Below, piece after piece: positions 1 to 64,000 of a DNA stretch of 64,000 bases. This stretch comes from Paludibaculum fermentans (lineage in GTDB: Bacteria > Acidobacteriota > Terriglobia > Bryobacterales > Bryobacteraceae), in assembly GCF_015277775.1 (NCBI RefSeq), contig NZ_CP063849.1, positions 1,054,001-1,118,000 of the forward strand, written 5' to 3'. How positions within the stretch are numbered: position 1 is the stretch's first letter; every line of letters begins with the position of its first letter. The notes under the pieces were generated by a model. The model worked only from the letters and a program-made list of their open reading frames with translations. It made no database searches and was not told the origin of the DNA. The translations under genes and the position numbers were made by a program.

Positions 1-199
1 TCTCCTGGTCCGCTTCAATGCGCGGCTGGAACGGGGCAAAGCGCTGCAGCAGCCCCGTGGGGTCGTCAAACCACGCCCGCAGCTGGCAGCGCGCACCCGG
101 GAGAGACTCCTCCTGAATGCCGCTCGCACCCTCCTCCCATAGCTCCGAGGAGAGCAGTTCCGCGTCTTGCTCCGGACACTCGAGGAATAACGAATACAT
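1..199 (-). CDS. prmA: Ribosomal protein L11 methyltransferase, N-terminal part (runs off window)
   Basis: The first 66 codons can be read from an ATG at 199 to the window edge. They include the stretches AELLSSELWEEGASGIQEES and RAWFDDPTGLLQRF, which match the N-terminal ferredoxin-like substrate-recognition domain of PrmA. PrmA trimethylates ribosomal protein L11 with S-adenosylmethionine in the cytoplasm. The catalytic Rossmann domain lies outside the window. The start lies 11 nt downstream of the acyl-CoA synthetase stop on the same strand, so the two are probably co-transcribed. No clear Shine-Dalgarno sequence is visible, which is consistent with translational coupling. Confidence 0.8.
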   Translation of the reverse strand, partial: MYSLFLECPEQDAELLSSELWEEGASGIQEESLPGARCQLRAWFDDPTGLLQRFAPFQPRIEADQE

Positions 200-209
200 T
201 GTGATCGGG

Positions 210-1799
210 TTAGCCTTGTACCCGCTTCTGTTTATCAGACCAGAATCTCTCGCGCAAGATCAGCTTCCGGATCTTCCCCGTGCCGGTCTTCGGCAAGGGC
301 TCGTCGATGAACTCGCAAATACGCGGCAGCTTGAACTTGCCCAGTCGCGTCTTGAGGAAGGCCATCAGCGCCTCTTCCGTAAGTTCATAGCCCGGTTTCA
401 CTGAGATCACTGCAGCCGGCACCTCGCCCCATTCGGTGTCCGGAGCCGCCACCACCGCGCACTCCAGCACCGCTTCGTGCATGCAGATCGCGCGCTCCAC
501 CTCGATCGACGAAATGTTCTCGCCGCCGCTGATGATGATCTCTTTCTTGCGGTCGACGATGTGGATGTAGCCTTCCTCGTCCCACACCGCCATGTCCCCA
601 GTGTGGAACCAATTGTTCCTCACGACGGCGGCGGTTGCGTCCGGTTCGCGGTAGTAGCCCGACATGATGTTATCGCCTTGGGCCACCACTTCGCCGATCG
701 TTTGGCCGTCCTGGGGCACCGGCTTGTCGTACAGATCCACCACCTGGACGCGGACCCCCAATATGGGCCAGCCGGCCATCGCCTGATGGCGGTAGCGGTC
801 CTGGTCGTCCGCATAGACCACAGTGGATTTCTGCCGCGCGCAGGTCAGCACCGGGCAGGTTTCACTCAATCCATATCCGGCACGGACGTCGCAGTGAAAC
901 GCGGCCTCCAGCTTCGCAACGAGCTCCGGCGAAGCGGCGGCCCCGCCAAGCATGATCACCCGCATGCTCGACAGGTTGTACTTGCCCAACTCCGGCGAGT
1001 TCAGCAGCATGTTCGCCATCGTCGGTACCAGGCTCATCTCCGTGGCCTGGTGCTCCTGGATCAGCCCGAGTACCGTCACCGGATCGAACCGCCGCACCAT
1101 CACCTGCTTGAAGCCGTTCATGGTCGAGCACTGGGGCTTGCCCCAACCATTCGCATGGAACAGCGGAATTGTATGCAGGTCGACTGTGTGATTGGGATCC
1201 TGGGCCAGGTTCAGCACCCCCAGCGCGTGCAGGTAGAGGTTGCGGTGCGTCAGCATCACACCCTTGGGCGTGCCGGTGCTGCCGCTGGTATAGAACAACT
1301 CGGCCGTGGCGTTCTCGTCCACGGAGAAGATGTCGGGCTCCTCGGGACGGCCCTCCGCCAGCAGCGCCTCATATGGAAAATCGGCCAACTCATGGCCATC
1401 ATCCAGCGACACCCAGCGTTCCACTGTCGGGCAGTGCGGCTTCAGCTGTTCGACCAGGCCGGCGAAGTCGTTCTCGAACAGCAGCACCTTCACACCAGCG
1501 TGATTGAAGATCGTGATCAACTCACCGGAGGACAGCCGCACGTTCAGCGGCATGACGATCGCCCCCGCCTGGATCACGCCGTAGTAGCCTTCCAGCAGCT
1601 TGTGCGTATTGAAGCTCAGGTACGCCACGCGGTCGCCCGCCGTCACGCCGTGTTTCGGCAGCGCCGTCGCCAGCTTCTGGCATCGCTCGGCAAACTGCTG
1701 ATAGGTGAACGACCGCGGGCCGCAGACCACTCCGGTCTTCTGCCCAAACAATTCCTGCGCCCGTTGCAGGCAGCGCAGGGGAGTGAGGGGCACATTCAT
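210..1799 (-). CDS. AMP-forming acyl-CoA synthetase (fatty acid-CoA ligase)
   Basis: This 529-residue protein belongs to the ANL adenylating superfamily, which activates a carboxylic acid with ATP and CoA via an acyl-adenylate. Visible signatures are the P-loop-like YTSGSTGTPKG near residue 170, YGLSETCP, WFHTGDMAVWDEEGYIHIVDR with the hinge aspartate, the SGGENIS core and the C-terminal catalytic lysine motif PKTGTGKIRK. Length is normal for medium/long-chain acyl-CoA ligases. I chose the ATG at 1799 because GGAGG lies about 6 nt upstream; an in-frame start 11 codons earlier lacks this. The exact acyl substrate cannot be read from the sequence. It lies between a zinc-ribbon gene and prmA on the same strand. 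Confidence 0.9.
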   Translation of the reverse strand: MNVPLTPLRCLQRAQELFGQKTGVVCGPRSFTYQQFAERCQKLATALPKHGVTAGDRVAYLSFNTHKLLEGYYGVIQAGAIVMPLNVRLSSGELITIFNHAGVKVLLFENDFAGLVEQLKPHCPTVERWVSLDDGHELADFPYEALLAEGRPEEPDIFSVDENATAELFYTSGSTGTPKGVMLTHRNLYLHALGVLNLAQDPNHTVDLHTIPLFHANGWGKPQCSTMNGFKQVMVRRFDPVTVLGLIQEHQATEMSLVPTMANMLLNSPELGKYNLSSMRVIMLGGAAASPELVAKLEAAFHCDVRAGYGLSETCPVLTCARQKSTVVYADDQDRYRHQAMAGWPILGVRVQVVDLYDKPVPQDGQTIGEVVAQGDNIMSGYYREPDATAAVVRNNWFHTGDMAVWDEEGYIHIVDRKKEIIISGGENISSIEVERAICMHEAVLECAVVAAPDTEWGEVPAAVISVKPGYELTEEALMAFLKTRLGKFKLPRICEFIDEPLPKTGTGKIRKLILRERFWSDKQKRVQG

Positions 1800-1862
1800 G
1801 GGGCGCCTCCAAGGCGTGGATACGAGCCGCAAGCTCGCGTTGGATCTTCGGACCGGACGCGC

Positions 1863-2069
1863 TCAATAGTAATCGGCGCAGCTCATATAATAGCCGCATT
1901 TCTCGCACACCAGCTTGCACCGGTGCTGCAAGAGCCGGGTGGAGCAAACCGGACACCAAAGCATCGGCTCCTCCGCATCGCTCGCCACATTCGAAGATCC
2001 TGCCTTCTCCGTCTCAGGCTGCCTCTCTGATTTCGCCCGCGCCTCGTCGCCGGGCAGTACAACATCCAT
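1863..2069 (-). CDS. Small zinc-ribbon protein
   Basis: This 68-residue protein has two zinc-ligand pairs, CPVC near residue 39 and CEKC near residue 55, followed by GYYMSC. This is a classic small zinc-ribbon arrangement with a charged, probably disordered N-terminal third. The function is unknown; such proteins may bind nucleic acid or another protein. It sits 63 bases upstream of the acyl-CoA synthetase on the same strand and may be the first gene of that operon. The ATG is preceded by GGGAG at a rather long spacing. Confidence 0.65.
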   Translation of the reverse strand: MDVVLPGDEARAKSERQPETEKAGSSNVASDAEEPMLWCPVCSTRLLQHRCKLVCEKCGYYMSCADYY

Positions 2070-2108
2070 TCGATCAGTGTACTCCCGGGACGCTCAATGC
2101 ACCGGGTT

Positions 2109-2603
2109 CTAGAATTCGACCGGCCGGATCGTCTCGGTTCCCAACTTCCGCCCCAACTCGATCATTCGAGGCAGGTCGGCTGGGTTGAAGGGTTCCACCT
2201 GATCCGGCAAATCGAAACCCGCCGCCGGCGTTCCCAAGGTCCGGAACCACACCTCAAACCCGCCCGGCGTGCAAACCGTGATCGCCCGCACAAACTCCGA
2301 TTTGATCTTGAAGGTATGCGGGATCCCTCGCGGCGCGAACACGACGCTCCCTGCCGGAGCCTCGATAATCGCCTCGCCCACCATGAACCGCATCGTCCCC
2401 TCCATCACGAAAAAGGTCTCGTCCGAGGTGTAGTGAATGTGCAGGGGCGGCTCGCTCCCCGGCTTCTGCACGCTCTCCCAGACCGAGAACTGCCCGCCCG
2501 TCTGTTCGGCCGAGAGCAGGATGCTGATCACCCCGCCACCATACCGGTAAGTGTTCTCCAGGCTCTTCCGGGTAATCACCGGAGCCAACTGCGCAACTGT
2601 CAT
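2109..2603 (-). CDS. Cupin-domain protein
   Basis: This is a 164-residue single-domain cupin. Motif 1 is seen in PPLHIHYTSDETFFVMEG (metal-ligand His, His and Glu) and motif 2 in PAGSVVFAPRGIPHTFKI (ligand His). Cupins of this size bind a divalent metal in a beta-barrel and act as small-molecule isomerases, oxygenases or binding proteins; the reaction cannot be told here. I chose the ATG at 2603 because GGAGG precedes it by 6 nt, rather than an upstream in-frame start at 2651. A cluster of inverted repeats lies 170-240 nt upstream. Confidence 0.85.
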   Translation of the reverse strand: MTVAQLAPVITRKSLENTYRYGGGVISILLSAEQTGGQFSVWESVQKPGSEPPLHIHYTSDETFFVMEGTMRFMVGEAIIEAPAGSVVFAPRGIPHTFKIKSEFVRAITVCTPGGFEVWFRTLGTPAAGFDLPDQVEPFNPADLPRMIELGRKLGTETIRPVEF

Positions 2604-3083
2604 CTTCGACCTCCACTCGAAGACGCGCGGGATCCACTGTACCCGGCTCATCCATCTTTCGAGGGGTGGCAGCGGCGTAAGGTGCCCTCTGCTCTGGAAA
2701 GAGCCTCAACTGCTACCACCCAGCACATCCCGCGGAATTATGCCGGACGTGGAAATGTGCAGAGAGATCGAGGCGTTCCCGAGCGGGAATATTCCCCCGC
2801 GACTTCACTTCGAGCGCAGGAAATATTCCCGCACGGGAATCTTCACGTGGAAGAAGGAAAAGGCTGAGCGGGTTCTGCCCGCACTGCAGAGGGTCGAAAC
2901 TGCGAACCAGGCGACAGAGTCGGTGGCTGCACGTAGAAGGGGCGTTCGATTTTGGCCGAGGACGGTTTTCGGAACGTATAGGCCTGTAACCACAAACAAT
3001 CTGGACCGGATCCGGTGTCGGGTCTGAGCATTGGATTCAGGCAACCACTTCGAGTTCCATAGCCGCAAACATCGCAGGTCTAC
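2604..3083. other. Non-coding gap with palindrome cluster
   Basis: About 480 bases lie between the cupin start and the stop of the next minus-strand gene. The short open frames here have no recognisable domain and atypical composition, so I consider them non-coding. The only clear structure is the palindrome cluster listed separately at 2776-2840. Confidence 0.5.
2776..2840. promoter_or_regulatory. Cluster of TTCCCG/CGGGAA palindromes
   Basis: Two near-identical dyads are visible: TTCCCG-AG-CGGGAA at 2776-2789 and ATTCCCG-CA-CGGGAAT at 2825-2840. Overlapping the first is a perfect GGGAATATTCCC palindrome at 2785-2796, with an imperfect copy, GGAAATATTCCC, at 2819-2830. The arrangement is therefore a repeated pair of overlapping inverted repeats about 50 bp apart. 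It lies in the upstream region of the divergently positioned cupin gene, which suggests a tandem operator, but no cognate regulator is encoded nearby. Confidence 0.45.
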
Positions 3084-3743
3084 TCAACGCCGCATCACTT
3101 TGCGCAACGCCCGCCGAATCTCCGGGCCAAACTCCAGGAACAGATTCTGGGCCATCACCTGACCGGTCAACTGCGTCCCCAACTGGTAGCCCTTCACCGA
3201 AACCGCGTACCGCGCCGGGTACAGGCTTGCCCCCACATAGCCGCCGCCGAAAGAAGCCGCCAGGTTCGATGGGTCGAACCGCCGGACCCCGTGGGCATCA
3301 GCCGAAAGCACGACCCCGGAAAACGCATGTCCCACCCGCCGCCACCCGCCCTCGCAGCCGCAGCGCTGGTACCGCGGATCCCTGCCCAACAAAGCCGCCG
3401 AGCCCGAATTGATCAGCCCGCGCGACGTCTGAATTGCAAACTGGGTCCCCAGTCGCCGTCCGAACCCCTCCGCATCGCGTTCCCATTCCACTGGCCGGTC
3501 ACGCACGTGAGCTCCAAGGGCTGGACCCAATGTCCGGAAGAGCGCTCCCGTTGAGAGGAAGTTATTGTGTACCAGCACCGAAACCCGCTGCTCACTGGTC
3601 AGGGCGGGGTCGCTGCTCAGGCGCGTATTCCAACTCAAGGAAGGCGATTGGCCGAATGCGGCGCAACTTGCCAAGGAAAGAAGAATCCCGGCAACCAGAC
3701 GGACTCGATGGGCCGGGCCAAATCTGGGTACAGCCGAACTCAT
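3084..3743 (-). CDS. Secreted protein of unknown function
   Basis: This 219-residue protein starts with a convincing signal peptide (basic residues, then VAGILLSLASCAAFGQS), so it is exported. The mature part contains DPRYQRC and a glycine-rich region (FGGGYVGAS) and ends in basic residues. Its size and amphipathic composition recall small outer-membrane-associated proteins of acidobacteria, but I do not recognise a named family. I prefer the internal ATG at 3743 because the signal peptide starts there; the open frame extends to 3821. Confidence 0.6.
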   Translation of the reverse strand: MSSAVPRFGPAHRVRLVAGILLSLASCAAFGQSPSLSWNTRLSSDPALTSEQRVSVLVHNNFLSTGALFRTLGPALGAHVRDRPVEWERDAEGFGRRLGTQFAIQTSRGLINSGSAALLGRDPRYQRCGCEGGWRRVGHAFSGVVLSADAHGVRRFDPSNLAASFGGGYVGASLYPARYAVSVKGYQLGTQLTGQVMAQNLFLEFGPEIRRALRKVMRR

Positions 3744-4090
3744 CCGGCGGGCCTCTGCCGGCTCATCCGGGGGCGGCAACAGTCGAACAATCCAGGCAGG
3801 CTGAAGGAGGCGATCAGGCATAAAGGTAGTGCTTATCGGGACTCGAAGGGGTTTCCAGGGGCGGTCAGGACCCTGCGCAGTGCTAGACTCCGGGAGCTCA
3901 AACCGCCTGCCGAACGATAGGATGCCCGCAGGGCGGCAGCGGATTTAATCTTCTTCAGGGCTCGAAACCAGGCCTGTGCGCCGAGACTCCGAACCGCAGA
4001 CTTTGCCGTGCCGTACGACCCAATCAGCAGCAACGGATACCGGGTGCTCTGGAGGAACTGGAAGCCGTGCTACGCTGAGTTGACTGCCGG
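3744..4090. other. Gap without recognised gene
   Basis: This divergent intergenic region lies between the secreted protein gene and the SMI1/KNR4 gene. A short minus-strand frame at 3833-4033 is rich in Ser, Arg and Ala and has no recognisable features. The region probably holds both promoters, but I see no convincing conserved promoter elements. Confidence 0.4.
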
Positions 4091-4771
4091 ATGCCCGAAC
4101 AGAATCAAGAACTTGCCGCCCGTCTGGCCGGAATTCAGATCAAGCTGGACCAGCTTCGGGCCGCTGATCCTGCCCTGACAGTCTTCGGCTCAAGAACCCA
4201 CAAGTACCGATTACGACCAGCACTCCCGCCTAAAGCCCTGTCGGAGCTGGAGACGCATTTGGGCGTGGAACTGCCGGACGAATATCGCCTCTTCGTTACC
4301 CAGATCGGTCATGGCGGGGCTGGCCCGTACTACGGACTCTTCCCGCTGGATAGTCACGACCCGGAAGACCTCACGCAGCCGGACCTGGCCCGCAAACCGT
4401 TTCGCTGGACGGAAGCCTTCAACCCCTACGACTGGGAGGATCCTTGCAGTCACGAGGATGTCTGGTGCGACGACGAGGAAGACTGGGGCGAGGAAATGGA
4501 CGACGTGGATGCTGATGGCGTAGACGAGGAAGTGGTAAATGCTCCGCGCCAGATTATTCTGGGTGTCCCGGGCGCCTTGTATATCTGTCATCAAGGCTGC
4601 GGCATCCGGTTCTTCCTCGTGGTGAACGGGAAGAGCCGAGGTGAAGTGTGGCGGGACGCTCAGAACGACGACGCAGGACTGCGGCCGGAGTGCGATGGCC
4701 GCGGCCGGCACCTGAGCTTTCTGGATTGGTATGAGAGCTGGTTGGATGACAGTCTGAAAGCGACGAGTTAG
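4091..4771 (+). CDS. SMI1/KNR4 (SUKH) family protein
   Basis: This 226-residue protein has the SUKH signature near residues 48-80: ALSELETHLGVELPDEYRLF followed by VTQIGHGGAGPYYGLFPL. SUKH proteins occur widely as immunity proteins of contact-dependent toxins and in other protein-interaction roles. A very acidic insert (DDEEDWGEEMDDVDADGVDEE region, about residues 127-152) splits the domain. The C-terminus has SFLDWYESWLDDSL, typical of the family's final helix. No toxin gene lies next to it, so an immunity role is not supported by context. Confidence 0.75.
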   Translation: MPEQNQELAARLAGIQIKLDQLRAADPALTVFGSRTHKYRLRPALPPKALSELETHLGVELPDEYRLFVTQIGHGGAGPYYGLFPLDSHDPEDLTQPDLARKPFRWTEAFNPYDWEDPCSHEDVWCDDEEDWGEEMDDVDADGVDEEVVNAPRQIILGVPGALYICHQGCGIRFFLVVNGKSRGEVWRDAQNDDAGLRPECDGRGRHLSFLDWYESWLDDSLKATS

Positions 4772-4789
4772 GGGAAGGAGCTTTCCCCT
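4770..4789. terminator. Possible bidirectional hairpin between convergent genes
   Basis: The inverted repeat AGGGGAA-N6-TTCCCCT overlaps the stop codons of the two convergent genes. It lacks a clear T tract on either strand, so a terminator function is only a guess. Confidence 0.3.
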
Positions 4790-5735
4790 ACTTCACATCC
4801 TCCAAAAGCTTGAACCGGTAAACCAGCCCGTCCCCAGGGGTTGCCGCTAGCGTCCGTCCCTCAAATCCGAGGAGCAGCAAGACCGGATCGCGGAGATCCT
4901 GCCCCACTAGCAGTGTCCTCACCCAGCTATGGTCCTGCCGGTCCAGTGTCCAGTATGTGGGCCGCTTGTTCTGGATCGCGGTCATCACGACCTCACCACT
5001 GGAGCCAAATGCCATAACTCCAGATCTCGACTCGTTCGCTGGTCCATCCAGCCGCAGCACTTCACGCCCCTCAAGATCGAACTCAATGTACTCATTGCCG
5101 TTCGTCATCCAGCCCACGCGATCGGCTGATGCCCGCAGCGAGGACAACACCGTGGCATCCCGCGGTTTGTCGACACCCGGATCATCTCCGTGAATGACCT
5201 GTCCCCGCGCCTTCACCACCCGCGAATCGATCTCTCGTCCATCACGGTCGAAGCGCTTGAGTACGTTCTGCCGCCAGCCGCCCGCTCCCTCGCGCGCCGG
5301 ACCGATACTCCACAGCGTTCCATCGGGCGGCAGCGCGACCACCTGTGGTGCGCCGTCCGTCACCCATTTGACCAATTGCTGCTTGCGATCCGGTTGAATT
5401 CTGAGAAGAAAGCACCGTCTGCCGCCTTCATCACTGAATGCGGAACCAGATGCGGCAACTACCCCGTCCGCATTGCTCGAAACTGCATAGATCGTGAGCC
5501 GCTGAGCGCCAGATATGGCGAGAGGGATTCGCTCGAGTTCCCCCTTCAACCCGAACCGGACGAGTACCGGCGCATCCGACTGATTGTGCTGCACGATGAG
5601 CACCGCGCCGGCGCTCACGAACGGGATGAACGTTCCGCCTGCCATGAAGTTCTCTTGCGATTGTCCCTCCAGCCGGTAGATCCGCCGTTCCTGAGACCAC
5701 GTGCTACACGGAACAAGAACAGCCAGGAGGAGCAA
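4788..5735 (-). CDS. Secreted protein, possible beta-propeller
   Basis: This roughly 315-residue protein begins with a hydrophobic segment (LLLAVLVPCSTWSQ) that looks like a signal peptide. The rest is beta-rich and repetitive, with stretches such as VVALPPDGTLWSIGP, LKRFDRDGREID, YIEFDLEGREVLRLDG and TLAATPGDGLVYRF, resembling blades of an NHL/WD-type propeller. No catalytic motif is visible. The only usable start in frame is a TTG at 5735, with no ribosome site, and the upstream frame closes at 5789. The true N-terminus is therefore uncertain and a small frame error is possible. Confidence 0.55.
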   Translation of the reverse strand: MLLLAVLVPCSTWSQERRIYRLEGQSQENFMAGGTFIPFVSAGAVLIVQHNQSDAPVLVRFGLKGELERIPLAISGAQRLTIYAVSSNADGVVAASGSAFSDEGGRRCFLLRIQPDRKQQLVKWVTDGAPQVVALPPDGTLWSIGPAREGAGGWRQNVLKRFDRDGREIDSRVVKARGQVIHGDDPGVDKPRDATVLSSLRASADRVGWMTNGNEYIEFDLEGREVLRLDGPANESRSGVMAFGSSGEVVMTAIQNKRPTYWTLDRQDHSWVRTLLVGQDLRDPVLLLLGFEGRTLAATPGDGLVYRFKLLEDVK

Positions 5736-6482
5736 TGCCGGAAAGCGGCAAGCTGGCGCGCGCTTCGGCCTGTCATGCCAGCTCCTTCATAGGTTGTGCG
5801 GTTGATTCTCTCCGACTGTCGTGTTCGCAGCAGATCTCTTCGGAGGTGACGGCTTCCCGGCCGCCTGCAGCATAAAGGCGGTGGTATTCGAAGTCAAGGA
5901 GATGGCATTTGCGTGCGTTAGTTGGGCCGGCGAGGCTATCGTCAGAGAGTGTCGCCCAGCGTCCACTTCAAAACCTGCTGGCCCCTAAGGTGTCCCCAGC
6001 TGGTACGGAGGAACGGCAGGAGATGACGGTTGTCCTCTCAGGCAGGCGAAGCATATGCGATTCCTGCCTTGTTAGGATCTGGCGCGACAAGCCGAGATTC
6101 AGCCTCGAGTTCATCTTCCTCCCTCTAAACATTTTCAAACTAACAGCTAACGAGCAGAGGCTGGGATCAGGCTCGACGAGGAACATTGCGAGAGTGCTAC
6201 TTCGGAGTGCAGTGCTGCTCGCCCCAGAATGCCCGGCACCAATTCAAACACAGTGGCTAAAGGAATCTCCGGCCGCATCCAGTCTGCGCCAGCATCCCTC
6301 CTGCTGCTCTTGCGAGAGAGATGGATCAATTTAGGGGAGGCACGTGGAACTGGCCTTTGGGATCGAGTTGAGAGTGAGCAGGCGGAGTTGGTGACGCGGG
6401 TCAGCGACAGACAGATTAAAGTCGCAAACCGATCCGTATTCTCTAGTGCGGCTGAACACAAACGGCCCTATACTCCCTGTCT
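5736..6482. other. Long gap, no gene recognised
   Basis: About 750 bases carry only short open frames of mixed composition (for example plus 5909-6334) without domains, signal peptides or good start sites. I found no tRNA-like or other RNA structure by eye. Base composition becomes visibly more AT-rich towards the 3' end, leading into the next gene. Confidence 0.4.
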
Positions 6483-7493
6483 ATGCTCCATTCGAAAAAT
6501 TCACTCCTCGACGACTACATCGGTCGCTCTCCTCAGTTCGCGCAGCCGATCCTAGCTCACCTGCGCAAGCTGGTCCACGAAGGCTGCCCTGAAATTGAAG
6601 AGGACATGGTATCTAGTCGGCCGACGTTCCTGCATCGAAGCAAGGGAATTGCTAGTATGGTCGCATTTGATTCTCATTGTGTATTTAGTTTTCTGATGCC
6701 ATCTGTTAATCAGAAGATTGCGGAGTCCGCAGTTTTGGAAGCGCAGTTGAGCGGTTCGCTTTGGCATCTGAAAACACTTGAAGATGTTCCAGCTGATGAG
6801 ATCGTGCGCGCTTTCGTTCGTGAAGCGGTTGATGTTGTCGATTCTCGGCTTCGCCTTTCCTATGGTGTGGTCATTCGGCACTCACTTCGGCGAGGTGCCC
6901 TGTTTATGGTCGGTGCATTTATTATGGCCGTATTCTTTCCAACCGTAATTGCTAACATTGAATACAATCGAAGGTTAAATGAGAAGAGAATTGGTCTGGC
7001 TCATGACGTGATCGAGCACGATGCGCAGGTGAATGCGCTAATGAGTGAGATGAAGATCCAGTTGAACATATTCTGGATCGAAGCGCACGACCCCGCAATT
7101 GTTAAAGTCACACCAAAGAGTGTAAGTGCAGCTAATGCAGAGTTTAACAAGCAGTGGCAGCGACTTAACGCGCTCGCGTGGTATAAGTACTGGAATCTGC
7201 TTGCCGACGCGTACGCCACTCGCGCTATCAAGCGGAGCGAGTACGGCGAGCTTCATAAGGCAATAACTGAATGGACTGACGCTACTGCAAAAACGAATGA
7301 GTCTTTAGGGGCCCTGGAGATATCGACTCTCTATAGGCCTGATCTCAAAAGCCGCACCAGTCTTATTAGCGCAATAGAAGAGAATAGAAAGAGGCGCGAA
7401 GCGCTTACGTACCAAATCTACTCGGTTATAATTAGTAATGCAGAGCCGGGTGTTTGGAAAGATCTCAGGGGCGTTTTCGGGAGTCGCGAGTGA
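6483..7493 (+). CDS. DUF1801-like domain fused to a membrane-anchored C-terminal region
   Basis: Residues 1-125 of this 336-residue protein resemble the DUF1801/YdhG-type fold: FAQPILAHLRKLVHEGCPEI, then PTFLHRSKGIASMVAFDSHC and TLEDVPADEIVRAFVREAV. Proteins with this fold alone are about 120-140 residues and include a proposed iron-chaperone-like group. Here the fold runs into one strong transmembrane segment (about residues 139-160, LFMVGAFIMAVFFPTVIANI) and a charged helical C-terminal region of about 175 residues that I do not recognise. Codon use and base composition are much more AT-rich than the neighbours, suggesting acquisition by transfer. Confidence 0.65.
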   Translation: MLHSKNSLLDDYIGRSPQFAQPILAHLRKLVHEGCPEIEEDMVSSRPTFLHRSKGIASMVAFDSHCVFSFLMPSVNQKIAESAVLEAQLSGSLWHLKTLEDVPADEIVRAFVREAVDVVDSRLRLSYGVVIRHSLRRGALFMVGAFIMAVFFPTVIANIEYNRRLNEKRIGLAHDVIEHDAQVNALMSEMKIQLNIFWIEAHDPAIVKVTPKSVSAANAEFNKQWQRLNALAWYKYWNLLADAYATRAIKRSEYGELHKAITEWTDATAKTNESLGALEISTLYRPDLKSRTSLISAIEENRKRREALTYQIYSVIISNAEPGVWKDLRGVFGSRE

Positions 7494-7988
7494 GTCGTGG
7501 GCGTTCTTTGGGTCTTAAGGGTGATGCAGGATATTTAAAATTGCGGTTTGTTAAGTGTCCTGAGCGGAGGACGTTAAGGGCGGAAAAAGATTCTAGTTTT
7601 GCTTGGAAGGTGTTTGTGGCGCGCTAAAGAGTATTCTGGAATTACATCTACGGTGAGTGTATGGTGTGGTTAGGGAAGCGTTGTTAATATTATGGCGTAG
7701 AGAAGATGGATGGTATTAGCCGAGGAGGTGAGATTTGGCTTTGGGTGGTAGAGTCGTAGTCTGGCCGAGCGAGGGTCTCTTTTAGATGGAAGGGATCGGT
7801 AAATGAGATGGATTAGATGTCCATTGCGACTTTGAAGCACACCAAGCTGTAAGCCGCCATGCGCTTTGAGGGCAATTTCAAACGTTAGGGAGGATAGGTG
7901 GGTAGAAAACCAGTTACCTCACCGCCACCCTCCACCCCACTCTGATATCCTCACCTCGGATCCCGGCCCAGCAGCCGCCCCCACTACC
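7494..7988. other. AT-richer gap without recognised gene
   Basis: This stretch of about 495 bases is GT-rich and AT-richer than its surroundings up to about 7865, where composition returns to normal. No open frame with plausible codon use is seen. It may be the flank of an inserted segment. An in-frame upstream extension of the next gene (from 7866) does not look coding. Confidence 0.4.
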
Positions 7989-9140
7989 ATGAAGATCACC
8001 AACGTCCGCCCCCTGGTTATGGGCACTCCCTGGCGCAACCTTACCTTCGTTGTCGTCGAAACCGATGAGGGACTCACCGGCCTCGGTGAAGTCCGCATGA
8101 TCAATAACACCGAGGCCCTCCTCGGCTACCTCGCCGAAGCCGTCCCCCGCTATGTCATCGGCAAGGATCCCTTCGACCGCGAGCTCATCGTCGACAACAT
8201 GCGCCTGCACGACTATAGCCGCGCCGGCGAAGTCGCCATGAGCGGAATTTCCCTCATCGAGATGGCCTGCTGGGATATCGTCGGCAAAGCCCTGAACCAG
8301 CCCGTCTACCGCCTGATGGGTGGAGCCGTCCGCTCCAAAATCAAGGCCTATGCCAATGGCTGGTACACCGTGGAACGTACCCCGGAGGAGTTCGCCAAAG
8401 CCGCCCGCCGAGTCGTCGACCGCGGCTATCGCGCCGCCAAACTGGACCCCTTCGGCGCCGGCTTCTACGAACTCGACCGCCAGGAACGGCTCAAGTCCAT
8501 CGCCCTCGTCGAAGCCGTCCGCCACGAAGCCGGCCCCGACTTCGACATCTTCGTCGAGATGCATGGCCGCTTCAATCCCGCCACCGCCATCCAGATCGCC
8601 CGCGACCTGGAACCGTTCCATCCCGGCTGGCTAGAGGAACCGGTGCCGCCGGAAAATCTAAAGGCCCTCAAGAAGGTTGCCGACGCAGTTCACACCCCCA
8701 TCGCCACCGGGGAACGCATCCACACCCGCTTCGAGTGCCGCGAGCTCTTCGAACTCCAGTGCTGCGACATCGTACAGGTCGACCTCTCCCACTTCGGCGG
8801 GATCTCGGAGGCCCGCAAACTCGCTGCCTGGGCCGAGGCCTACTACATGCTTGTGGCGCCTCACAATGTCTGCGGACCCGTCGCCACCGCGGCCAATGTC
8901 CACCTCGCCGCTTGCACGCCCAACTACAAGATCCTCGAACACTTCAACGACTTCGCCGACGCCTGGGTGCAGGGCGCGGTCGATCACTACCCGCAAGTGG
9001 TGGATGGATACTTCTCCCTACCGGACCGCCCCGGCCTTGGACTATCTCTGAATGAGGACTTTGTCGCCGCTCACCCGCGTGAGAACGTCCACTTCAATCT
9101 CTACTCAGAGGACTGGCACAAACGGCAGGCCAAGCAGTAG
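7989..9140 (+). CDS. Enolase-superfamily dehydratase/cycloisomerase (mandelate racemase/MLE type)
   Basis: This 383-residue protein has the full enolase-superfamily layout. The N-terminal capping domain (ITNVRPLVMGTPWRN to SLIEMACWDIVGKALNQPVY) is followed by a TIM barrel with acidic metal ligands near VEMHGRF, WLEEPV and ATGER, and a catalytic histidine in VAPHNVCGPVATAANVHLA. The run VQVDLSHFGGISEARKLAAWAEAY most resembles sugar-acid dehydratases such as D-galactonate dehydratase. These remove water from an aldonate or uronate-derived acid with Mg2+. The exact substrate is not readable. I chose the ATG at 7989, which begins the conserved MKITNVR; upstream codons look non-coding. Confidence 0.85.
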   Translation: MKITNVRPLVMGTPWRNLTFVVVETDEGLTGLGEVRMINNTEALLGYLAEAVPRYVIGKDPFDRELIVDNMRLHDYSRAGEVAMSGISLIEMACWDIVGKALNQPVYRLMGGAVRSKIKAYANGWYTVERTPEEFAKAARRVVDRGYRAAKLDPFGAGFYELDRQERLKSIALVEAVRHEAGPDFDIFVEMHGRFNPATAIQIARDLEPFHPGWLEEPVPPENLKALKKVADAVHTPIATGERIHTRFECRELFELQCCDIVQVDLSHFGGISEARKLAAWAEAYYMLVAPHNVCGPVATAANVHLAACTPNYKILEHFNDFADAWVQGAVDHYPQVVDGYFSLPDRPGLGLSLNEDFVAAHPRENVHFNLYSEDWHKRQAKQ

Positions 9141-9235
9141 GAACAGCAGCGCGCTGAGCACTTAAATATGACGCACAACGCCCAGTTTTCCTCGGGCCGG
9201 GGCAGGGAAGCCGCCGGCCCGCTTGGAATCCGGCC

Positions 9236-12200
9236 CTATGGGATCGTCCAGGTGCCCGTCTTCACCCAGCCCGAATCCCTGCCCAACGGATCAAGTGTCC
9301 GTTGATACATGTTCTTGGCCCCGGACATCGGTGCCTTCAATGTCAGCGGCACATATACGATGTCCGTCCCCGACGGATGCAGGACGCCGGCCTGTGCCGT
9401 GTTCACTGTACAGGCACTGCTGTCCAGGGCATTCGAAGCCACCCCAGGCGTGACCGGGCCGAGGAAGAACCCAACATCGCTCGAGTACATCCAGAGGCCG
9501 TTGCCCGCTCTGTCGTAGTGCACGAAACAGAACGGCTGGCCGCCGCCATTCGTCGCCGCGGCGATCAGGAACTGTGACCAGCCCACCGTCGTATCCTCGA
9601 AGCCCACGGGGTCCGGATAGAGGAGCGTGAAGGTTTGCTGCGCCCCAGCGCCCGATGCCGGCTGCGCGATCGTCGTGCTCAACGGCGTCGTGACCGTGCT
9701 CCAGGTCCCGCGCTGCACCCAGCCCGTGTCCAACTGGCCCACCGTCTTCGCCCTGAGGTAGACGTTGAGGTTGGCCGCTCCCTTGAATGCGACGTGCGCG
9801 TTGAAGGTCAGCGTCGCCGCATTCTTTACCACCGTCGAGGCCTTCGTATTCAAGCCGCACAGCGTGTTCTGCAGCGCTGCACTGGCGACACCCGGCTGAA
9901 CCGGTCCCTGGAAGAACCCAGAATCTCCGTAGACCCAGAAACGATCACCCTGGACGTCGTAGTGGAGGAAGCAGTACGGCTGTCCGCCGCCGTCAGGAGC
10001 CGCCGCCAGCAGCAGTTGCACCCAGGCGATGTTCCGGTAGCCGAGCCCGGCCGAGTAGACCGCGCTCAGTGTCGTGGAGGCGCCGCTGCCCGACGAGGGC
10101 GTTACGCTCACCGCATTCGGCTGCGGGTTGAGTGTCGCGAAGTTGGCCGTGACGCTACGCGGCCCCAGCATGCTCAGCGACTGGGGATTGTCGGTGCCGC
10201 TCAGGTCCCCTGTGAAGCTGGTGAACATGTACCCCGCGGCGGGAGTACCCGTGAATTGAACCGTCTGATTGCCTTCATACCAGCCATCGCTACTGGTGGG
10301 CGACACCGCGATCGTGCCGTACCCGCTGGGCGCGGCGCTGGCTGTGAGCTTGTACTTGGCGCTGAAGTTCAACGTATACGCCGTCGCCTGCATCGGTGTG
10401 ATGGTGCGCGTGGTGCCCTTGTAGCCGTCGCCCCACGACTGGAAGGTGAGCTTCGTGCTGGGGTTCGGTTGAATCGGAAGAGCCGAAACCGTCACCACAT
10501 GCGGTTGGCCGAACGTCAGTTGCAGGTTCTGCGATCCTGTGTAGCTGACGCCGTCCACCGAGTAAGTGCCCCCCGCGGGCTGGGTGCTGAAGGGCACGGT
10601 GATCGTCGGGGGACCGGAACTTACGGCCACGTTGTGTTCCGCGCCGGCGGCGATTGCGGTGATACCGGAAAGGCCGCCTGGAATGGTAGTCTGCCCTGAG
10701 TTATTCGCTCCCCAGGTGAGGAGAGTGCCATCCCACTTGAGGGCAAGGGCGTGGCCCGAGCCGGTTGTCAATGTCTTGACATCCGCAAGCCCGGCCGGAA
10801 TCCCGCTCAGGATGGAGGCCGGATTGTGGCCCCAAACGACAACGCTGCCATCTTCCAAGACGGCCGCGCTGAAGTGAGCGCCCGCCGATACCGAGGCAGT
10901 TGCTTGCAGATTCGCCGGCACGCTGCTCTCTCCGTTCGTGTTACTGCCCCAGGCAATCACCGTCCCGTTCCGCAGCACCGCCAGCGAATGATCTCCGCCC
11001 GCCGCGATCGCAAGGGCATCCTGCACCGTGGCTGGTACCGTAGTCTGGCCGCTGCTGTTGTCGCCCCAGGCCACTACGTTTCCTGCGCTGGTCAAAGCCA
11101 GGCTGTGCAACTGTCCGGCGGCAACGGCGATCACTGCCGGCATCGAACCCGGTACGGTCGCCTGGCCGCTGCTGTTGTCGCCCCAGGCCACAACTTGGCC
11201 ATCCGAGACCAGGGCCAGCGTATGATTGCCGCCCGCGGCAACGGACACCACGCCTTCAAGGTTCGCCGGCTTCTGGGTCTGCAATAGCGTGTTGTCGCCC
11301 CAGGCTGCAACCTTCCCATCGCCCAACAGAGCCACCGTATGCTTCGCACCCGCCGTGGCCTCCACAATGTTTGTCAGGCCGTTCGGAATCGCGAGCAGCC
11401 CGCCCTGGCTATTCCCCCAGCCAGCCATCGAATTGGTTGCGGCAAAGATCGGTGCCGTGGCGCGGGCTTCGCACGAGGCGCAAGTCGGATTCGTGGCAAT
11501 GCTGACAGTCACCTGGTTGCCGGCTGGAGAGGCGGGCATTGGAGCAACAATGAGGATCGCCGGGTACTCCTGTCCCGGAGGCAGCGCATCCGCCCGGCTG
11601 CAGCTTGCACCCGAGCAGGTCCACCCCGTTCCGGTCATTGCGGAGGGCACTGCGCCGCTGAACGTAACTTGAACCCCAGTCTGTGCCGAGGTTCCGGCGT
11701 TCAAAACCCGCGCCACGTACGCGGCGTTCTGCTGTCCGCTGATCAGCGAATGCAGCGGTTTCAGGGTCAGCCGGAAGGTGGCTTGCGCCGATGTCACGAA
11801 GCTCGCTGCCAGGCTGTGGGGCGCATTCATGACAACCCGGATGGGGTTGTTGCCATCGGATCCCTGCGCGTCCATGTTGAAGTTGGAAAAGAGATACCCG
11901 TTGCCCGGTGTCGCCTTGACGAATACCGTGGAACCCGCGTCATACAACGCGCTGCCCGGGCTGATCGTCCCTCCGGCTGCGGCGGAGGTAGTCAGCAAAA
12001 ACTTGGTCTTGAAGTCGGCAGTATAGAAGCTGTCCGCCGTGCCGGCGTTGATCGTATGTGTGGCGGCGCCGCCGTCACTCCACGCCCGGAAGTAATATTG
12101 GATCGACGCGCTCCCGCCGGGCTGGGCGGCCGTGCTCGAGATCGTATGTGTGCTGCCCGGCGCCACGCGCAGGGAGAAGGGCAACGACGCTGCGACGCCG

Positions 12201-13636
12201 TCCACGCTGATCGCGGGCCTTACCGTGGTGTGCGTGTCGGCCAGATCCAAAGCCTGCGCCGTGCCCTGGAACGAAATCGACACGGTAGGAGTGGAAAGCA
12301 CGGCCATGGTGTAGGAATACGCGCCGGCCACGGCCGTCGTTTGCGTCAATCCGTTCGCCTGTGCCGGGCTGAAGAATGGCTGAGTGCCCCAGCCCCGGGC
12401 GGTTCCATCCGCCTTCAAGGCCACCAGGTAAGAGGATCCGGCCAGCGCCGTGACTCCGCTCAGGCCCGATGGGACCGCGGCGAGATCTCCGCTGGTCACC
12501 GCCTGCCAGACCAGGACCGTTCCGTCGAGCCGGACTCCGGCGCCCGTCCCATTCGCCACCGCCAGCACCTGGGAGAACCTCTCAGTCACCGCCGGCACCG
12601 CGGGCGAGCCGCCCCACGAGGAAACGTGCCCCATGGTATCCAAGGCCACGACAATGTCTGCTCCCATCGAGAGCTGCACCGTATTGGTCAAGCTGCCGGG
12701 GATCGTGAGTACCGCGCTGGAGCCTGGCGTGATCGCCGAGACCAGGCCATCCGCCCGCACAGCTAAGGCCGCTGTGTTGTGCGCCGCAATCGATACGATG
12801 TTTGCGAGTCCGGACGTATCCGGCGGAGCCGAAGTCCGGCCCCAGGCCACAACCGTCCCGTTGCTCTTCAGCGCATAGGAATGGAGTTCGTCGGTTGCGA
12901 TGGCGATCACTCCCGTGAGAGCCTGCGCCACCGCCGGAGTGCCTCGGCCATAGCCATCCCACTGGACAACAGTGCCGTTCTTTCTCAGCGCAAGCGTCTC
13001 GCTCTCGGACACCGCCAGCGCCACCACGTCGGACAGCGCCGCCGGCGCGTAGGAATATGGTGAATTGGCTACGTTCCCCGAAGAAAATCCATACAGCCAT
13101 CCCTCCGAAGCGACATTCGCCACATCCGTAGCCAGGTTGTCGGCGATATTCCAATCCCCACCGCCCGATACGGTCGCCATGTTGCTGATCGACGACGGAG
13201 CGTTGGCTTCCACTGAGGCGATCACCGTGATGGTCGGCAACATCTTGCCCGGCTGAAGGCTGTCACTTCGGTAGCAGGTATTCGACAGGCACGTCCAGCC
13301 CGGTCCCGACATCGAAGTCAGATGCAGGCCCGACGGCAGGGTTTCAAACACCGAAATGACGCCCGACGTCGAACTCCCGCCGTTGTTCGTCACACGGATC
13401 AGGTAGACAGCATTGGTCTGGCCTCGCAGTAAACTGCTCGTGCGGGTCAGCGAGATGCTCATGTCGGGGCTGTAAGCGGCCGTGGCCTCGGTTGCGGGAC
13501 GTACCAGGTTTTGCAGGAGAAGCGGCGCGGCCGGAGCCAATGAGTGCCGTGCTCCCTGCTGGCCTGCCAAAGAGGACGGAATCGTCAGGGTTAAGTACGA
13601 AACCAGAATGGAAATCGAAACGGTATTGATGCGCAA
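9236..13636 (-). CDS. Giant secreted RCC1-repeat protein with DUF11-like, InlB-like and tandem C-terminal modules
   Basis: This 1466-residue protein starts with a signal peptide (VSISILVSYLTLTIPSSLAG). A DUF11-like domain (about 55-175) is followed by a first RCC1-like propeller block (about 185-450), an InlB B-repeat-like segment (FLLTTSAAAGGTISPGSALY, about 545-620) and a second DUF11-like domain. A second, clearer RCC1 block (about 740-1030) repeats VVAWGDNSSGQ and AVAAGQLHSLAL, and a second InlB-like segment follows. It ends with two tandem copies of a roughly 145-residue module (GGGQPYCFLHYD and GGGQPFCFVHYD). RCC1 blades form propellers that bind proteins; here the protein is extracellular. 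The start is a TTG at 13636 with GAGG about 6 nt upstream; no ATG is available in frame. Confidence 0.8.
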   Translation of the reverse strand: MRINTVSISILVSYLTLTIPSSLAGQQGARHSLAPAAPLLLQNLVRPATEATAAYSPDMSISLTRTSSLLRGQTNAVYLIRVTNNGGSSTSGVISVFETLPSGLHLTSMSGPGWTCLSNTCYRSDSLQPGKMLPTITVIASVEANAPSSISNMATVSGGGDWNIADNLATDVANVASEGWLYGFSSGNVANSPYSYAPAALSDVVALAVSESETLALRKNGTVVQWDGYGRGTPAVAQALTGVIAIATDELHSYALKSNGTVVAWGRTSAPPDTSGLANIVSIAAHNTAALAVRADGLVSAITPGSSAVLTIPGSLTNTVQLSMGADIVVALDTMGHVSSWGGSPAVPAVTERFSQVLAVANGTGAGVRLDGTVLVWQAVTSGDLAAVPSGLSGVTALAGSSYLVALKADGTARGWGTQPFFSPAQANGLTQTTAVAGAYSYTMAVLSTPTVSISFQGTAQALDLADTHTTVRPAISVDGVAASLPFSLRVAPGSTHTISSTAAQPGGSASIQYYFRAWSDGGAATHTINAGTADSFYTADFKTKFLLTTSAAAGGTISPGSALYDAGSTVFVKATPGNGYLFSNFNMDAQGSDGNNPIRVVMNAPHSLAASFVTSAQATFRLTLKPLHSLISGQQNAAYVARVLNAGTSAQTGVQVTFSGAVPSAMTGTGWTCSGASCSRADALPPGQEYPAILIVAPMPASPAGNQVTVSIATNPTCASCEARATAPIFAATNSMAGWGNSQGGLLAIPNGLTNIVEATAGAKHTVALLGDGKVAAWGDNTLLQTQKPANLEGVVSVAAGGNHTLALVSDGQVVAWGDNSSGQATVPGSMPAVIAVAAGQLHSLALTSAGNVVAWGDNSSGQTTVPATVQDALAIAAGGDHSLAVLRNGTVIAWGSNTNGESSVPANLQATASVSAGAHFSAAVLEDGSVVVWGHNPASILSGIPAGLADVKTLTTGSGHALALKWDGTLLTWGANNSGQTTIPGGLSGITAIAAGAEHNVAVSSGPPTITVPFSTQPAGGTYSVDGVSYTGSQNLQLTFGQPHVVTVSALPIQPNPSTKLTFQSWGDGYKGTTRTITPMQATAYTLNFSAKYKLTASAAPSGYGTIAVSPTSSDGWYEGNQTVQFTGTPAAGYMFTSFTGDLSGTDNPQSLSMLGPRSVTANFATLNPQPNAVSVTPSSGSGASTTLSAVYSAGLGYRNIAWVQLLLAAAPDGGGQPYCFLHYDVQGDRFWVYGDSGFFQGPVQPGVASAALQNTLCGLNTKASTVVKNAATLTFNAHVAFKGAANLNVYLRAKTVGQLDTGWVQRGTWSTVTTPLSTTIAQPASGAGAQQTFTLLYPDPVGFEDTTVGWSQFLIAAATNGGGQPFCFVHYDRAGNGLWMYSSDVGFFLGPVTPGVASNALDSSACTVNTAQAGVLHPSGTDIVYVPLTLKAPMSGAKNMYQRTLDPLGRDSGWVKTGTWTIP

Positions 13637-13698
13637 GGCGACCTCGGCATAAGAATATCAAATCTGTTTATCTTGTATTGAAGTCCGGAGCCGCTGGC

Positions 13699-14229
13699 CT
13701 AAACGTCAAGCCGGTAACGGCATTTCCTTGGATGCCCGGTCTGATGGATGATGCAGTTCTCCGGTACTTCCACGATCTCCGCAAATTTCGCCCCGGCGAG
13801 TTCCGCGCTTCTTCGGGAGCTCAGGTTCTCTGGATCACATGTAATCCAAATCACATGGAGAGAAAGTATGCGCGCAGCCGGAATCAGCAGCATTAGGCTC
13901 CTGGCCGCATAGCGGTGGCCTCGAAACGCGGGAAACACGGTATACCCAATGTGGCCGGCATAACGTTCGATATGGACACTGGAGCCGGCCCGCAGGTTGA
14001 TTCCGCCAAACTCCGCACCGGTCTGCGCATGCACCATGCGGAAGAAGTAGGTAGGAGCCTTGTGCACTGGATGTGGCTCCAACTTCACAAACTGCAACCG
14101 CAGTTCGCCGTCCTCCAAACGCATCGATGCGATCTCGTCCATGCCAGATTTTATTATCTGATCTTCCGGGCTGCCCTTGATCAGCCCGGCAGTAGGCCGC
14201 CGCCATTGCGCCGTTCCGGCGTCGATCAT
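13699..14229 (-). CDS. GNAT-family N-acetyltransferase
   Basis: This protein of up to 176 residues carries the GNAT core: a beta strand with HIGYTVFPAFRGHRYAARSLMLL, where the RGHRYAA segment corresponds to the acetyl-CoA pyrophosphate loop, then VIWITCDPENLSSRRSAELAGAKF, the usual motif B arrangement. The acyl acceptor is unknown. Two ATG starts are possible, at 14229 and at 14142 (giving 147 residues beginning MDEIASMRL); neither has a clear ribosome site. It is convergent with nothing and lies just upstream of the RCC1-protein gene on the same strand. Confidence 0.75.
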   Translation of the reverse strand: MIDAGTAQWRRPTAGLIKGSPEDQIIKSGMDEIASMRLEDGELRLQFVKLEPHPVHKAPTYFFRMVHAQTGAEFGGINLRAGSSVHIERYAGHIGYTVFPAFRGHRYAARSLMLLIPAARILSLHVIWITCDPENLSSRRSAELAGAKFAEIVEVPENCIIHQTGHPRKCRYRLDV

Positions 14230-14558
14230 GAGCGAACATTCGAGAGAGCGAGAGGAGGAGGGAGGAGGGGATGGCGGGTTCAGTTCGCCGGTGGAAGGGT
14301 GGACTCAAGCCCCGATAGCCTGCTGCCCACTTAGAGGATAGCAAGTTAAATCATTGAAAACAAGACTGGATTTTTCGGTTTCATTCGCTTAGCATCGTCC
14401 TTGCCAAGCACCCCGCCTCTCAGCGAAATTCGCCCGTTGCCGGATTAGCCTGCGGCCCGTGGCTGCGGTCGATCCATGCCTGCGCGGCGAGCTTCCACCT
14501 GGGGACACCGGTGCGTCATCAACCCGGCCTTTCCATTCCAACCCAAAGGGAGGACTTC
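14230..14558. other. Divergent intergenic region
   Basis: About 330 bases separate the divergent GNAT and APH-fold kinase genes. They contain a purine-rich run (14240-14270) and an AT-richer stretch (14340-14395) that could hold promoters. No conserved operator or RNA structure was recognised. Confidence 0.35.
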
Positions 14559-15572
14559 ATGATTCCACAGGAAAAGAGCGAAGCCGTTGCGCGCGGCTTG
14601 CGCGAAGCGTTCGGCGTCTCCGAGTTCGAAAACATCTCCATTCTGACCGGAGGTCACACCTCGTCCCTCGTCTTCCGCATCACCGTGGGTGGCTCGCCCT
14701 ACGTGTTAAAGATCATCCTGCGCGCGGAAGATCCCACGCGTCACTACACCTGCATGAAGGCCGCCGCCGAGGCCGGCCTGGCCCCGCGCGTCCTCTACAC
14801 CAGCGTGGAAGACAAGATCTCCATCACGGACTTCGTGCAGGCTCAACCCCTCGCCGCGCCGGAAGCGCACCTCCGCCTGCCCGTCCTGCTGCGTGCGCTC
14901 CATGCCCTCCCGCCATTCGGACGAGCTCCCTTCAACACCACCTGTACCTTCCTGCTGAACAAAGGTCCAATGCAGGACGCCTTCCTGCAGAGAACCAAGA
15001 CTTCCGGCATCCTGCCCACCGGGGTGTTGGAGGATCTCCTCGCCCGCCATACCGAACTGGCCGCCGTTTATCCGTTTGACGATGCCGAAATGGTGTCAAG
15101 CCACAACGACCTGTTCAAGCCGGACAACATCCTCTTCGACGGCCAACACCTCTGGCTGATCGATTGGGAGGCCGCCTTCCTGAACGACCGGTATGCGGAC
15201 CTGGCAGTGGTGGCCAATCAGATAGTGACGAACGAGCAGGAGGAACACGCGTTTCTCCGGGCCTACTTCCGAACGGAACCCAGCGGCTACCAGTTCGCCC
15301 GGTTCCACCTCATGCAGCAGCTCTCCCACCTCTTCTACGCCCTGGCCTTCCTCTCAATCGGTTCGCAGGGCAAGCCCGTTGATTGGAGTGGACCCGCACC
15401 GGAGTTCGGGGCGTTCGCCCAACGAATGTGGGCGGGGGAAGTCGACCTCGCGGACAACGAAATGAAGCTCACCTATGGTCGGGTCCACTGGGAGCGGCTC
15501 CAGCAAAACGTGAGCCAGGCGCGTTACCGGGAAGCCCTCGAGATCGTGTCAGGGCAGCACTCCACGCCCTAG
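14559..15572 (+). CDS. Aminoglycoside phosphotransferase/choline-kinase-fold protein
   Basis: This 337-residue protein has the APH kinase fold. The N-lobe contains LTGGHTSSLVFRITVGGSPYVLKI with the ATP-binding lysine. The catalytic loop is SSHNDLFKPDNILF (Asp and Asn of Brenner's motif) and the metal-binding motif is LIDWEAAFLNDRYADLA. Such enzymes phosphorylate small molecules (choline, ethanolamine, sugars, antibiotics); nothing shows which. The ATG at 14559 is chosen because GGGAGGA lies just upstream, in preference to an in-frame start at 14511. The gene is monocistronic and convergent with the TonB receptor. Confidence 0.8.
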   Translation: MIPQEKSEAVARGLREAFGVSEFENISILTGGHTSSLVFRITVGGSPYVLKIILRAEDPTRHYTCMKAAAEAGLAPRVLYTSVEDKISITDFVQAQPLAAPEAHLRLPVLLRALHALPPFGRAPFNTTCTFLLNKGPMQDAFLQRTKTSGILPTGVLEDLLARHTELAAVYPFDDAEMVSSHNDLFKPDNILFDGQHLWLIDWEAAFLNDRYADLAVVANQIVTNEQEEHAFLRAYFRTEPSGYQFARFHLMQQLSHLFYALAFLSIGSQGKPVDWSGPAPEFGAFAQRMWAGEVDLADNEMKLTYGRVHWERLQQNVSQARYREALEIVSGQHSTP

Positions 15573-15610
15573 GTCCCGTGGATCCTCCACCAGCAATCAG
15601 GATAGGCCGG

Positions 15611-15642
15611 AAAACTGGGCGCAAGCTCCACGTCTTGCGCCC
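15611..15642 (-). terminator. Rho-independent terminator of the TonB receptor gene
   Basis: On the minus strand, GGGCGCAAG-N8-CTTGCGCCC forms a perfect 9-bp stem, followed by AGTTTT. It starts 14 nt past the stop of the TonB-dependent receptor. The T run is short but the geometry is good. Confidence 0.65.
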
Positions 15643-15655
15643 CCAACGATCCGCG

Positions 15656-18600
15656 CTAGAAGCCCAACCGCAAACCAAAGCGGAACTCCCTCGACCGCCC
15701 CATCGCATCGCCCGACTGCGTCGCCAGGATCCGCCCGAAGTTGGAGCTGTTGGCGCTGTTGGTCGGATTCGCGAAGTGCGGAGTATTGCTCAGGTTGAAC
15801 GACTCCCCGCGGAACTGCAGGTTGATGGCTTCCGTGATCTTGAACGTCCGGTAGAGGCTCAGGTCCGCATTGATCACGCCGGGCCCGCGCATCGTATTCC
15901 GCCCCACCGTCCCGAACCGGGCTCCTGTCGGACGCGCAAAGGCCGTCGTGTCGAACCACGTCCCATCGTCCCCCACCAGGCCCAGCTTCGCGACGTCCGG
16001 CTTCACCTGATCCGCCGTCTGCAGGTTGCCCGGCATATTCAGGCTCGAACCCGAAGCCGTGACGGTAAACTGCCGTCCCTGGTACGCCGCGAACAGTCCG
16101 TTGAACTGCCAGTCGCCCAGCACCGCCGCCGTCAGCCCGCTGGTCGCCCACTTCTTGGTCTTGCCGAACGGCAACTCGTACACATACCCCACTTGGAACA
16201 TGTGCGGGATATTGAAATTCGAGTTCGCGCGGTTCCGGTCGAAGACACTCGCCGCGTTCCAATTGAACGCAGTCCAGTCGCCGTAGCTGGCCTGGTCAAT
16301 GGCATGAGAATACGTGTACGCCCCTTTGATCAACAGCCCGCTGGTCAGCCGCCGGTTCACCGACGCCTGCATCGAGTGGTAAATGCTATGCGTTCGGCCG
16401 TTCCACTCGCGGGTCGTCGCCGTCCGCCCGAACCGCTGATACAGCAGGCGGCCGTCGTTGCCCGAACCCGGGATCTGCGACGCATTGATGTCCAGGAAGG
16501 CAAAACCGTTCACCGATGCTGTCGCCACATAGCCCAGCGACGCCAGAATCTCACCCGGCAGCTTGTGCTCCACGATGAAGTTCCACGACTGGATGTAGCC
16601 CCGTTTCATCTGCTCGTTCGCCACCGGATAACCCATTTCATCGGAAGCCGGCAGCGGAATCCGGCCCTTGCTGATATCCGGACAGCAGATCGGGATGATG
16701 CCGACGTTCGGACCCAGCGGCTGGTTCGGGACCCCCGCCTTCACATAGTTCGGATCCGTGGTCACCGGTTGGTAGCCGTTGACGCCATCAAACACCGATA
16801 CCAGCGTCAGTGGATACCAGCCGCGCAGCGCCTGTGCACCCCACGGATGCGAGTGGTAAGTGATCCCGTACCCGCTGCGGATCACTGTGTTGTTGCCCAG
16901 TTGGTAGGCCAGACCGATGCGCGGGGCGAACAGTTTCTTGCTGTAGCCCACTCCGGCATCTCTCGGAATCCCGCCGTAACCGCCCACCAGCACCTCGTTC
17001 GTGGAGGGATCGTACGACTCAACCCCCATGCCGGCCGAACGGGTCCGCGTCGGATAGAGCTCCCAGCGCAACCCCAGGTTCAGAGTCAGTTTGGAACTCA
17101 CCCGCCACCGGTCCCGCACGTACAGCGCGTACACATTCTCCATGCTGTTCATCTTGATGAACTGGCTGCTCTTGCCTGTCTCATTCGAGGCGCCCAGCAG
17201 AAAGGCCCCCATCCCGTTCCAGGTCTCCTCGAACGATGGAGTCCCGTTCCGGAACCCCACCGTCTGCTCCAGCGCCGCCGGGTTCAGCGCCGTCAGGCCC
17301 GAGGCAAAATAGAACGCGCCGCGCGGACCTTCGCCCAGCTCCGGCTGCCAGTGATTCATCAGGTGGTGCAGAAACTCGAAGCCAAACCGGATGTCGTGCC
17401 TGCCCTTCATCCAACTTGCGTTCGTATTGAACGTGATCGATTGGTCGTTGCGGAACAGCGGGTTCCAGCCCTCGGTATTGCCCAGGCCGGAGTAGTCGGA
17501 AATATAGAACGCGGGCATTCCGCTTTCCTTGGGATCCGGGCCGTTGGTGCCGGGGATCCCCAGCACGTCGAGCCCGAAGTTCGTCCCCAGGTCCGGCGAC
17601 TGCACGTTCTGCCCAAACCGCGTCCAGCCCAGCGTTCCGTCAATCAGGAACGTCGGCGAAACCGTATAGGTCTGCCCGATCGCCGCCAACTGCACCAGCG
17701 TGTGCCCTTCACCCACGCCGCCGTCGCACAGGCACCCGCCGCCCGCCGCGCCCAGGCCGAAATCGCCGCGAACCAGTGCATCCATCACGCTGTACTTGCC
17801 CCAGATCTGATTCTTCGCGCTCCGGTTCCAGTTGATCTTCGCGTCCAGGTTGTTGCGGTTGAGCCGCTGCGTACCCTGGTTGAAGTAGTTGCTCAGGTCG
17901 CCCGCCTGGTTCGCGTGCGGTACCAGCGCCAGCAGCTTCTGCATCGGCGCGTTGAACCGTGAACTGGGGATGACGTTCAGCCGCCCGTTACTCGAAAAGA
18001 CAGAGCGGCCTGTGCCGTCCATATTGCCGGAGTACGGATCGAAAACCATGCCTTCCCTCAGCGCCGTCAAACCGCCCTCTGTCGTCGGCACGGAAATCTG
18101 CCGCCCTTGTGCATCCAGAATCTGGGAGCCCAGCTTCCTGCTGAAGTCTCCGGCGCGGAAGTCGTCCGTCGGGAGCGAAAAGAGGCTCGACCGTCCCACT
18201 CGCTCGAACGTGCCCTCCCAATCGGTGAAGAAGAACAGCTTGCCCTTCTTGATCGGCCCGCCGACGCTGCCGCCGACGATATTCCTGTTCCCGTTCGGCT
18301 TCTTCGTCGTGCCCGTGCGATTCTCGTCCCAAAGCATTGCGCGTGTGACATTGTTTGCATTGAATCCAAACGCACTGCCGTGGAAACTGTTTGTACCGGA
18401 TTTCGTGGCCACCGTTACCGCCGCGCCCCCGGTCATGCCTTGATCCGCATCGAAGTTGTTGGTGGAGATGTTCACCTCCTCAATGCTCTCGACGGGTGGG
18501 ACATACACCATGTGGTGTGGCATCGTCACCAGGATGTTGGCCGCGCCATCCACCCGCGTATTGTTCGCGCCGCGCTCCTGCCCGTTGATATTCGTGCTCA

Positions 18601-19171
18601 GGTCGCGCTGTGGCGTGTCGATGACGGCATTCTGAAACTGCACCGGCGTCGCGCCCGGCACCAGGTTCATCAGCGTCTGGTAGTTGCGGTAGCCCGACAG
18701 CGGCAGGTTGGTGATCGCTCGCGACTCAATGTTGGTGCTGACGTCGGCCTTGCTGGTCTGCAGGACGGCCGCGCTGGCCGCCACCGTAATCGTCTCAGCC
18801 ACGCCGCCGAGCTCCAGCCGCACGTCCGTCCGCGTTACGTTGTTGATTCGGACGTCCACGCCCTTCTGCGTCACCGTCTTGAACCCGGGCGCCGTGATGG
18901 ACACGTCATAGCTGCCTTCCATCAGGTTCTGGATGGCGTAGTAACCCGATTGGTCCGTGTTCGCTTGCACCGTCAACCCGGTGGAGGTGTTGGTGACCGT
19001 CACCGCCGCCTTCACGACGACGGCACTGGACTGGTCGGTTATGGTTCCGACAAGGGAGCCGTATAGGACTTGGGCAATGGCAGGAGGCGCATTCACGCCT
19101 AGGAAGGAGAAGCAGGAGATTGCAATGGACAGCAGAGTCCCAACCCCGGAAGTCACCCTTATGTTTCGCAT
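15656..19171 (-). CDS. TonB-dependent receptor with carboxypeptidase-regulatory-like N-domain (Oar-like)
   Basis: This 1171-residue outer-membrane protein has a signal peptide (residues 1-33, ending APPAIAQ). A CarboxypepD_reg-like domain follows (about 37-120: GTITDQSSAVVVKAAVTVTN, SGYYAIQNLMEGSYDVSITA), then a plug region containing LPLSGRNY-like residues (LPLSGYRNYQTLMNLVPGA), and a long beta-barrel ending in the aromatic C-terminal signature RFGLRLGF. This architecture is abundant in acidobacteria and is thought to take up large organic substrates or serve surface functions. No SusD partner is adjacent. The ATG at 19171 gives an intact signal peptide. Confidence 0.9.
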   Translation of the reverse strand: MRNIRVTSGVGTLLSIAISCFSFLGVNAPPAIAQVLYGSLVGTITDQSSAVVVKAAVTVTNTSTGLTVQANTDQSGYYAIQNLMEGSYDVSITAPGFKTVTQKGVDVRINNVTRTDVRLELGGVAETITVAASAAVLQTSKADVSTNIESRAITNLPLSGYRNYQTLMNLVPGATPVQFQNAVIDTPQRDLSTNINGQERGANNTRVDGAANILVTMPHHMVYVPPVESIEEVNISTNNFDADQGMTGGAAVTVATKSGTNSFHGSAFGFNANNVTRAMLWDENRTGTTKKPNGNRNIVGGSVGGPIKKGKLFFFTDWEGTFERVGRSSLFSLPTDDFRAGDFSRKLGSQILDAQGRQISVPTTEGGLTALREGMVFDPYSGNMDGTGRSVFSSNGRLNVIPSSRFNAPMQKLLALVPHANQAGDLSNYFNQGTQRLNRNNLDAKINWNRSAKNQIWGKYSVMDALVRGDFGLGAAGGGCLCDGGVGEGHTLVQLAAIGQTYTVSPTFLIDGTLGWTRFGQNVQSPDLGTNFGLDVLGIPGTNGPDPKESGMPAFYISDYSGLGNTEGWNPLFRNDQSITFNTNASWMKGRHDIRFGFEFLHHLMNHWQPELGEGPRGAFYFASGLTALNPAALEQTVGFRNGTPSFEETWNGMGAFLLGASNETGKSSQFIKMNSMENVYALYVRDRWRVSSKLTLNLGLRWELYPTRTRSAGMGVESYDPSTNEVLVGGYGGIPRDAGVGYSKKLFAPRIGLAYQLGNNTVIRSGYGITYHSHPWGAQALRGWYPLTLVSVFDGVNGYQPVTTDPNYVKAGVPNQPLGPNVGIIPICCPDISKGRIPLPASDEMGYPVANEQMKRGYIQSWNFIVEHKLPGEILASLGYVATASVNGFAFLDINASQIPGSGNDGRLLYQRFGRTATTREWNGRTHSIYHSMQASVNRRLTSGLLIKGAYTYSHAIDQASYGDWTAFNWNAASVFDRNRANSNFNIPHMFQVGYVYELPFGKTKKWATSGLTAAVLGDWQFNGLFAAYQGRQFTVTASGSSLNMPGNLQTADQVKPDVAKLGLVGDDGTWFDTTAFARPTGARFGTVGRNTMRGPGVINADLSLYRTFKITEAINLQFRGESFNLSNTPHFANPTNSANSSNFGRILATQSGDAMGRSREFRFGLRLGF

Positions 19172-19451
19172 TCTTTGGTCCCCTAATCGACGAATTAATG
19201 CGAGATCTCTGGTGAAAAGTACCGCATATTCGCTCCGCCGTCAAGACATTCGTTTCCGTTATTTTAATAGCGCCGGCGGACGCGACTCAGCAGCGATTCC
19301 GGGGGGGTGGTGTATCCGTGTATTCGCCAGTGCTCCATCAGGGCCAGGCCCTGGAAAAACGGGCGAAGGCGGGCAGCCGTTCGTTCTCGCCCGTCCACGG
19401 CATGGGGCTCCACCGGGGCTCTCGCAACCCCATACGATATGATGGATTTAC

Positions 19452-20411
19452 ATGCGGACTACTGAAGATTTTCCGCCGGTTGTGGTCGTCGGCGCGGGCG
19501 CCGTCGGATGCTATTTCGGAGGAATGCTGGCCCGTTCCGGAGTGCGCGTCACCCTCATCGGCCGCTCCTCTCACGTCAACGCCATCCACCGCGAAGGAGT
19601 CTTTCTCGACGCCCTGCATGTCAAGGCGCGGATCCCCCTCGCCGCCACTACCAGCATGGAGGAAGGTCTCCACGGCGCCGGCGTCATTCTGTTCTGCGTC
19701 AAATCGGGCAGCACCGAGTCCACCGCCCGCGAAATGCAGCCGTTCCTGCCACAGGGAGCCACCATCCTGAGCTTCCAGAACGGCGTCGACAATCCCGCTC
19801 GGATCCACTCCGCAATCCAGGCCTACCCCATCCCGGTCGCCGTCTACGTCGCCGCCGAGATGACCGCGCCTGGCCGCGTCACCCACACCGGCCGCGGCGA
19901 TCTCATCATCGGCCACCAGGCCGGCTGGCCCCAGCGGCCCGCGCTGGAACCGCTCGCAACCATGTTCGAGCAGGCCGAAATCCCCTGCCGCATCTCCAGC
20001 AACATTGCAGCCGATCTTTGGGCCAAGATGGTCATGAACTGCGCCTACAACGCCATCTCCGCGCTCACGCGCTCCCAATACGGCCGCATGGTCCAGTCGG
20101 AACCAGTACGCGCCTTCGGGCTGCGGGTCATCGCTGAAACCGTGGCCGTCGCCCGGGCCGAGGGTGTCCTGTTGGAGGAACAGCCCATGATCGACGCCGC
20201 CCTGGGCCTGGCCGAAAAGATGACCCGCGCGACCTCCTCCATGGCGCAGGATCTGGCCCGAGCCCGCCCCACTGAGATCGACTCGCTCAACGGCTATGTC
20301 GTGCGCCGCGGCCAGGCCCTGGGCGTCGCCACACCGGCCAGTGAACTCCTGGTCGCCATGATCCAACTGCTGGAAGAATCCGTGCTGGCAAGCGCACCGC
20401 GGACAAATTGA
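19452..20411 (+). CDS. panE: 2-dehydropantoate 2-reductase
   Basis: This 319-residue protein resembles ketopantoate reductase, which reduces 2-dehydropantoate to pantoate with NADPH in pantothenate/CoA synthesis. The N-terminal Rossmann motif VVVGAGAVGCYFGGMLARSG is intact. The helix with the catalytic lysine is seen in DLWAKMVMNCAYNAISAL, and the C-terminal PTEIDSLNGYVVRRG segment is the family's substrate-binding region. Related reductases act on other 2-keto acids, so the assignment is by family. The gene stands alone between the divergent TonB receptor gene and the HD gene. Confidence 0.8.
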   Translation: MRTTEDFPPVVVVGAGAVGCYFGGMLARSGVRVTLIGRSSHVNAIHREGVFLDALHVKARIPLAATTSMEEGLHGAGVILFCVKSGSTESTAREMQPFLPQGATILSFQNGVDNPARIHSAIQAYPIPVAVYVAAEMTAPGRVTHTGRGDLIIGHQAGWPQRPALEPLATMFEQAEIPCRISSNIAADLWAKMVMNCAYNAISALTRSQYGRMVQSEPVRAFGLRVIAETVAVARAEGVLLEEQPMIDAALGLAEKMTRATSSMAQDLARARPTEIDSLNGYVVRRGQALGVATPASELLVAMIQLLEESVLASAPRTN

Positions 20412-20774
20412 GCCGCGCATCTCAGTAAGCCGACAGACCCCGGAAGTCTGCTCTCAAGGCCAGCGGCACCGTCCGCCCGGTGCCTGCAAAGTTCGAGCCG
20501 CAACCGCCGCTGGGATACCTTTGCTGGGAAGAGGGTGGCGGACGGATCAGGGCGGAAACTCGAAAATCTACATGCCAACACGAGCGCAGCGATAGCTCAC
20601 CACCGCGTCCTATAGAGCCCCGAGCGCGTGCGTGCCGGATAGCCCAACGACAGCCTCCAGTCGACCCCGGACCGATACCACCGGAACAAACGACAGCATC
20701 GGACCATCCAACGAAAGTCTCCAATCAACCAGTCGCTGGCCCCGCATCCCGTAAAAGTGAAACCATCAGGAGAC
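20412..20774. other. Gap without recognised gene
   Basis: About 360 bases follow panE. The reverse-strand open frames (for example 20422-20724) are Arg/Ser/Gly-rich and lack any recognisable domain. I see no RNA gene or repeat that matches elsewhere in the window. Confidence 0.35.
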
Positions 20775-21407
20775 ATGCGAGTGCGAATCCCCCGGATGCT
20801 CCCCACCCTGCTGGTCCTGGCGCCTTCACTGCTGGCCCAGGCCCCGGATCCCCAGCCTGACAGCGTCCGGGCCCGTCAACTCATCCAAACCCGTCTCCCC
20901 CAGGAGAAATATCAGCGCCATTCTACGGCCGTGGAGGCGATCATGCGAGAACTCGCGACGCCCGGCAAGGACAACATCGACCACTGGGCCCTAGCCGGCT
21001 TGTTGCACGACATCGACATCGCGGAAACAGCGAACGACCTCACCCGCCACGGAATCGTAGGAGCCCAAATCCTCCGGCACGCCAACTTCCCCGGCCCGGT
21101 GGTCTACGCAGTCGAAGCCCACGATGACCGTGCCGGCGTCGCCCGCACGAGCCGTCTGGACCATGCCGTGTACTGTGCGGATCAAGTCTACTGGCTAATC
21201 TCCGCCACGGGCCACACAATCCCATCCGGGCAGCTCAACGCAGCAAACCCCGAAGCCCTCTGGGAGCAAGCCCAACAAGTGGCATCGAAGAAACCGATTC
21301 TGGACCAAATAACGAAAGAATGTGCAGCAATCGAACGAACCATGCCGCAAGCCATAGCCGCCGTCCAGGCCGCATCCAGAAAGCTCCAAACCGCTGCGAG
21401 CAACTAG
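20775..21407 (+). CDS. Exported HD-domain protein
   Basis: This protein of about 210 residues starts with a signal peptide (MLPTLLVLAPSLLAQA). The mature part has HD-superfamily features: YQRHSTAVEAIMREL, the metal-binding ALAGLLHDIDIAE (His-Asp), RHGIVGAQIL and DHAVYCADQVYWL. HD proteins of this group are metal-dependent phosphohydrolases, usually cytoplasmic, so the export signal is notable. The start could be the ATG at 20775 or a GTG at 20781; AGGAG lies just upstream of both. The last 45 codons are repeated downstream in a tandem duplication. Confidence 0.75.
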   Translation: MRVRIPRMLPTLLVLAPSLLAQAPDPQPDSVRARQLIQTRLPQEKYQRHSTAVEAIMRELATPGKDNIDHWALAGLLHDIDIAETANDLTRHGIVGAQILRHANFPGPVVYAVEAHDDRAGVARTSRLDHAVYCADQVYWLISATGHTIPSGQLNAANPEALWEQAQQVASKKPILDQITKECAAIERTMPQAIAAVQAASRKLQTAASN

Positions 21408-21497
21408 CCATCCCCAACCGCAGCCCGTCCACCCGCCCGCGACCGCGCCTTGAACCGCGCATAGAGCCGCGCATAGAGCCGCGCATAGAGCCGCATT

Positions 21498-21523
21498 GAG
21501 CCGCGACCGTAAGGGAGCGGGGG
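21498..21523 (+). repeat. Dispersed repeat core, copy 1
   Basis: This is a copy of the core GAGCCGCGACCGTRAGGGAGCGG, which recurs at 21924-21949 (in the tandem duplicate), 23848-23870 and, degenerate, near 24018-24036. It is followed about 60-90 bases later by a second conserved block (GCGAACCGCGAATGGCAA) and then GGGCCACGTA...CACGCA. Confidence 0.7.
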
Positions 21524-21707
21524 AATCCCCGAACGCCCCCATTCGACCCCCAGCGAAGCCCCCGTCGCGAACCGCGAATGGCAAGGTGCGGGCCACGTAT
21601 ACCCACGCAGCTTCAATGCAGCGGAGCGGCCCCCGAAAGCCCCAAATCGACCAGTTGGCAATCGGACTCATCCCAGGCAATCGAGACTCTTCCGGGCCAT
21701 AACACTC

Positions 21708-21845
21708 ACCCAACAAGTAGCATCGAAGAAACCGATTCTGGACCAAATAACGAAAGAATATGCAGCAATCGAACGAACCATGCCGCAAGCCATAGCCGCC
21801 GTCCAGGCGGCGTCCAGAAAGCTCCAAACCGCTGCGAGCAACTAG
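21708..21845 (+). pseudogene. Duplicated 3' fragment of the exported HD gene
   Basis: This stretch repeats the final 45 codons and stop of the HD-domain gene in an intact frame (QQVASKKPILDQITKEYAAI and so on to LQTAASN-stop), but has no start and no HD motifs. It is a by-product of the tandem duplication and is unlikely to be translated. Confidence 0.75.
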
Positions 21846-21923
21846 CCATCCCCAACCGCAGCCCGTCCACCCGCCCGCGACCGCGCCTTGAACCGCGCAT
21901 AGAGCCGCGCATTGAGCCGCATT

Positions 21924-21949
21924 GAGCCGCGACCGTAAGGGAGCGGGGG
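21924..21949 (+). repeat. Dispersed repeat core, copy 2
   Basis: This is the same GAGCCGCGACCGTAAGGGAGCGG core as copy 1, in the second unit of the tandem duplication. Downstream it again has GCGAACCGCGAATGGCAAGG and the GGGCCACGTACACCCACGCA block. Confidence 0.7.
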
Positions 21950-22142
21950 AGCCCCCGAACGCCCCCAATCGCCCCCAATCGCCCCCGCATCACGGCCCCC
22001 GTTGCGAACCGCGAATGGCAAGGTGCGGGCCACGTACACCCACGCATCTTCAATGCAGCGGAGCGGCCCCCGAAAGCCCCAAATCGACCAGTTGGCAATC
22101 GGACTCATCCGAGGCAATCGAGACTCTTCCGGGCCATAACAC

Positions 22143-23241
22143 TCACTGCCCGGTCCAGGCATAATCGGCCGACCACGCTGCCAATGCGTCCATCTTGGTC
22201 CCATTCTCCTTTGCCCACTCCATCTGACCCTCCACCGGGGCCGCCTGCCACACGCGCGCCGCCAGCGCCTCCGCGTGGCCCGCCTTCTGCAGGGCTGCAA
22301 AATACGGTGCGTAGAACTTCGCCGCGAACCCGCCTTTCGGGTGCGAGTTCGCCAGCGCCTCACAAAACACACTGACCAGGGAAGCCCGCTTCTCAAACGG
22401 AGTGCTCTTCTTCGGGGCCTCCTTGCTGGCGTCCACAATCAGGTCGCCTGCTTTCACAATCGAGATCATCAACTCTGCTGGCCCGAAATCGCCCTCGTCC
22501 TTCAGGGATTTCCGAGTCTCCACCATGGTGATTTTGATGTGATTCGCATCTTCTCCCTGCGTCACATTGCCGGCAAGCGCAGCTTCCAGCAGCGGCAGTG
22601 CCTTCTTGGCTCGGGGGCCCTCCGGTTCCAGTTGCAGGAAGCGCGCGTAGGCCAACGCCGCAGGGATGCGATATCCCATTTGACGATAAACATCTCCCAG
22701 TACCGCGTGACTGCCCGCATGAGTTGGGTTCAGCGCTAACGCTCGCTGAACCGCGGCTTTTGCCTGTGGCAAGCGTCCTGCCCTTTGGAGCGCCACCGCC
22801 AGATTGTAGCGCGGCATCGCTTGTTCAGGGGCGCGTCGGATGGCCTCTTCATACACTGCGATTGCCTCTTTGGATCTCCCCAACTCATCCAATGCATTTC
22901 CGATCAGAATCGGAAACTGAGATGGTCCTTCCGTCCGGCACTGGACCCCGCGCATCCCCACCTCCAGAGCCTCGGAAAACCGCCGGCTTTCGAAGTAGGA
23001 ATAGGAGAGTTCGTGCAACGCGGTCACCAGCCACGGCTCCTCGGCCAGTACCTGCTGGTACTTGGCGATCGCCTCGTCATACCGCCGCGCGTCATGCAGC
23101 GCCACACCCTCCCGCACCATCGTGGCTTGTGCCGGAGTCAGATCTGCGCAAACCCGGTCGGGCTTAGGAATCACATTCTTCCCGTCGAGGGGGGGGCAGG
23201 GACAGGCTGAAAAAAGAAAGGATAAAGAGGACGCGTGACAT
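22143..23241 (-). CDS. Exported TPR-repeat protein, probably frameshifted at a G8 tract
   Basis: The downstream frame encodes a TPR protein with at least four repeats (ALHDARRYDEAIAKYQQVLA, ALDELGRSKEAIAVYEEAIR, ALQRAGRLPQAKAAVQRALA, VYRQMGYRIPAALAYARFLQ) and a helical C-terminal domain. TPRs mediate protein-protein contacts. An ATG at 23241 opens a typical signal peptide (MSRVLFILSFFSLSLPP), but in a frame that ends after 25 codons. Removing one base from the G8 tract at 23189-23196 would join it to LDGKNVIPKPDRVCADL and the TPR frame. Without a shift, the TPR frame stays open to 23393 but starts with an implausible N-terminus. Confidence 0.65.
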
Positions 23242-24125
23242 CTGAAAAGGTATCCGCAAAGGTCAGGCACGATGCGATTCGTGTCCACTTTACTGACCCC
23301 GTTGGACGCAAAATGGTTCCAGTCGAGAGGCCATCTGGACACGCGGTCCATCTCACCAGGCGCGTAGGCGGGTGGAGGCCCTGCGTTTGACAATCCGGCA
23401 GAGGAAGTTAAGTATTTTCTGAGATAGGCGGCAAGATGGTGTCGCCGGCTCGGGAAATTGCTGATTCAATTCCATGAATGCGTGGCCGCTTGGTCCATCG
23501 GCAACCCTGTTTCCAGCCAGTGATCTTTCATCGGGAGAAGGAGACAGAGCAAGGCGAGCGAATTATCGGACAAAGCCGCCGCGTCCTCCGAGGCCGCCAG
23601 GAGTTCACACCGCCAATCGCGACTGGCAAGGAGTCGCAGTATGGCCCCACGGGCCGCAAACGCGGAGGAAGCCGCTTTCGGAGCGCGACTGAAAGGAGCG
23701 GGGAAGCAATGGCAAGCCTCCAACCAACCAGCGAAAAGGGCCGTACCCCGAGTTGCGCGCCTTCAACGGAGCGGGCCACGGCCCCCCTTCGTCTTCAACC
23801 GAGTCTCAGAATGCCCCCCGGCCCGCCAAAGTGCAGGAAGCCGCATTGAGCCGCGACCGTGAGGGAGCGGAGGAGCCCCCGAACGCTCCCAATCAACCCC
23901 GCAGCGCGGCCCCTGTTGCGAACCGCGACTGGCAAGCAGAGGGCCACGGCCCCCCACGCATCTTCACCGGAGTCCCGCATGGCCCCCCGGCCCGCCAAAG
24001 CGGAGTAGCCGCGGATCCAGCCGAGACCGTGAGGGCACACACCTCAGAATCCAAACCCATAGCGCCCTTTCTACCAGCAGACCCTCGACAGCCTCGTCCT
24101 CCCCACCCATCCCGCCCCGCACTCC
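23242..24125. other. Long repeat-rich gap
   Basis: Nearly 900 bases contain no convincing gene. From about 23600 to 24040 the sequence is built of degenerate copies of dispersed repeat blocks (for example CGCGACTGGCAAG at 23617 and 23929, and GGCCACGGCCCCCC at 23773 and 23950). Open frames in either direction are repeat read-through, rich in Arg, Pro, Gly and Ser. Confidence 0.6.
23848..23870 (+). repeat. Dispersed repeat core, copy 3
   Basis: GAGCCGCGACCGTGAGGGAGCGG is followed by the same companion blocks as at 21498: GTTGCGAACCGCGACTGGCAA at 23917-23937 and GGGCCACGGCCCCCCACGCATCTTCA at 23941-23966. A degenerate fourth copy (CCGAGACCGTGAGGG) lies at 24021-24035. Confidence 0.65.
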
Positions 24126-24509
24126 TCAGGGCTCCGTGCAAATCTCGATCTCGTGGCCCTCCGGATCCTGGACCTCAAAGAACTCAGCACCCCCGACGGC
24201 CTGAGTTGGGCCCATCGGCACGCCCCGTTCCTGCAGGAACCCGCGCGCTTTTCGGATGTGCGAGCAGAAGAGCAAAGCCCGTTCATCCTCAACTGAGCCG
24301 CCAAACGCGAGGACGTGCCTCCGATCCCGTATCAGAATCGTGGGGGCTTCATTCCCCGGCAAGCACAACACGATATCGGAGGCCAGCGAATCGTCCCAAT
24401 CCTCCGGCACCGGGCATTCCTGACAGGCAAAGCTGGAAATCCACCAGCGTTTCTCTGCTTCAGGATCCGAGCAGCAGACACCCACGAATTCGGTCCAGAA
24501 AAGAGGCAT
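24126..24509 (-). CDS. Glyoxalase/VOC-fold protein
   Basis: This 127-residue protein has a vicinal-oxygen-chelate layout: an N-terminal strand FWTEFVGVCCSDPEAEKRWW, a middle strand, and the C-terminal pair GGAEFFEVQDPEGHEIEICTEP containing the conserved DPxGxxIE motif. VOC proteins include glyoxalases, dioxygenases and resistance proteins; single-domain forms without clear metal ligands, like this one, are often of unknown activity. I place the start at the ATG at 24509, where the VOC fold begins. The frame extends to 24665, but that part is not family-like. Confidence 0.65.
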   Translation of the reverse strand: MPLFWTEFVGVCCSDPEAEKRWWISSFACQECPVPEDWDDSLASDIVLCLPGNEAPTILIRDRRHVLAFGGSVEDERALLFCSHIRKARGFLQERGVPMGPTQAVGGAEFFEVQDPEGHEIEICTEP

Positions 24510-24725
24510 AATCTCGGTTCGCGACAGCTCCCTCAATTCGCCATCATATCGAGGGTTCCAGCCCGCTTCCATCCAAAGGGCCATTGCTTCCGCTCGAAGG
24601 CCGCCCGCTGAGGCAAGCTGTCTGCGACAGAAGTCCCCCTGTGCGATTCCAGCGACGGCAGCCAAACCGCCAGGCGGAAATCCGGGACGCCGCGGCCTCC
24701 GGACCGCAATCCTGCCGCACGCGCA

Positions 24726-26675
24726 TCATCGCGACGGCCAGTTGACGGACCGCCACTCACAGGCAACCGGATCTCGGAACGACGCACTGGAGTCGGGCAA
24801 CAGCCGGAACCACTCGACATTCTCACGGGCAACACCCTCGAAGGCATCTTGGAGGGAGGCAAAGTCCGACACAAACGGGCTGAGCAGCAGGCCCGATTCC
24901 GCCGTCGCTGGCGTGACGTGCACGAGAAGGCGGCGGCCCGATGTGGTAGAGATTTCCATCAGGATGCGGGGCACACGGAAGACGGCTCTACGAAGCTCGC
25001 CAAGGTGAGTGCGCCGGAAGGAGAGCCCGGCGAGCATCATTCTTCCGGCCGGTGGCCGCGGAGCCGTGATGGTCTCTCCAAAACGAATCGTCTGGTGAGC
25101 GATGACCGCGGGGGCTGTGCCGGAGAAGATCCGGCTGTTTCTGCTTTGGCGCAGCAGCAGCCGCTGTTCCTGATTGTCGGCCGCGATGCTTCGATAATTC
25201 GCCAGTACCGTGAGCCAGGTAAGCGGCGTGTCAAACACCATCAGCCTCTCATCGACAACCGCATGTTTCACAAGCAGGAACTCCGGCCGTTGCGGGCTGG
25301 CAAAATGCGCGGCAACGAAGGCATCCAGCTCTTGGGTGTAGGCCGTAAATAGCTGCAGCGAGGGATTAGGTTTCCACGTGAGCCCGTTGGCTGGAATCAC
25401 GCTAAGTTCCTCTGGCAGGGAATCGATCTCCTGACCATGAGCACGGACAAGCTCGATCCACGCGCGTGGCAACAGGGAGTGAGCGAGATTCTCTTCACTG
25501 ACGCGGCGCAGCGACGCGCGAAACTCCGAAAGCCGGGTCACTTGACCAAGCCTCCTCATGCCTGCCACTCCAGAGAGATTCAGCAGGTACTGAGGGGCTG
25601 TGAGTTGGGGGATGCTCTGGAATCGGAGCTCGCACCCAATCGAGGACGGAATGCAAACAACCGCCGCAAGGATGGCAATCATTTTGTGGCGGGAGGATCT
25701 CGCCCAGTAGAGAAACGGAATCGCGCACGTCGTCGCGGCAAGTCCAAAGAAGGCCGACATGTGCCCATCCTGCCTCGAGAAGCCGTGCTTGAATGCCAGG
25801 AGCAAGGGCGCGGCGAAGAGGAGCAGGGCAGTGTCTTCGACACCCGCCAGATAGGCGAGGGCGGGGATCAGGACAAGAAGGCAAACACAAGCTGCTAGGG
25901 TCGCTTCGTCTGGTCCCGCCAGGCTCATGGCAACGCTGATCTCGGCACTGGAGGCGAATCCAAGTCGGACGGCTGTCAGGAGATTGGGCCAGCTGTGAAA
26001 ATACCGTACGGACAGGACGGCCAGCGCGACAACATGTGCGAAAAAGGTGGAGAGGGCCAGCGGAAGATTGCCGCGGGCTCGCGAGGTCGTGCAGGTAATG
26101 CAAAAGAGAACAACCGCGGGGATGGACCAGAAAGCCACGCTCCATTTAAGGAACGGCAAAATGGCAAACAGAACACCGCCTGCGATTCCTAATCCTATCC
26201 TCTCTCTCATTCTCCCTCGATTGGAAAGACCTGCGGCAAAAAGGCAAATGGTCGCAACCAGGAGAAGCTGATACTCAGCCCAAAGCCCAGTGGATGCTCC
26301 GGCGAGAAACACAAAGGCAAAGAGGTACGACGGAGCACCGCCCATCTGCGCGCGAATGCGCCAAAGTGCGAGTCCTGCAATAACCTGTACAGTGATCCAG
26401 AACGCGAACGCGATCGGGACGTTGTCGGCTAGCTCTCCAGTTACGAGCAGGAAGCCGAGTGGGCCGTATGGATGAATAATGTCCCTGCCGTACTCAATAG
26501 GGCAGTGCGGCAGGTAGTTAATGGCCCATTGCCAAGATGGGTCAAGTCCAGGGGAGAAGGGAATATAGACGCCCGGAAGCGTCCCAATGAGGATGTAAGC
26601 GAAGAAGAGCGACGCGGTAATGTCGGATGCTAAAATGCATGTAGATCTACTTACTATTGAGCAGTTACTGGGCAC
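24726..26675 (-). CDS. Multipass membrane protein, glycosyltransferase-like, function unknown
   Basis: This 649-residue protein has about ten hydrophobic segments in its first 380 residues (for example SLFFAYILIGTLPGVYIPF and LLLVATICLFAAGLS), followed by a soluble C-terminal part of about 270 residues. An early luminal loop with DPSWQWAINYLPHCPIEYGRDIIHPYGPLGF fits the acidic first loop of GT-C polyprenyl-sugar glycosyltransferases, but no strict signature is seen. The start is a GTG at 26675 without a clear ribosome site. A second GT-C-like protein lies downstream in coordinates on the same strand, which suggests a shared cell-envelope or glycan role. Confidence 0.6.
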   Translation of the reverse strand: MPSNCSIVSRSTCILASDITASLFFAYILIGTLPGVYIPFSPGLDPSWQWAINYLPHCPIEYGRDIIHPYGPLGFLLVTGELADNVPIAFAFWITVQVIAGLALWRIRAQMGGAPSYLFAFVFLAGASTGLWAEYQLLLVATICLFAAGLSNRGRMRERIGLGIAGGVLFAILPFLKWSVAFWSIPAVVLFCITCTTSRARGNLPLALSTFFAHVVALAVLSVRYFHSWPNLLTAVRLGFASSAEISVAMSLAGPDEATLAACVCLLVLIPALAYLAGVEDTALLLFAAPLLLAFKHGFSRQDGHMSAFFGLAATTCAIPFLYWARSSRHKMIAILAAVVCIPSSIGCELRFQSIPQLTAPQYLLNLSGVAGMRRLGQVTRLSEFRASLRRVSEENLAHSLLPRAWIELVRAHGQEIDSLPEELSVIPANGLTWKPNPSLQLFTAYTQELDAFVAAHFASPQRPEFLLVKHAVVDERLMVFDTPLTWLTVLANYRSIAADNQEQRLLLRQSRNSRIFSGTAPAVIAHQTIRFGETITAPRPPAGRMMLAGLSFRRTHLGELRRAVFRVPRILMEISTTSGRRLLVHVTPATAESGLLLSPFVSDFASLQDAFEGVARENVEWFRLLPDSSASFRDPVACEWRSVNWPSR

Positions 26676-26913
26676 TGAATGAAATTCTTCTTGTCTGTCG
26701 TCTTGTGCGCAGGGAAATAGCGCTGATTGTGTCGAGCGTGGCTGGCGCGTGCCTCAGGCCAGTAGTGCCTGGGGCTAATGCGAGGTCGGCCGGATTACAG
26801 TCGGAAGGCTGGCGATCAGGTGATCTCCAAGCAGGTCACCACAGACACACGAATCGTCGGCGTGATATAGGAAAGCAGCGGATGTCTGCGGGATCCGAGG
26901 CAAAAACTGGACA

Positions 26914-27126
26914 CTAAATCAGTGCCGGAGCCCCGCCGTTGCAAACGCGGTAGACCTTGCCGTACGGGTCGGCATCCTGATTGCGGATCCGCCAGGCCGA
27001 CGAGAAATAGACAGCCCTTCCATTTTGCGCAGACGCCTGTGCGCCTGCGGACTGAGGGGATTTCGGCATGCTCAGCTGCACCGCCGCCAGGAATGAAAAC
27101 AAAAGCGGTAAAGAATAACTGCTCAT
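26914..27126 (-). CDS. Short exported peptide, possibly a truncated gene
   Basis: From the ATG at 27126 this frame encodes about 70 residues with a signal peptide (SSYSLPLLFSFLAAVQLSMP) and then AQNGRAVYFSSAWRIRNQDADPYGKVYRV before a stop. The mature segment resembles, from memory, the start of secreted beta-propeller proteins in acidobacteria, so the frame may be the 5' remnant of a longer gene. No continuation was recognised in the 240 bases that follow. An in-frame start at 27165 is also possible. Confidence 0.35.
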   Translation of the reverse strand: MSSYSLPLLFSFLAAVQLSMPKSPQSAGAQASAQNGRAVYFSSAWRIRNQDADPYGKVYRVCNGGAPALI

Positions 27127-27199
27127 TAGGCTCTCATTCCAAAGACCCCGGCGCTGGTCCCCCAACTACACCCGGCCCTCCTAAATGGGGGCCCATCCC

Positions 27200-29428
27200 T
27201 TAACGAGGAGGCTCTCCTGAAGGGTCAATGCGCAACAGGTGGTACCCGTCCAGCGCCGTCACGTGCGTCACGCCCCATGCTTCGGGATGATTGAGCACTT
27301 CGCTCCCGCCATAGTCTTCCTCTCTCAACAAAAGCCAATCCACCCCGCTCGCCCGGATCTCCCGCATCACCACACGGCGGTACTGCAATGGCAGCGGCAC
27401 CACTCTGGATTCTTCCTGCGTGTAGACCTTCTGCCAATGCCCCGCCTGCTCGACCCATACCTCCAGGGGATGATTCTTCTGGGCTGCCCCCGCCGTGAGC
27501 TCCACGCCATCCAGATTCACCGCCTCGGGAAACTCCACCTCGACATAAAGACCGGGCTCCAGGTTCCGCCCCGATCTCCAACGAGAGGCCGCGCTGTTAT
27601 CGAAGGCGAGCGGGAGTTCCCATCGATTGGCCGCTGCGTCCAGCCGCCATCGATCATTCCTCGGCAACTCCTTCTCGCCGTCAAACAGCCTCAGTTCGTT
27701 GATCTGCCAGTCGACCGGACCGGCCCCGCTGGCCACCACTCGTATCCCTCGAACCGGCACCCTCTCAAACTTCATGCGGCGGCGCCAGGTTGGCATTCGG
27801 TCCGCAAACAGAGCGGACGCCAGCATGTCGAACGTCCTGCTCCCCAGCGCCGAGGTGTACCCATCGACAATCTCCCGGTCGTGATACGCCTGTAGACCAA
27901 AGGATGTCGAAAACACACGCGCTCCGGGTGCCACGCGCCGGTTGAGTTCCAGCCCCATCCGGTAATCCCCCAGTCGCTTCGACAGATACTCACTCTCCGG
28001 CGTCAACCTCAGCGCCGCTCTCCAATCCACCGCACCGAGTTGCCATGCGTAGCGATGCGCGTACCGCTCGACAACCCCGGGCCACGACAACACGGCATGG
28101 GCCGCCACGACCGCCAGTCCCACGCCCGGAACGGACGTACACACCCACCCCAGCAGAAGAGACAGGAACGGCAGGCAGGGGAGCAGAAAGCGTGCGCCAA
28201 TATTGGAGAAGTACGGCAGTCCGCAAGCCACGAACATCAGCAGCAACTGCCGCCCGGCGCGCCATCTCAGCCCCGCCAAGGCCAGTGGGGCTAGCAGGAA
28301 CACCGGGCCCACCAGTCCCGACAGCCTGTATCCGCGCACGGTCGCTTCCAGCGGGATCTCTGGCCAGCTCACCCCATTCATGTGAGCCAGGTTGGACTGC
28401 CATTCTCTCTCCACTGATCCATAGAAATAGGGCGAAGGGAAGAACTGATTCAGGAATGGATACACCGGGTTGCCGGTGAAGATGGCGTTCTTGGCCAACC
28501 AGGGCAGAATCATCACCCCCGCCACAGCCGTGACGACTGCCAAGTCAGGCCAGGCTCTTCGCCTATTCCGAAAGTGCGTGTGGCACACGACGCCCAGCGC
28601 ATACAGCACCACAGGCAGCGCGGTGTACTTGGTGGCACACGCAAAACCCGCCAGCATCGCGCCAATCCACAGCAGGCCTCTCTCCTGGCGCTTCACCCAG
28701 AGTTGTATCGCCGCAAAACTTCCAAAGATCGTCGCAGCCAGGGCGGCGTCAACATAGGCGGACGTCCCGTCCCTCCCCATTAACGGCGAGGCAAAGACCA
28801 GCAGCCCGCCCAGCACCCCCGCGGCGGGCCGGCCCTCCCGCTTCGCGTACGCAATCATGCCGAAAGGCAACACCAGCAGAAATAACAGATGCACTAGCGC
28901 AGCCGCGGAATGCCTTCCAAAGGCGTAGGCATACAGGAACAACATCTCCACCCCAAAAGGGAAGTTCGCATACATGTTGGTCCTGACCGCAGTGAAGCCG
29001 TGATTCTCGTAATACCGCCTGACAAAGCCCAAGTGATAAGCTGCTCCATCCGGGCTCATCTCCGGCAACAGCGCGGTGACGAAATAGTACACGCCGAATA
29101 TCAGGTACACGCAGCAGAACGCAGCGGCCCAAACCCTGGGCAAGGGTGGAGAGTCGGTCTCTGGCGGAAGCCGGGATTCTCGCACCCGGTACCGCAGCAC
29201 AATCGCACCAACGGCCAATCCGGCCAGCACCGGCCAGTAGACAACCTGCAGGCTGCAAGCCACAAAGAGCGTCAGGCTCAACAGCGCGGCGCCCACGAGA
29301 AACCCGAAGAACTTCCATTCCAACCCGGTCAGCCTGACCCGCAGTAGGATCAGTGTCAGCTCACCCAAGTTCAGGCAGACCAGCCCAGTGAGGCCTGCGC
29401 CGGTGACTACCTCCGCTAGTTCTCTCAA
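27200..29428 (-). CDS. GT-C-type membrane glycosyltransferase with C-terminal galactose-binding-like region
   Basis: This 742-residue protein has about twelve transmembrane segments in residues 1-450. The first large loop contains LLPEMSPDGAAYHLGFVRRYY, resembling the acidic loop of GT39/GT83-type polyprenol-phosphate-sugar glycosyltransferases, and ACATKYTALPVVLYALG fits their mid-region. Such enzymes transfer sugars from lipid carriers on the periplasmic face. The C-terminal roughly 200 residues are soluble, with a beta-rich stretch (GLYVEVEFPEAVNLDGVEL) like an F5/8-type carbohydrate-binding domain. The start is a TTG at 29428 that overlaps the TGA of the upstream gene, so translation is probably coupled. 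Confidence 0.7.
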   Translation of the reverse strand: MRELAEVVTGAGLTGLVCLNLGELTLILLRVRLTGLEWKFFGFLVGAALLSLTLFVACSLQVVYWPVLAGLAVGAIVLRYRVRESRLPPETDSPPLPRVWAAAFCCVYLIFGVYYFVTALLPEMSPDGAAYHLGFVRRYYENHGFTAVRTNMYANFPFGVEMLFLYAYAFGRHSAAALVHLLFLLVLPFGMIAYAKREGRPAAGVLGGLLVFASPLMGRDGTSAYVDAALAATIFGSFAAIQLWVKRQERGLLWIGAMLAGFACATKYTALPVVLYALGVVCHTHFRNRRRAWPDLAVVTAVAGVMILPWLAKNAIFTGNPVYPFLNQFFPSPYFYGSVEREWQSNLAHMNGVSWPEIPLEATVRGYRLSGLVGPVFLLAPLALAGLRWRAGRQLLLMFVACGLPYFSNIGARFLLPCLPFLSLLLGWVCTSVPGVGLAVVAAHAVLSWPGVVERYAHRYAWQLGAVDWRAALRLTPESEYLSKRLGDYRMGLELNRRVAPGARVFSTSFGLQAYHDREIVDGYTSALGSRTFDMLASALFADRMPTWRRRMKFERVPVRGIRVVASGAGPVDWQINELRLFDGEKELPRNDRWRLDAAANRWELPLAFDNSAASRWRSGRNLEPGLYVEVEFPEAVNLDGVELTAGAAQKNHPLEVWVEQAGHWQKVYTQEESRVVPLPLQYRRVVMREIRASGVDWLLLREEDYGGSEVLNHPEAWGVTHVTALDGYHLLRIDPSGEPPR

Positions 29429-30093
29429 CGCGAAGCCCGCCGAAAACCCACTGACTTCGCCAGCACACCCAACTTCATGCCATCGGTGGAAACCAACACT
29501 TTGTCGACGTCAAAGCCGGCCTTGGCCGGTTGGCGCGAAACCAAGGCCGTTCTTGGCACGGGGAATTCCAGCGTGTAGATCTTCGGCTCATCGAGTAATT
29601 TCGATCCGACAGTGACGCCATTCACTTGGAAGGTAAGTGTCTGGGGGCCCGTCTTCTTCATCACCTCGCCCACGGCAAGCACCTGCACGGCCAGCATCCA
29701 CGGGCCATCATCCTCAAGCCAGCACTGGACACGCGGCTTCTGGTTGGTCCACCGATACTCGGAATCGGAGCCGCCGGGCAGAATGTCCGAAATTGCCTTC
29801 GCAGGCGACCCGTCCGACACGAGGATTGCCATGGGTGCTTCGGTCTGGACCTCTGCCCCAACAAGCAACGCTTTCTGCTTCGGCAGTCGAAAGTCCGGAA
29901 ATCCCGCCCGCCCAATGTGTAAACAGACCGCCAATATGAGAACAAAGCTGGATATGACTGCCAGCGGCAGCGCATCCTGTCTGCTGCTACGCGTAAGCAG
30001 CGGCTGGGGGCAGGCCGCGGCATCGCTCTGTGAGAGCGGCCCATCTCGTAGTATTGAGTCACTCTTTGTAGGCAATCCGTTCCTAAGACTCAC
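29425..30093 (-). CDS. Single-pass membrane protein of unknown function
   Basis: This 222-residue protein has one transmembrane segment (about residues 42-60, LPLAVISSFVLILAVCLHI) and an exported beta-rich domain (MLAVQVLAVGEV, GPQTLTFQVNGVTVGSKLL). The domain resembles a galactose-binding-like sandwich but has no diagnostic motif. The start is a GTG at 30093. Its stop overlaps the TTG start of the GT-C-type glycosyltransferase, so the two probably form one translational unit and may act together in glycan assembly. Confidence 0.5.
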   Translation of the reverse strand: MSLRNGLPTKSDSILRDGPLSQSDAAACPQPLLTRSSRQDALPLAVISSFVLILAVCLHIGRAGFPDFRLPKQKALLVGAEVQTEAPMAILVSDGSPAKAISDILPGGSDSEYRWTNQKPRVQCWLEDDGPWMLAVQVLAVGEVMKKTGPQTLTFQVNGVTVGSKLLDEPKIYTLEFPVPRTALVSRQPAKAGFDVDKVLVSTDGMKLGVLAKSVGFRRASR

Positions 30094-30339
30094 GGGGTGC
30101 CAGGATTGCTACGCTGCCGAGCAGTAAAAGCATTTTCAGCACGACAAGCCCGGCTCATCGCGAGACCAGTCCCGTCTTGGGGGGCATTGTTTCTGCAATC
30201 CGGAAAGCGAAGTCAGGTATTTCGGCGATAGGCTGGAACGCCGTCACAGGAATTGCAGAACTTTATTTCCTTTCATTGCAACACTTCGTTTGAAGAAAAG
30301 GCGAAGCGGTCTTGACCTCTCCAGCTAACCTGGAATCGC

Positions 30340-30362
30340 GCCGGCTTTCCTGCCGGCTTTTT
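30340..30362 (+). terminator. Hairpin with T run in leader of the next gene
   Basis: GCCGGC-TTTCCT-GCCGGC is followed by TTTTTGCTTTT, which looks like a rho-independent terminator reading rightward. It lies only 24 nt before the ATG of the following gene, on the same strand. It may stop upstream transcription or act in the leader itself. Confidence 0.5.
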
Positions 30363-30385
30363 GCTTTTCTAAGGAGACATTCATC

Positions 30386-31051
30386 ATGGCTTCCGCCGCC
30401 CAGCTCACCGCCAACCAGGCCAACGCCCAACTGTCCACTGGACCCGTCACCGTCCAGGGCAAAGCCCGTTCCGCCCAGAACGCCCGCCGCCACGGCCTCA
30501 CCGCGCGCTCACCCCACATCTCAGAAGACGACTGCGCCGAATTCGCCGCCCTCGAAGCTCGCCTTCTCCGCGAGACCCACCCCAAGTCCTGCCTCGAGGA
30601 AGAGGTTTTCCACCGCATCCTCGCCCACACCTGGAACCTCCGCCGCATCGAAACCTTCGAGTCCGCCATCCTCGCCGAAACGGACCCAATCGACTTCTCC
30701 GAGACCGACGCCGCTCGCCTGAACCACTTCGCCCGCTACCGGCGCGACCTCGAGCGTTCCCTCTATCGCGCCATGAACGAACTCCGCAAACTCCAGACCG
30801 AACGCGCGACACTGCAACTCCAGGGTCCCTTTGCCATCCATGCCGTCACCGAATCCACACCAATGGCTGAGGTGACGACCCTGCTGCCGCAACTCCGCGA
30901 GGTCTTCAGCGGATCCCATACTGACCAGGTCACGGCCCGCGTCCGCTTCACCTCCGGACCGAAGGATGCGATCCAGTTCAGCAAGTCCTGGACCGCCGCG
31001 TGGCTCAAGGTCGTCAGGGCCGGCAAACCTGCCGTGGAAGCCGCGGCCTGA
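30386..31051 (+). CDS. Acidobacterial multicopy-family protein of unknown function
   Basis: This 221-residue protein begins with the motif NANAQLSTGPVTVQGKARSA and QNARRHGLTAR. From memory this motif is typical of a large family found in many copies in acidobacterial and planctomycete genomes. The rest is helical and charged (AALEARLLRETHP, HTWNLRRIETFESAILA, RDLERSLYRAMNELRKLQ), consistent with coiled-coil or helical bundles. No function is established to my knowledge. AAGGAG lies about 10 nt upstream of the ATG, right after a terminator-like hairpin. Confidence 0.7.
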   Translation: MASAAQLTANQANAQLSTGPVTVQGKARSAQNARRHGLTARSPHISEDDCAEFAALEARLLRETHPKSCLEEEVFHRILAHTWNLRRIETFESAILAETDPIDFSETDAARLNHFARYRRDLERSLYRAMNELRKLQTERATLQLQGPFAIHAVTESTPMAEVTTLLPQLREVFSGSHTDQVTARVRFTSGPKDAIQFSKSWTAAWLKVVRAGKPAVEAAA

Positions 31052-31426
31052 TTGCTCTCACCCCGTTCCACTCAGCCTGTCCATGTCCTCGCCCTTCATC
31101 GGGCGGCCAGATCCTTGATAACCTCACCGCCCAGTCTCCCTAGGGGGAGCGCTGGCCTCAGGCACCATGCCTGAAGTGTGTCCGCTCCCCTCTCTTGTCC
31201 CTCCCGTCCGCTCACTTACTGCCGGAGCCTCAGCGATGGGCTCTCCTGGCGAGCGGTGGCAAAGTCCCCTCGCAACCGCTCGACGAAACGAACCCGCTGC
31301 AAACCATCCGGCCCCTCTACACGGCACAATAGTGGATACGGTGCTCGACGCAGACATCTTCAATCCGGCCCGCCCCCGTCCGTTGGCCGCGCCCGGCGCC
31401 ACCTGCGTTCCCACTGAGAGGACTCC
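31052..31426. other. Upstream region of the aldolase-lutABC operon
   Basis: About 375 bases contain no recognisable gene. A perfect dyad, TCAGGCA-CCA-TGCCTGA, at 31158-31174 could be an operator for the downstream operon. No regulator gene is adjacent, so this remains a guess. Confidence 0.35.
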
Positions 31427-32728
31427 ATGAACCCCTACCTCCATCCCCGTGACGAAATCCTGCGCCTGATGGAGCGCATCTACCGCTACCGCATGACCAC
31501 CACCTCCGGCGGTAACCTCTCGATCCGCGAACCCAACGGCGACGTCTGGATCACCCCCGCCCGTGTCGACAAAGGAGCCCTCCGCCGCGAGGACATCGTC
31601 CTCGTCCGCGCCGACGGATCCGTCGAAGGCACCCGCAAGCCCTCTTCCGAATTGCCGCTCCATCAGGCCATCTACGCGGCCCGGCCCGACGTCCGGGGCA
31701 TTGTCCACGCCCACCCGGTCGCCCTCGTCGCCTTCAGCATGGTGCGCGCCGTCCCCGACACCCGCCTCTTCCACCAGTCCTGGCACGTCTGCGGAGCCGG
31801 CGGCTTCGCAGCCTACGAACTCCCCGGCAGCGCCGCCCTCGGCACTACCACCGCGGCCAGGTTCAAAAAGGGCTTCAACTGCGTCATCCTCGAGAACCAC
31901 GGCATCGTCACCGCCGGACCCGACCTCCAGGAAGCCTTCCGCCGCTTCGAAACCTTCGAGTTCACCGGCAAAACCATCATCAAGGCCCACCTCCTCGGCC
32001 GCCCGGTTCACTACCTCACCGACGCTGAGCTTGCCCTCGCCCATCAGCGCGAGCCGCTCCCGGAACCCACCCTCCCGGCCACCGAAGCCGCCCTGCCCAC
32101 CAGCGAAGAGAAGGAAGTCCGCCACCGCCTCTGCGAATTCGTCCGGCGCGCCTACCGCCAGCGCCTCTTCATCAGTACCCAGGGCAGCTACTCCGCCCGC
32201 GTGGACCCATCGTCTTTCCTCATCACGCCCTACCAGATCGATCGCGGAGTCATCCAGCCCGAAGACCTCGTTCTCGTCCGCGACGGCCAGGTCCCCGCCG
32301 GCTCCGAACCCAGCCGCGCCGCCGCCGCCCACCACGCCATCTATCAGGCTCACCCGCACATCGGCTCCATCATCAACGCTTATCCCGTCAACGCCACTGC
32401 CTTCAGCGTCACCGGAGCCATGGTCGACACCCGCACCATCCCCGAAAGCTATGTCGTCGTCCGCCGCCCCGCCATGGCGCCCTATGGCCTCCAGTTCGAC
32501 GACCCCAAGGCGCTCGCCGCCATGCTCTCCCCCATGCAGCCCACCGTCATCCTCGAGAACGACGGTGTCCTCGTCACCGGCTCCGACGTCCTCGAAGTCT
32601 TCGACCGCCTCGAAGTCATCGAGTCCACCGCCGAGGCCTTCATCAACTCGCGGGCCGTCGGCGAGCTCTCGCCCATGTCCGATGAAGTCATCCGCGAACT
32701 CGACCGTGTCTTCCTTGGGATTAAATAG
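31427..32728 (+). CDS. Double-domain class II aldolase/adducin protein
   Basis: This 433-residue protein consists of two tandem class II aldolase domains. The first (about 1-215) keeps the zinc ligands: His94 and His96 in VHAHP and His158 in LENHGIV, plus the TTTSGGNLSIRE phosphate-binding segment. The second (about 225-433) has lost them, reading INAYPV and LENDGV. Family members cleave fuculose- or rhamnulose-1-phosphate to dihydroxyacetone phosphate and L-lactaldehyde. The ATG has GAGAGGA upstream. It is followed after 4 nt by lutA, so it probably feeds a lactate-oxidation route. The normal single-domain length is about 210-270 residues. Confidence 0.85.
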   Translation: MNPYLHPRDEILRLMERIYRYRMTTTSGGNLSIREPNGDVWITPARVDKGALRREDIVLVRADGSVEGTRKPSSELPLHQAIYAARPDVRGIVHAHPVALVAFSMVRAVPDTRLFHQSWHVCGAGGFAAYELPGSAALGTTTAARFKKGFNCVILENHGIVTAGPDLQEAFRRFETFEFTGKTIIKAHLLGRPVHYLTDAELALAHQREPLPEPTLPATEAALPTSEEKEVRHRLCEFVRRAYRQRLFISTQGSYSARVDPSSFLITPYQIDRGVIQPEDLVLVRDGQVPAGSEPSRAAAAHHAIYQAHPHIGSIINAYPVNATAFSVTGAMVDTRTIPESYVVVRRPAMAPYGLQFDDPKALAAMLSPMQPTVILENDGVLVTGSDVLEVFDRLEVIESTAEAFINSRAVGELSPMSDEVIRELDRVFLGIK

Positions 32729-32732
32729 GATC

Positions 32733-33482
32733 ATGCCGAAAGTTGGGCTCTTCATACCGTGCTATGTGGATCAGCTCTATCCACAAGTCGGTCTTTCTAC
32801 CCTCCGCGTCCTGCGAGGCCTCGGCCTCGACATCGAGTTCCCTGAGGAACAAACCTGCTGCGGCCAGCCCATGGCCAACTCCGGTTGCGGCGAGGACGCC
32901 CGCCCGCTGGCCGAGAAGTTCCTGCGCATCTTCGCCCGCTACGACCACGTCGTGGCCCCCTCCGGCAGTTGCGTCTCCATGGTCCGCAACCACTATGAAC
33001 AGTGGCTCGCCGGCAAACCCGGCTTCGAGCACCTGCGCGACAACACCTTCGAGCTCTGTGAGTACCTCGTCGACGTTGCCAAGGTCACCAGGGTGGACGG
33101 CGACTTCGCGCGCAAGGTCGGCCTCCACATGAGCTGCCACGGCCTCCGCGAGCTCCGCATGGCCAGCTCTTCCGAACGCATGGTTGCGCCCTTCAACAAG
33201 GTCAAAGTCCTCCTCGAGCAACTCCGCGGCATCCAGCTCGTTGACCTCAAACGTCCCGACGAATGCTGCGGCTTCGGCGGCACCTTCGCTGTCGCTGAAG
33301 AGGCCGTCTCCTGCCTCATGGGGCAAGACCGCATCCGCGACCACGAGCAGGCCGGAGCCGAGGTCATCGCCGGCTTCGACATGTCCTGCCTCATGCACCT
33401 CGAAGGGCTCCTCACCCGCGACAAAAAGCCCATGCAGGTCCTCCACGTCGCCCAGATCCTCGAACATGCGAGGCTGTCATGA
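32733..33482 (+). CDS. lutA: L-lactate utilization protein A, (Fe-S) oxidoreductase
   Basis: This 249-residue protein has two cysteine-rich CCG domains (TCCGQPMANSGCGEDA near residue 42 and DECCGFGGTFAVAE near residue 172), with further cysteines in GSCVSM and SCHGLREL. This matches LutA/YkgE, a subunit of the LutABC complex that oxidises L-lactate to pyruvate. The domains bind iron-sulfur clusters. The gene begins 4 nt after the aldolase stop and its stop overlaps the start of lutB (ATGA), indicating an operon. Confidence 0.9.
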   Translation: MPKVGLFIPCYVDQLYPQVGLSTLRVLRGLGLDIEFPEEQTCCGQPMANSGCGEDARPLAEKFLRIFARYDHVVAPSGSCVSMVRNHYEQWLAGKPGFEHLRDNTFELCEYLVDVAKVTRVDGDFARKVGLHMSCHGLRELRMASSSERMVAPFNKVKVLLEQLRGIQLVDLKRPDECCGFGGTFAVAEEAVSCLMGQDRIRDHEQAGAEVIAGFDMSCLMHLEGLLTRDKKPMQVLHVAQILEHARLS

Positions 33483-34843
33483 AAGGCCACGCTGAGAGCG
33501 CCGCACCCTTCGTAGCCAACGAGCCCCGCGCCCACTGGCACGACGAGTCCCTCTGGTTTGTCCGCGTCAAACGCGACCGTCAGGCCGCCACCGTCCCCGA
33601 GTGGGAAGACCTGCGCTCCACCGCCTCCGCCATCAAGGCACACACTCTCTCCCGCCTGGCCGACTACCTGGAGGAGTTTGAGCGCAACGCCACCGCCAAC
33701 GGCATCCACGTCCACTGGGCCCGCGATGGAGCCGAGCACAACGCCATCGTCCTCAAGATCCTCAACGACCACGGCGTCAAGCGCCTCGTGAAGTCGAAGT
33801 CGATGCTCACCGAGGAGTGCCACCTCAACCCTTACCTCGAAGCCCACGGCATCGAAGTCACCGACACGGACCTCGGCGAACGCATCGTCCAGATGCGCAA
33901 GGAACCGCCCAGCCACATCGTCCTGCCCGCCATCCACCTCAAGAAAGAAGACATCGGCGAGCTCTTCCACATCCAGCTCGGCACGGAGAAGGGCGCGTCC
34001 GATCCCAAGTACCTCACCGAAGCCGCCCGCGGCCACCTGCGTGAACGCTTCCTCGGAGCCCAGGCCGGCCTCACCGGAGTCAACTTCGCCATCGCCTCCA
34101 CCGGCGGGGTCGTCGTCTGCACCAACGAGGGCAACGCCGATATGGGCACCAGCCTGCCGCCCATTCACATCGCCTCCATGGGGGTGGAGAAGATCGTCCC
34201 TCGTCCGCGGGACCTCGCCATCTTCCTGCGCCTCCTCGCCCGCAGCGCCACCGGCCAACCCGTCACCACCTACACCTCCCACTTCCACGGCCCGCTGCCC
34301 GGCGGCGAAATGCACGTCGTCATCGTCGACAACGGCCGGGCTCGCATCCTGGGCGAAGAGGCCTTCCGGCGCTCCCTCAGTTGCATCCGCTGCGGCGCCT
34401 GCATGAACACCTGCCCGGTCTACCGCCGCTCCGGAGGCTACAGCTACGGCTACACGGTGCCCGGCCCCATAGGCTCAATCCTGGGACCCCAACGGGATCC
34501 AGCCGCCTACGGCTCGCTGCCCTTTGCCTCCAGCCTCTGCGGCTCCTGTACCGACGTCTGCCCCGTCAAGATCGACCTCCATCACGAGCTGCTGGCCTTC
34601 CGCCAGGAATTGGCGAAGAAGGGGTACCTGCCCTGGCAGAAGCGCTTCTCGATGTGGGTCATGGGCCAGGTACTCGCCCGGAAGTGGGCCTTCCTCCTGG
34701 GCGGCCGCCTGATGCGAACCCTCATGCCCCTGTTGCCGAGAGCCCTGGTCTACGGCCCCTGGAACCCCTGGGGCAAGCAGCGCGAACTCCCCCCGATGCC
34801 CAGGGAATCCTTCCGCGATCTCCTGAAGAAGGAGCCCAGGTAA
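33479..34843 (+). CDS. lutB: L-lactate utilization protein B, iron-sulfur subunit
   Basis: This 454-residue protein matches LutB/YkgF. The N-terminal LUD domain contains IASTGGVVVCTNEGNADM. It carries two 4Fe-4S ferredoxin-like motifs, CIRCGACMNTCP (Cys302, 305, 308, 312) and CGSCTDVCP (Cys354, 357, 361), and a C-terminal stretch with PWNPWGKQRELPPMP. LutB passes electrons within the lactate dehydrogenase complex. The ATG overlaps the lutA stop by 4 nt, and its TAA overlaps the lutC start. Confidence 0.92.
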   Translation: MKGHAESAAPFVANEPRAHWHDESLWFVRVKRDRQAATVPEWEDLRSTASAIKAHTLSRLADYLEEFERNATANGIHVHWARDGAEHNAIVLKILNDHGVKRLVKSKSMLTEECHLNPYLEAHGIEVTDTDLGERIVQMRKEPPSHIVLPAIHLKKEDIGELFHIQLGTEKGASDPKYLTEAARGHLRERFLGAQAGLTGVNFAIASTGGVVVCTNEGNADMGTSLPPIHIASMGVEKIVPRPRDLAIFLRLLARSATGQPVTTYTSHFHGPLPGGEMHVVIVDNGRARILGEEAFRRSLSCIRCGACMNTCPVYRRSGGYSYGYTVPGPIGSILGPQRDPAAYGSLPFASSLCGSCTDVCPVKIDLHHELLAFRQELAKKGYLPWQKRFSMWVMGQVLARKWAFLLGGRLMRTLMPLLPRALVYGPWNPWGKQRELPPMPRESFRDLLKKEPR

Positions 34844-35439
34844 TGGCCACGCCAACCACCAGCCGCGACACCATTCTGAAAGCCATGCGGGCCAATGCCC
34901 CCCAGCTCCGCCCCCTGCCGGACCCGCCCCAGGCCATCGTCTACCCGAACCCGCTGGAGCACTTCGCCGCCACCCTGGCCGGGGTAGGAGGCCGCTTCCT
35001 AAAAGCCACGGACGAAGCCGATCTCCAGCTCCAACTCGGCAGCCTGGAAGTCTTCCAGAGGGCTACACGGATCGCCTCCACGGTACCGTCCCTCCCGGGT
35101 AACGTCGATCTGGAAGCCCTGAAGAACCCCCACGAACTGGAAGGTATCGACCTGGCCATCCTGCCCGGAGACTTCGCGGTAGCCGAAAACGGAGCCGTCT
35201 GGGTCCCCGGGACGAACCTGGGTCCGCAACGGGCGATCTTCGTGATCGCCCAACACTTGGTCCTGGTCATCCAGGCGAGCACGGTAGTCCACAACATGCA
35301 GCAGGCCTACGAGAACCTGAACCTGCAGCGCCCCGGCTTCGGAGTCTTCATCTCCGGCCCCTCGAAGACCGCCGACATCGAGCAATCCCTCGTAATCGGA
35401 GCCCATGGCGCCCGGAGCTGCACCGTCATCGCGCTCTAG
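34843..35439 (+). CDS. lutC: L-lactate utilization protein C (LUD domain)
   Basis: This 198-residue protein has the LUD-domain core seen in LutC/YkgG: LAILPGDFAVAENGAVWVPG, then QHLVLVIQASTVVHNMQQAY and VFISGPSKTADIEQSLVIGAHGAR, the last being the characteristic C-terminal motif. It completes the LutABC complex. The ATG overlaps the lutB TAA (TAATG) and AAGGAG lies upstream. The operon has no obvious lactate permease or GntR-type regulator in the window. Confidence 0.92.
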   Translation: MATPTTSRDTILKAMRANAPQLRPLPDPPQAIVYPNPLEHFAATLAGVGGRFLKATDEADLQLQLGSLEVFQRATRIASTVPSLPGNVDLEALKNPHELEGIDLAILPGDFAVAENGAVWVPGTNLGPQRAIFVIAQHLVLVIQASTVVHNMQQAYENLNLQRPGFGVFISGPSKTADIEQSLVIGAHGARSCTVIAL

Positions 35440-35575
35440 GGGACCAGTGCCAACAGAGCCATGAGCGTCACCGAGCGGATAGCCAACCGCAATTCCGCAG
35501 CCCTTTCCGCTCAAACCCTGGCTCCTATCCAACATCCATTCGCATTACCCGCCCGTACGTAAGAGAATAGAATCC

Positions 35576-36157
35576 ATGAGGTGGTTTCTCTTTTTGGTCG
35601 CGCTGGCCTCGGCTTCAGCCCAGCGCAAGCCTGAGCCCGGTTGCCAGTGGGTCCAGTGGGAAAGCGAAGACCTGGGCCTGCGGATGTCCGTGCAGAAGTG
35701 CGAAGGCCGGGCAGCCCGCGAGTTCAAGGTCCTCAACAACAAGATCCGGATGGTCAACCCAGGCCAGGAAGCCGCCATGGGCAACGCCGTCATCGAGGTC
35801 TGGGAGAAGCCCCCGCGCCAGAGCGTCCAGGAAGCCATCAACCGCCGCTTCTATCCCAAGATGACCTCGCGCCAGCAGATGGGCTGTGTCGTCACCGATG
35901 CGGGCGAGAAGTTCCCCCTGGGCGACCCCAACAAGCAGGTCTTCCAGATCACGCCCAACGCCCTCTACAAGAGCGAGGCCGACAAGATCCGCGAATCGGA
36001 ACCCGGCGCCGAGGTCTGCGGCCTTTACGGCGAACTCGACCAGAAGCAGTACTTCGAATACCATCCCACGGAGTCCAAGATCCGGTATCTCTTCATCCGG
36101 CTGGGCCTCGATACACCCATGTTCGACGAGCGCTCCATCGAACTTGCCGCCAAGTGA
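35576..36157 (+). CDS. Secreted protein of unknown function
   Basis: This 193-residue protein starts with a short signal peptide (MRWFLFLVALASASAQ). The mature part has four or more cysteines (CQW, QKCEG, GCVVT, EVCGLYG) and no recognisable domain. It stands alone between the lutABC operon and the GH28-like gene, both on the same strand. Confidence 0.65.
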   Translation: MRWFLFLVALASASAQRKPEPGCQWVQWESEDLGLRMSVQKCEGRAAREFKVLNNKIRMVNPGQEAAMGNAVIEVWEKPPRQSVQEAINRRFYPKMTSRQQMGCVVTDAGEKFPLGDPNKQVFQITPNALYKSEADKIRESEPGAEVCGLYGELDQKQYFEYHPTESKIRYLFIRLGLDTPMFDERSIELAAK

Positions 36158-36208
36158 GGCCGCACTCAGGTCAGGCAGGTGGTAGAATCCTGCACGAGTG
36201 AGAAGTTA

Positions 36209-37546
36209 GTGAAGCCCCTCTGCATCAGCCTGCTCATCCCCGCCGCGCTCTTCGCCGGCGCCACGGTTTACAATCCCCCGCATGGGGTCGAACAAGATAA
36301 GGTCTTTCAGGTAAAAGTCGCCGGCCAGTCCTCGTTCGTCTACAGCCTGCCCGTCGGCGGCATGACCTACTTCTCCTACTCCTCCTTCGCTCGCCGGGCC
36401 GACATCGAGATCACCGTCGCCCGGCCCGTTGAGACCGTGGCGATCCGTCCCAAAAGTCTGAACATCCGCCCCGTCGTCACCGGCAACGTCATCACCTTCC
36501 GCCTCGACCGCACGGCCCAGCTCAGCATCGAGATCAATGGCGACACCAAGCACCCGCTCCTGCTCTTCGCCAACCCGCCTGAAAGCGCTCCGCCCAAACC
36601 CGGACCCACCGGAGTCCACTACTTCGCCGCCGGCACCGTCCACAACGTGGGCCGCATCACCGTCACCAGCGGCCAACTCGTCTACATCGCCGGAGGCGCC
36701 ATCGTGCGCGGCTCCATCTTCATGGACCAGGCGAGAGACGTCCACATCTTCGGCCGCGGCATCCTCGATGGCAGCCTCTACAAGCGCGGCGAATCCCGCA
36801 TGATCGAGATCAACCGCTCCAGCGACGTTGACATCGAAGGCATCATCGTCACCAACAGCAAGCACTGGACCATCCCCATCACCGCCTCCGACAAGGTCAC
36901 CCTGCGCAACGTGAAGCTCGTCAGCGACAACGACTGGGACGACGGCGTCGATGTCGTCGGCAGCACCAACGTCACCGTCGATCAGTGCTTCATCCGCACC
37001 AAGGATGACTGCATCGCCATCAAGGCAGGAGTCGACTACTTCACCAAGTTCAACAACCAGCGCGACGTCAGCAACGTGATCGTCAAGCGCTCAGTCCTCT
37101 GGAACGGAGCCTGGGGCAACGGTCTCGAAATCGGTTTCGAAACGCGCGCCGCCAGCATCAGCGGCATCCGCTTCCTCGACAACGACCTGATTCACGTCGA
37201 AGGCCCCGAAGGCACGTTCACCATTCACAACGGCGATCGCGCCGTCGTCTCCGACGTCATCTACGACAACTGCCGAGTCGAGGACGCGCAAGGCCTGCTG
37301 GTCGACTTCAAGATCCTGAAATCGCGCTACAGCAAGGACGAGGAGCGCGGCCAGATCCGCAACATTCAGTTCCGCCACATCCGGGTCGATCACAAGGAAA
37401 TCCCCTCGCTGCTGCAGGGCTTTGACGCCAAACACCAAATCGGTGGTGTAGTCTTTGAAGACGTGATTGTCGATGGCCGCAAGTGGACGTCCCTGGTCGA
37501 TGCCGGGATAAAAGCCACGCACGCCGAGCAGATCACTTTTAAATAG
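36209..37546 (+). CDS. GH28-like (polygalacturonase-type) secreted beta-helix protein
   Basis: This protein of about 445 residues has a signal peptide (KPLCISLLIPAALFAGA) and a right-handed beta-helix. Its core reads SDNDWDDGVDVVGSTNVTVD and RTKDDCIAIKAG, where the paired aspartates match the GH28 catalytic set. GH28 enzymes hydrolyse pectin backbones. The usual GHG motif is replaced by NGLEIGFET, so specificity may differ. I chose the GTG at 36209, where the signal peptide begins; the frame opens at 36179. It heads a run of exported enzymes, and uxaC lies further along, fitting uronate use. Confidence 0.75.
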   Translation: MKPLCISLLIPAALFAGATVYNPPHGVEQDKVFQVKVAGQSSFVYSLPVGGMTYFSYSSFARRADIEITVARPVETVAIRPKSLNIRPVVTGNVITFRLDRTAQLSIEINGDTKHPLLLFANPPESAPPKPGPTGVHYFAAGTVHNVGRITVTSGQLVYIAGGAIVRGSIFMDQARDVHIFGRGILDGSLYKRGESRMIEINRSSDVDIEGIIVTNSKHWTIPITASDKVTLRNVKLVSDNDWDDGVDVVGSTNVTVDQCFIRTKDDCIAIKAGVDYFTKFNNQRDVSNVIVKRSVLWNGAWGNGLEIGFETRAASISGIRFLDNDLIHVEGPEGTFTIHNGDRAVVSDVIYDNCRVEDAQGLLVDFKILKSRYSKDEERGQIRNIQFRHIRVDHKEIPSLLQGFDAKHQIGGVVFEDVIVDGRKWTSLVDAGIKATHAEQITFK

Positions 37547-37567
37547 GCAATCCGGAGGCGCAGCGCA

Positions 37568-38764
37568 ATGCCACTGAATCGCAGAGTCTTTCTCATGGGA
37601 GCAGCGGCGGCCGCGCAGAGGCTGTACGCGGCGGATAAGATCTCGCTGGGCGTCATCGGTAGTGGCGGACGCGGCACCTTCGTCATGGGCGTCTTCCAGA
37701 AGGACCCATCGCTGCGGGTCGGCGCCGTCTGCGACGTCTACGAGCCCAACCTGGAACGCGCCCTCTCCGAGGCGGCCAAGGCCCAGGGCGGAGCCGCCCC
37801 CAAGGCCTACCGCAACTACCACCAGTTGCTCGACGACAAGTCCCTCGACGCCGTCCTCATCGCTACGCCCGAGCACTGGCATCACCGCATGGTCCTCGAT
37901 GCCCTGGCCGCAGGCAAGGACGTCTACGTCGAGAAGCCCCTCTGCCACACACCCCAGCAGGGCGTCGAACTGGTGGAGGCCGAGAAGCGCTCGAAGAACA
38001 TCATCCAGGTGGGCATGCAGCGCCGCAGCTACGACCTCTATCAGGAAGGCCGCCGCGTCGTCGCCGCAGGCACTTTGGGCGACGTCCGCATGGTCCGCTC
38101 CTGGTGGCTGAACACCCAACTGGGCGGCGAGAAGGTGGCTCAGTTGAAGGGACCGCTCGACTGGGATCAGTGGCTCGGCTCCGCCGCGAAGCGACCCCTG
38201 GATCCCGACATCTTCAGCCGCTGGCGCCTCTACGGCGAGTTCGCCGGTGGCATCGTGGCCGACCAGGGCGCACACGTCTTCGACGGCATCCACATGCTGA
38301 TGGGCGCCGGAGCCCCGCTCGCTGTCACCGCTGCCGCCGGCCGTCCGCACGCGGCCAGCGGCGATACGCCGGAGTCCGTCGTCGTCACGGCCGAATACCC
38401 CGAGGACTTCATCGGCGTCTTCACGATCAACTACGCCGCGATGCGCTACAAGAGCCGCTACGACCAGATGAACCACCTCGACGGCGGCAAGGCGCGCATG
38501 GACATCGGCCGTGAGGATTTCCGCGTCTTCGCGCAGGGCGGGGAAGAGACCCCCATCCTCGAGAAGCGCTCCGAAAAGGGCTTCGGCTGGGCCACCGATC
38601 TCCACGTCAGGAACTTCCTCGACTGCGTCCGGACGCGCAAGGCCCCCGCCGCGCCCATGTGGCTCGGCTTCCAGGCGGCGCTCGTCGTCCAACTCGCCAA
38701 CCTGTCCCTCAAGAACGGCCGCCGCATGAAGTGGAACCGCGCAACCAACCAGGTGGAGGTGTAA
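37568..38764 (+). CDS. Exported Gfo/Idh/MocA-family oxidoreductase
   Basis: This 398-residue protein has a twin-arginine-like signal (NRRVFLMGAAAAAQRLYA), then a Rossmann domain (ISLGVIGSGGRGTFVMGVF), the VLIATPEHWHH segment and the EKPLCHT motif with the lysine typical of the family. Members use NAD(P) to oxidise or rearrange sugars and cyclitols; a tightly bound cofactor is common in exported forms. GGAGG lies upstream of the ATG. It follows the GH28-like gene by 21 nt and precedes the isochorismatase-like gene by 2 nt. Confidence 0.85.
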   Translation: MPLNRRVFLMGAAAAAQRLYAADKISLGVIGSGGRGTFVMGVFQKDPSLRVGAVCDVYEPNLERALSEAAKAQGGAAPKAYRNYHQLLDDKSLDAVLIATPEHWHHRMVLDALAAGKDVYVEKPLCHTPQQGVELVEAEKRSKNIIQVGMQRRSYDLYQEGRRVVAAGTLGDVRMVRSWWLNTQLGGEKVAQLKGPLDWDQWLGSAAKRPLDPDIFSRWRLYGEFAGGIVADQGAHVFDGIHMLMGAGAPLAVTAAAGRPHAASGDTPESVVVTAEYPEDFIGVFTINYAAMRYKSRYDQMNHLDGGKARMDIGREDFRVFAQGGEETPILEKRSEKGFGWATDLHVRNFLDCVRTRKAPAAPMWLGFQAALVVQLANLSLKNGRRMKWNRATNQVEV

Positions 38765-38766
38765 CG

Positions 38767-39540
38767 ATGCAACGCCGGACCCTCATCCTCTCGACCATCG
38801 GAGCGGCCCTGGCCGGCCAGTCCAAGCCCATGCTGAAACTCCGCAAACGCGACGAGGCCAAGGCCATCGAGTTCACTGAATCGCTGGACCCGCGGCACTC
38901 CGCCATCATCCTCTGCGACATGTGGGACAAGCATTGGTGCGAAGGCGCCAACGGCCGCGTCGCCCTGCTTGTCCAGCGCACAGGGCCTCTGCTGGAGAAG
39001 GCGCGGGCCAGCGGGATGCTCATCGTCCACGCTCCGTCCGACACGATGGACTTCTACCGGGACGCTCCCCAGCGCAAGGCCATGCAGGCGCTGCCCAAGG
39101 TCGATCCGCCCAAGCCGCTGGACCTCAGCTCACCCGCTCTGCCCATCGACGATACCGATGGTGGCTGCGACACCCCCGGCGACAAGCAGCACAAAGCCTG
39201 GTCGCGCCAGCACGCCGGCATCGTTATCGCGCCCAACGACCTCATCTCCGACCAGGGCGCCGAGGTCTACAACGCGCTGCGGGCGCGCGGCATCCAGCGC
39301 CTGTTCGTCATGGGCGTCCACACCAACATGTGCATCCTCAACCGCACCTTCGCCATCAAGCAGATGTCGAAGTGGGGTGTCCATTGTGTCCTGCTGCGCG
39401 ACATGACCGACGCTATGTACGACCCGCGGGACCGTCCGTTCGTCAGCCATGTCCGCGGCACGGAACTCGTCATCGAGTACATCGAGCGTTACTGGTGCCC
39501 CAGCACCACGTCCACTGATCTCATGATCGCCCTGGGCTGA
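38767..39540 (+). CDS. Isochorismatase-like cysteine hydrolase, possibly exported
   Basis: This 257-residue protein has the isochorismatase-like fold: an Asp in SAIILCDMWDKHW, the lysine/substrate region IVIAPNDLISDQG, and the nucleophile cysteine in VMGVHTNMCILNRTF. Family members hydrolyse amides, ureas or enol ethers. The N-terminus (MQRRTLILSTIGAALAGQ) looks like a signal peptide, which is unusual for this family. The ATG at 38767 is 2 nt past the preceding stop, so it is co-translated with the oxidoreductase. Confidence 0.8.
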   Translation: MQRRTLILSTIGAALAGQSKPMLKLRKRDEAKAIEFTESLDPRHSAIILCDMWDKHWCEGANGRVALLVQRTGPLLEKARASGMLIVHAPSDTMDFYRDAPQRKAMQALPKVDPPKPLDLSSPALPIDDTDGGCDTPGDKQHKAWSRQHAGIVIAPNDLISDQGAEVYNALRARGIQRLFVMGVHTNMCILNRTFAIKQMSKWGVHCVLLRDMTDAMYDPRDRPFVSHVRGTELVIEYIERYWCPSTTSTDLMIALG

Positions 39541-39568
39541 GCGTTATACTCTGACCCAGAGGGACTGC

Positions 39569-40687
39569 ATGGATCGACGAATCAACCGTAGGGATTGGCT
39601 CGCCACCGCCGCGGGCGCCACCGTGGCCACTCTTGCCTTTGGAGCAAAGGTGGCCGCTGCCGCCGAACGAACGAAATGGGGCATGCCCGGGCTTTATCCC
39701 GGCCGTGTCATCGAAGTGAATCACCCCGGGTCGATCGTCTCCGGCCAGTATCAGCCGGCCGTCATCCGGGAGATGATGCAGCGCGGCATGAAGGACCTCA
39801 CCGGCGCCGGAGGCTGGGGCGAGGCGTGGAAGCAGTTCGTCGAGCCCGGTGACGTCGTGGGCATCAAGCTGAATCCCGTCGGACGGCCGCACTGCATGTC
39901 GGACGCCAGCGTCCTGCACCAGATCGTCGATGGCCTGAAGGCCGCCGGCATCAAGGCCCAGGATATCGTCGTCTACGACCGCTACCGCTCAGAGTTCCTC
40001 GAGGCCGGCTTCGACAAGTGGCTGCCCGAGGGGGTTCGCTGGACCACCGCTGTGGACGGCGGCGACGGCGTGCAGCAGGACATCAAAGGCTATGATCCGG
40101 ATCACTACATGGACATGGCGCTCGTGTTGCCGGGCCAGGATATCTCGAACGAAACCGCCCGCCGCTCCTACGCCGCCCTGTACATCACGAAGCAGGTCAA
40201 CAAGCTCATCAACGTCTGCCTGATCAAGGATCACCAGTCCGCCGGTGTCACCGTGGCGCTCAAGAACCTCTCCCACGGGCTCGTCAACAACGTGGCGCGC
40301 AGCCACGCCACCAAGTCACTGAACGCCTGCGGCGCCTTCATCCCCGCGTCCGTCTCGATCCCCATGATCCGGAACAAGGCGGTGCTCCACATCTGCGACG
40401 GCATCAAGGGCGTCTATCACGGCGGACCGTTCGCCCGGCCTGAGTTCGTGTGGGAGCATAAGTCGATGTACTTCTCCACCGACCCCGTCTCGCTCGACCA
40501 CATCGGCTGGGAGGTCATCGACGCCCAGCGCGCCAAGGTGGGTAAGAAGCCGTTGGCCGACGACCTGCCCGACAAGTTCAGCACCTTCGTCCGCAAGCAG
40601 CCCGAGCACGTCGAGATTTGCGGGGCGATGGGGCTCGGTGTGTGGGAGCGCGGCAAAATAGACTTGCGCAAGGTGACCCTGGGCTGA
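39569..40687 (+). CDS. DUF362 protein with Tat signal
   Basis: This 372-residue protein has a twin-arginine signal (NRRDWLATAAGATVATLAFG) and matches the DUF362 layout: VEPGDVVGIKLNPVGRP, INVCLIKDHQSAGVTVALKNLSHG and SVSIPMIRNKAVLHICDGI. DUF362 proteins are often ferredoxin-linked, but this one has no 4Fe-4S motif, so it is the exported cluster-free type. The function is unknown. GAGGGA lies upstream of the ATG. It sits in a run of exported proteins on the same strand. Confidence 0.8.
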   Translation: MDRRINRRDWLATAAGATVATLAFGAKVAAAAERTKWGMPGLYPGRVIEVNHPGSIVSGQYQPAVIREMMQRGMKDLTGAGGWGEAWKQFVEPGDVVGIKLNPVGRPHCMSDASVLHQIVDGLKAAGIKAQDIVVYDRYRSEFLEAGFDKWLPEGVRWTTAVDGGDGVQQDIKGYDPDHYMDMALVLPGQDISNETARRSYAALYITKQVNKLINVCLIKDHQSAGVTVALKNLSHGLVNNVARSHATKSLNACGAFIPASVSIPMIRNKAVLHICDGIKGVYHGGPFARPEFVWEHKSMYFSTDPVSLDHIGWEVIDAQRAKVGKKPLADDLPDKFSTFVRKQPEHVEICGAMGLGVWERGKIDLRKVTLG

Positions 40688-40700
40688 TACAAGTCAGCGC

Positions 40701-41138
40701 ATGGCCAATTCTCGCCGGAAGTTCATAGCCGGTGGCGCCGCACTTGCTGTGCCCGCCGCCGCTGCCGCACAAGACAAAGTGACGAAGAAGGTCCACTACA
40801 GGGGTGAAAAGCCAAAGAAACAGCCGCTGTTCTCCGGCGCCGTGTCCCTGGGCAACCTGCTGTTCATCGCCGGCAAGGGCGCGCATGTGCCTGGCGACAT
40901 CAAGGTTCACACCAAGATTGTGCTGGACGAGATCGAGGCTGAGTTGACGAACGCCGGCTCCTCCATGGAGAAGGTCCTGAAGTGCAACGTGTACATCAAG
41001 ACGATGGCCGACTACGCCGGCATGAACGAGACCTTCCTCGGCCGCTTCGGGATGGAGCCGCCCGTACGCACCACCATCGCGGCCGCCGACATCCCCGGCA
41101 ACTCGCTGGTCGAGATTGACGTGATCGCCTATATCTAG
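40701..41138 (+). CDS. RidA/YjgF-family protein with Tat-like signal
   Basis: This 145-residue protein has an N-terminal signal (NSRRKFIAGGAALAVPAAAAAQ) followed by a RidA fold: PLFSGAVSLGNLLFIAGKG, VLDEIEAELTNAGSSMEKVLKCNVYI and EPPVRTTIAAADIPGNSLVEIDVIA. The arginine of the RidA active site is present in VRTTI. Cytoplasmic RidA hydrolyses reactive enamines; an exported copy suggests a different substrate. Its stop codon overlaps that of the convergent SelA-like gene. Confidence 0.85.
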   Translation: MANSRRKFIAGGAALAVPAAAAAQDKVTKKVHYRGEKPKKQPLFSGAVSLGNLLFIAGKGAHVPGDIKVHTKIVLDEIEAELTNAGSSMEKVLKCNVYIKTMADYAGMNETFLGRFGMEPPVRTTIAAADIPGNSLVEIDVIAYI

Positions 41139-42319
41139 GCGCTGGCTTGCTTCAGGATCTCGGCGACGCGGCGGGCCACCACCTCCGCGTCGCCCGGCTG
41201 CATCATCCAGACCGTGAAGACGAGCATCTCCTTATTCGTCATGGGACACGCCTCAATCGACGGCGAACCCTCGCGCAGCGCCTTCAGCACATCTGGAGGG
41301 GCGATCCGGATCGCACCCTGATCCCATTTGATCTTCAGGTGCGGGGTGTGGTTTGCGATCGGCGGCACCTCCACTGAACACGACACCGTCTTGTACTTCT
41401 CGGCGGCCTTCTGGATCGTTGCGACGCGCTTGTCCCACTCACGCCCTTCGGCTTCGTGATCGCGCTGCATGAACGCTTCCAGCGCGACCAGCATCCCCAC
41501 CATCTCTTCCTTGTTCACCTTCATGCCGCGTGAGATCGTGTCGCTGTTCGGCGAGGTGTTCATGCGTGCAGCTTCGATCAGGTCCTTGCGGCCCAGCAGC
41601 AGGCCCGCGCTCTGCGGTCCGCAGATACCCTTGCCTCCAGAGAACGTGACCAGGTCGAAGCCCAGCTTCGTGTACTTTTTCAGATTGCTGACCGGGGGCA
41701 CGTCCGCGGAAGCGTCGTTGAATGTGGGGATGTTGAGCTTCTTGCCCAGCCGCGCCCACTCGTCGGCGTTGATGCGCCCCCGGGGTTCGGCATCGTTGAA
41801 GAACAGCATCATCGCCGACTGCGGCCCGGCGGCTTTCTCCAGTTCCTCCGCCGTCTCGATCTCCACCAGCTTCACGCCACAGGCCCGCACGGCGTGGTCG
41901 TAGCCGTAGCGGTGGCTCTTCTGCACCAGGACTTCGCCCGGCATTCCGGTCACGTCCGGCAGGCGCTGGATCCTGGCGCGGTCTTTGCCGGTGAGGCAAG
42001 CGGCGGTGCCGATGGTCAGGGCGCAGGCGGCGCCGGAGGTCACCATGGCCGACTCGCACTCCAGCAGGGTGGCGATGCGCTTGCCCACGGCGTCCTGCAG
42101 GTCGATCAGGTTCACATACTGGCGCGAGGCGGTGCGCATGGCGTCCATCACCTCGGGCGGCATCAGGGATGCCGTCAGGGCCGTGTAGGTGCCCGCTGCA
42201 TTGATGAAGGTGCGAACACCCAACTCGGCGATCACGTCGCGCTTCTTCGTCGCGGCCCTCAGGCCCGGCGCGAAAGGCAGGCTGCTCATGAATCCAAGAA
42301 ACGGTCGTCGGCCGAACAT
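41135..42319 (-). CDS. SelA-like PLP-dependent enzyme with signal peptide
   Basis: This 394-residue protein belongs to the SelA/DgaE-like fold-type I PLP group. The PLP lysine lies in DLVTFSGGKGICGPQSAG, with NDASADVPP and MVTSGAACALTIGTAACL as cofactor-pocket segments. Related proteins include D-glucosaminate-6-phosphate ammonia-lyase and selenocysteine synthase; true SelA is longer and cytoplasmic. An N-terminal MFGRRPFLGFMSSLPFAPGL suggests export. I chose the ATG at 42319, which has GGAGG upstream, over the frame start at 42514. It follows the ADOP permease by 61 nt. Confidence 0.8.
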   Translation of the reverse strand: MFGRRPFLGFMSSLPFAPGLRAATKKRDVIAELGVRTFINAAGTYTALTASLMPPEVMDAMRTASRQYVNLIDLQDAVGKRIATLLECESAMVTSGAACALTIGTAACLTGKDRARIQRLPDVTGMPGEVLVQKSHRYGYDHAVRACGVKLVEIETAEELEKAAGPQSAMMLFFNDAEPRGRINADEWARLGKKLNIPTFNDASADVPPVSNLKKYTKLGFDLVTFSGGKGICGPQSAGLLLGRKDLIEAARMNTSPNSDTISRGMKVNKEEMVGMLVALEAFMQRDHEAEGREWDKRVATIQKAAEKYKTVSCSVEVPPIANHTPHLKIKWDQGAIRIAPPDVLKALREGSPSIEACPMTNKEMLVFTVWMMQPGDAEVVARRVAEILKQASA

Positions 42320-42380
42320 CTGTTCACCTCCCCGATCCGTTCCATACTGCCACCTTCCGAGGCTCGTGCCAAGCAGGCGG

Positions 42381-45035
42381 CTACTCCTGGCGCAGGGCTT
42401 CCATCGGATCGAGCCGGGCGGCGCGGCGCGCCGGTCCGTAGGCGGCCAGCAGCGCCACGGCCGCGATGGCCAGCATGCCCAGACCGAGGGTTGTGCCGGT
42501 GCTGCCCGCCACATCTGTCAGCAGCTTCACGGCCAGTTGTTTGCCCCACAGCACCGCGGGAACGCCCACCACGATGCCGGCAGCGACAATCGTGGACGCC
42601 TCCAGCAGGATGGTCCGCGATATCGAGGCGGGCGTCGCGCCGAGCGTGATGCGGATCCCGATCTCGTTGGTACGCCGTGTGACGGTGTAAGCCAGTTGGC
42701 CCCACAGCCCGATGCCCGCCAGCAGACCGGCCAACAGCGCGAAGAAACCGGACAAGGCCGCCATCATGCGTTCCGGCACGATGGACGAGTCGATCTGTTC
42801 GTTGAGGGTCGTGATCTTATCCGTCGTGATGGTGGGCGCCACGCCGCGCACGATGCGCCGGACGTCGCCGGCCACGCTGCCCGGATCCACCCCGGTGCGC
42901 AGAACGAACGTGCCCGCGATGACACTGCCGTCCCGGAAGGCCGGCAGGTAGATCGTCCGCCGCCGCTCCTCCCGGATCTCCATGTAGTTCGAGTCCGAGA
43001 CGACGCCGATGATCTCGTAGGTGGCCGGCTCGCGGGTCATTGTCACATGGTCCAGGGTGACGTGTTTGCCAATGGGATCGCCCTTCGGGAAGTAGCGCCG
43101 GGCCAGCGTCTGGTTGAGGATGGCGACGTGCGGTTGAGCCTGGTCCTGGAAGGAGAATTCCCGCCCGGCCAGCAGCTGGATGCCCAGGGTTTCAAAGCAG
43201 CGGGGCGCGGCCCAGGCGATGGAGATCCAGCGCTTGTCCTCCTGCCGCTCCGGGAATCCTTCGAAGTTGCCGAAGCCCGACGCGCCGGCGCCCTGCAGCG
43301 GGCTGGGCCCAACGATCGAAGCTGAGCGCACGCCCGGGATAGTGTTCATCCGATCGAACAGCTCGCGATACACGGTGGCGCGCTGCTGCGGTTTGTAGCC
43401 CGAGCGCGACGGGTCCAGCGACACCAATAAAACGTTGTCGCGGCGGAAGCCGAGGTCCGCGCTCTTGAGCTTTGCCAGATGGGCGACGAAGAGGGCTCCG
43501 GTGCTGAGCAGGAACATGGACAGCGCCACCTGCGCGGCCACCAGAGCCCGGCCGAAGACGCGGTGGAAGCGTTTGCCCGAAGCCCGGCCGGATTGGCGCA
43601 GGGCGTCCGCCGGCTCGTTGCGGATGGCGCTGAGGGCCGGAGCGAGTCCGAACAGCAGGCCGCAGCAGACGGCCACGGCAACACAGAAGATCAGCAGCGA
43701 GGCGTCGGTCTGCACCAGCAGGTGGATGCGCTCGTGCGGGCGTCCGCTATCCATGATCCGCAGCAACAGTTTGGTCCCGAGGTAGGCGATGGCGAGCCCG
43801 CCGAGCGTTCCGCAGAGGGAGAGCACCAGCGACTCGGTGAGCACCTGGCGCATCAGCCGGCCTGAGCTCGCGCCCAGGCCCAGCCGTAGAGCCATCTCCC
43901 GTGCCCGGGAAGTTCCGCGCGCCAGCAGCAGCCCGCCCACGTTCACACAAGCCAGCAACAGCAGTAAGCCGACGATTGCCATCAGGACCACAAGCTTCTG
44001 GCCAACCTTGTCGCGTACCCCGCTCAGTCCGGCCCTGGCCGGCTCCATTTCGAAGCGGAGCTGGCGGACCTGCGGATCCGGGCTGCTGCGCGTGCTCTCG
44101 GCGGCTACGCGCTCTTCGACCGTGAAGCGGAAGAGCAGCGTCATCTCGGCGCGAGCCTGCTCCAGGGTGACGCCGGGCTTCAGGCGGGCAATCAGATGGA
44201 GGCTGCCTTTGGCGTCCGACGGCAGCCAGAGCGTGGTTTGGGCATTGGCTCGCACCCCGCTGAATTGCGGAGGCGCGACGCCGACGATGGTGGCCGGCTT
44301 GTCGTTGACGGTGATGCGCCGGCCCAGAACGCCCGGATCGCGCTGGAAGCGTGTTGTCCACAGATCCCAACTGATGAGGGCCACCGCGCCGTCCTGCTTC
44401 TGGAGGAGATCCGCGCCGGTGATGGCGCGGCCCAGCACCGGCCGCACGCCCAGCGTCTGGAAGTAGTTGCCGGCCACGAACTCGGCGACGCAGGTGAGGT
44501 CGTCCGTATTGCCCGTGTTGAGCCGGGCGGCGTTGTCGATGCCTAGGCCGGTGACCGCCGAGAAGACGTGGTTGTTGTCGCGGTAGTACTCGTAGCTGCG
44601 CGACGACCAGTAGCCGTTGGCGCGCGGGTCGGTCGGGTACTTCTGCATCAGTTCGACCAGTTGCTCCGGCTGCTGGACCGGCAGGGCGCGCAGCAGGATG
44701 GAGTACACGAGGCTGAAGATGGCCGTGTTCGCGCCGATGCCCAGCGCGAGGGATGCGATGATGACCGCGCTGATGCCGGGGCTGCGGCGCATGCCGCGCA
44801 GGGCGTAGCGGACATCCTGCAGGATGTCCTCCAGCCAGCGCCAGCCCCACATGTCGCGGGTCACTTCGCGGACCAGGGCCTCGTTGCCGAACTCGCGGCG
44901 GACGGCCAGCTCGGCCTCGCGCGGATCTTCCCCGCGCTCAATGCGTTCGCGGACGGCCATGGCAAAGTGAGCCCGGATCTCCTCGTCGAGCTCTTGCTCC
45001 TGGCGTTTGCGTTGGAAGAGCTGCCAGAGGTTCAT
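42381..45035 (-). CDS. MacB-like ABC permease of the ADOP type
   Basis: This 884-residue protein has a soluble N-terminal region (NLWQLFQRKRQEQELDEEIRAH, EAELAVRREFGNEALVREVTRDMW) and the LEDILQDVRYALRGMRRSPG entry. It then carries two FtsX/MacB-PCD permease halves with about eight transmembrane segments. This is the acidobacterial duplicated orphan permease architecture, with no ATPase gene adjacent. Such proteins are thought to act in efflux or mechanotransmission. I chose the ATG at 45035, with GGAG 7 nt upstream. A strong dyad operator lies 40-80 nt upstream. Confidence 0.88.
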   Translation of the reverse strand: MNLWQLFQRKRQEQELDEEIRAHFAMAVRERIERGEDPREAELAVRREFGNEALVREVTRDMWGWRWLEDILQDVRYALRGMRRSPGISAVIIASLALGIGANTAIFSLVYSILLRALPVQQPEQLVELMQKYPTDPRANGYWSSRSYEYYRDNNHVFSAVTGLGIDNAARLNTGNTDDLTCVAEFVAGNYFQTLGVRPVLGRAITGADLLQKQDGAVALISWDLWTTRFQRDPGVLGRRITVNDKPATIVGVAPPQFSGVRANAQTTLWLPSDAKGSLHLIARLKPGVTLEQARAEMTLLFRFTVEERVAAESTRSSPDPQVRQLRFEMEPARAGLSGVRDKVGQKLVVLMAIVGLLLLLACVNVGGLLLARGTSRAREMALRLGLGASSGRLMRQVLTESLVLSLCGTLGGLAIAYLGTKLLLRIMDSGRPHERIHLLVQTDASLLIFCVAVAVCCGLLFGLAPALSAIRNEPADALRQSGRASGKRFHRVFGRALVAAQVALSMFLLSTGALFVAHLAKLKSADLGFRRDNVLLVSLDPSRSGYKPQQRATVYRELFDRMNTIPGVRSASIVGPSPLQGAGASGFGNFEGFPERQEDKRWISIAWAAPRCFETLGIQLLAGREFSFQDQAQPHVAILNQTLARRYFPKGDPIGKHVTLDHVTMTREPATYEIIGVVSDSNYMEIREERRRTIYLPAFRDGSVIAGTFVLRTGVDPGSVAGDVRRIVRGVAPTITTDKITTLNEQIDSSIVPERMMAALSGFFALLAGLLAGIGLWGQLAYTVTRRTNEIGIRITLGATPASISRTILLEASTIVAAGIVVGVPAVLWGKQLAVKLLTDVAGSTGTTLGLGMLAIAAVALLAAYGPARRAARLDPMEALRQE

Positions 45036-45073
45036 GGGCGGCTCCAAAGGTAGCGGAGGATATTGGGCCACAT

Positions 45074-45117
45074 GGCTGTAGACAGTCTACTGCCGAGCAT
45101 GTAGGTTGTCTACAGCC
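45074..45117. promoter_or_regulatory. Double dyad operator upstream of the ADOP permease
   Basis: An 11-bp perfect inverted repeat, GGCTGTAGACA-N22-TGTCTACAGCC, spans this stretch. It contains two smaller dyads, GTAGAC-A-GTCTAC at 45078-45090 and TGTAG-N5-CTACA at 45100-45114. Their centres are about 23 bp apart, two helical turns. It lies immediately upstream of the ADOP start and has no T run, so a repressor binding site is more likely than a terminator. PadR- or BlaI-type regulators bind such dyads, but none is encoded here. Confidence 0.6.
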
Positions 45118-45137
45118 TTTCTTGTAACAAACTCGGC

Positions 45138-46541
45138 TTAGAGGGCGAGGCCGAAGAAGTCGCGGGCGTTGGCGAAGCAGATGTTGCGCGCCATGCCGCC
45201 CACGAGTTCGAAGCTGTCCGGCAGGAGACCTTTCTCCATATCATCGCCCAGCAGGTTGCAGAGCGTGCGGCGGAAGTACTCGTGCCGCGGGTAGGACATG
45301 AAGCTGCGGGAATCTGTCAGCATGCCGACAAAGCGCGAGAGCAGGCCGCAGTTGGAGAGCGCGTTCATCTGCCACTCCATGGCTTCCTTCTGGTCGAGGA
45401 ACCACCAGCCGCTGCCGAACTGGATCTTGCCCGCGACGGAGCCGTCCTGGAAGTTGCCGATCATGGTGGCGAACGCGTAGTTCCACGACGGGTTGAGGTT
45501 GTAGAGGATCGTCCTGGGGAGCGCGTTTTCCTGGTCGAGAGTGTCGAGGTACTTGCCCAGGGCATCCATCTGCGGCCAGTCGCCGATGGAGTCGAAACCG
45601 GTATCGGGGCCGAGTTTCTCGAGCAGCCGCGTGTTGTTGCTGCGGCGGGCCATGAGGTGGAGCTGCTTGGTCCAGCCTTTTTCGGCGTCGAGCCGGCCGA
45701 AGAAGAGCATCAGGAACGACGCCCACTTCGCCTGGTCTTCGGCGGAGGCGGCGACACAGGCGCGGGCATGGTGGAAGATCTCGGCGGCTTCGGCCTGGCT
45801 GCAGGGCTCGGCGAAAGCGGCGTTGATGCCGTGGTCGCTGAGGCGGCCGCCCATGGAGTGGAAGAAGTCGTGGCGCTGTTTCAGGGCGTCCAGGAAGGAG
45901 GGCAGGCCGGTGATGTCGATATTGGCAGCCTGCGACAGGCGGCCCAGCCATTCGTTGAACTGCGTGGGCTGGTGGACATTCATCGCCTTGTCGGGGCGGA
46001 AGGTGGGGTAGACCTTGGTGGCGAGACCCGAGGCGGCGATCGCCTGGTGATCGGCCAGGTCGTCGGTGGGGTCATCGGTGGTGCAGACGGCCTTCACCTG
46101 GAAGCGATCGAGGATGCCCCAGGCGCGCAGACCATCCGTGGCGAGTTGTTCGTTGGCGCGTGCCCAGACGCTCTCCGCGTTGGAGGAATCAAGCAGTTCG
46201 TCGATGCCGAAGTAGCGCTTCAGCTCAAGGTGGGTCCAATGATAGAGCGGGTTGCGGAGGGTGTCCGGGACGGTCTTTGCCCAGGCGAGGAACTTGTCCT
46301 TTGGGGAGGCGGCTCCGGTGACGAGCTCCTCATTCACGCCGTTGGCCCGCATGGCGCGCCATTTGTAGTGATCGCCTTCCAGCCAGATCTCGAACAGGTT
46401 GGCGAACTGGCGGTTTTGGGCCACATCGCGGGGCGGCAGGTGGCAATGGTAGTCGAGGATGGGCTGATCCTGAGCGTACTCGTGGTACAGCTTGCGCGCG
46501 GAGGGAGAGGAGAGCAGGAAATCTTCGTGGATGAACGGCAT
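45138..46541 (-). CDS. uxaC: Glucuronate isomerase
   Basis: This 467-residue protein matches uronate isomerase, which converts D-glucuronate and D-galacturonate to the keto sugars fructuronate and tagaturonate. Characteristic stretches are ILDYHCHLPPRDVAQNRQF near the N-terminus (metal-binding His pair), NPLYHWTHLELKRYFGI, VKAVCTTDDPTDDL, and RFVGMLTDSRSFMSYPRHEYFRRTLCNLLG at the end. Length is typical. It is the only complete uronate catabolic gene here, and complements the GH28-like and enolase-superfamily genes in the window. Confidence 0.93.
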   Translation of the reverse strand: MPFIHEDFLLSSPSARKLYHEYAQDQPILDYHCHLPPRDVAQNRQFANLFEIWLEGDHYKWRAMRANGVNEELVTGAASPKDKFLAWAKTVPDTLRNPLYHWTHLELKRYFGIDELLDSSNAESVWARANEQLATDGLRAWGILDRFQVKAVCTTDDPTDDLADHQAIAASGLATKVYPTFRPDKAMNVHQPTQFNEWLGRLSQAANIDITGLPSFLDALKQRHDFFHSMGGRLSDHGINAAFAEPCSQAEAAEIFHHARACVAASAEDQAKWASFLMLFFGRLDAEKGWTKQLHLMARRSNNTRLLEKLGPDTGFDSIGDWPQMDALGKYLDTLDQENALPRTILYNLNPSWNYAFATMIGNFQDGSVAGKIQFGSGWWFLDQKEAMEWQMNALSNCGLLSRFVGMLTDSRSFMSYPRHEYFRRTLCNLLGDDMEKGLLPDSFELVGGMARNICFANARDFFGLAL

Positions 46542-46650
46542 GAAACCACCCGCCTTGTCGGGTCATCCGCAATTCTATCGCCTTACAGACATGTCAGTAA
46601 ATGGCGAGCTGGTGCGGCGGCCCGGCGAGGCGGGTGTTGAAACGAACCGG

Positions 46651-47472
46651 CTATTGCCGGCGGACGTTGGCGTTGCCCGCGGTGCCCTTGCTGAAATCGG
46701 CGTCGCAGGAGTAGTTGAAGGTGTCGGTGCGGTTGTTGCGGCCGCGGGCATCGAGAGTGCCAGTGATGCGATCGCGACGGCCTGGATTGTCGTCGGTGTT
46801 GGTGCTGCGGAAACGGATGTTGGAGTAGCCCTGCTGTTGAGAGTCGGCGCGCAGGGCGTCCTGGCAGGCGCGGATGGAATCGTTCACCCGGCCGCGATTC
46901 CCGGAGTTGCCACCGTTGCCCCAGCCGTTCCCATTGCCTCCGCCGTTGCCCCAGCCGCTGCCATTGCCGCCGTTGCCGCCGTTGCCCCAGCCGCTGCCGT
47001 TGCCACCGTTGCCCCAGCCACTGCCGCCACCATTGCCCCAGTTGCCGCCGCCGGCGTTGCCGCTGCCGCCGCGCCATTCGAGATCGAAGGTGTAGCCTTC
47101 GCTACCGCCCTTGTTGTCTTCGATGCGAACCACGGCCACGCCGCGATTGTTGCGGGGATCCTGAATCAGTTCGACGCGGCCACGGCCGTCGATACCTTTG
47201 AAGCGGAAGTCCGACATATTGAGGGGCATGGTGCCGTCGCACTGGAAGCGGCGCCATTGCGAGGGCTGGCCGGTGAGGGTCCGGATGCGCCCCTGCGTGC
47301 CGCGAATCTCAACTTCCGCGATCGCGTCGATGACGACCTCGATCGTACACTTACCCGATTCCACATTCGAGCCGTTGACCGTTGCCTGGTAGGTGGCGAC
47401 CGACTGCGCCTGTGCGGAAAGGCCCATCGCCAAGCATGACAAAGCGGCCATCTGCAAATTCATTCTGATCAT
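46651..47472 (-). CDS. Secreted protein with Gly/Asn/Trp-rich repeat region
   Basis: This 273-residue protein has a signal peptide (NLQMAALSCLAMGLSAQAQ), an N-terminal beta-rich domain (CTIEVVIDAIAEVEIRGTQG), a low-complexity central region of GSGWGNGG-type repeats (about residues 134-190) and a C-terminal part with RACQDALRADSQQQGYSNI. No enzymatic motif is visible; such proteins may be surface or matrix components. I chose the ATG at 47472, preceded by GGAGGA, over an open frame extending to 47652. Confidence 0.7.
   Translation of the reverse strand: MIRMNLQMAALSCLAMGLSAQAQSVATYQATVNGSNVESGKCTIEVVIDAIAEVEIRGTQGRIRTLTGQPSQWRRFQCDGTMPLNMSDFRFKGIDGRGRVELIQDPRNNRGVAVVRIEDNKGGSEGYTFDLEWRGGSGNAGGGNWGNGGGSGWGNGGNGSGWGNGGNGGNGSGWGNGGGNGNGWGNGGNSGNRGRVNDSIRACQDALRADSQQQGYSNIRFRSTNTDDNPGRRDRITGTLDARGRNNRTDTFNYSCDADFSKGTAGNANVRRQ
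46912..47072 (-). repeat. Low-complexity coding repeat (GGNGSGWGNGG type)
   Basis: Imperfect tandem units encoding Trp-Gly-Asn-Gly-Gly with Asn/Ser spacers lie inside the secreted protein gene. The plus strand reads as repeated TTGCCCCAGCCGCTGCC-like blocks. Confidence 0.75.
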
Positions 47473-47612
47473 CGAAGTCCTCCTGCTGAATGGGATAAAC
47501 CCAGCGTTACTGCATGCTGCCGTTCGAGCGCGGCCTGCAAATCCCTCATACGATTCTACCCGCACACTTTCACCTGGAGAAAGCGGGCTGTTCGCCCGTG
47601 TACACTTTGGGA

Positions 47613-48224
47613 ATGCTCGTTCTGTTCCTTCTGCTGCTGCAGCCAGCCGCACCGTGGGTTTCGTTGTTCGACGGCCGCACTCCGGCGGGTTGGCTGGAGG
47701 TCACGGGGCAGCCGTTTCCGGCGAAGTCGTGGGCGGTGGAAGATGGTTGCCTGAAGGCCCGCGTGGTGGATGGCGGGTTTCAGGACATCCGCAGTGAAGC
47801 CACATTCCGGTCGTTCGAACTGGAGTTCGAATGGAAGATCGAACCCGGCGGCAACTCGGGCGTGAAGTACCTGATTGAGAAGGTCGATACCTGGAAGGCT
47901 CCGAAGGGGGAAGGGAACAATGCGCGGGGGCGCGGTCCCGAGTACCAGTTGATTGATGACGACGCGAACGCCGATTCGAAGGGCCATCCCGAGAAGCAGA
48001 CCGCCTCGCTGTATGGGAAGATCGCCCCAGCCACGCATGCGGCGAAGCCGCCCGGCGAGTTCAACCTGTCACGCATTGTCGTGCACGGCGGACACGTGGA
48101 GCACTGGCTCAATGGGGTGAAAGAGCTCGAGTACGAGGCGCCGGTGAAGGAGAGCCCCATCGTGCTGCAAAACCACCATTCAGTGGTGTGGTTCCGGAGT
48201 GTCAGAATCCGCCGGCTCGACTAG
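47613..48224 (+). CDS. Secreted DUF1080 (3-keto-disaccharide hydrolase-like) protein
   Basis: This 203-residue protein has a signal peptide (MLVLFLLLLQPAAP) and a DUF1080 lectin-like sandwich: WVSLFDGRTPAGWLEV, FELEFEWKIEPGGNSGVKYL, GPEYQLIDDD and HVEHWLNGVKELEYE. DUF1080 proteins bind or act on sugars; some are 3-keto-glycoside hydrolases working with Gfo/Idh/MocA oxidoreductases. Such an oxidoreductase follows directly. I chose the ATG at 47613, where the signal peptide starts. Confidence 0.85.
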   Translation: MLVLFLLLLQPAAPWVSLFDGRTPAGWLEVTGQPFPAKSWAVEDGCLKARVVDGGFQDIRSEATFRSFELEFEWKIEPGGNSGVKYLIEKVDTWKAPKGEGNNARGRGPEYQLIDDDANADSKGHPEKQTASLYGKIAPATHAAKPPGEFNLSRIVVHGGHVEHWLNGVKELEYEAPVKESPIVLQNHHSVVWFRSVRIRRLD

Positions 48225-48325
48225 ATCAAAAGGTAACCTCCCGCACCTCGCGTTCGCCCCCATTGTGATAGAACTTAGTGGTATTTCAGTTCTCTCCCCT
48301 CGACCGTCTGAATTAGGAGTTCGTC

Positions 48326-49606
48326 ATGAGTACACGTAGAACCTTTGTCGCCGGCGCAGGCGGCGTGGTTGTCTCCCACCTTGCAGCGAAGCAGGCCATG
48401 GCTGCCAACGATAAGCTTCGCATTGCCGTCATCGGCACCAACGGCCGCGGCAAGGATCATATTCAAGGCATCATGCAGCAGCCGGACGCCGAGGTTGTGA
48501 CACTGTGCGACGTCGACCTGAAGGTCGGCAATGCGCGCGCCGAGGCGTTCGAAAAGAAGTACGGCAAGAAGCCGCAAGTGGTGCAGGACATGCGCCGCGT
48601 GTTCGATGACAAGAACATCGACGCGGTGACCATCGCCACGCCGAATCACTGGCATTCGCTGGCCGCTATCTGGGCCTGCCAGGCCGGCAAGGACGTGTAC
48701 GTCGAGAAGCCCGGCTCGCACAACATCTATGAAGGCCGGAAGCTGGTGGAAGCCGCCCACAAGTACAAGCGGATCGTGCAGCACGGTGTGCAGCTACGCT
48801 CATCGACGGCCGTCCGCGAGGCGGTGGAGCACCTGCAAAAGGGTGTGATCGGCAATGTATACATGTCGCGCGGCCTGGTGTTCCGGTGGCGTCCATCGAT
48901 CGGGAAACAGGGCGTGGTGCCGGTGCCGGAAGGGCTCGATTACGATATGTGGACAGGTCCGGCGGAGAAGGAGCCCTTCAGTCGCCGCATCGTTCACTAC
49001 AACTGGCACTGGACCTGGAACTACGGCAACGGCGACGTGGGCAACCAGGGGATTCACGAGACCGACCTCTGCATGTGGGGTCTGGGCGTGAAGGGCTTCC
49101 CGTCGAAGATCACGGCCATGGGCGGCAAGTTCCTGTTTGACGACGACAAGATCACGCCGGAAGTGCTGACGACGCTCTACCACTACCCGGGTGAGAAGAA
49201 GCTGATCCAGTTTGAAGTGCGGCCGTGGTGCACAAACAGCGAAGACGGCGCGTCGGTGGGCAACATCTTCTATGGTTCCGAAGGCTACATGGTGATCAAG
49301 GGCTACGACACCTACGAGACCTATCTGGGCCAAAAGAAGGAGAAGGGTCCGTCGGGCAAGGCCGGCGGCGACCACTACGCCAACTGGATCAAGGCGATCC
49401 GCAGCCGCAAGACGGAAGACCAGCATGGTCCGGTGGAGACGGCGCACCTGGCCAGCGGGTTGGCGCACCTGGGCAATATCTCCTATCGCCTGGGCCGGGT
49501 TCTGAACTTCGATCCGGCGAAGGAGAAGTTCGTGAACGACAAGGAAGCCGACACGCACCTGACGCGCAACTACCGCAAGGGTTTTGAAGTTCCGGCCAAG
49601 GTCTGA
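48326..49606 (+). CDS. Exported Gfo/Idh/MocA-family oxidoreductase
   Basis: This 426-residue protein has a Tat-like signal (STRRTFVAGAGGVVVSHLA), the Rossmann segment LRIAVIGTNGRGKDHIQGI, VTIATPNHWHS and the EKPGSHN motif with the conserved lysine. The C-terminal part contains VHYNWHWTWNYGNGDVGNQG, typical of the exported glycoside-oxidising type in acidobacteria and planctomycetes. TTAGGAG lies upstream of the ATG. It follows the DUF1080 gene by about 100 bases, suggesting joint action on a 3-keto-sugar. Confidence 0.87.
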   Translation: MSTRRTFVAGAGGVVVSHLAAKQAMAANDKLRIAVIGTNGRGKDHIQGIMQQPDAEVVTLCDVDLKVGNARAEAFEKKYGKKPQVVQDMRRVFDDKNIDAVTIATPNHWHSLAAIWACQAGKDVYVEKPGSHNIYEGRKLVEAAHKYKRIVQHGVQLRSSTAVREAVEHLQKGVIGNVYMSRGLVFRWRPSIGKQGVVPVPEGLDYDMWTGPAEKEPFSRRIVHYNWHWTWNYGNGDVGNQGIHETDLCMWGLGVKGFPSKITAMGGKFLFDDDKITPEVLTTLYHYPGEKKLIQFEVRPWCTNSEDGASVGNIFYGSEGYMVIKGYDTYETYLGQKKEKGPSGKAGGDHYANWIKAIRSRKTEDQHGPVETAHLASGLAHLGNISYRLGRVLNFDPAKEKFVNDKEADTHLTRNYRKGFEVPAKV

Positions 49607-49673
49607 GTTCGATCCTATCTTTCAGAAACGCTCCGCTTCTCCGCCGCGTCAATCGAGACAGGAGAAGCGGAGC

Positions 49674-50165
49674 ATGAGACTCCTCAAAACAACCCTTTTC
49701 ACACTGTTGCTGGCCTGCACCGCGAGCGCGGGGGTGGGCATTAGCATAAACATCGGATCAGCGCCGTACTATGGCTACGCGCCGCCGGATGTGGCGTATG
49801 TGCAGCGGTACGTGCCGGAGTACGACATGCCGCGCGTGTTTGTGATTGCGCGCTACGCGCATGTGCATCCCACGGTGGTGGTGGACATGTACCGTCGCGG
49901 CTATGGGTGGGACGGCATCTGCTCGCGTTATCGCGTGCCGGTGGCTGCGTTCGACTCGTATTACGGCCCGCGTGGCCGGTATTACGCGCCGCCGCCTCCG
50001 CCGCCGCGATACTACGGCGGGTATTCGTATGCGCCGCGAGGGAACGGGTTTTATGATGGCCGGGGTTATGACCGGAACTACAATCGCGGGTACGACCGGC
50101 GGTATGAGAAGCACTGGGACAAGCATTATGATCGCGGCCGTGGTCATGACAGGGGCCGCTGGTAA
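49674..50165 (+). CDS. Small secreted Tyr/Arg/Gly-rich protein
   Basis: This 163-residue protein has a signal peptide (RLLKTTLFTLLLACTASAG). The middle (ARYAHVHPTVVVDMYRRGYGWDGICSRYRV) is a short ordered segment. It is followed by a Pro run, then Tyr/Arg/Gly/Asp-rich repeats ending in DKHYDRGRGHDRGRW. I do not recognise a family; basic tyrosine-rich tails occur in surface or biofilm proteins. The ATG at 49674 begins the signal peptide. A strong terminator follows 38 nt after the stop. Confidence 0.7.
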   Translation: MRLLKTTLFTLLLACTASAGVGISINIGSAPYYGYAPPDVAYVQRYVPEYDMPRVFVIARYAHVHPTVVVDMYRRGYGWDGICSRYRVPVAAFDSYYGPRGRYYAPPPPPPRYYGGYSYAPRGNGFYDGRGYDRNYNRGYDRRYEKHWDKHYDRGRGHDRGRW

Positions 50166-50203
50166 GGGTTTGACGATCCGCTTCTGAGATTTGAGTTAGG
50201 AAG

Positions 50204-50239
50204 AAGGCGCAGGGCGATTGGGATTGCCCTGCGCCTTTT
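50204..50239 (+). terminator. Rho-independent terminator
   Basis: AAGGCGCAGGGC-N10-GCCCTGCGCCTT forms a perfect 12-bp stem, with TTTT at its end. It terminates the small secreted Tyr-rich protein gene and possibly the preceding oxidoreductase gene. Confidence 0.9.
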
Positions 50240-50333
50240 GTGTCTCTGCCCGAAGCCAGCGTGCCGGCCCGCTCGCCGTCATCCTTTGCACTTGAGGATC
50301 GGCTAGGCTGTATTTGAGCGAAATGGAGACCGT

Positions 50334-51569
50334 GTGGCTGGAAGTTGTGCCCGAATTGCGTTGGCGGTTCTGACAATATCCGTATGCCTGGAGTTGCCTG
50401 CTTGGCCGCAGCGCGACCTGCGTCAGATCCAGGATGAGTATGCGGCGGCGGATGCTGAACTGCACAAGCACCTGCAGTTCGATCAGTGGCTGGATGGTGA
50501 ACCCGGCACGCCGGCTCTATTGGCGCGGGATTGGACGCTCGCCCGCGAATGGGTCACCGCCTGGATGGATGCTCACCCCGCCGATGGCATGAGTGGTGCG
50601 AAGACGGCGTTCGAGATCATCGCTCCATCCGAGCCGGCCCAGATCCTCGTATTGACTGAAAACTCCGTGCTTGTGACAGTGCCCGGGGTCATTGGCAATG
50701 TGTTCCTTGTCAGCAGGGAGAATGGCCGGCACCGCGTGGCTTGGAGCATCGATCAAGCCGGAGACCAACCCGCTAAATTTGCCCGAGCACTGGAAAAATG
50801 GCGAGCAGGGCCGGCCGGGACGTTCGACGGTGCGAAGCGCGCGAGTGTCGAGGGACCCACCGGTCCGCTTGTGCCGATGCTTGGATTATTGCCTGAGGAT
50901 CGGCAGGGCAGGGCGCGTTTCTATATCGATGCAGCCTACGCACAGGCCGCGGGCGGCAGCGGTACGAAGCAGATCAGCGTGTGGGTTTGGGATGGACAGG
51001 CAGCGCGTCCGCTGATCATTCACGATTATCGAGTGACTTGGTTCCAATCCAAATTCACGCGGCTGGAAGGCGACCTCCTCAAGGTCCACGAGAAGAGGCA
51101 ATTTCGAATGTTCTATGTGTGCGCCGGCTGCGAAGAACGTCAAATCGAATGGGTGGTGCGCGTGACTCCAGATGGCTTGGAAGACCTGGGGGAGACAAGT
51201 TCAACTCCTCAGATGGATGCTGTGGATGAGCTGTTCTACCGGCTCACGCGGGGCGAATCGGCCGCCGCCGTGGCCACTCCAGCGGCCATCGCGGCGGCAA
51301 CTTCCATTCTGCAGGAGGCGCGGGACTCTAATCCCGGAGAAGATCTCCGCGAGGCCCATTCCCTTGGGATGATCATATCCCAGTCCGGCGAGTGGTCTGG
51401 CGCGAGAGGCGTGATTTGTCTGGGCGCATCCGGTATCGGGTTGAATGCTTTCGGCCTGAAGCATGAGGGGGACGGATGGATCGTGGCATCAATCGCGAAG
51501 GGTGAGGAGGCGTGCCCGGCCGGACCGGCGCCGAAGCCCTACCACCTGCCGTCTCAGCTCCTCAAGTGA
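50334..51569 (+). CDS. Secreted protein of unknown function
   Basis: This 411-residue protein starts at a GTG preceded by GGAG and has a signal peptide (ARIALAVLTISVCLELPAWPQ). It contains no motif I recognise. Features include VCAGCEERQIEWVVRV with a CxxC pair, and several beta strands (ILVLTENSVLVTVPGVIGNVF). It stands alone between the terminator and the interrupted enolase-superfamily gene. Confidence 0.6.
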   Translation: MAGSCARIALAVLTISVCLELPAWPQRDLRQIQDEYAAADAELHKHLQFDQWLDGEPGTPALLARDWTLAREWVTAWMDAHPADGMSGAKTAFEIIAPSEPAQILVLTENSVLVTVPGVIGNVFLVSRENGRHRVAWSIDQAGDQPAKFARALEKWRAGPAGTFDGAKRASVEGPTGPLVPMLGLLPEDRQGRARFYIDAAYAQAAGGSGTKQISVWVWDGQAARPLIIHDYRVTWFQSKFTRLEGDLLKVHEKRQFRMFYVCAGCEERQIEWVVRVTPDGLEDLGETSSTPQMDAVDELFYRLTRGESAAAVATPAAIAAATSILQEARDSNPGEDLREAHSLGMIISQSGEWSGARGVICLGASGIGLNAFGLKHEGDGWIVASIAKGEEACPAGPAPKPYHLPSQLLK

Positions 51570-51585
51570 CCGGGACGATACTGGG

Positions 51586-52824
51586 TCACCCCCACCACGG
51601 CTCACCCTCCACCAGATTCGCCTTCAGATACTCCTGATTCAGATCCAGCCCGAGCCCAGCGCCCATCGGCACCTTTAACTTGCTCTGCCGCACCTCCGGC
51701 GGATTCGAGGCCGCCATCTACTCCACGTGCCTGGTTGGCCGGCCCAGCGCGCTTTCACTGCGGTAGAAGTTCTGGATCGACGCTCCGAAGTGTGCGTTGG
51801 CGATGGTCAGGATCAGCGAACCCACGTTGTGGAGCGCTACCGGTGTGCGCGTCAACGCCGCATAATCGGCGATCTTTTTCGTTCCGGTCAGGCCGCCTGC
51901 GAAGGCGAGATCTGGGTGCACGATGTCGGCGACCTGTGTGTCGAGGAACGGCTTGAAGCCGCGGACCAGTTCCAGCTTTTCACCCGTCAGGATGGGGACG
52001 CGTGTGGAGCGCTTCAACGCGGCCCAACCCTCGTGGAACGTGACGTTCAGCGGATCCTCCAGGAAGAGCGGATTCATTGACTCAACGGCCTTCGCCACAC
52101 CAATCGCGCTGGGCGTGTCCATCTCGTTGTGGCAGTGCACGGCAATGTCGATATCGTCGCCCACCGCTTCGCGGGTGTTCGTGTAGGCCGTGTGAACCTT
52201 GCGCAGGTCTTCGGGCATCAGCGTGTTGGCGTAGCGCGCCGCGGGCACGCCGAGCACCGGGTCGATGCCGTTCTTGAAGGCGTTGAAGCCCTCGGGCATG
52301 GCCTTGATGCGCGCCGCCCATTCGCGGCACGAGCCTTTGTCGAGCATGTTGAAGCCCAGGCCGTGCGAGTACATCGGGATGGCGTCTCGAAACGGTCCGC
52401 CCATCAGCACGCAGACCGGCTTGTTCAGGATCTTGCCGGCCAGGTCCCATAACGCCATGTCGATGCCGGAGATCACGCCGATCTGCGCCATGTAGGTGTG
52501 CATCAGCGAGGTCATCTGATGGAAGTGGACCTCGATCGCCAGCGGATCCTTGCCGATGAGGAGATCGCGCATGGTTTCGATGCGCGCCCGCGCCATGGGG
52601 CCCGAGGCTCCGGCTTCGCCATAGCCCACGAGGCCTGAGTCTGTCTCGATTTTGATGAGGCAGTTGTTGGCGATGTTTTTGATGGCCATCGCCTTGACGG
52701 CCGTGATCTTCACTTTACCGGCCTCGGGGGCGGCCAGCGCCTGGAAGCCTGGAAACACGGTGGCGGCCGGCAGCGCGGCCAGGGCGCGCAGCAACGTCCG
52801 GCGGCTGAGTTGGGCTGTGATCAT
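51586..52824 (-). pseudogene. Enolase-superfamily enzyme interrupted by an in-frame TAG
   Basis: From an ATG at 52824 (GGAGAGA upstream) the frame encodes a Tat-like signal (SRRTLLRALAALPAATVF) and an enolase-superfamily dehydratase: VISGIDMALWDLAGK, FLEDPLNVTF, ILTGEKLEL, DIVHPDLAFAGGLTGTKKI and VALHNVGSLILTIANAHFG. A TAG stop at 51718-51720 ends it after RPTRHVE, but the same frame continues for 43 codons (GLGLDLNQEYLKANL, VEGEPWWG) to a TGA at 51586. That tail matches the usual C-terminus of this subgroup. The stop is therefore probably a nonsense mutation, a read-through site or a sequencing error; the truncated product could still fold. Confidence 0.75.
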
Positions 52825-52906
52825 GCGGGTCTCTCCGGGATCGAGAGTATCGCATCCGATGGCCCGTTGCACCGCTCCGCCCGCCGCGCCCGCTATCCTG
52901 GAACGA

Positions 52907-54199
52907 GTGAGTGGATTCGTCGACATTCTCAGAACCAACCGCAATTACCGCAATTGCTGGCTGGGTCAGATCGTCAGCGAGATCGGCGACCATTTCAACT
53001 CCATCGCCGTTCTCAGCCTGGCGCTGCACCTGACGGGCAGCGGAGCCACCGTGGGCGCGGTGATGATTGCCCGCGTGCTGCCGTCGATCCTCGCCGGACC
53101 CATTGCCGGCCTGGTGCTGGACCGCATGGACCGGCGCAAGATCATGGTCGCCTCGGACCTGCTGCGCTGCGTGGTCGCCCTGCTGCACATCCTGCTGCTG
53201 ACTTACCGGGAAACCTGGCTGCTCTACGTGTTGAGCGGCCTGCTGATGTTCGCGTCGCCCTTCTTCAACAGCGGACGCTCGGCGATTCTGCCGCGTATTG
53301 CCAGCCGTGAGGAATTGCACAGTGCGAACGCGCTGACGCAGACTACGTCGTGGCTGACGCTCTCCATCGGCACCATGCTCGGCGGCATCTCCACCGGGGC
53401 TCTGGGCTATCGCTGGGCCTTCGTGGCCAATGCGCTGAGCTTCCTGTGCAGCGCCATCGCGATCTGGAGCCTGAAGTCTCCGGAGGGCCATTTCCGGCCT
53501 TTGCGCGACGTGAGCGCGGCGAAGCGGCAGTCAAACTACCAGGAGTTCCGCGAAGGCCTGCGATACATGTCCACGCGGCCCCTGATCCTGGGCATCGCGC
53601 TGTTGGGCGTAGGTTGGGCGACCGGCGGCGGCGCGGCGCAGGTGCTGTTTACGCTGTTCGGCGAGGTGGTCTTCAAAGCGGGTCCCAAGGGCATCGGGCT
53701 CATCTGGAGCTTTGCCGGTATCGGGCTGGTGGCGGGCGGCATGCTGGGGCATCGCCTGGGACCGAAGTACACGTTCGAGCGCTACAAACATGCCGTGACG
53801 ATCGCGTTTTTTCTGCACGGCCTGTGCTACGTGATCTTCAGCGTGATGCCCGAGATCTGGGGCGCCATGATCTTCATCGCGTTCTCGCGGGTGGCGATGG
53901 GTTTCAACTCGGTGCTGAACCGCACGATCCTGCTGCTGCACATTCCGGACGGGCTGCGCGGGCGGGTGTTCACGACGGTGGAGACGATGGCCAATGCGGT
54001 GATGATGTTGTCGATGGGCGCGGCGGGTGTTGCGTCGACCCACTTCTCGCCGCGCGAGATCGGCGTGGTGGCGGGCGGCCTGAGTGCGTCGACGGCGCTG
54101 TTCTGGGCCTGGGCTAACGCCGCGGGCAAGCTGACCGAACCCGAGCAGGACTGGCAGGAACCGAAGCGCGAGTTCAGCGAACCTGTGACGCCAGCGTAA
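52907..54199 (+). CDS. MFS transporter, exporter type (EntS/MFS_3-like)
   Basis: This protein of about 430 residues has twelve predicted membrane segments and the N-terminal FVDILRTNRNYRNCWLGQIVSEIGDHF common to exporters of the enterobactin-exporter-like group, then VLDRMDRRKIMVASDLLR (motif A-like). Such transporters export siderophores, drugs or other small molecules. The start could be the GTG at 52907 or the ATG at 52859; the GTG leaves more room for divergent promoters. Its end overlaps by 26 nt with the convergent glycosyltransferase-thioesterase gene, so it may export that cluster's product. Confidence 0.8.
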   Translation: MSGFVDILRTNRNYRNCWLGQIVSEIGDHFNSIAVLSLALHLTGSGATVGAVMIARVLPSILAGPIAGLVLDRMDRRKIMVASDLLRCVVALLHILLLTYRETWLLYVLSGLLMFASPFFNSGRSAILPRIASREELHSANALTQTTSWLTLSIGTMLGGISTGALGYRWAFVANALSFLCSAIAIWSLKSPEGHFRPLRDVSAAKRQSNYQEFREGLRYMSTRPLILGIALLGVGWATGGGAAQVLFTLFGEVVFKAGPKGIGLIWSFAGIGLVAGGMLGHRLGPKYTFERYKHAVTIAFFLHGLCYVIFSVMPEIWGAMIFIAFSRVAMGFNSVLNRTILLLHIPDGLRGRVFTTVETMANAVMMLSMGAAGVASTHFSPREIGVVAGGLSASTALFWAWANAAGKLTEPEQDWQEPKREFSEPVTPA

Positions 54200-56210
54200 G
54201 ATCCGCCTTCAACGTGGAGAGCAGCGCCGCCTGGGCGGCTTCCAGGAAGAAGTGTCCGCCTTTGAATTCGGAGTGGCGGAAGGTCTGTGTTGTTTGGAGG
54301 CCCCAGGCGGCCAGGTGCTCCGCCGTGACGTTGGGGTCGGCTTCCCCGCCGTAGGCGAAGAGCGGCAGGTCGAGCGGGCCCTGGGCTTCGTAGGCGTAGT
54401 GGCGGTAGAGGCGCGCGTCCGAGAGCAGCGCGGGTAGCGCCAGTTTCAGCAGTTCGGGATTGTTCAGGACGCTGGGCGGGAAGCCTTCCAGGCGGCGCAG
54501 TTCTTCGATGAAGTCGCGCATCGAGGGCTCCGGCGGAGGGACGTGGTTCAGGCGGTACTGCGGCGCTCTGGCTCCGGAGACGTGCAGGGACACGGGTAGG
54601 GGCAAGCCCTCACGGCGGAGTGCGCGGGTCAGTTCAAAGCTGATGCCGGCGCCCATGCTGTGACCGAAGAACGAGAACGGGGCGTCGAGAAATGGACGGA
54701 CCTCCTTGAGGAGCGCTTCGACCAGGGGGCCCATGCGTTCGAAGGGTGGCTCCGCCGCGCGCGTTTCACGGCCCGGCAGGCGGACCGGCACGACGCAGGC
54801 GAGTGCGCTGAGTTTGTCGCGCCAGGCGCGGTAGGGCAGGGCTCCGCCGCCGGCCCAGGGGAAGCAGAACAGCTTCATGCGGCCGGCGGGGACTTCCTCA
54901 ATGCCCGGCAGCCACGGATTGCTGTCAGGCTTGGCGGCCGTGTTGTGCTGCCGCAGGCGCAGGGCCAGCAGTTTCTTCTTTTCTTCGCTCAGCGCGGGCC
55001 GCAGGGTGGGGGCCGGGGGCTGCTTTTTGGGCTTACGCAGCAGGCTTTCCAGCACACCTTCGAACGGCAGCACATTGAGATTCGCGGCGTACTCCAGCGC
55101 TGCTTTGCGGGAGGCGGCGGCGAGTTCTTCCCAGTGGGGCTGGTCGGTGGTCAGGCGCTCCATCACCTTATACCAGGGCGCTACGTCCTGCGGCGGGACC
55201 TCGGCCACCGGCACCATGCTGGCGTCGACGGAAGGCTTGTACTTCACGATGGGGTTGACGCGGATGAGGTACGGGACACCGAGTTTGGCTTCGTGGAGGC
55301 CGCCGACGTCGCTGGCGACCACGGGGATGCCGCGCGACATGGCTTCCAGGACGATTCGGGAGCGGGCCTCGGCCCAGACCGACGGCACCAGCATCACCTT
55401 GGTCTGCCGCAGCAGGCCGTCGATGTTGTCCATCTGGTTGAGCAGGGTAATGTTGGGCCGCTGACGCATGGCCGCGAGTTCGTCGATCTGCGTGCCCCAG
55501 GTGGGGATGGCGGCGAACTGGACGTGCGGCATGCGATCAGCCAGTTCCACGAAGATGGAGATGCCCTTCACCGCGCAGGGGTTCACCATGGCGACATAGG
55601 GGTTCTCGAACCGGCCCAGCAGGGGGAAGTCGCGGGTGTCCTCCAGCAGGGAGATGGGCACGTGGATGGCGTCGATGCCGCTCCATTCCCTGACATAGCC
55701 GGCCACGTAGTGGCTGACGCCCACGGTGGCGTCGGCGCGTTTCAGTACTTCGGTCTTGGAAGCCGAGACCATGGAGCTGTCGGGTCCGAAGGGGACGGCG
55801 ATGGTGGCGCGCACCAGGTAGACGACGCGGGCGTTGGGCGCCTTCACGGCAATGTCGAACAGTAACTGGCCGGGGTCGTCGGTGGAGGTGATGATGATGT
55901 CGGGCTGGAACTCGTCGATCTGCGCCTGGAAGAAGCCGCGCAGGTGTGGGCTCAATGACAGGACGCGGACCACCACGCCGCCCAGTTCATAGCGGATCCC
56001 GGTGCCGTCCGAGCCGTCCGGGTCCACTCCACGGGACCGGAGCGCCTCGAGCATGGCGTCGTGGCCTTCCTGGCCAAATTGCTCAACGCGGGTGGCTACG
56101 CGGACCGAATGGCCGCGTTCCACCAGCGCCTCCATCAACAACCGGTTCGATTTGTCGCCGCCGCCGAGGGAAGGGAAGTAAGTGGAGTTGTGAGCCAGCA
56201 GAACCTTCAC
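54174..56210 (-). CDS. GT4 glycosyltransferase fused to type II thioesterase
   Basis: This 678-residue protein is a fusion. Residues 1-400 form a GT4-type glycosyltransferase (KVLLAHNSTYFPSLGGGDKSN, the NPCAVKGISIF core and an EX7E motif in WAEARSRIVLEAM). A linker (LSEEKKKLLALRLRQ, about 405-420) precedes a type II thioesterase: MKLFCFPWAGGG at 445, the nucleophile Ser518 in FFGHSMGAG, Asp625 in GGEADPNV and His653 in KGGHFF. Type II thioesterases release or proofread acyl groups on carrier proteins. The ATG overlaps the end of the second glycosyltransferase gene by 4 nt. I know of no standard protein with this combination. Confidence 0.85.
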   Translation of the reverse strand: MKVLLAHNSTYFPSLGGGDKSNRLLMEALVERGHSVRVATRVEQFGQEGHDAMLEALRSRGVDPDGSDGTGIRYELGGVVVRVLSLSPHLRGFFQAQIDEFQPDIIITSTDDPGQLLFDIAVKAPNARVVYLVRATIAVPFGPDSSMVSASKTEVLKRADATVGVSHYVAGYVREWSGIDAIHVPISLLEDTRDFPLLGRFENPYVAMVNPCAVKGISIFVELADRMPHVQFAAIPTWGTQIDELAAMRQRPNITLLNQMDNIDGLLRQTKVMLVPSVWAEARSRIVLEAMSRGIPVVASDVGGLHEAKLGVPYLIRVNPIVKYKPSVDASMVPVAEVPPQDVAPWYKVMERLTTDQPHWEELAAASRKAALEYAANLNVLPFEGVLESLLRKPKKQPPAPTLRPALSEEKKKLLALRLRQHNTAAKPDSNPWLPGIEEVPAGRMKLFCFPWAGGGALPYRAWRDKLSALACVVPVRLPGRETRAAEPPFERMGPLVEALLKEVRPFLDAPFSFFGHSMGAGISFELTRALRREGLPLPVSLHVSGARAPQYRLNHVPPPEPSMRDFIEELRRLEGFPPSVLNNPELLKLALPALLSDARLYRHYAYEAQGPLDLPLFAYGGEADPNVTAEHLAAWGLQTTQTFRHSEFKGGHFFLEAAQAALLSTLKADLTLASQVR

Positions 56211-57433
56211 GACTGCTCCTTCTTCTGCTTGAGCCGCGCGAGTAGCAGGGCTCGTTTGGCTGGATCCAACGCCTTCAACTTCTCCTCCGTCGATGGGACT
56301 CGTTTGTGTTCGCCGATGGGTTGCTGCGCGGGTGGCAGGCTGCGCAGGTGCCGCTCAAAGTCGGCCACGTCCAGAGTGGAGACGAAACGCAGGGCGGCGT
56401 CGCGGGATTGCCGGGCTTCGCGCCAGTAGGCGGACTGGTTCGTCAGCAGCGTGTGCAGCGCGGCGGCCCAGGGTTCCAGGTCCTGCGGCGGGACGATCGC
56501 CTTGGGCATCAGGGTGTCGTCGAACGTGCGTTCGTAGCGCTCCACCGGACGGACGGGCACGACATAGCCGGTGCCGGCCTTGGCTTCCATCAGGCCGCCG
56601 GAGTTGCTGGCGATCACGGGCAGGCCGCGCAGCATGGCTTCCATGGCGATGAGGCCGAAGCCTTCGTACCAGACGGAAGGCATCAGCAGCAGGCGGGCCT
56701 GTTCCAGCACCTCCTCGATGTCCGGAACATTCTTGAGCAGGCGTGTATTGGGCAGGCGTTCGAGGGCGGCGCGGTCGGCGGCGGTGGTGCCCCAGCCGTT
56801 CAGGGCTGCGAATTCGATATCGGGATAGCGGGTAGCGAGGTCGAGGAAGATGCTGACGCCCTTCACCGCGCAGGGGTTGATCATCAGCACGAAGCCGGAG
56901 CCGAAGCGTCCGAACTGCCGGTAGGGCGGCTTCCCGTAGAGCGGCGGGTGGATGACCACTGCGTCGCGGCCCAGGTGTTCCTTGATGTAGCCCGCCATGT
57001 GGTGGCCGATGGCGACCACGCTGGCGGCGTTGCGGGCCATCCCGGTGCCCGCCGTGTCGCGGTTCCAGCTCTCGGGTCCAAATGGGTAGAACTGGGGCGT
57101 GTGGGCCAGGTAGACGATGCGGCCCGGGGCGACTGTTCCGGCCTCGCGCAGCAGCACGTGGCTGACGTCTTCACTGGATACCAGGACCCAATCCGGCTGG
57201 AAGGCCTGGATGTGGGTGGCCAGGACAGAGACCCGGAAGGAGAGATCCTTCACTCCGTGGACTGTGATGCCGTCGACCACGGTGGTGCGATCGGCCGCGC
57301 CATCCACCGTCGGGGAGACCACCACGCACTCATGGCCCTTGGACGCGAGGTGCCGCAGCCAGGCCAGGTTCGAGCGCGTCGACCCGCCGCGCGGTGGATC
57401 GTACGACGCGTTCGAGGTCAACAGAATCCGCAT
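56207..57433 (-). CDS. GT4-family glycosyltransferase
   Basis: This 408-residue protein resembles the N-terminal part of the adjacent fusion and is probably its paralogue. It has RILLTSNASYDPPRGGSTRS, a nucleotide-sugar-binding C-lobe with MINPCAVKGVSIFLDLATRY, and the EX7E motif in WYEGFGLIAMEAM. GT4 enzymes transfer sugars with retention. The C-terminal tail (TEEKLKALDPAKRALLLARL) resembles the linker-like motif of NRPS proteins. It begins where the FkbH-carrier gene ends (single-base overlap) and overlaps the next gene by 4 nt. Confidence 0.87.
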   Translation of the reverse strand: MRILLTSNASYDPPRGGSTRSNLAWLRHLASKGHECVVVSPTVDGAADRTTVVDGITVHGVKDLSFRVSVLATHIQAFQPDWVLVSSEDVSHVLLREAGTVAPGRIVYLAHTPQFYPFGPESWNRDTAGTGMARNAASVVAIGHHMAGYIKEHLGRDAVVIHPPLYGKPPYRQFGRFGSGFVLMINPCAVKGVSIFLDLATRYPDIEFAALNGWGTTAADRAALERLPNTRLLKNVPDIEEVLEQARLLLMPSVWYEGFGLIAMEAMLRGLPVIASNSGGLMEAKAGTGYVVPVRPVERYERTFDDTLMPKAIVPPQDLEPWAAALHTLLTNQSAYWREARQSRDAALRFVSTLDVADFERHLRSLPPAQQPIGEHKRVPSTEEKLKALDPAKRALLLARLKQKKEQS

Positions 57434-59706
57434 TAGTACTGCCCGTTCTCGCCTGCCTGCTCTTCCTGTTGCAGCAGGGCCTGCACTTCCTCGTCCGACA
57501 GTCCCTCGATCTCAGCCAGCAGGGCGTGGTACTCGTCGGCGTCCATGGCGCCCAGTTGATGGGCTTCGATGGTGCGCGCCAACTCGCCCAGCGTCAGCGT
57601 GCCCGAGTAGACATCGTCTACTGACAGCTCGACTCCGAACTCTTCCTTCACCCGCATCAGCAGGAGCACGGCCAGCAGGGAGTGTCCGCCGAGGTCGAAG
57701 AAGTTGCTGTGAACCGACGTAGCCGGGCGTTCGAGCAGTTCCGTCCAGATGGCGGCGAGACGGCGCTCGACATCACTGGCCGGGGCATCAGGCGCGGTGG
57801 AATGCGCCAGCGCGGCCTGTGCCTGGCGGCGCACTTCGTTCACGACCTGGGCCGGAGTGCGCAGATCGTGGGCGATGCGCGCGAATTCGACAAAGCGCCG
57901 GACCGCCGGGGCCTTGGCTTTGGACTTGGGCTTCGGGGCCGCCGCATCCGCGTCCAGGCGGCTCGGTTTCCAGCGCAACGCCTGCAACTCCGTGGCGGGG
58001 AAGCGATAAAGGATCTCGTCGCCCGCGGTTTCCACTGTGCCGAAGCCGACACTGTCCAGAAACTGGCGCGCCGGCATGTTCTTGGACGTGGGACGGAAGG
58101 CGACGCTCACTGAGTAGATGCCGTTGTCGAGGGCCTCTTCGGCCAGCGCGGAGAGCATGCGATGCTCGACACCGCGGCCCAGCGCGCGGCAGCTCAACAG
58201 GAACGTGTCGACGCGCATTTCGGCCTCGCGCCGTTCCACGATGAGGACGCCCACCAGGCCGTATTCGCCGAAGCGGTCGGACACTTCGCCGGTGAAGCAG
58301 CGGTAGCGGCCATCGGCCAGCAGCGCCTGGATCTCCTGCTCGTTGCGGCGGATAGTGGTGCAGTTGAACTGATTGGTGCGCTGGGTGAGCTGCGCGACGC
58401 GGCCCAGCCGTTCGGGGGCCAGAGCCTGGAAATCCACGCGCAGGTTGAGTCCGGCGATGAACTCCTCCAGGCTGGTGGCGCGTTTGATCTCGCGGCCGAA
58501 CTCCAGGGTCTGGGCGTAAAGCGTGCTGCGCTGGCGGTCTTCCTCGGTGATCACCGGGTGGTCGAAGGCCCAGATGTGATGCAGGAACTCCGGCAGCTCC
58601 TCAATGTCTTCGGGCAGGACGAGCGGCAGCGCCTCGGGCGCGCCGTCGGCGACTTCTGCGCATTCCTTGGGATTGTCGTCGAGGAAGATGAACGTATCCA
58701 GGCCTACACTCAGCTCCTCGGCCAGAGAGGCCAGGTTGCCCGCTTTCGACTCCCAGTTCAGGCGCCAGGCCGTGAAGTGACGCAGTTGGAGGGGGAATTC
58801 GGGGTGGGCGGCGAAGGTGTCGAAGACGTCCTGCTCGTTGTTCTTGCTGGCCATCACCAGCAGCATGCCGGCCTCGCGCTGCTCCAGCAGGAACTGGTGC
58901 AGCATCCTGCGCGGACCGTCCAGGGTGACCCCAGCCGGGCCGTCTTCGCCGCAGATGCCGCGCCACAGCGTGTTGTCGCAATCCACCGCGATCACTTTGT
59001 AGGGCGGCATGAACATGGCCTGCGCACGGCGCACCAGGGCGGTGCCCAGGGCGGCAAAGTACTGCTCCGTATAAGGAATGCGGCCCAGGCGCTGGCCTTC
59101 GGCGTCGTGGCGGTTCTCCACCGGGTAAGTCCGGTCGATCTCCGTATAGTCGATGCACTGGATGCCTGGCGTTTCGCCGAGTGTATGGGCGATGACGCGG
59201 CGGGCGCGCTCCAGGCTGGCGGCGCAGGCCGGGTCGGCCGCAAACTCCGGCGAGGGCGGGCACAGGCAGAAAAGGATCGGCGCAGGCAGGTGGGCCGGGG
59301 CGGACCGCAGAGCTCCGGTCAACTCCTGGACGATCTCTTCCAGGCGTTGCAGGGTTTCGGTGCCGTAGCTCTCGAAATGGCCCAGATCTTCATAGCGGCA
59401 TAACACCAGGTTCACGCCGTGGTCGTTCTGTGCGAACTCGGATGTAGGATCAAGCACCGTCTGCAGGATCTGGTCGTAGGGCGCGAAGCGCAGATCCAAT
59501 TCGCGATTCAGGACCCGGCCCCAGAATGCCAGCACGGGCCGGATGGGTTCGGCCGTAAAGTTGGCGCTGACAGCTGCGCGAAAGGCCGGGTGATGCGGCT
59601 GGTGACTGTTGTTGGATTCGTTCACTGGTTTGTTATTCGCTCGCGGTAAGACGCCGCGTTCAAGGTCCGGTGGGCAGAATTTCGAGGCTCTGGTTCCCAT
59701 AGCCAT
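57433..59706 (-). CDS. FkbH-like HAD-IIIC protein with C-terminal carrier domain
   Basis: This 757-residue protein has an N-terminal FkbH-type region (about 45-235), a HAD phosphatase core with DCDNTLWRGICGEDG (242-255), SKNNEQDVFD (288-296) and FLDDNPKECA (341-350), and a GNAT-like part (NQFNCTTIRRNEQEI, about 445-570). FkbH proteins take a glyceryl unit from 1,3-bisphosphoglycerate and load it on a carrier protein. A Lys/Pro-rich linker leads to a phosphopantetheine carrier domain (645-715) with Ser676 in FFDLGGHSL. The tail LSDEEVQALL resembles ends of NRPS subunits. The start is ATG at 59706; a GTG at VNESNN is possible. Confidence 0.9.
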   Translation of the reverse strand: MAMGTRASKFCPPDLERGVLPRANNKPVNESNNSHQPHHPAFRAAVSANFTAEPIRPVLAFWGRVLNRELDLRFAPYDQILQTVLDPTSEFAQNDHGVNLVLCRYEDLGHFESYGTETLQRLEEIVQELTGALRSAPAHLPAPILFCLCPPSPEFAADPACAASLERARRVIAHTLGETPGIQCIDYTEIDRTYPVENRHDAEGQRLGRIPYTEQYFAALGTALVRRAQAMFMPPYKVIAVDCDNTLWRGICGEDGPAGVTLDGPRRMLHQFLLEQREAGMLLVMASKNNEQDVFDTFAAHPEFPLQLRHFTAWRLNWESKAGNLASLAEELSVGLDTFIFLDDNPKECAEVADGAPEALPLVLPEDIEELPEFLHHIWAFDHPVITEEDRQRSTLYAQTLEFGREIKRATSLEEFIAGLNLRVDFQALAPERLGRVAQLTQRTNQFNCTTIRRNEQEIQALLADGRYRCFTGEVSDRFGEYGLVGVLIVERREAEMRVDTFLLSCRALGRGVEHRMLSALAEEALDNGIYSVSVAFRPTSKNMPARQFLDSVGFGTVETAGDEILYRFPATELQALRWKPSRLDADAAAPKPKSKAKAPAVRRFVEFARIAHDLRTPAQVVNEVRRQAQAALAHSTAPDAPASDVERRLAAIWTELLERPATSVHSNFFDLGGHSLLAVLLLMRVKEEFGVELSVDDVYSGTLTLGELARTIEAHQLGAMDADEYHALLAEIEGLSDEEVQALLQQEEQAGENGQY

Positions 59707-59736
59707 TGTATCGTCCCGGCTATCTTCTGACGCGGC

Positions 59737-60090
59737 TCAGGCACGCTTGCGTTTCCCTTTCCTGGCCTTCGCCCGCCGGGCGGCCTCGACAGCCAGGCGC
59801 CCCCACCGTTCCATCTCTTCTTCATTGTCGAAAAACGCAGGCGGCGGTGGGTAGTACTGCATCACCTCCGGCTTGTCGGGGAAGGGTTGAAAGGGCTTCA
59901 GGCCGAGCTCGGTGAACTGCGTCCGGGAGAGATCATCCGCCTTCAGATACAACGTGTTGCCGGCCACCAGGGCGAAGGTGAGTCCATCGCAATAGAGACA
60001 GTGGCCGCCGAGCATGGCCCGCGCCGAGATCTCTCCCAACGGGGAAAGCCACTCGTGCAGGAACTCCAGATATTGATTGCTCGCACCCAT
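59737..60090 (-). CDS. TfoX N-terminal domain protein
   Basis: This 117-residue protein matches the TfoX N-terminal fold: ISARAMLGGHCLYCDGLTFALV, YLKADDLSRTQFTEL and KPEVMQYYPPPPAFFDNEEEMERW. TfoX/Sxy proteins control competence genes in some Gammaproteobacteria, but short family members occur widely with unknown role. It ends in a basic tail. I chose the ATG at 60090, with GGAAGGAA upstream. It lies 30 nt upstream of the FkbH-carrier gene on the same strand and could be co-transcribed. Confidence 0.8.
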   Translation of the reverse strand: MGASNQYLEFLHEWLSPLGEISARAMLGGHCLYCDGLTFALVAGNTLYLKADDLSRTQFTELGLKPFQPFPDKPEVMQYYPPPPAFFDNEEEMERWGRLAVEAARRAKARKGKRKRA

Positions 60091-60118
60091 GGGGTTCCTT
60101 CCAGGATATGATGCTGCG

Positions 60119-61207
60119 GTGACCATTTTTAGGACCCTCGCTCTCGCTACCCTCGCCGCCACGGTTTTTGCCCAGGATGCAGCCCCTCCCCTTCGCCTCG
60201 CCATCGCCGGACTGGTCCACGGCCACGTCGATGGATTCCTGCGCAACGCCCGCGGCAAACGCGTCCAGATCGTCGGACTCTACGACCCCGACACCAAACT
60301 TCACGCCAAATACGCGGAAAAGTACCACCTCGAAGCCAATCTGTTCTTCACTGACCTCAACGTGATGCTCGACAAGACGAAGCCGGAGGCGGTGGCGTCG
60401 TTCACCTCCACCTACGATCACCCGGTGGTGGTCCAGGCCGCGGCTGCCCGAAAGATTCACGTGATGATGGAAAAACCGCTGGCCGTGAGCACGGATCACG
60501 CCCGCGCCATCCAGAAGGCCGCCGCCTCGTCAGGCATCCACGTGATCGTCAATTATGAGACCACGTGGTATCGCAGCCATGGCGCGATCTACGATCTGGT
60601 GAAGAAGCAGAAGGCGATCGGCGACATCCGCAAGATGGTGGCGATGGACGGACACCAGGGTCCGAAGGAGATCGGGACCGGGCCGGAGTTCTTCGGCTGG
60701 CTGACGGATCCGGTGAAGAACGGCGCCGGCGCCCTGTTCGATTTCGGCTGCTATGGTGCCAACCTGATGACCTGGCTGATGGACGGCCAGCGGCCCATCG
60801 CCGTCACCGCCATGACACAGCGCATCAAGCCCGCCATCTATCCGAATGTGGATGACGAAGCCAATGTGCTAGTGGAGTATCCCAAGGCCATCGGCATCAT
60901 CGAAGGCTCCTGGAACTGGCCCTACAGCCGCAAGGACCTCGAGGTTTATACGGAGAAGGGCACCGCAATCGCCGTGGGCGGCAACATCCTGCGGACGCGG
61001 CAGCCAGGCCATAACGACGAACGGACAGAAACGCCCGCGGCCCTGCCGGCCGACGAGAGCGATTCGATCTCCTACCTCACGGCGGTGGTGCGCGGCACCC
61101 TCAAGCCCTCCGGACTCTCGTCCCTCGAGAACAACATGGTGGTGACCGAGATCCTGGAGGCCGCCCGCGAATCAGCCAAGACGGGGCGCCGCGTCACCTT
61201 GAAGTAG
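60119..61207 (+). CDS. Exported Gfo/Idh/MocA-family oxidoreductase
   Basis: This 362-residue protein starts at a GTG with a signal peptide (TIFRTLALATLAATVFAQ). It has the Rossmann segment LRLAIAGLVHGHVDGFL, the VMMEKPLAVST motif with the conserved lysine, and a C-terminal domain containing GAGALFDFGCYGANLMTWLMDG. It probably oxidises a sugar or cyclitol with a nicotinamide cofactor outside the cytoplasm. It is divergent from the TfoX gene and convergent with the ThuA-DUF1080 gene. Confidence 0.82.
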   Translation: MTIFRTLALATLAATVFAQDAAPPLRLAIAGLVHGHVDGFLRNARGKRVQIVGLYDPDTKLHAKYAEKYHLEANLFFTDLNVMLDKTKPEAVASFTSTYDHPVVVQAAAARKIHVMMEKPLAVSTDHARAIQKAAASSGIHVIVNYETTWYRSHGAIYDLVKKQKAIGDIRKMVAMDGHQGPKEIGTGPEFFGWLTDPVKNGAGALFDFGCYGANLMTWLMDGQRPIAVTAMTQRIKPAIYPNVDDEANVLVEYPKAIGIIEGSWNWPYSRKDLEVYTEKGTAIAVGGNILRTRQPGHNDERTETPAALPADESDSISYLTAVVRGTLKPSGLSSLENNMVVTEILEAARESAKTGRRVTLK

Positions 61208-61209
61208 CG

Positions 61210-62688
61210 CTATTCCAAGGGCCGGTACCAAAGGTTCCGGAACTTCATCGTGGTATCCGGAGCCCCTGGGAAGCCCGAATGATCCTGCAGCATCAGCGGA
61301 GCGGCGTCGCACATGCCGGGCCGGAAGCGCAGCTCGCTCCGCTCCTGCACCAGGACGCCGTTCAGGTGCACCGTGACGAAGCCCGGCTCCAGTTGCTGCT
61401 TCCGCTCGTTGCACTTCGGCAGGCGCAGGACGATGTCGTAACTCGACCACTCGCCCGGCTTGCGTGACGCATTCACCAGCGGCGGATACTGGTCGTAGAC
61501 CGCCCCCACCACGCCCGTCGCGTACGTCGGATTCTGATACCCGTCCAACACCTGCAATTCCGTCAGCGATTGCAGATAGACGCCGCTGTTGCCCTTGAGC
61601 TGGCCCTTCTGGTCGGGCATCGACGGGATCTGGAACTCCAGGTGGAGCTGCGCACTGCCGATCTTCGCCGCCGTATAGGCATCGCCCGCGCCCGTCTTGC
61701 AGTGCATCTCGCCCTTCACTGCCTTGCAGCCCGAGGGGGTTCCGTCCTTCTTCACCCAGCCCGTCATGTCCTTGCCGTTGAACAGGACTACCGCATCCGA
61801 CGCAGGCGCCGAGCCGACGCCCGGTGTCACTACCCGCGGCTGAGTCTCTTCCACTTTGGGCCCGCCCACCAGCTTGGGAGGAATGGACGTAGTCACTGCG
61901 CCAGTGGCCGCCCACTCGGCTCCACGGACAAAGGTCGTGATGAACGTGGGCGTCTTCACGGCCGGACCGTCATGCCCCAGCGCCGTGCCGAACACTCGAC
62001 CTTTGCCGTATTCCAGCGTCCACAACATCGGCTGATTCAGGCCATCGCCCGGTTTCGGCTGCTTGTCGTTCGCGTTGTAAAGTTTGTGGTCGTCCCAGGC
62101 CGTGGCGAGTACGTGATAGGTGCCCGTCGGCTGCCAACGCAGGTTGGCATAGAGTTCGTCATTCGGCTGCCGCAGTTTCTTGGTCAGCCCCATCGTGATG
62201 GGATGATTCGCGTCAGTGATGTCGACCGTGAAGTCATGTGCCGCGGAGTGGTGGCCGTTGTTGGGACGCCAGTTGCCGCCCGACATCTTCTCGTACTCCG
62301 TCCAGCCGTCGAACGCGGCGGTGGAGAAGTGGTACATCACCAGACCCTTGCCCTCGCGCACGTAGTTCAGCAGGGCGTTCTGGGCGCGGTCGCCCCACCA
62401 CAGGTCCTTGTTGCGGCCGTCGTAGAAGTTCAGGACCACCAGGTCATAGCCGGCCAGCGTCTCGTCGCCGGCGCCTTTGAACTCCTCGGTCACCCGCACA
62501 TCGAAACGGCCCGTCTCCGTCAATGCCTTGGCCAGCAGGGGCGACACCGTCTTCCAATCGTGACCGCCCACCGCGCCGCCCGTAATCAGCAGCGTCTTAA
62601 TCTTTGGCGGTCCCGCCGGAGCCTGCGCCAGCACCGCCTGCGCCAGCACCGCCTGCGCCAGAATACAAAGGAGAGCAAACCATCTCAT
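61210..62688 (-). CDS. ThuA-DUF1080 two-domain secreted protein
   Basis: This 492-residue protein has a signal peptide (RWFALLCILAQAV) followed by a ThuA-like domain (about 30-270: TLLITGGAVGGHDWKTVSP, DLVVLNFYDG, GKGLVMYHFS, GKGRVFGTALGHDGPA) and a DUF1080 domain (about 300-492: VVLFNGKDMTGWVKKDG, QLKGNSGVYLQS, GPxxxx-like end). ThuA-like proteins and DUF1080 proteins are both linked to keto-sugar metabolism, so the fusion suggests action on 3-keto-glycosides. The start is the ATG at 62688. It is convergent with the oxidoreductase gene, 2 nt away. Confidence 0.85.
   Translation of the reverse strand: MRWFALLCILAQAVLAQAVLAQAPAGPPKIKTLLITGGAVGGHDWKTVSPLLAKALTETGRFDVRVTEEFKGAGDETLAGYDLVVLNFYDGRNKDLWWGDRAQNALLNYVREGKGLVMYHFSTAAFDGWTEYEKMSGGNWRPNNGHHSAAHDFTVDITDANHPITMGLTKKLRQPNDELYANLRWQPTGTYHVLATAWDDHKLYNANDKQPKPGDGLNQPMLWTLEYGKGRVFGTALGHDGPAVKTPTFITTFVRGAEWAATGAVTTSIPPKLVGGPKVEETQPRVVTPGVGSAPASDAVVLFNGKDMTGWVKKDGTPSGCKAVKGEMHCKTGAGDAYTAAKIGSAQLHLEFQIPSMPDQKGQLKGNSGVYLQSLTELQVLDGYQNPTYATGVVGAVYDQYPPLVNASRKPGEWSSYDIVLRLPKCNERKQQLEPGFVTVHLNGVLVQERSELRFRPGMCDAAPLMLQDHSGFPGAPDTTMKFRNLWYRPLE
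62621..62661 (-). repeat. 15-bp tandem repeat in signal-peptide coding region
   Basis: The unit GCCTGCGCCAGCACC is repeated 2.7 times and encodes LAQAV-LAQAV-LAQA within the signal peptide of the ThuA-DUF1080 protein. Such repeats can change in copy number, altering signal length in 5-residue steps. Confidence 0.8.
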
Positions 62689-62800
62689 AATCCGGATACC
62701 TCGGTCACATTCTATCCGCATGGGGAACAGGCGTGCCGATCGTGTCGAGGGATCATTGCCGGATGGCGGACGGCGGGCTGCCGGTGAGAACCGGTCCCGT

Positions 62801-64000
62801 TCAGACCGGGCGGGCGATGCCCAGCTTCTTCATTCGCGATTGCAGGGTGGTGCGCTTCATCCCCAAACGAGCGGCCGCACCGCCTTCACCGCTCAACTGC
62901 CACTTGGACTCCCGCAGGACTTGCAGGATATGGACGCGCTCGGCTTCCTCCAGCGTCAGGGAGGCCTGCACCGCTGCCGAGGGCGATGCCCCGTCGGGTA
63001 GAGCCGCATTCTTCAGCTCACTCAGGGGCACCCGCAGCAGTTCGTTCGGCGACAGGATCACCGCGCGCTCCATCAGATTCTCCAACTCGCGCACATTGCC
63101 GGGCCAGTCGTAGCGGGTCAATGCCTCCATGGTCTCGCCGGGAATCCGCTCGATCCGGCGGCCCATGCGGCGCGCGAACTTCTGCACGAAGTGCCGCACC
63201 AGCAGCGGGATGTCGTCGCGCCGCGACCGCAGCGGCGGCAGCAGCACCGGGAATACGTTCAGCCGGTAGAACAGGTCCATGCGGAAGCTGCCATCGGCCA
63301 CCATCTGCTGCAGGTTGCGGTGGGTCGCCGCCACCAGGCGTACGTTCACCTTCAGGGTCTTTGTCCCGCCGAGCCGCTCGAACTCATGTTCCTGCAGGGC
63401 TCGCAGCAATTTCGGCTGCAGCTCCAGCGGGATGTCGCCTACCTCGTCCAGGAACAGGGTCCCTTCGTGCGCCAGCTCAAACCGGCCCAGTTTTTGCTGG
63501 ATCGCACCGGTGAATGCGCCGCGCTCGTGTCCGAACATTTCGCTTTCCAGCAAGCCCGTCGGGATCGCCGCGCAGTTCAGTTTGACAAAGGTGCGCTGCG
63601 CGCGCGGGCTGAGCTCGTGGATCGCCCGCGCAATCAGTTCCTTGCCGGTGCCGGTCTCGCCGATGATCAATACGCTCGCGTCGGTCGGCGCCACGGTCTG
63701 CACCTGTTGCAGGACGGCGCGGAACGCTGCGTTGTCGCCGATCATCTCGCGGAAGTCGTACTCGGTGCGGATCTCCTCCTCCAGGTAGAGCTTCTCATCG
63801 GACAGCTTGTCGCGCAGTACCTGGATCTCGCGAAACGCGAAGGTGTTGGACACCGCAATCGCGATTTGCGCGGCCACTTGCGTCAGGAACTGGACGTCCT
63901 CATCGTGGAACGCGTTCTTCTCGAAGCTGCTCAGGTTTAGCGTGCCGATCACCTTGCCGCGCACAATCAGGGGCACGCTGACAGCACTCTGGAAGCCCTC
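62801..64000 (-). CDS. Sigma-54-dependent regulator with GAF domain (5' end outside window)
   Basis: About 400 C-terminal residues are visible; the frame continues past the window edge (EGFQSAVSVPLIVRGKVIG). It has part of a GAF sensor domain, then an AAA+ domain with Walker A GETGTGKELIARAIH, the sigma-54-contact GAFTGA loop, Walker B GTLFLDEVGDIP and RYDWPGNVRELENL. A C-terminal Fis-type helix-turn-helix is present (GAAARLGMKRTTLQSRMKKL). It activates sigma-54 promoters in response to a ligand or signal sensed by GAF. Its targets cannot be told from the window. Confidence 0.9.
   Translation of the reverse strand, partial: EGFQSAVSVPLIVRGKVIGTLNLSSFEKNAFHDEDVQFLTQVAAQIAIAVSNTFAFREIQVLRDKLSDEKLYLEEEIRTEYDFREMIGDNAAFRAVLQQVQTVAPTDASVLIIGETGTGKELIARAIHELSPRAQRTFVKLNCAAIPTGLLESEMFGHERGAFTGAIQQKLGRFELAHEGTLFLDEVGDIPLELQPKLLRALQEHEFERLGGTKTLKVNVRLVAATHRNLQQMVADGSFRMDLFYRLNVFPVLLPPLRSRRDDIPLLVRHFVQKFARRMGRRIERIPGETMEALTRYDWPGNVRELENLMERAVILSPNELLRVPLSELKNAALPDGASPSAAVQASLTLEEAERVHILQVLRESKWQLSGEGGAAARLGMKRTTLQSRMKKLGIARPV

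Follow-up and report, generated by a model that had tools for sequence, protein, structure and literature searches.

The window analysed here, a 64,000-nucleotide stretch of the Paludibaculum fermentans genome, carries three tightly overlapping genes on the minus strand, all found where the original prediction had placed them (Table 1). They encode an FkbH-like loading protein with a carrier domain (FkbH-PCP), a GT4 glycosyltransferase (GT1), and a second GT4 glycosyltransferase joined to a thioesterase (GT2-TE). The FkbH and GT1 genes overlap by 1 base (TAATG) and, by coordinates, the GT1 and GT2 genes by 4 bases. A convergent MFS exporter gene reaches 26 bases into the end of the operon. Its true start is probably near 52850-52910, later than 52652, because full-length relatives align from residue 62-92.

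Table 1. Features of the operon and its convergent neighbour, in window positions
Feature	Position	Strand	Basis
FkbH-PCP loading protein, 757 aa	57433..59706	-	TIGR01686 291 bits, PF00550 56 bits
FkbH domain, aa 236-556	58039..59001	-	D242, D244, K321, D343, D344 and Cys506 invariant (42-row alignment)
Carrier domain, aa 649-713	57568..57762	-	PF00550 (PP-binding) 56.4 bits
Ser676, putative phosphopantetheine site	57679-57681	-	in LGGHSLL; invariant in 42 aligned FkbH proteins
Proposed donor docking element: acidic tail (..LLAEIEGLSDEEVQALLQQEE) at the C terminus of FkbH-PCP	57448..57543	-	motif
GT4 glycosyltransferase 1 (GT1), 408 aa	56207..57433	-	PF13692, PF00534, PF13439
Proposed acceptor docking element: putative basic helix (LDPAKRALLLARLKQKK) at the C terminus of GT1	56219..56269	-	motif
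GT2-TE, GT4 glycosyltransferase 2 and thioesterase in one protein, 678 aa	54174..56210	-	Pfam, alignments, model
GT2-TE linker, basic helix (LSEEKKKLLALRLRQH)	54945..54992	-	motif; model helix 409-424, partly low confidence
Thioesterase domain, aa 446-670	54201..54875	-	PF00975 132 bits; RifR is the nearest solved relative
MFS exporter, EntS/MFS_3 kind	52652..54199	+	PF07690, PF05977 above cut-off; TIGR00900 and EntS models below theirs

The FkbH domain scored 291.4 bits against TIGR01686 (cut-off 146.65) and the PP-binding domain 56.4 bits, which bears out the predicted FkbH-like protein with its own carrier. The structure model of FkbH-PCP (pLDDT 85.6) comprised a BF1531-type HAD part and a GNAT-like part. 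Judged from sequence, the carrier is a candidate for modification by a PPTase: the serine of its GGHS motif is kept and the window genome has two PPTase matches. The expected substrate of the family is 1,3-bisphosphoglycerate, according to the part of PMC7489565 covered. FkbH proteins had been described as feeding PKS pathways; this holds, but not for PKS alone, since FkbH loading in NRPS pathways is on record in the covered sections of PMC8949500 and PMC10099666.

Both glycosyltransferases scored above cut-off for GT4 Pfam families, as predicted, and both carry the E-x7-E motif. In GT1, E257 was invariant and E265 was present in at least 90% of the rows of a 35-row alignment; E281 and E289 of GT2 were invariant in its alignments. 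Among solved structures, the matches to GT1 were general GT4 relatives alone. A fold search with GT2-TE (model pLDDT 87.1) gave target-side TM scores of 0.64-0.71 for BshA chains and 0.38-0.64 for MshA chains. The TE domain matched 3fla (RifR) at E 4e-61 by profile and 5e-20 by fold, and its Ser518, Asp625 and His653 were invariant in the GT2-TE alignments. The predicted type II thioesterase is RifR-like in sequence and fold, but it is not a stand-alone protein, as the TE is fused to a GT4. Because of this fusion, "type II" denotes the kin of the TE and not its role.

Relatives were collected by a locus scan that required either of two short peptide patterns. The analysis covered the best 80 of 101, amounting to 1.34 Mb with flanks of up to 10 kb. 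Among these 80, all three genes were present in 61 of the 65 Bryobacteraceae loci with sufficient upstream sequence. The three-gene order thus recurs in other genomes, where the original prediction had proposed to look for it, and the arrangement is not due to chance. Identity to the window proteins was 43-95% in aligned subsets. The GT2-TE frame ran for at least 600 aa without an inner stop in 66 of the best 80 loci; in seven the match stopped before residue 600, six of these being cut contigs or broken frames and one (L159) a true end. GT1 and GT2-TE were joined in a single frame in 19 of 70 loci from the same set. The trio was incomplete at a few loci: L141 has the GT pair without a nearby FkbH, L105 and L131 have GT2-TE alone, and L159 has a GT2 without TE, followed by an FkbM-type methyltransferase gene.

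FkbH-PCP and GT-TE were co-present in 25 and co-absent in 12 of the 37 family genomes covered for both. Of 61 family genomes, 38 had a GT2-TE match at E 1e-100 or better, compared with none of 40 relatives outside the family (counted by eye), which rules out a one-species oddity. We also scored three candidates per genome in an even draw of 396 genomes from the phylum, three of them from the family. Outside the family, matches to the GT part at E 1e-60 occurred in two genomes only (G149 and G281); the remaining outside matches were TE domains. A match in Niveispirillum (L178) had no FkbH match within the 25 kb read.

The original prediction noted that no PKS or NRPS elongation enzyme lies in the window. 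This absence extends to the whole 9.53 Mb genome, in which PF00668 (condensation domain) had no match and PF00109 (ketosynthase) had four, in frames of 379-429 aa. Only two of these matched in full, and each frame is 429 aa long, like those of fatty acid synthesis. With neither a condensation domain nor a modular ketosynthase, nothing was seen that could elongate the loaded unit. Homologues inside Bryobacteraceae do not always sit within large NRPS/PKS clusters either: C domains were matched in only 4 of the best 80 loci, in every case ahead of FkbH within the same protein. Three of these loci (L126, L136 and L145) encode FAAL-ACP-C-FkbH-PCP, a vioprolide-like front, and the fourth (L156) encodes C-FkbH-PCP with its front cut by a contig end. 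The four clustered together in the trees of GT1 and of FkbH. In the tree of the GT2 half, which lacks L156, L126 stood apart from L136 and L145, and the outgroup branch was too long for rooting.

Outside the family, relatives of the trio parts do occur in NRPS or PKS clusters. In G149 (L166), a GT of the same subfamily is fused ahead of C-A-PCP-C-A, with a basic segment between GT and C. On a Streptomyces plasmid, an enediyne-type PKS set shares its region with FkbH-PCP, GT4 and TE.

FkbH-PCP ends in an acidic tail, and both glycosyltransferases carry a basic segment. By analogy with NRPS proteins, we propose that these form a docking pair. The strict tail motif was present in 41 of 64 homologues. 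The relaxed motif, composed after the misses were seen, was present in 56 of 64, compared with 0.05% of shuffled tails; the median net charge of these 56 motif-bearing tails was -8. The basic motif was found in 41 of the 49 GT1 proteins that are not fused (against 1.4% in shuffles; median charge +4 in the 41 motif-bearing rows) and in the linker of 64 of 78 GT2-TE homologues (1.0% in shuffles; charges counted in the 64 motif-bearing rows). All patterns were composed after the alignments were seen, and the shuffle comparison overstates the signal because the counted homologues are kin. Before counting, 2 of 66 FkbH frames were dropped for inner stops, 21 of 70 GT1 rows because they were fused, long or open, and 2 of 80 GT2 rows because they were shorter than 500 aa.

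The analogy comes from the relative G011, whose NRPS proteins have such tail/helix pairs at two of three neighbouring protein pairs, with an N-terminal C domain downstream; the third pair has no acidic tail. A strict regular expression for a helix preceding the C domain matched one of nine, and the junctions were then read by eye. None of three same-subfamily GTs from elsewhere has the basic helix, and the FkbH-PCP that accompanies the Streptomyces GT has no acidic tail. In G022, a lone FkbH-PCP bears the tail though no GT was matched in 16 kb.

Flanking genes vary among the best 80 loci. An EntS-like MFS gene was near 20 of them, its placement and orientation differing between loci, and a PPTase gene was directly downstream in 18 (two examples checked by Pfam); both were together at one locus. 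A D-2-hydroxyacid dehydrogenase gene was downstream in 10 of the 80, mostly PPTase-bearing, and not at the window locus. Its best-scoring models are 2-hydroxyacid dehydrogenases including glyoxylate reductase, enzymes that act on free acids. The gene fits glycerate metabolism and may reflect the synteny of one group. Gfo/Idh-type and ThuA-type genes also recur near the loci and, with one Gfo/Idh example checked, were taken as local synteny. No polysaccharide genes were seen among neighbours shared by five or more of the best 80 loci, with clusters judged by eye from sequence.

From these data we propose a loading, tailoring and release line without elongation, a reading whose chances we judge to be evenly balanced. 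FkbH would take D-1,3-bisphosphoglycerate, strip the phosphate and leave a glyceryl thioester on its own carrier domain, as expected from its family. The acidic tail would dock on the basic helices of both GT4 enzymes, and each enzyme would add one sugar, either onto the carrier-bound glycerate or onto the first sugar. The TE fused to the second GT would then free a mono- or diglycosyl glycerate for export by the MFS protein. In relatives with FAAL-ACP-C, an observed architecture, the glycerate may first be esterified with a fatty acid as in vioprolide, in which case the product would be an acidic glycolipid. In favour of the proposed line, the trio is intact and conserved, while the window genome has neither a C domain nor a long ketosynthase frame. 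FkbH-PCP and GT-TE are co-present or co-absent in the 37 family genomes, and 14 of the 25 genomes with both (several incomplete) showed no C domain. The fusions of GT1 to GT2-TE, the GT-NRPS fusion of G149 and the tail/helix pairs of G011 point the same way, as do the FAAL-C and C fronts and the linked PPTase, MFS and dehydrogenase genes in relatives, FkbH loading in NRPS pathways, and the lack of helix or tail in same-subfamily proteins from elsewhere. Against it stand the usual editing function of RifR-like TEs, the occurrence of MFS and PPTase genes at a minority of loci and together at one, the incomplete sets, the tail of G022 without a GT, and the G011 pair without a tail. In addition, FkbH-PCP-TE proteins without fused GTs exist, one of them in a polysaccharide cluster.

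That cluster bears on a surface role, in which the TE would pass the carrier-bound glyceryl unit, glycosylated or not, to a surface glycan built or extended by the GTs. In the planctomycete Aquisphaera, FkbH-PCP-TE has tyrosine autokinase, exosortase and GT genes (WecB-type and others) as neighbours, and a full-length protein at 42% identity occurs in another acidobacterial family. GT4 enzymes, moreover, are often active in envelope glycans. However, the Aquisphaera architecture is a different one. The window TE is RifR-like and had no significant match to the TEs of FkbH-PCP-TE proteins, polysaccharide genes were not seen to recur near the loci, and basic helices would suit GTs that have a carrier as partner. 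We consider surface decoration unlikely. The original prediction had left the choice between a small molecule and a surface glycan open; the exporter gene, the lack of recurrent polysaccharide genes and the docking-type tails together favour a carrier-bound small molecule and weaken the surface reading without refuting it. Overall, its interpretation is partly supported. Its view that the set is undescribed is consistent with the open PMC literature, as far as this was covered.

A compatible solute is still less probable as the product. Glucosylglycerate is a known osmolyte, according to the covered part of PMC11009771, and two GTs together with a loader of glyceryl units would yield the skeleton required for intracellular glucosylglycerate or diglycosyl glycerate, made on a carrier and not by the usual phospho-intermediate route. 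The dehydrogenase gene adjoining 10 of the best 80 loci would also fit. However, the MFS genes near 20 and the FAAL-C or C fronts at 4 of the 80 point to a secreted or lipidic product, and carrier loading would be expensive for a bulk solute.

Conversion of the glyceryl thioester to a hydroxymalonyl-, methoxymalonyl- or lactyl-carrier ahead of glycosylation appears very improbable. It has a precedent in PKS pathways, in which FkbH proteins and two dehydrogenases make such units (PMC7489565, the part covered), and the downstream dehydrogenase gene would be a candidate at those 10 loci. These loci, however, belong to one group of relatives and have a single dehydrogenase each, which resembles enzymes of free acids. 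The ten window frames around the operon contain by Pfam no enzyme of the needed kind, nor the two dehydrogenases and O-methyltransferase of a methoxymalonyl-ACP operon. Least probable of all is a starter role, in which FkbH-PCP would feed an NRPS or PKS encoded elsewhere with the GTs and TE tailoring the peptide in trans: the tail and helix are of the inter-protein kind found in the G011 NRPS, the Streptomyces plasmid has its PKS set, and C domains are encoded somewhere in 11 of the 25 genomes with the trio, but the other 14 (several incomplete) have none, and we set it aside for the window genome, where the lack of any C domain and the two short ketosynthase frames already contradict it, barring an unassembled NRPS.

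Returning to glycosylation on the carrier, we tentatively suggest, somewhat short of even confidence, that the trio belongs to a separate thiotemplate class. In it, GTs with a PCP-to-C docking helix would take the place of condensation domains and add sugars to a hydroxy acid bound to the carrier. The products would be secreted glycosyl glycerates, acylated in one group, and the class would extend through much of a major family of soil bacteria. Glycosylation of natural products is usually viewed as a late step on a finished molecule. If the suggestion is correct, it would be the main building step on a carrier in a widely conserved elongation-free set, and an undiscovered metabolite class would be predicted from abundant, poorly cultured soil bacteria. 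The three-protein system would be compact enough for in vitro rebuilding, and it would suggest a part able to steer a GT to a chosen carrier.

Among known systems, the G149 NRPS with its N-terminal GT4 shares the GT subfamily (36-38% identity) and the kind of basic segment, but there the segment leads into C-A-PCP-C-A, whereas no C domain follows it in the window. BshA (acceptor L-malate) and MshA share the GT-B fold at only about 15% identity, and we know of no carrier-protein partner for either. RifR, BorB and RedJ resemble the TE domain in sequence, fold and retained Ser, Asp and His. Such TEs mostly edit and seldom release, whereas the window TE sits behind a GT4 in one protein and is apparently the sole release enzyme of the set. 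The glyceryl-ACP enzymes of tetronate and methoxymalonyl-ACP pathways share the FkbH family TIGR01686 and the expected 1,3-bisphosphoglycerate substrate (PMC7489565, the part covered); in contrast to them, the window carrier is fused in cis, with no FabH-like or PKS gene in ten neighbouring frames. In the covered part of PMC10099666, the vioprolide and corramycin starter modules are FAAL-ACP-C-FkbH-T. The window protein, which consists of FkbH and PCP only, without FAAL, ACP or C ahead, is not of this starter type. It does share the order of FkbH followed by a carrier, and L126, L136 and L145 share the whole front and L156 its C part. The vioprolide and corramycin starters feed long NRPS/PKS lines, whereas the trio continues with two GTs and a TE.

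The three genes of the trio are contiguous on the minus strand with zero spacing, in the order FkbH-PCP, GT1 (a GT4 enzyme) and GT2-TE (a GT4 enzyme fused to a thioesterase). The junction between FkbH-PCP and GT1 reads TAATG. Together with the domain matches, these coordinates bear out the tight three-gene set of the original prediction. A convergent MFS gene overlaps the end of the GT2-TE gene by 26 bases. Its annotated start is probably too early, and the true start some 200-260 bases later, since full-length relatives align only from residue 62-92. The listed start of an enolase-superfamily gene overlaps the listed start of this MFS gene.

Coordinates of the trio and of related features. 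Positions with no prefix are those of the window; L numbers are flanked loci read in relatives or in the P. fermentans genome, and G numbers are genomes compared.
Feature	Position	Strand	Remarks
FkbH-family protein with C-terminal carrier domain (FkbH-PCP)	57433-59706	-	757 aa; TIGR01686, 291 bits; PF00550
GT1	56207-57433	-	408 aa; domain matches
GT2-TE	54174-56210	-	678 aa; domain matches
MFS gene	52652-54199	+	EntS-like, score below the EntS cut-off
Enolase-superfamily gene	51718-52944	-
D-2-hydroxyacid dehydrogenase genes	L103:7035-7988, L129:8518-9534, L134:12429-13484		Seven more loci have one
GT2 relatives lacking a thioesterase	L159:10001-12194, L070:4121-6254
A-PCP locus	L071:8681-12303		P. 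fermentans
A-PCP-TE protein	L072:7261-9807		P. fermentans; 848 aa
Lone FkbH-PCP	L172:7257-9305		G022
FkbH-PCP-TE	L180:9947-12958 (Aquisphaera giovannonii plasmid), L171:9057-11987		42% identical over nearly the whole length
N-terminal GT4 NRPS	L166:12170-19999		G149; GT-C-A-PCP-C-A
Adjoining piece	L169:2-3058		G149; ends in A-PCP-TE

To find relatives, we scanned one genome per species (84,980 species) with a GT2-TE profile via two peptide patterns. The scan yielded 101 relatives, and the best 80 of these were taken as loci. All 80 carry acidobacterial titles except two, an "Arcobacter" (L087) and a "Phycisphaerales" bin (L150), whose trio genes are Bryobacteraceae-like and whose names are probably naming or binning errors. 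The same three-gene order recurs: GT1 and FkbH lie upstream of GT2-TE in 61 of the 65 loci with more than 3.6 kb upstream. L105, L131, L141 and L159 lack a complete trio. GT1 was seen in 70 loci, and in 19 of them it shares a single open frame with GT2-TE. Only four of the 80 loci matched C domains, so within the family the homologues do not always sit inside large NRPS/PKS clusters; that they always do was the finding named beforehand as contrary to the prediction.

Of 37 Bryobacteraceae genomes, 25 have GT2-TE (E of 1e-100 or better) together with FkbH-PCP (E of 1e-80 or better), and 12 have neither at these thresholds. In one of the 25, G022, the FkbH counted sits on a different contig from the GT pair, because the contig with the pair stops just upstream of GT1. 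Among the 12, G024 is a 62% complete genome that contains a TE-like piece of 191 aa. No C domain was seen in 14 of the 25 trio genomes, some of which are incomplete bins. The anatomy of the trio is genuine and conserved, and each part belongs to a known kind.

The catalytic residues are also kept, in aligned rows that were selected for full frames and are not random samples. In 42 FkbH proteins the HAD aspartates, K321, Cys506 and the carrier Ser676 are invariant; Cys506 presumably acts in glyceryl transfer. GT1 (n = 35) has an invariant E257 and, in 90% or more of the rows, E265; in GT2-TE (n = 40) E281, E289, Ser518, Asp625 and His653 are all invariant. The AlphaFold model of GT2-TE (mean pLDDT 87.1) resembles thioesterases of the RifR type and GT-B enzymes, BshA among them, and that of FkbH-PCP (mean pLDDT 85.6) resembles the HAD part of BF1531 and GNAT folds.

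The absence of PKS/NRPS elongation enzymes, noted for the window, extends to the whole P. fermentans genome (9.53 Mb, two contigs). It has zero condensation-domain matches. Four ketosynthase matches, two of them full length, lie in frames of only 379-429 aa, as would suit fatty acid synthesis rather than a modular PKS. There are also eight carrier-domain matches and two PPTase matches; a FAAL-ACP query gave 11 weak matches, all at or below 57 bits. Two other small carrier loci are present in this genome. In one, a P450-like frame and a divergent PPTase gene lie close to the gene for an A-PCP protein; the other encodes an A-PCP-TE protein (AMP-binding, PP-binding, Thioesterase), which is NRPS-like with no condensation domain.

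The architecture, its conservation and the missing elongation-domain matches are all that is directly established. The best account, we infer, is a loading-glycosylation-release line giving glycosylated glycerate for export. FkbH-PCP would perform the loading step, sugar would be added on the carrier, and release from the carrier and export would follow. Our searches of open PMC papers turned up no description of this arrangement.

Clustering of frames across the 80 loci revealed recurrent neighbours. A same-strand PPTase gene lies downstream of the trio in 18 loci, or in 16 of 67 when more than 1.5 kb of downstream sequence is required. An MFS gene with at least 45% identity to one of two queries occurs in 20; only L122 has both. 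Ten loci, nine of them PPTase loci, have a D-2-hydroxyacid dehydrogenase gene directly downstream. The family was checked for L103, L129 and L134 only: all listed equivalog cut-offs were missed, and the top models were 2-hydroxyacid dehydrogenase and glyoxylate reductase. This gene, absent from the window, possibly serves glycerate supply or is mere synteny. Gfo/Idh-type genes occur at varied positions in 18 loci (family checked for one example), ThuA-like genes in 11, and several further genes in close relatives only. Most recurrent neighbours are read as synteny of one group.

Some FkbH proteins are larger. Those of L136, L126 and L145 (1827-1879 aa) comprise AMP-binding, PP-binding, Condensation, FkbH and PP-binding domains; the AMP-binding part would be a FAAL, judging from the DIP2-like C-terminal part that follows it. 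L156, cut off by the end of its contig, shows Condensation-FkbH-PP-binding. These four cluster together in the FkbH tree, and they do so again in the GT1 half of the GT tree; in the GT2 half, L126 stands apart. Activation of D-3-phosphoglycerate by the vioprolide FkbH domain is reported to have been demonstrated (PMC10099666, PMC8949500). GT2 relatives lacking a thioesterase, in L159 and L070, are followed by an FkbM-family methyltransferase gene.

FkbH-carrier units are reused across several settings, which keeps alive a reading of the trio as acting on a surface glycan. Single FkbH-PCP-TE proteins, possibly a second kind of elongation-free glyceryl unit, occur in G081 and in Aquisphaera giovannonii, in the latter among polysaccharide genes. 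For a lone FkbH-PCP with the acidic tail in G022, the 16 kb read contained no GT match. Two Streptomyces plasmids each carry FkbH-PCP, a single GT4 of the trio subfamily and a TE close to one another. That of Streptomyces sp. NBC_00441 (L177, L179) adds an ACP, a stand-alone C domain, MFS and sugar-nucleotide genes, and farther away PKS, DUF1702 and "enediyne biosynthesis" genes by annotation.

For glycosylation on the carrier, the case begins with G149, of another acidobacterial family. There a same-subfamily GT (36-38% identity) precedes C-A-PCP-C-A in a single frame, with the basic segment LTPEQRALLLQRLRKK between GT and C domain. Patterns for such a segment match 41 of 49 separate GT1 proteins (shuffles 1.4%) and 64 of 78 GT2 proteins (shuffles 1.0%). 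The acidic tail of FkbH-PCP matches in 41 of 64 (strict) or 56 of 64 (relaxed), with shuffles at 0.0% and 0.05%. As the patterns were written post hoc from alignments and the rows are related, these rates show only that composition does not account for the segments. In motif-bearing rows the tail has a median charge of -8, and each of the two helices one of +4. An NRPS/PKS of G011 has three neighbouring protein pairs in which the second protein starts with a C domain; at two of them an acidic tail of this kind is followed by such a basic leader, and one pair has about 0.9 kb between its frames. By eye, the helix is missing from three same-subfamily GTs of other origin, and the tail from the Streptomyces FkbH-PCP.

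By analogy, the FkbH tail may pair with the GT helices. Among known docking pairs at PCP/C junctions are short motifs at the C-terminus that make charged contacts (PMC9113145); the partner there is a beta-hairpin domain, unlike the helices of the trio GTs.
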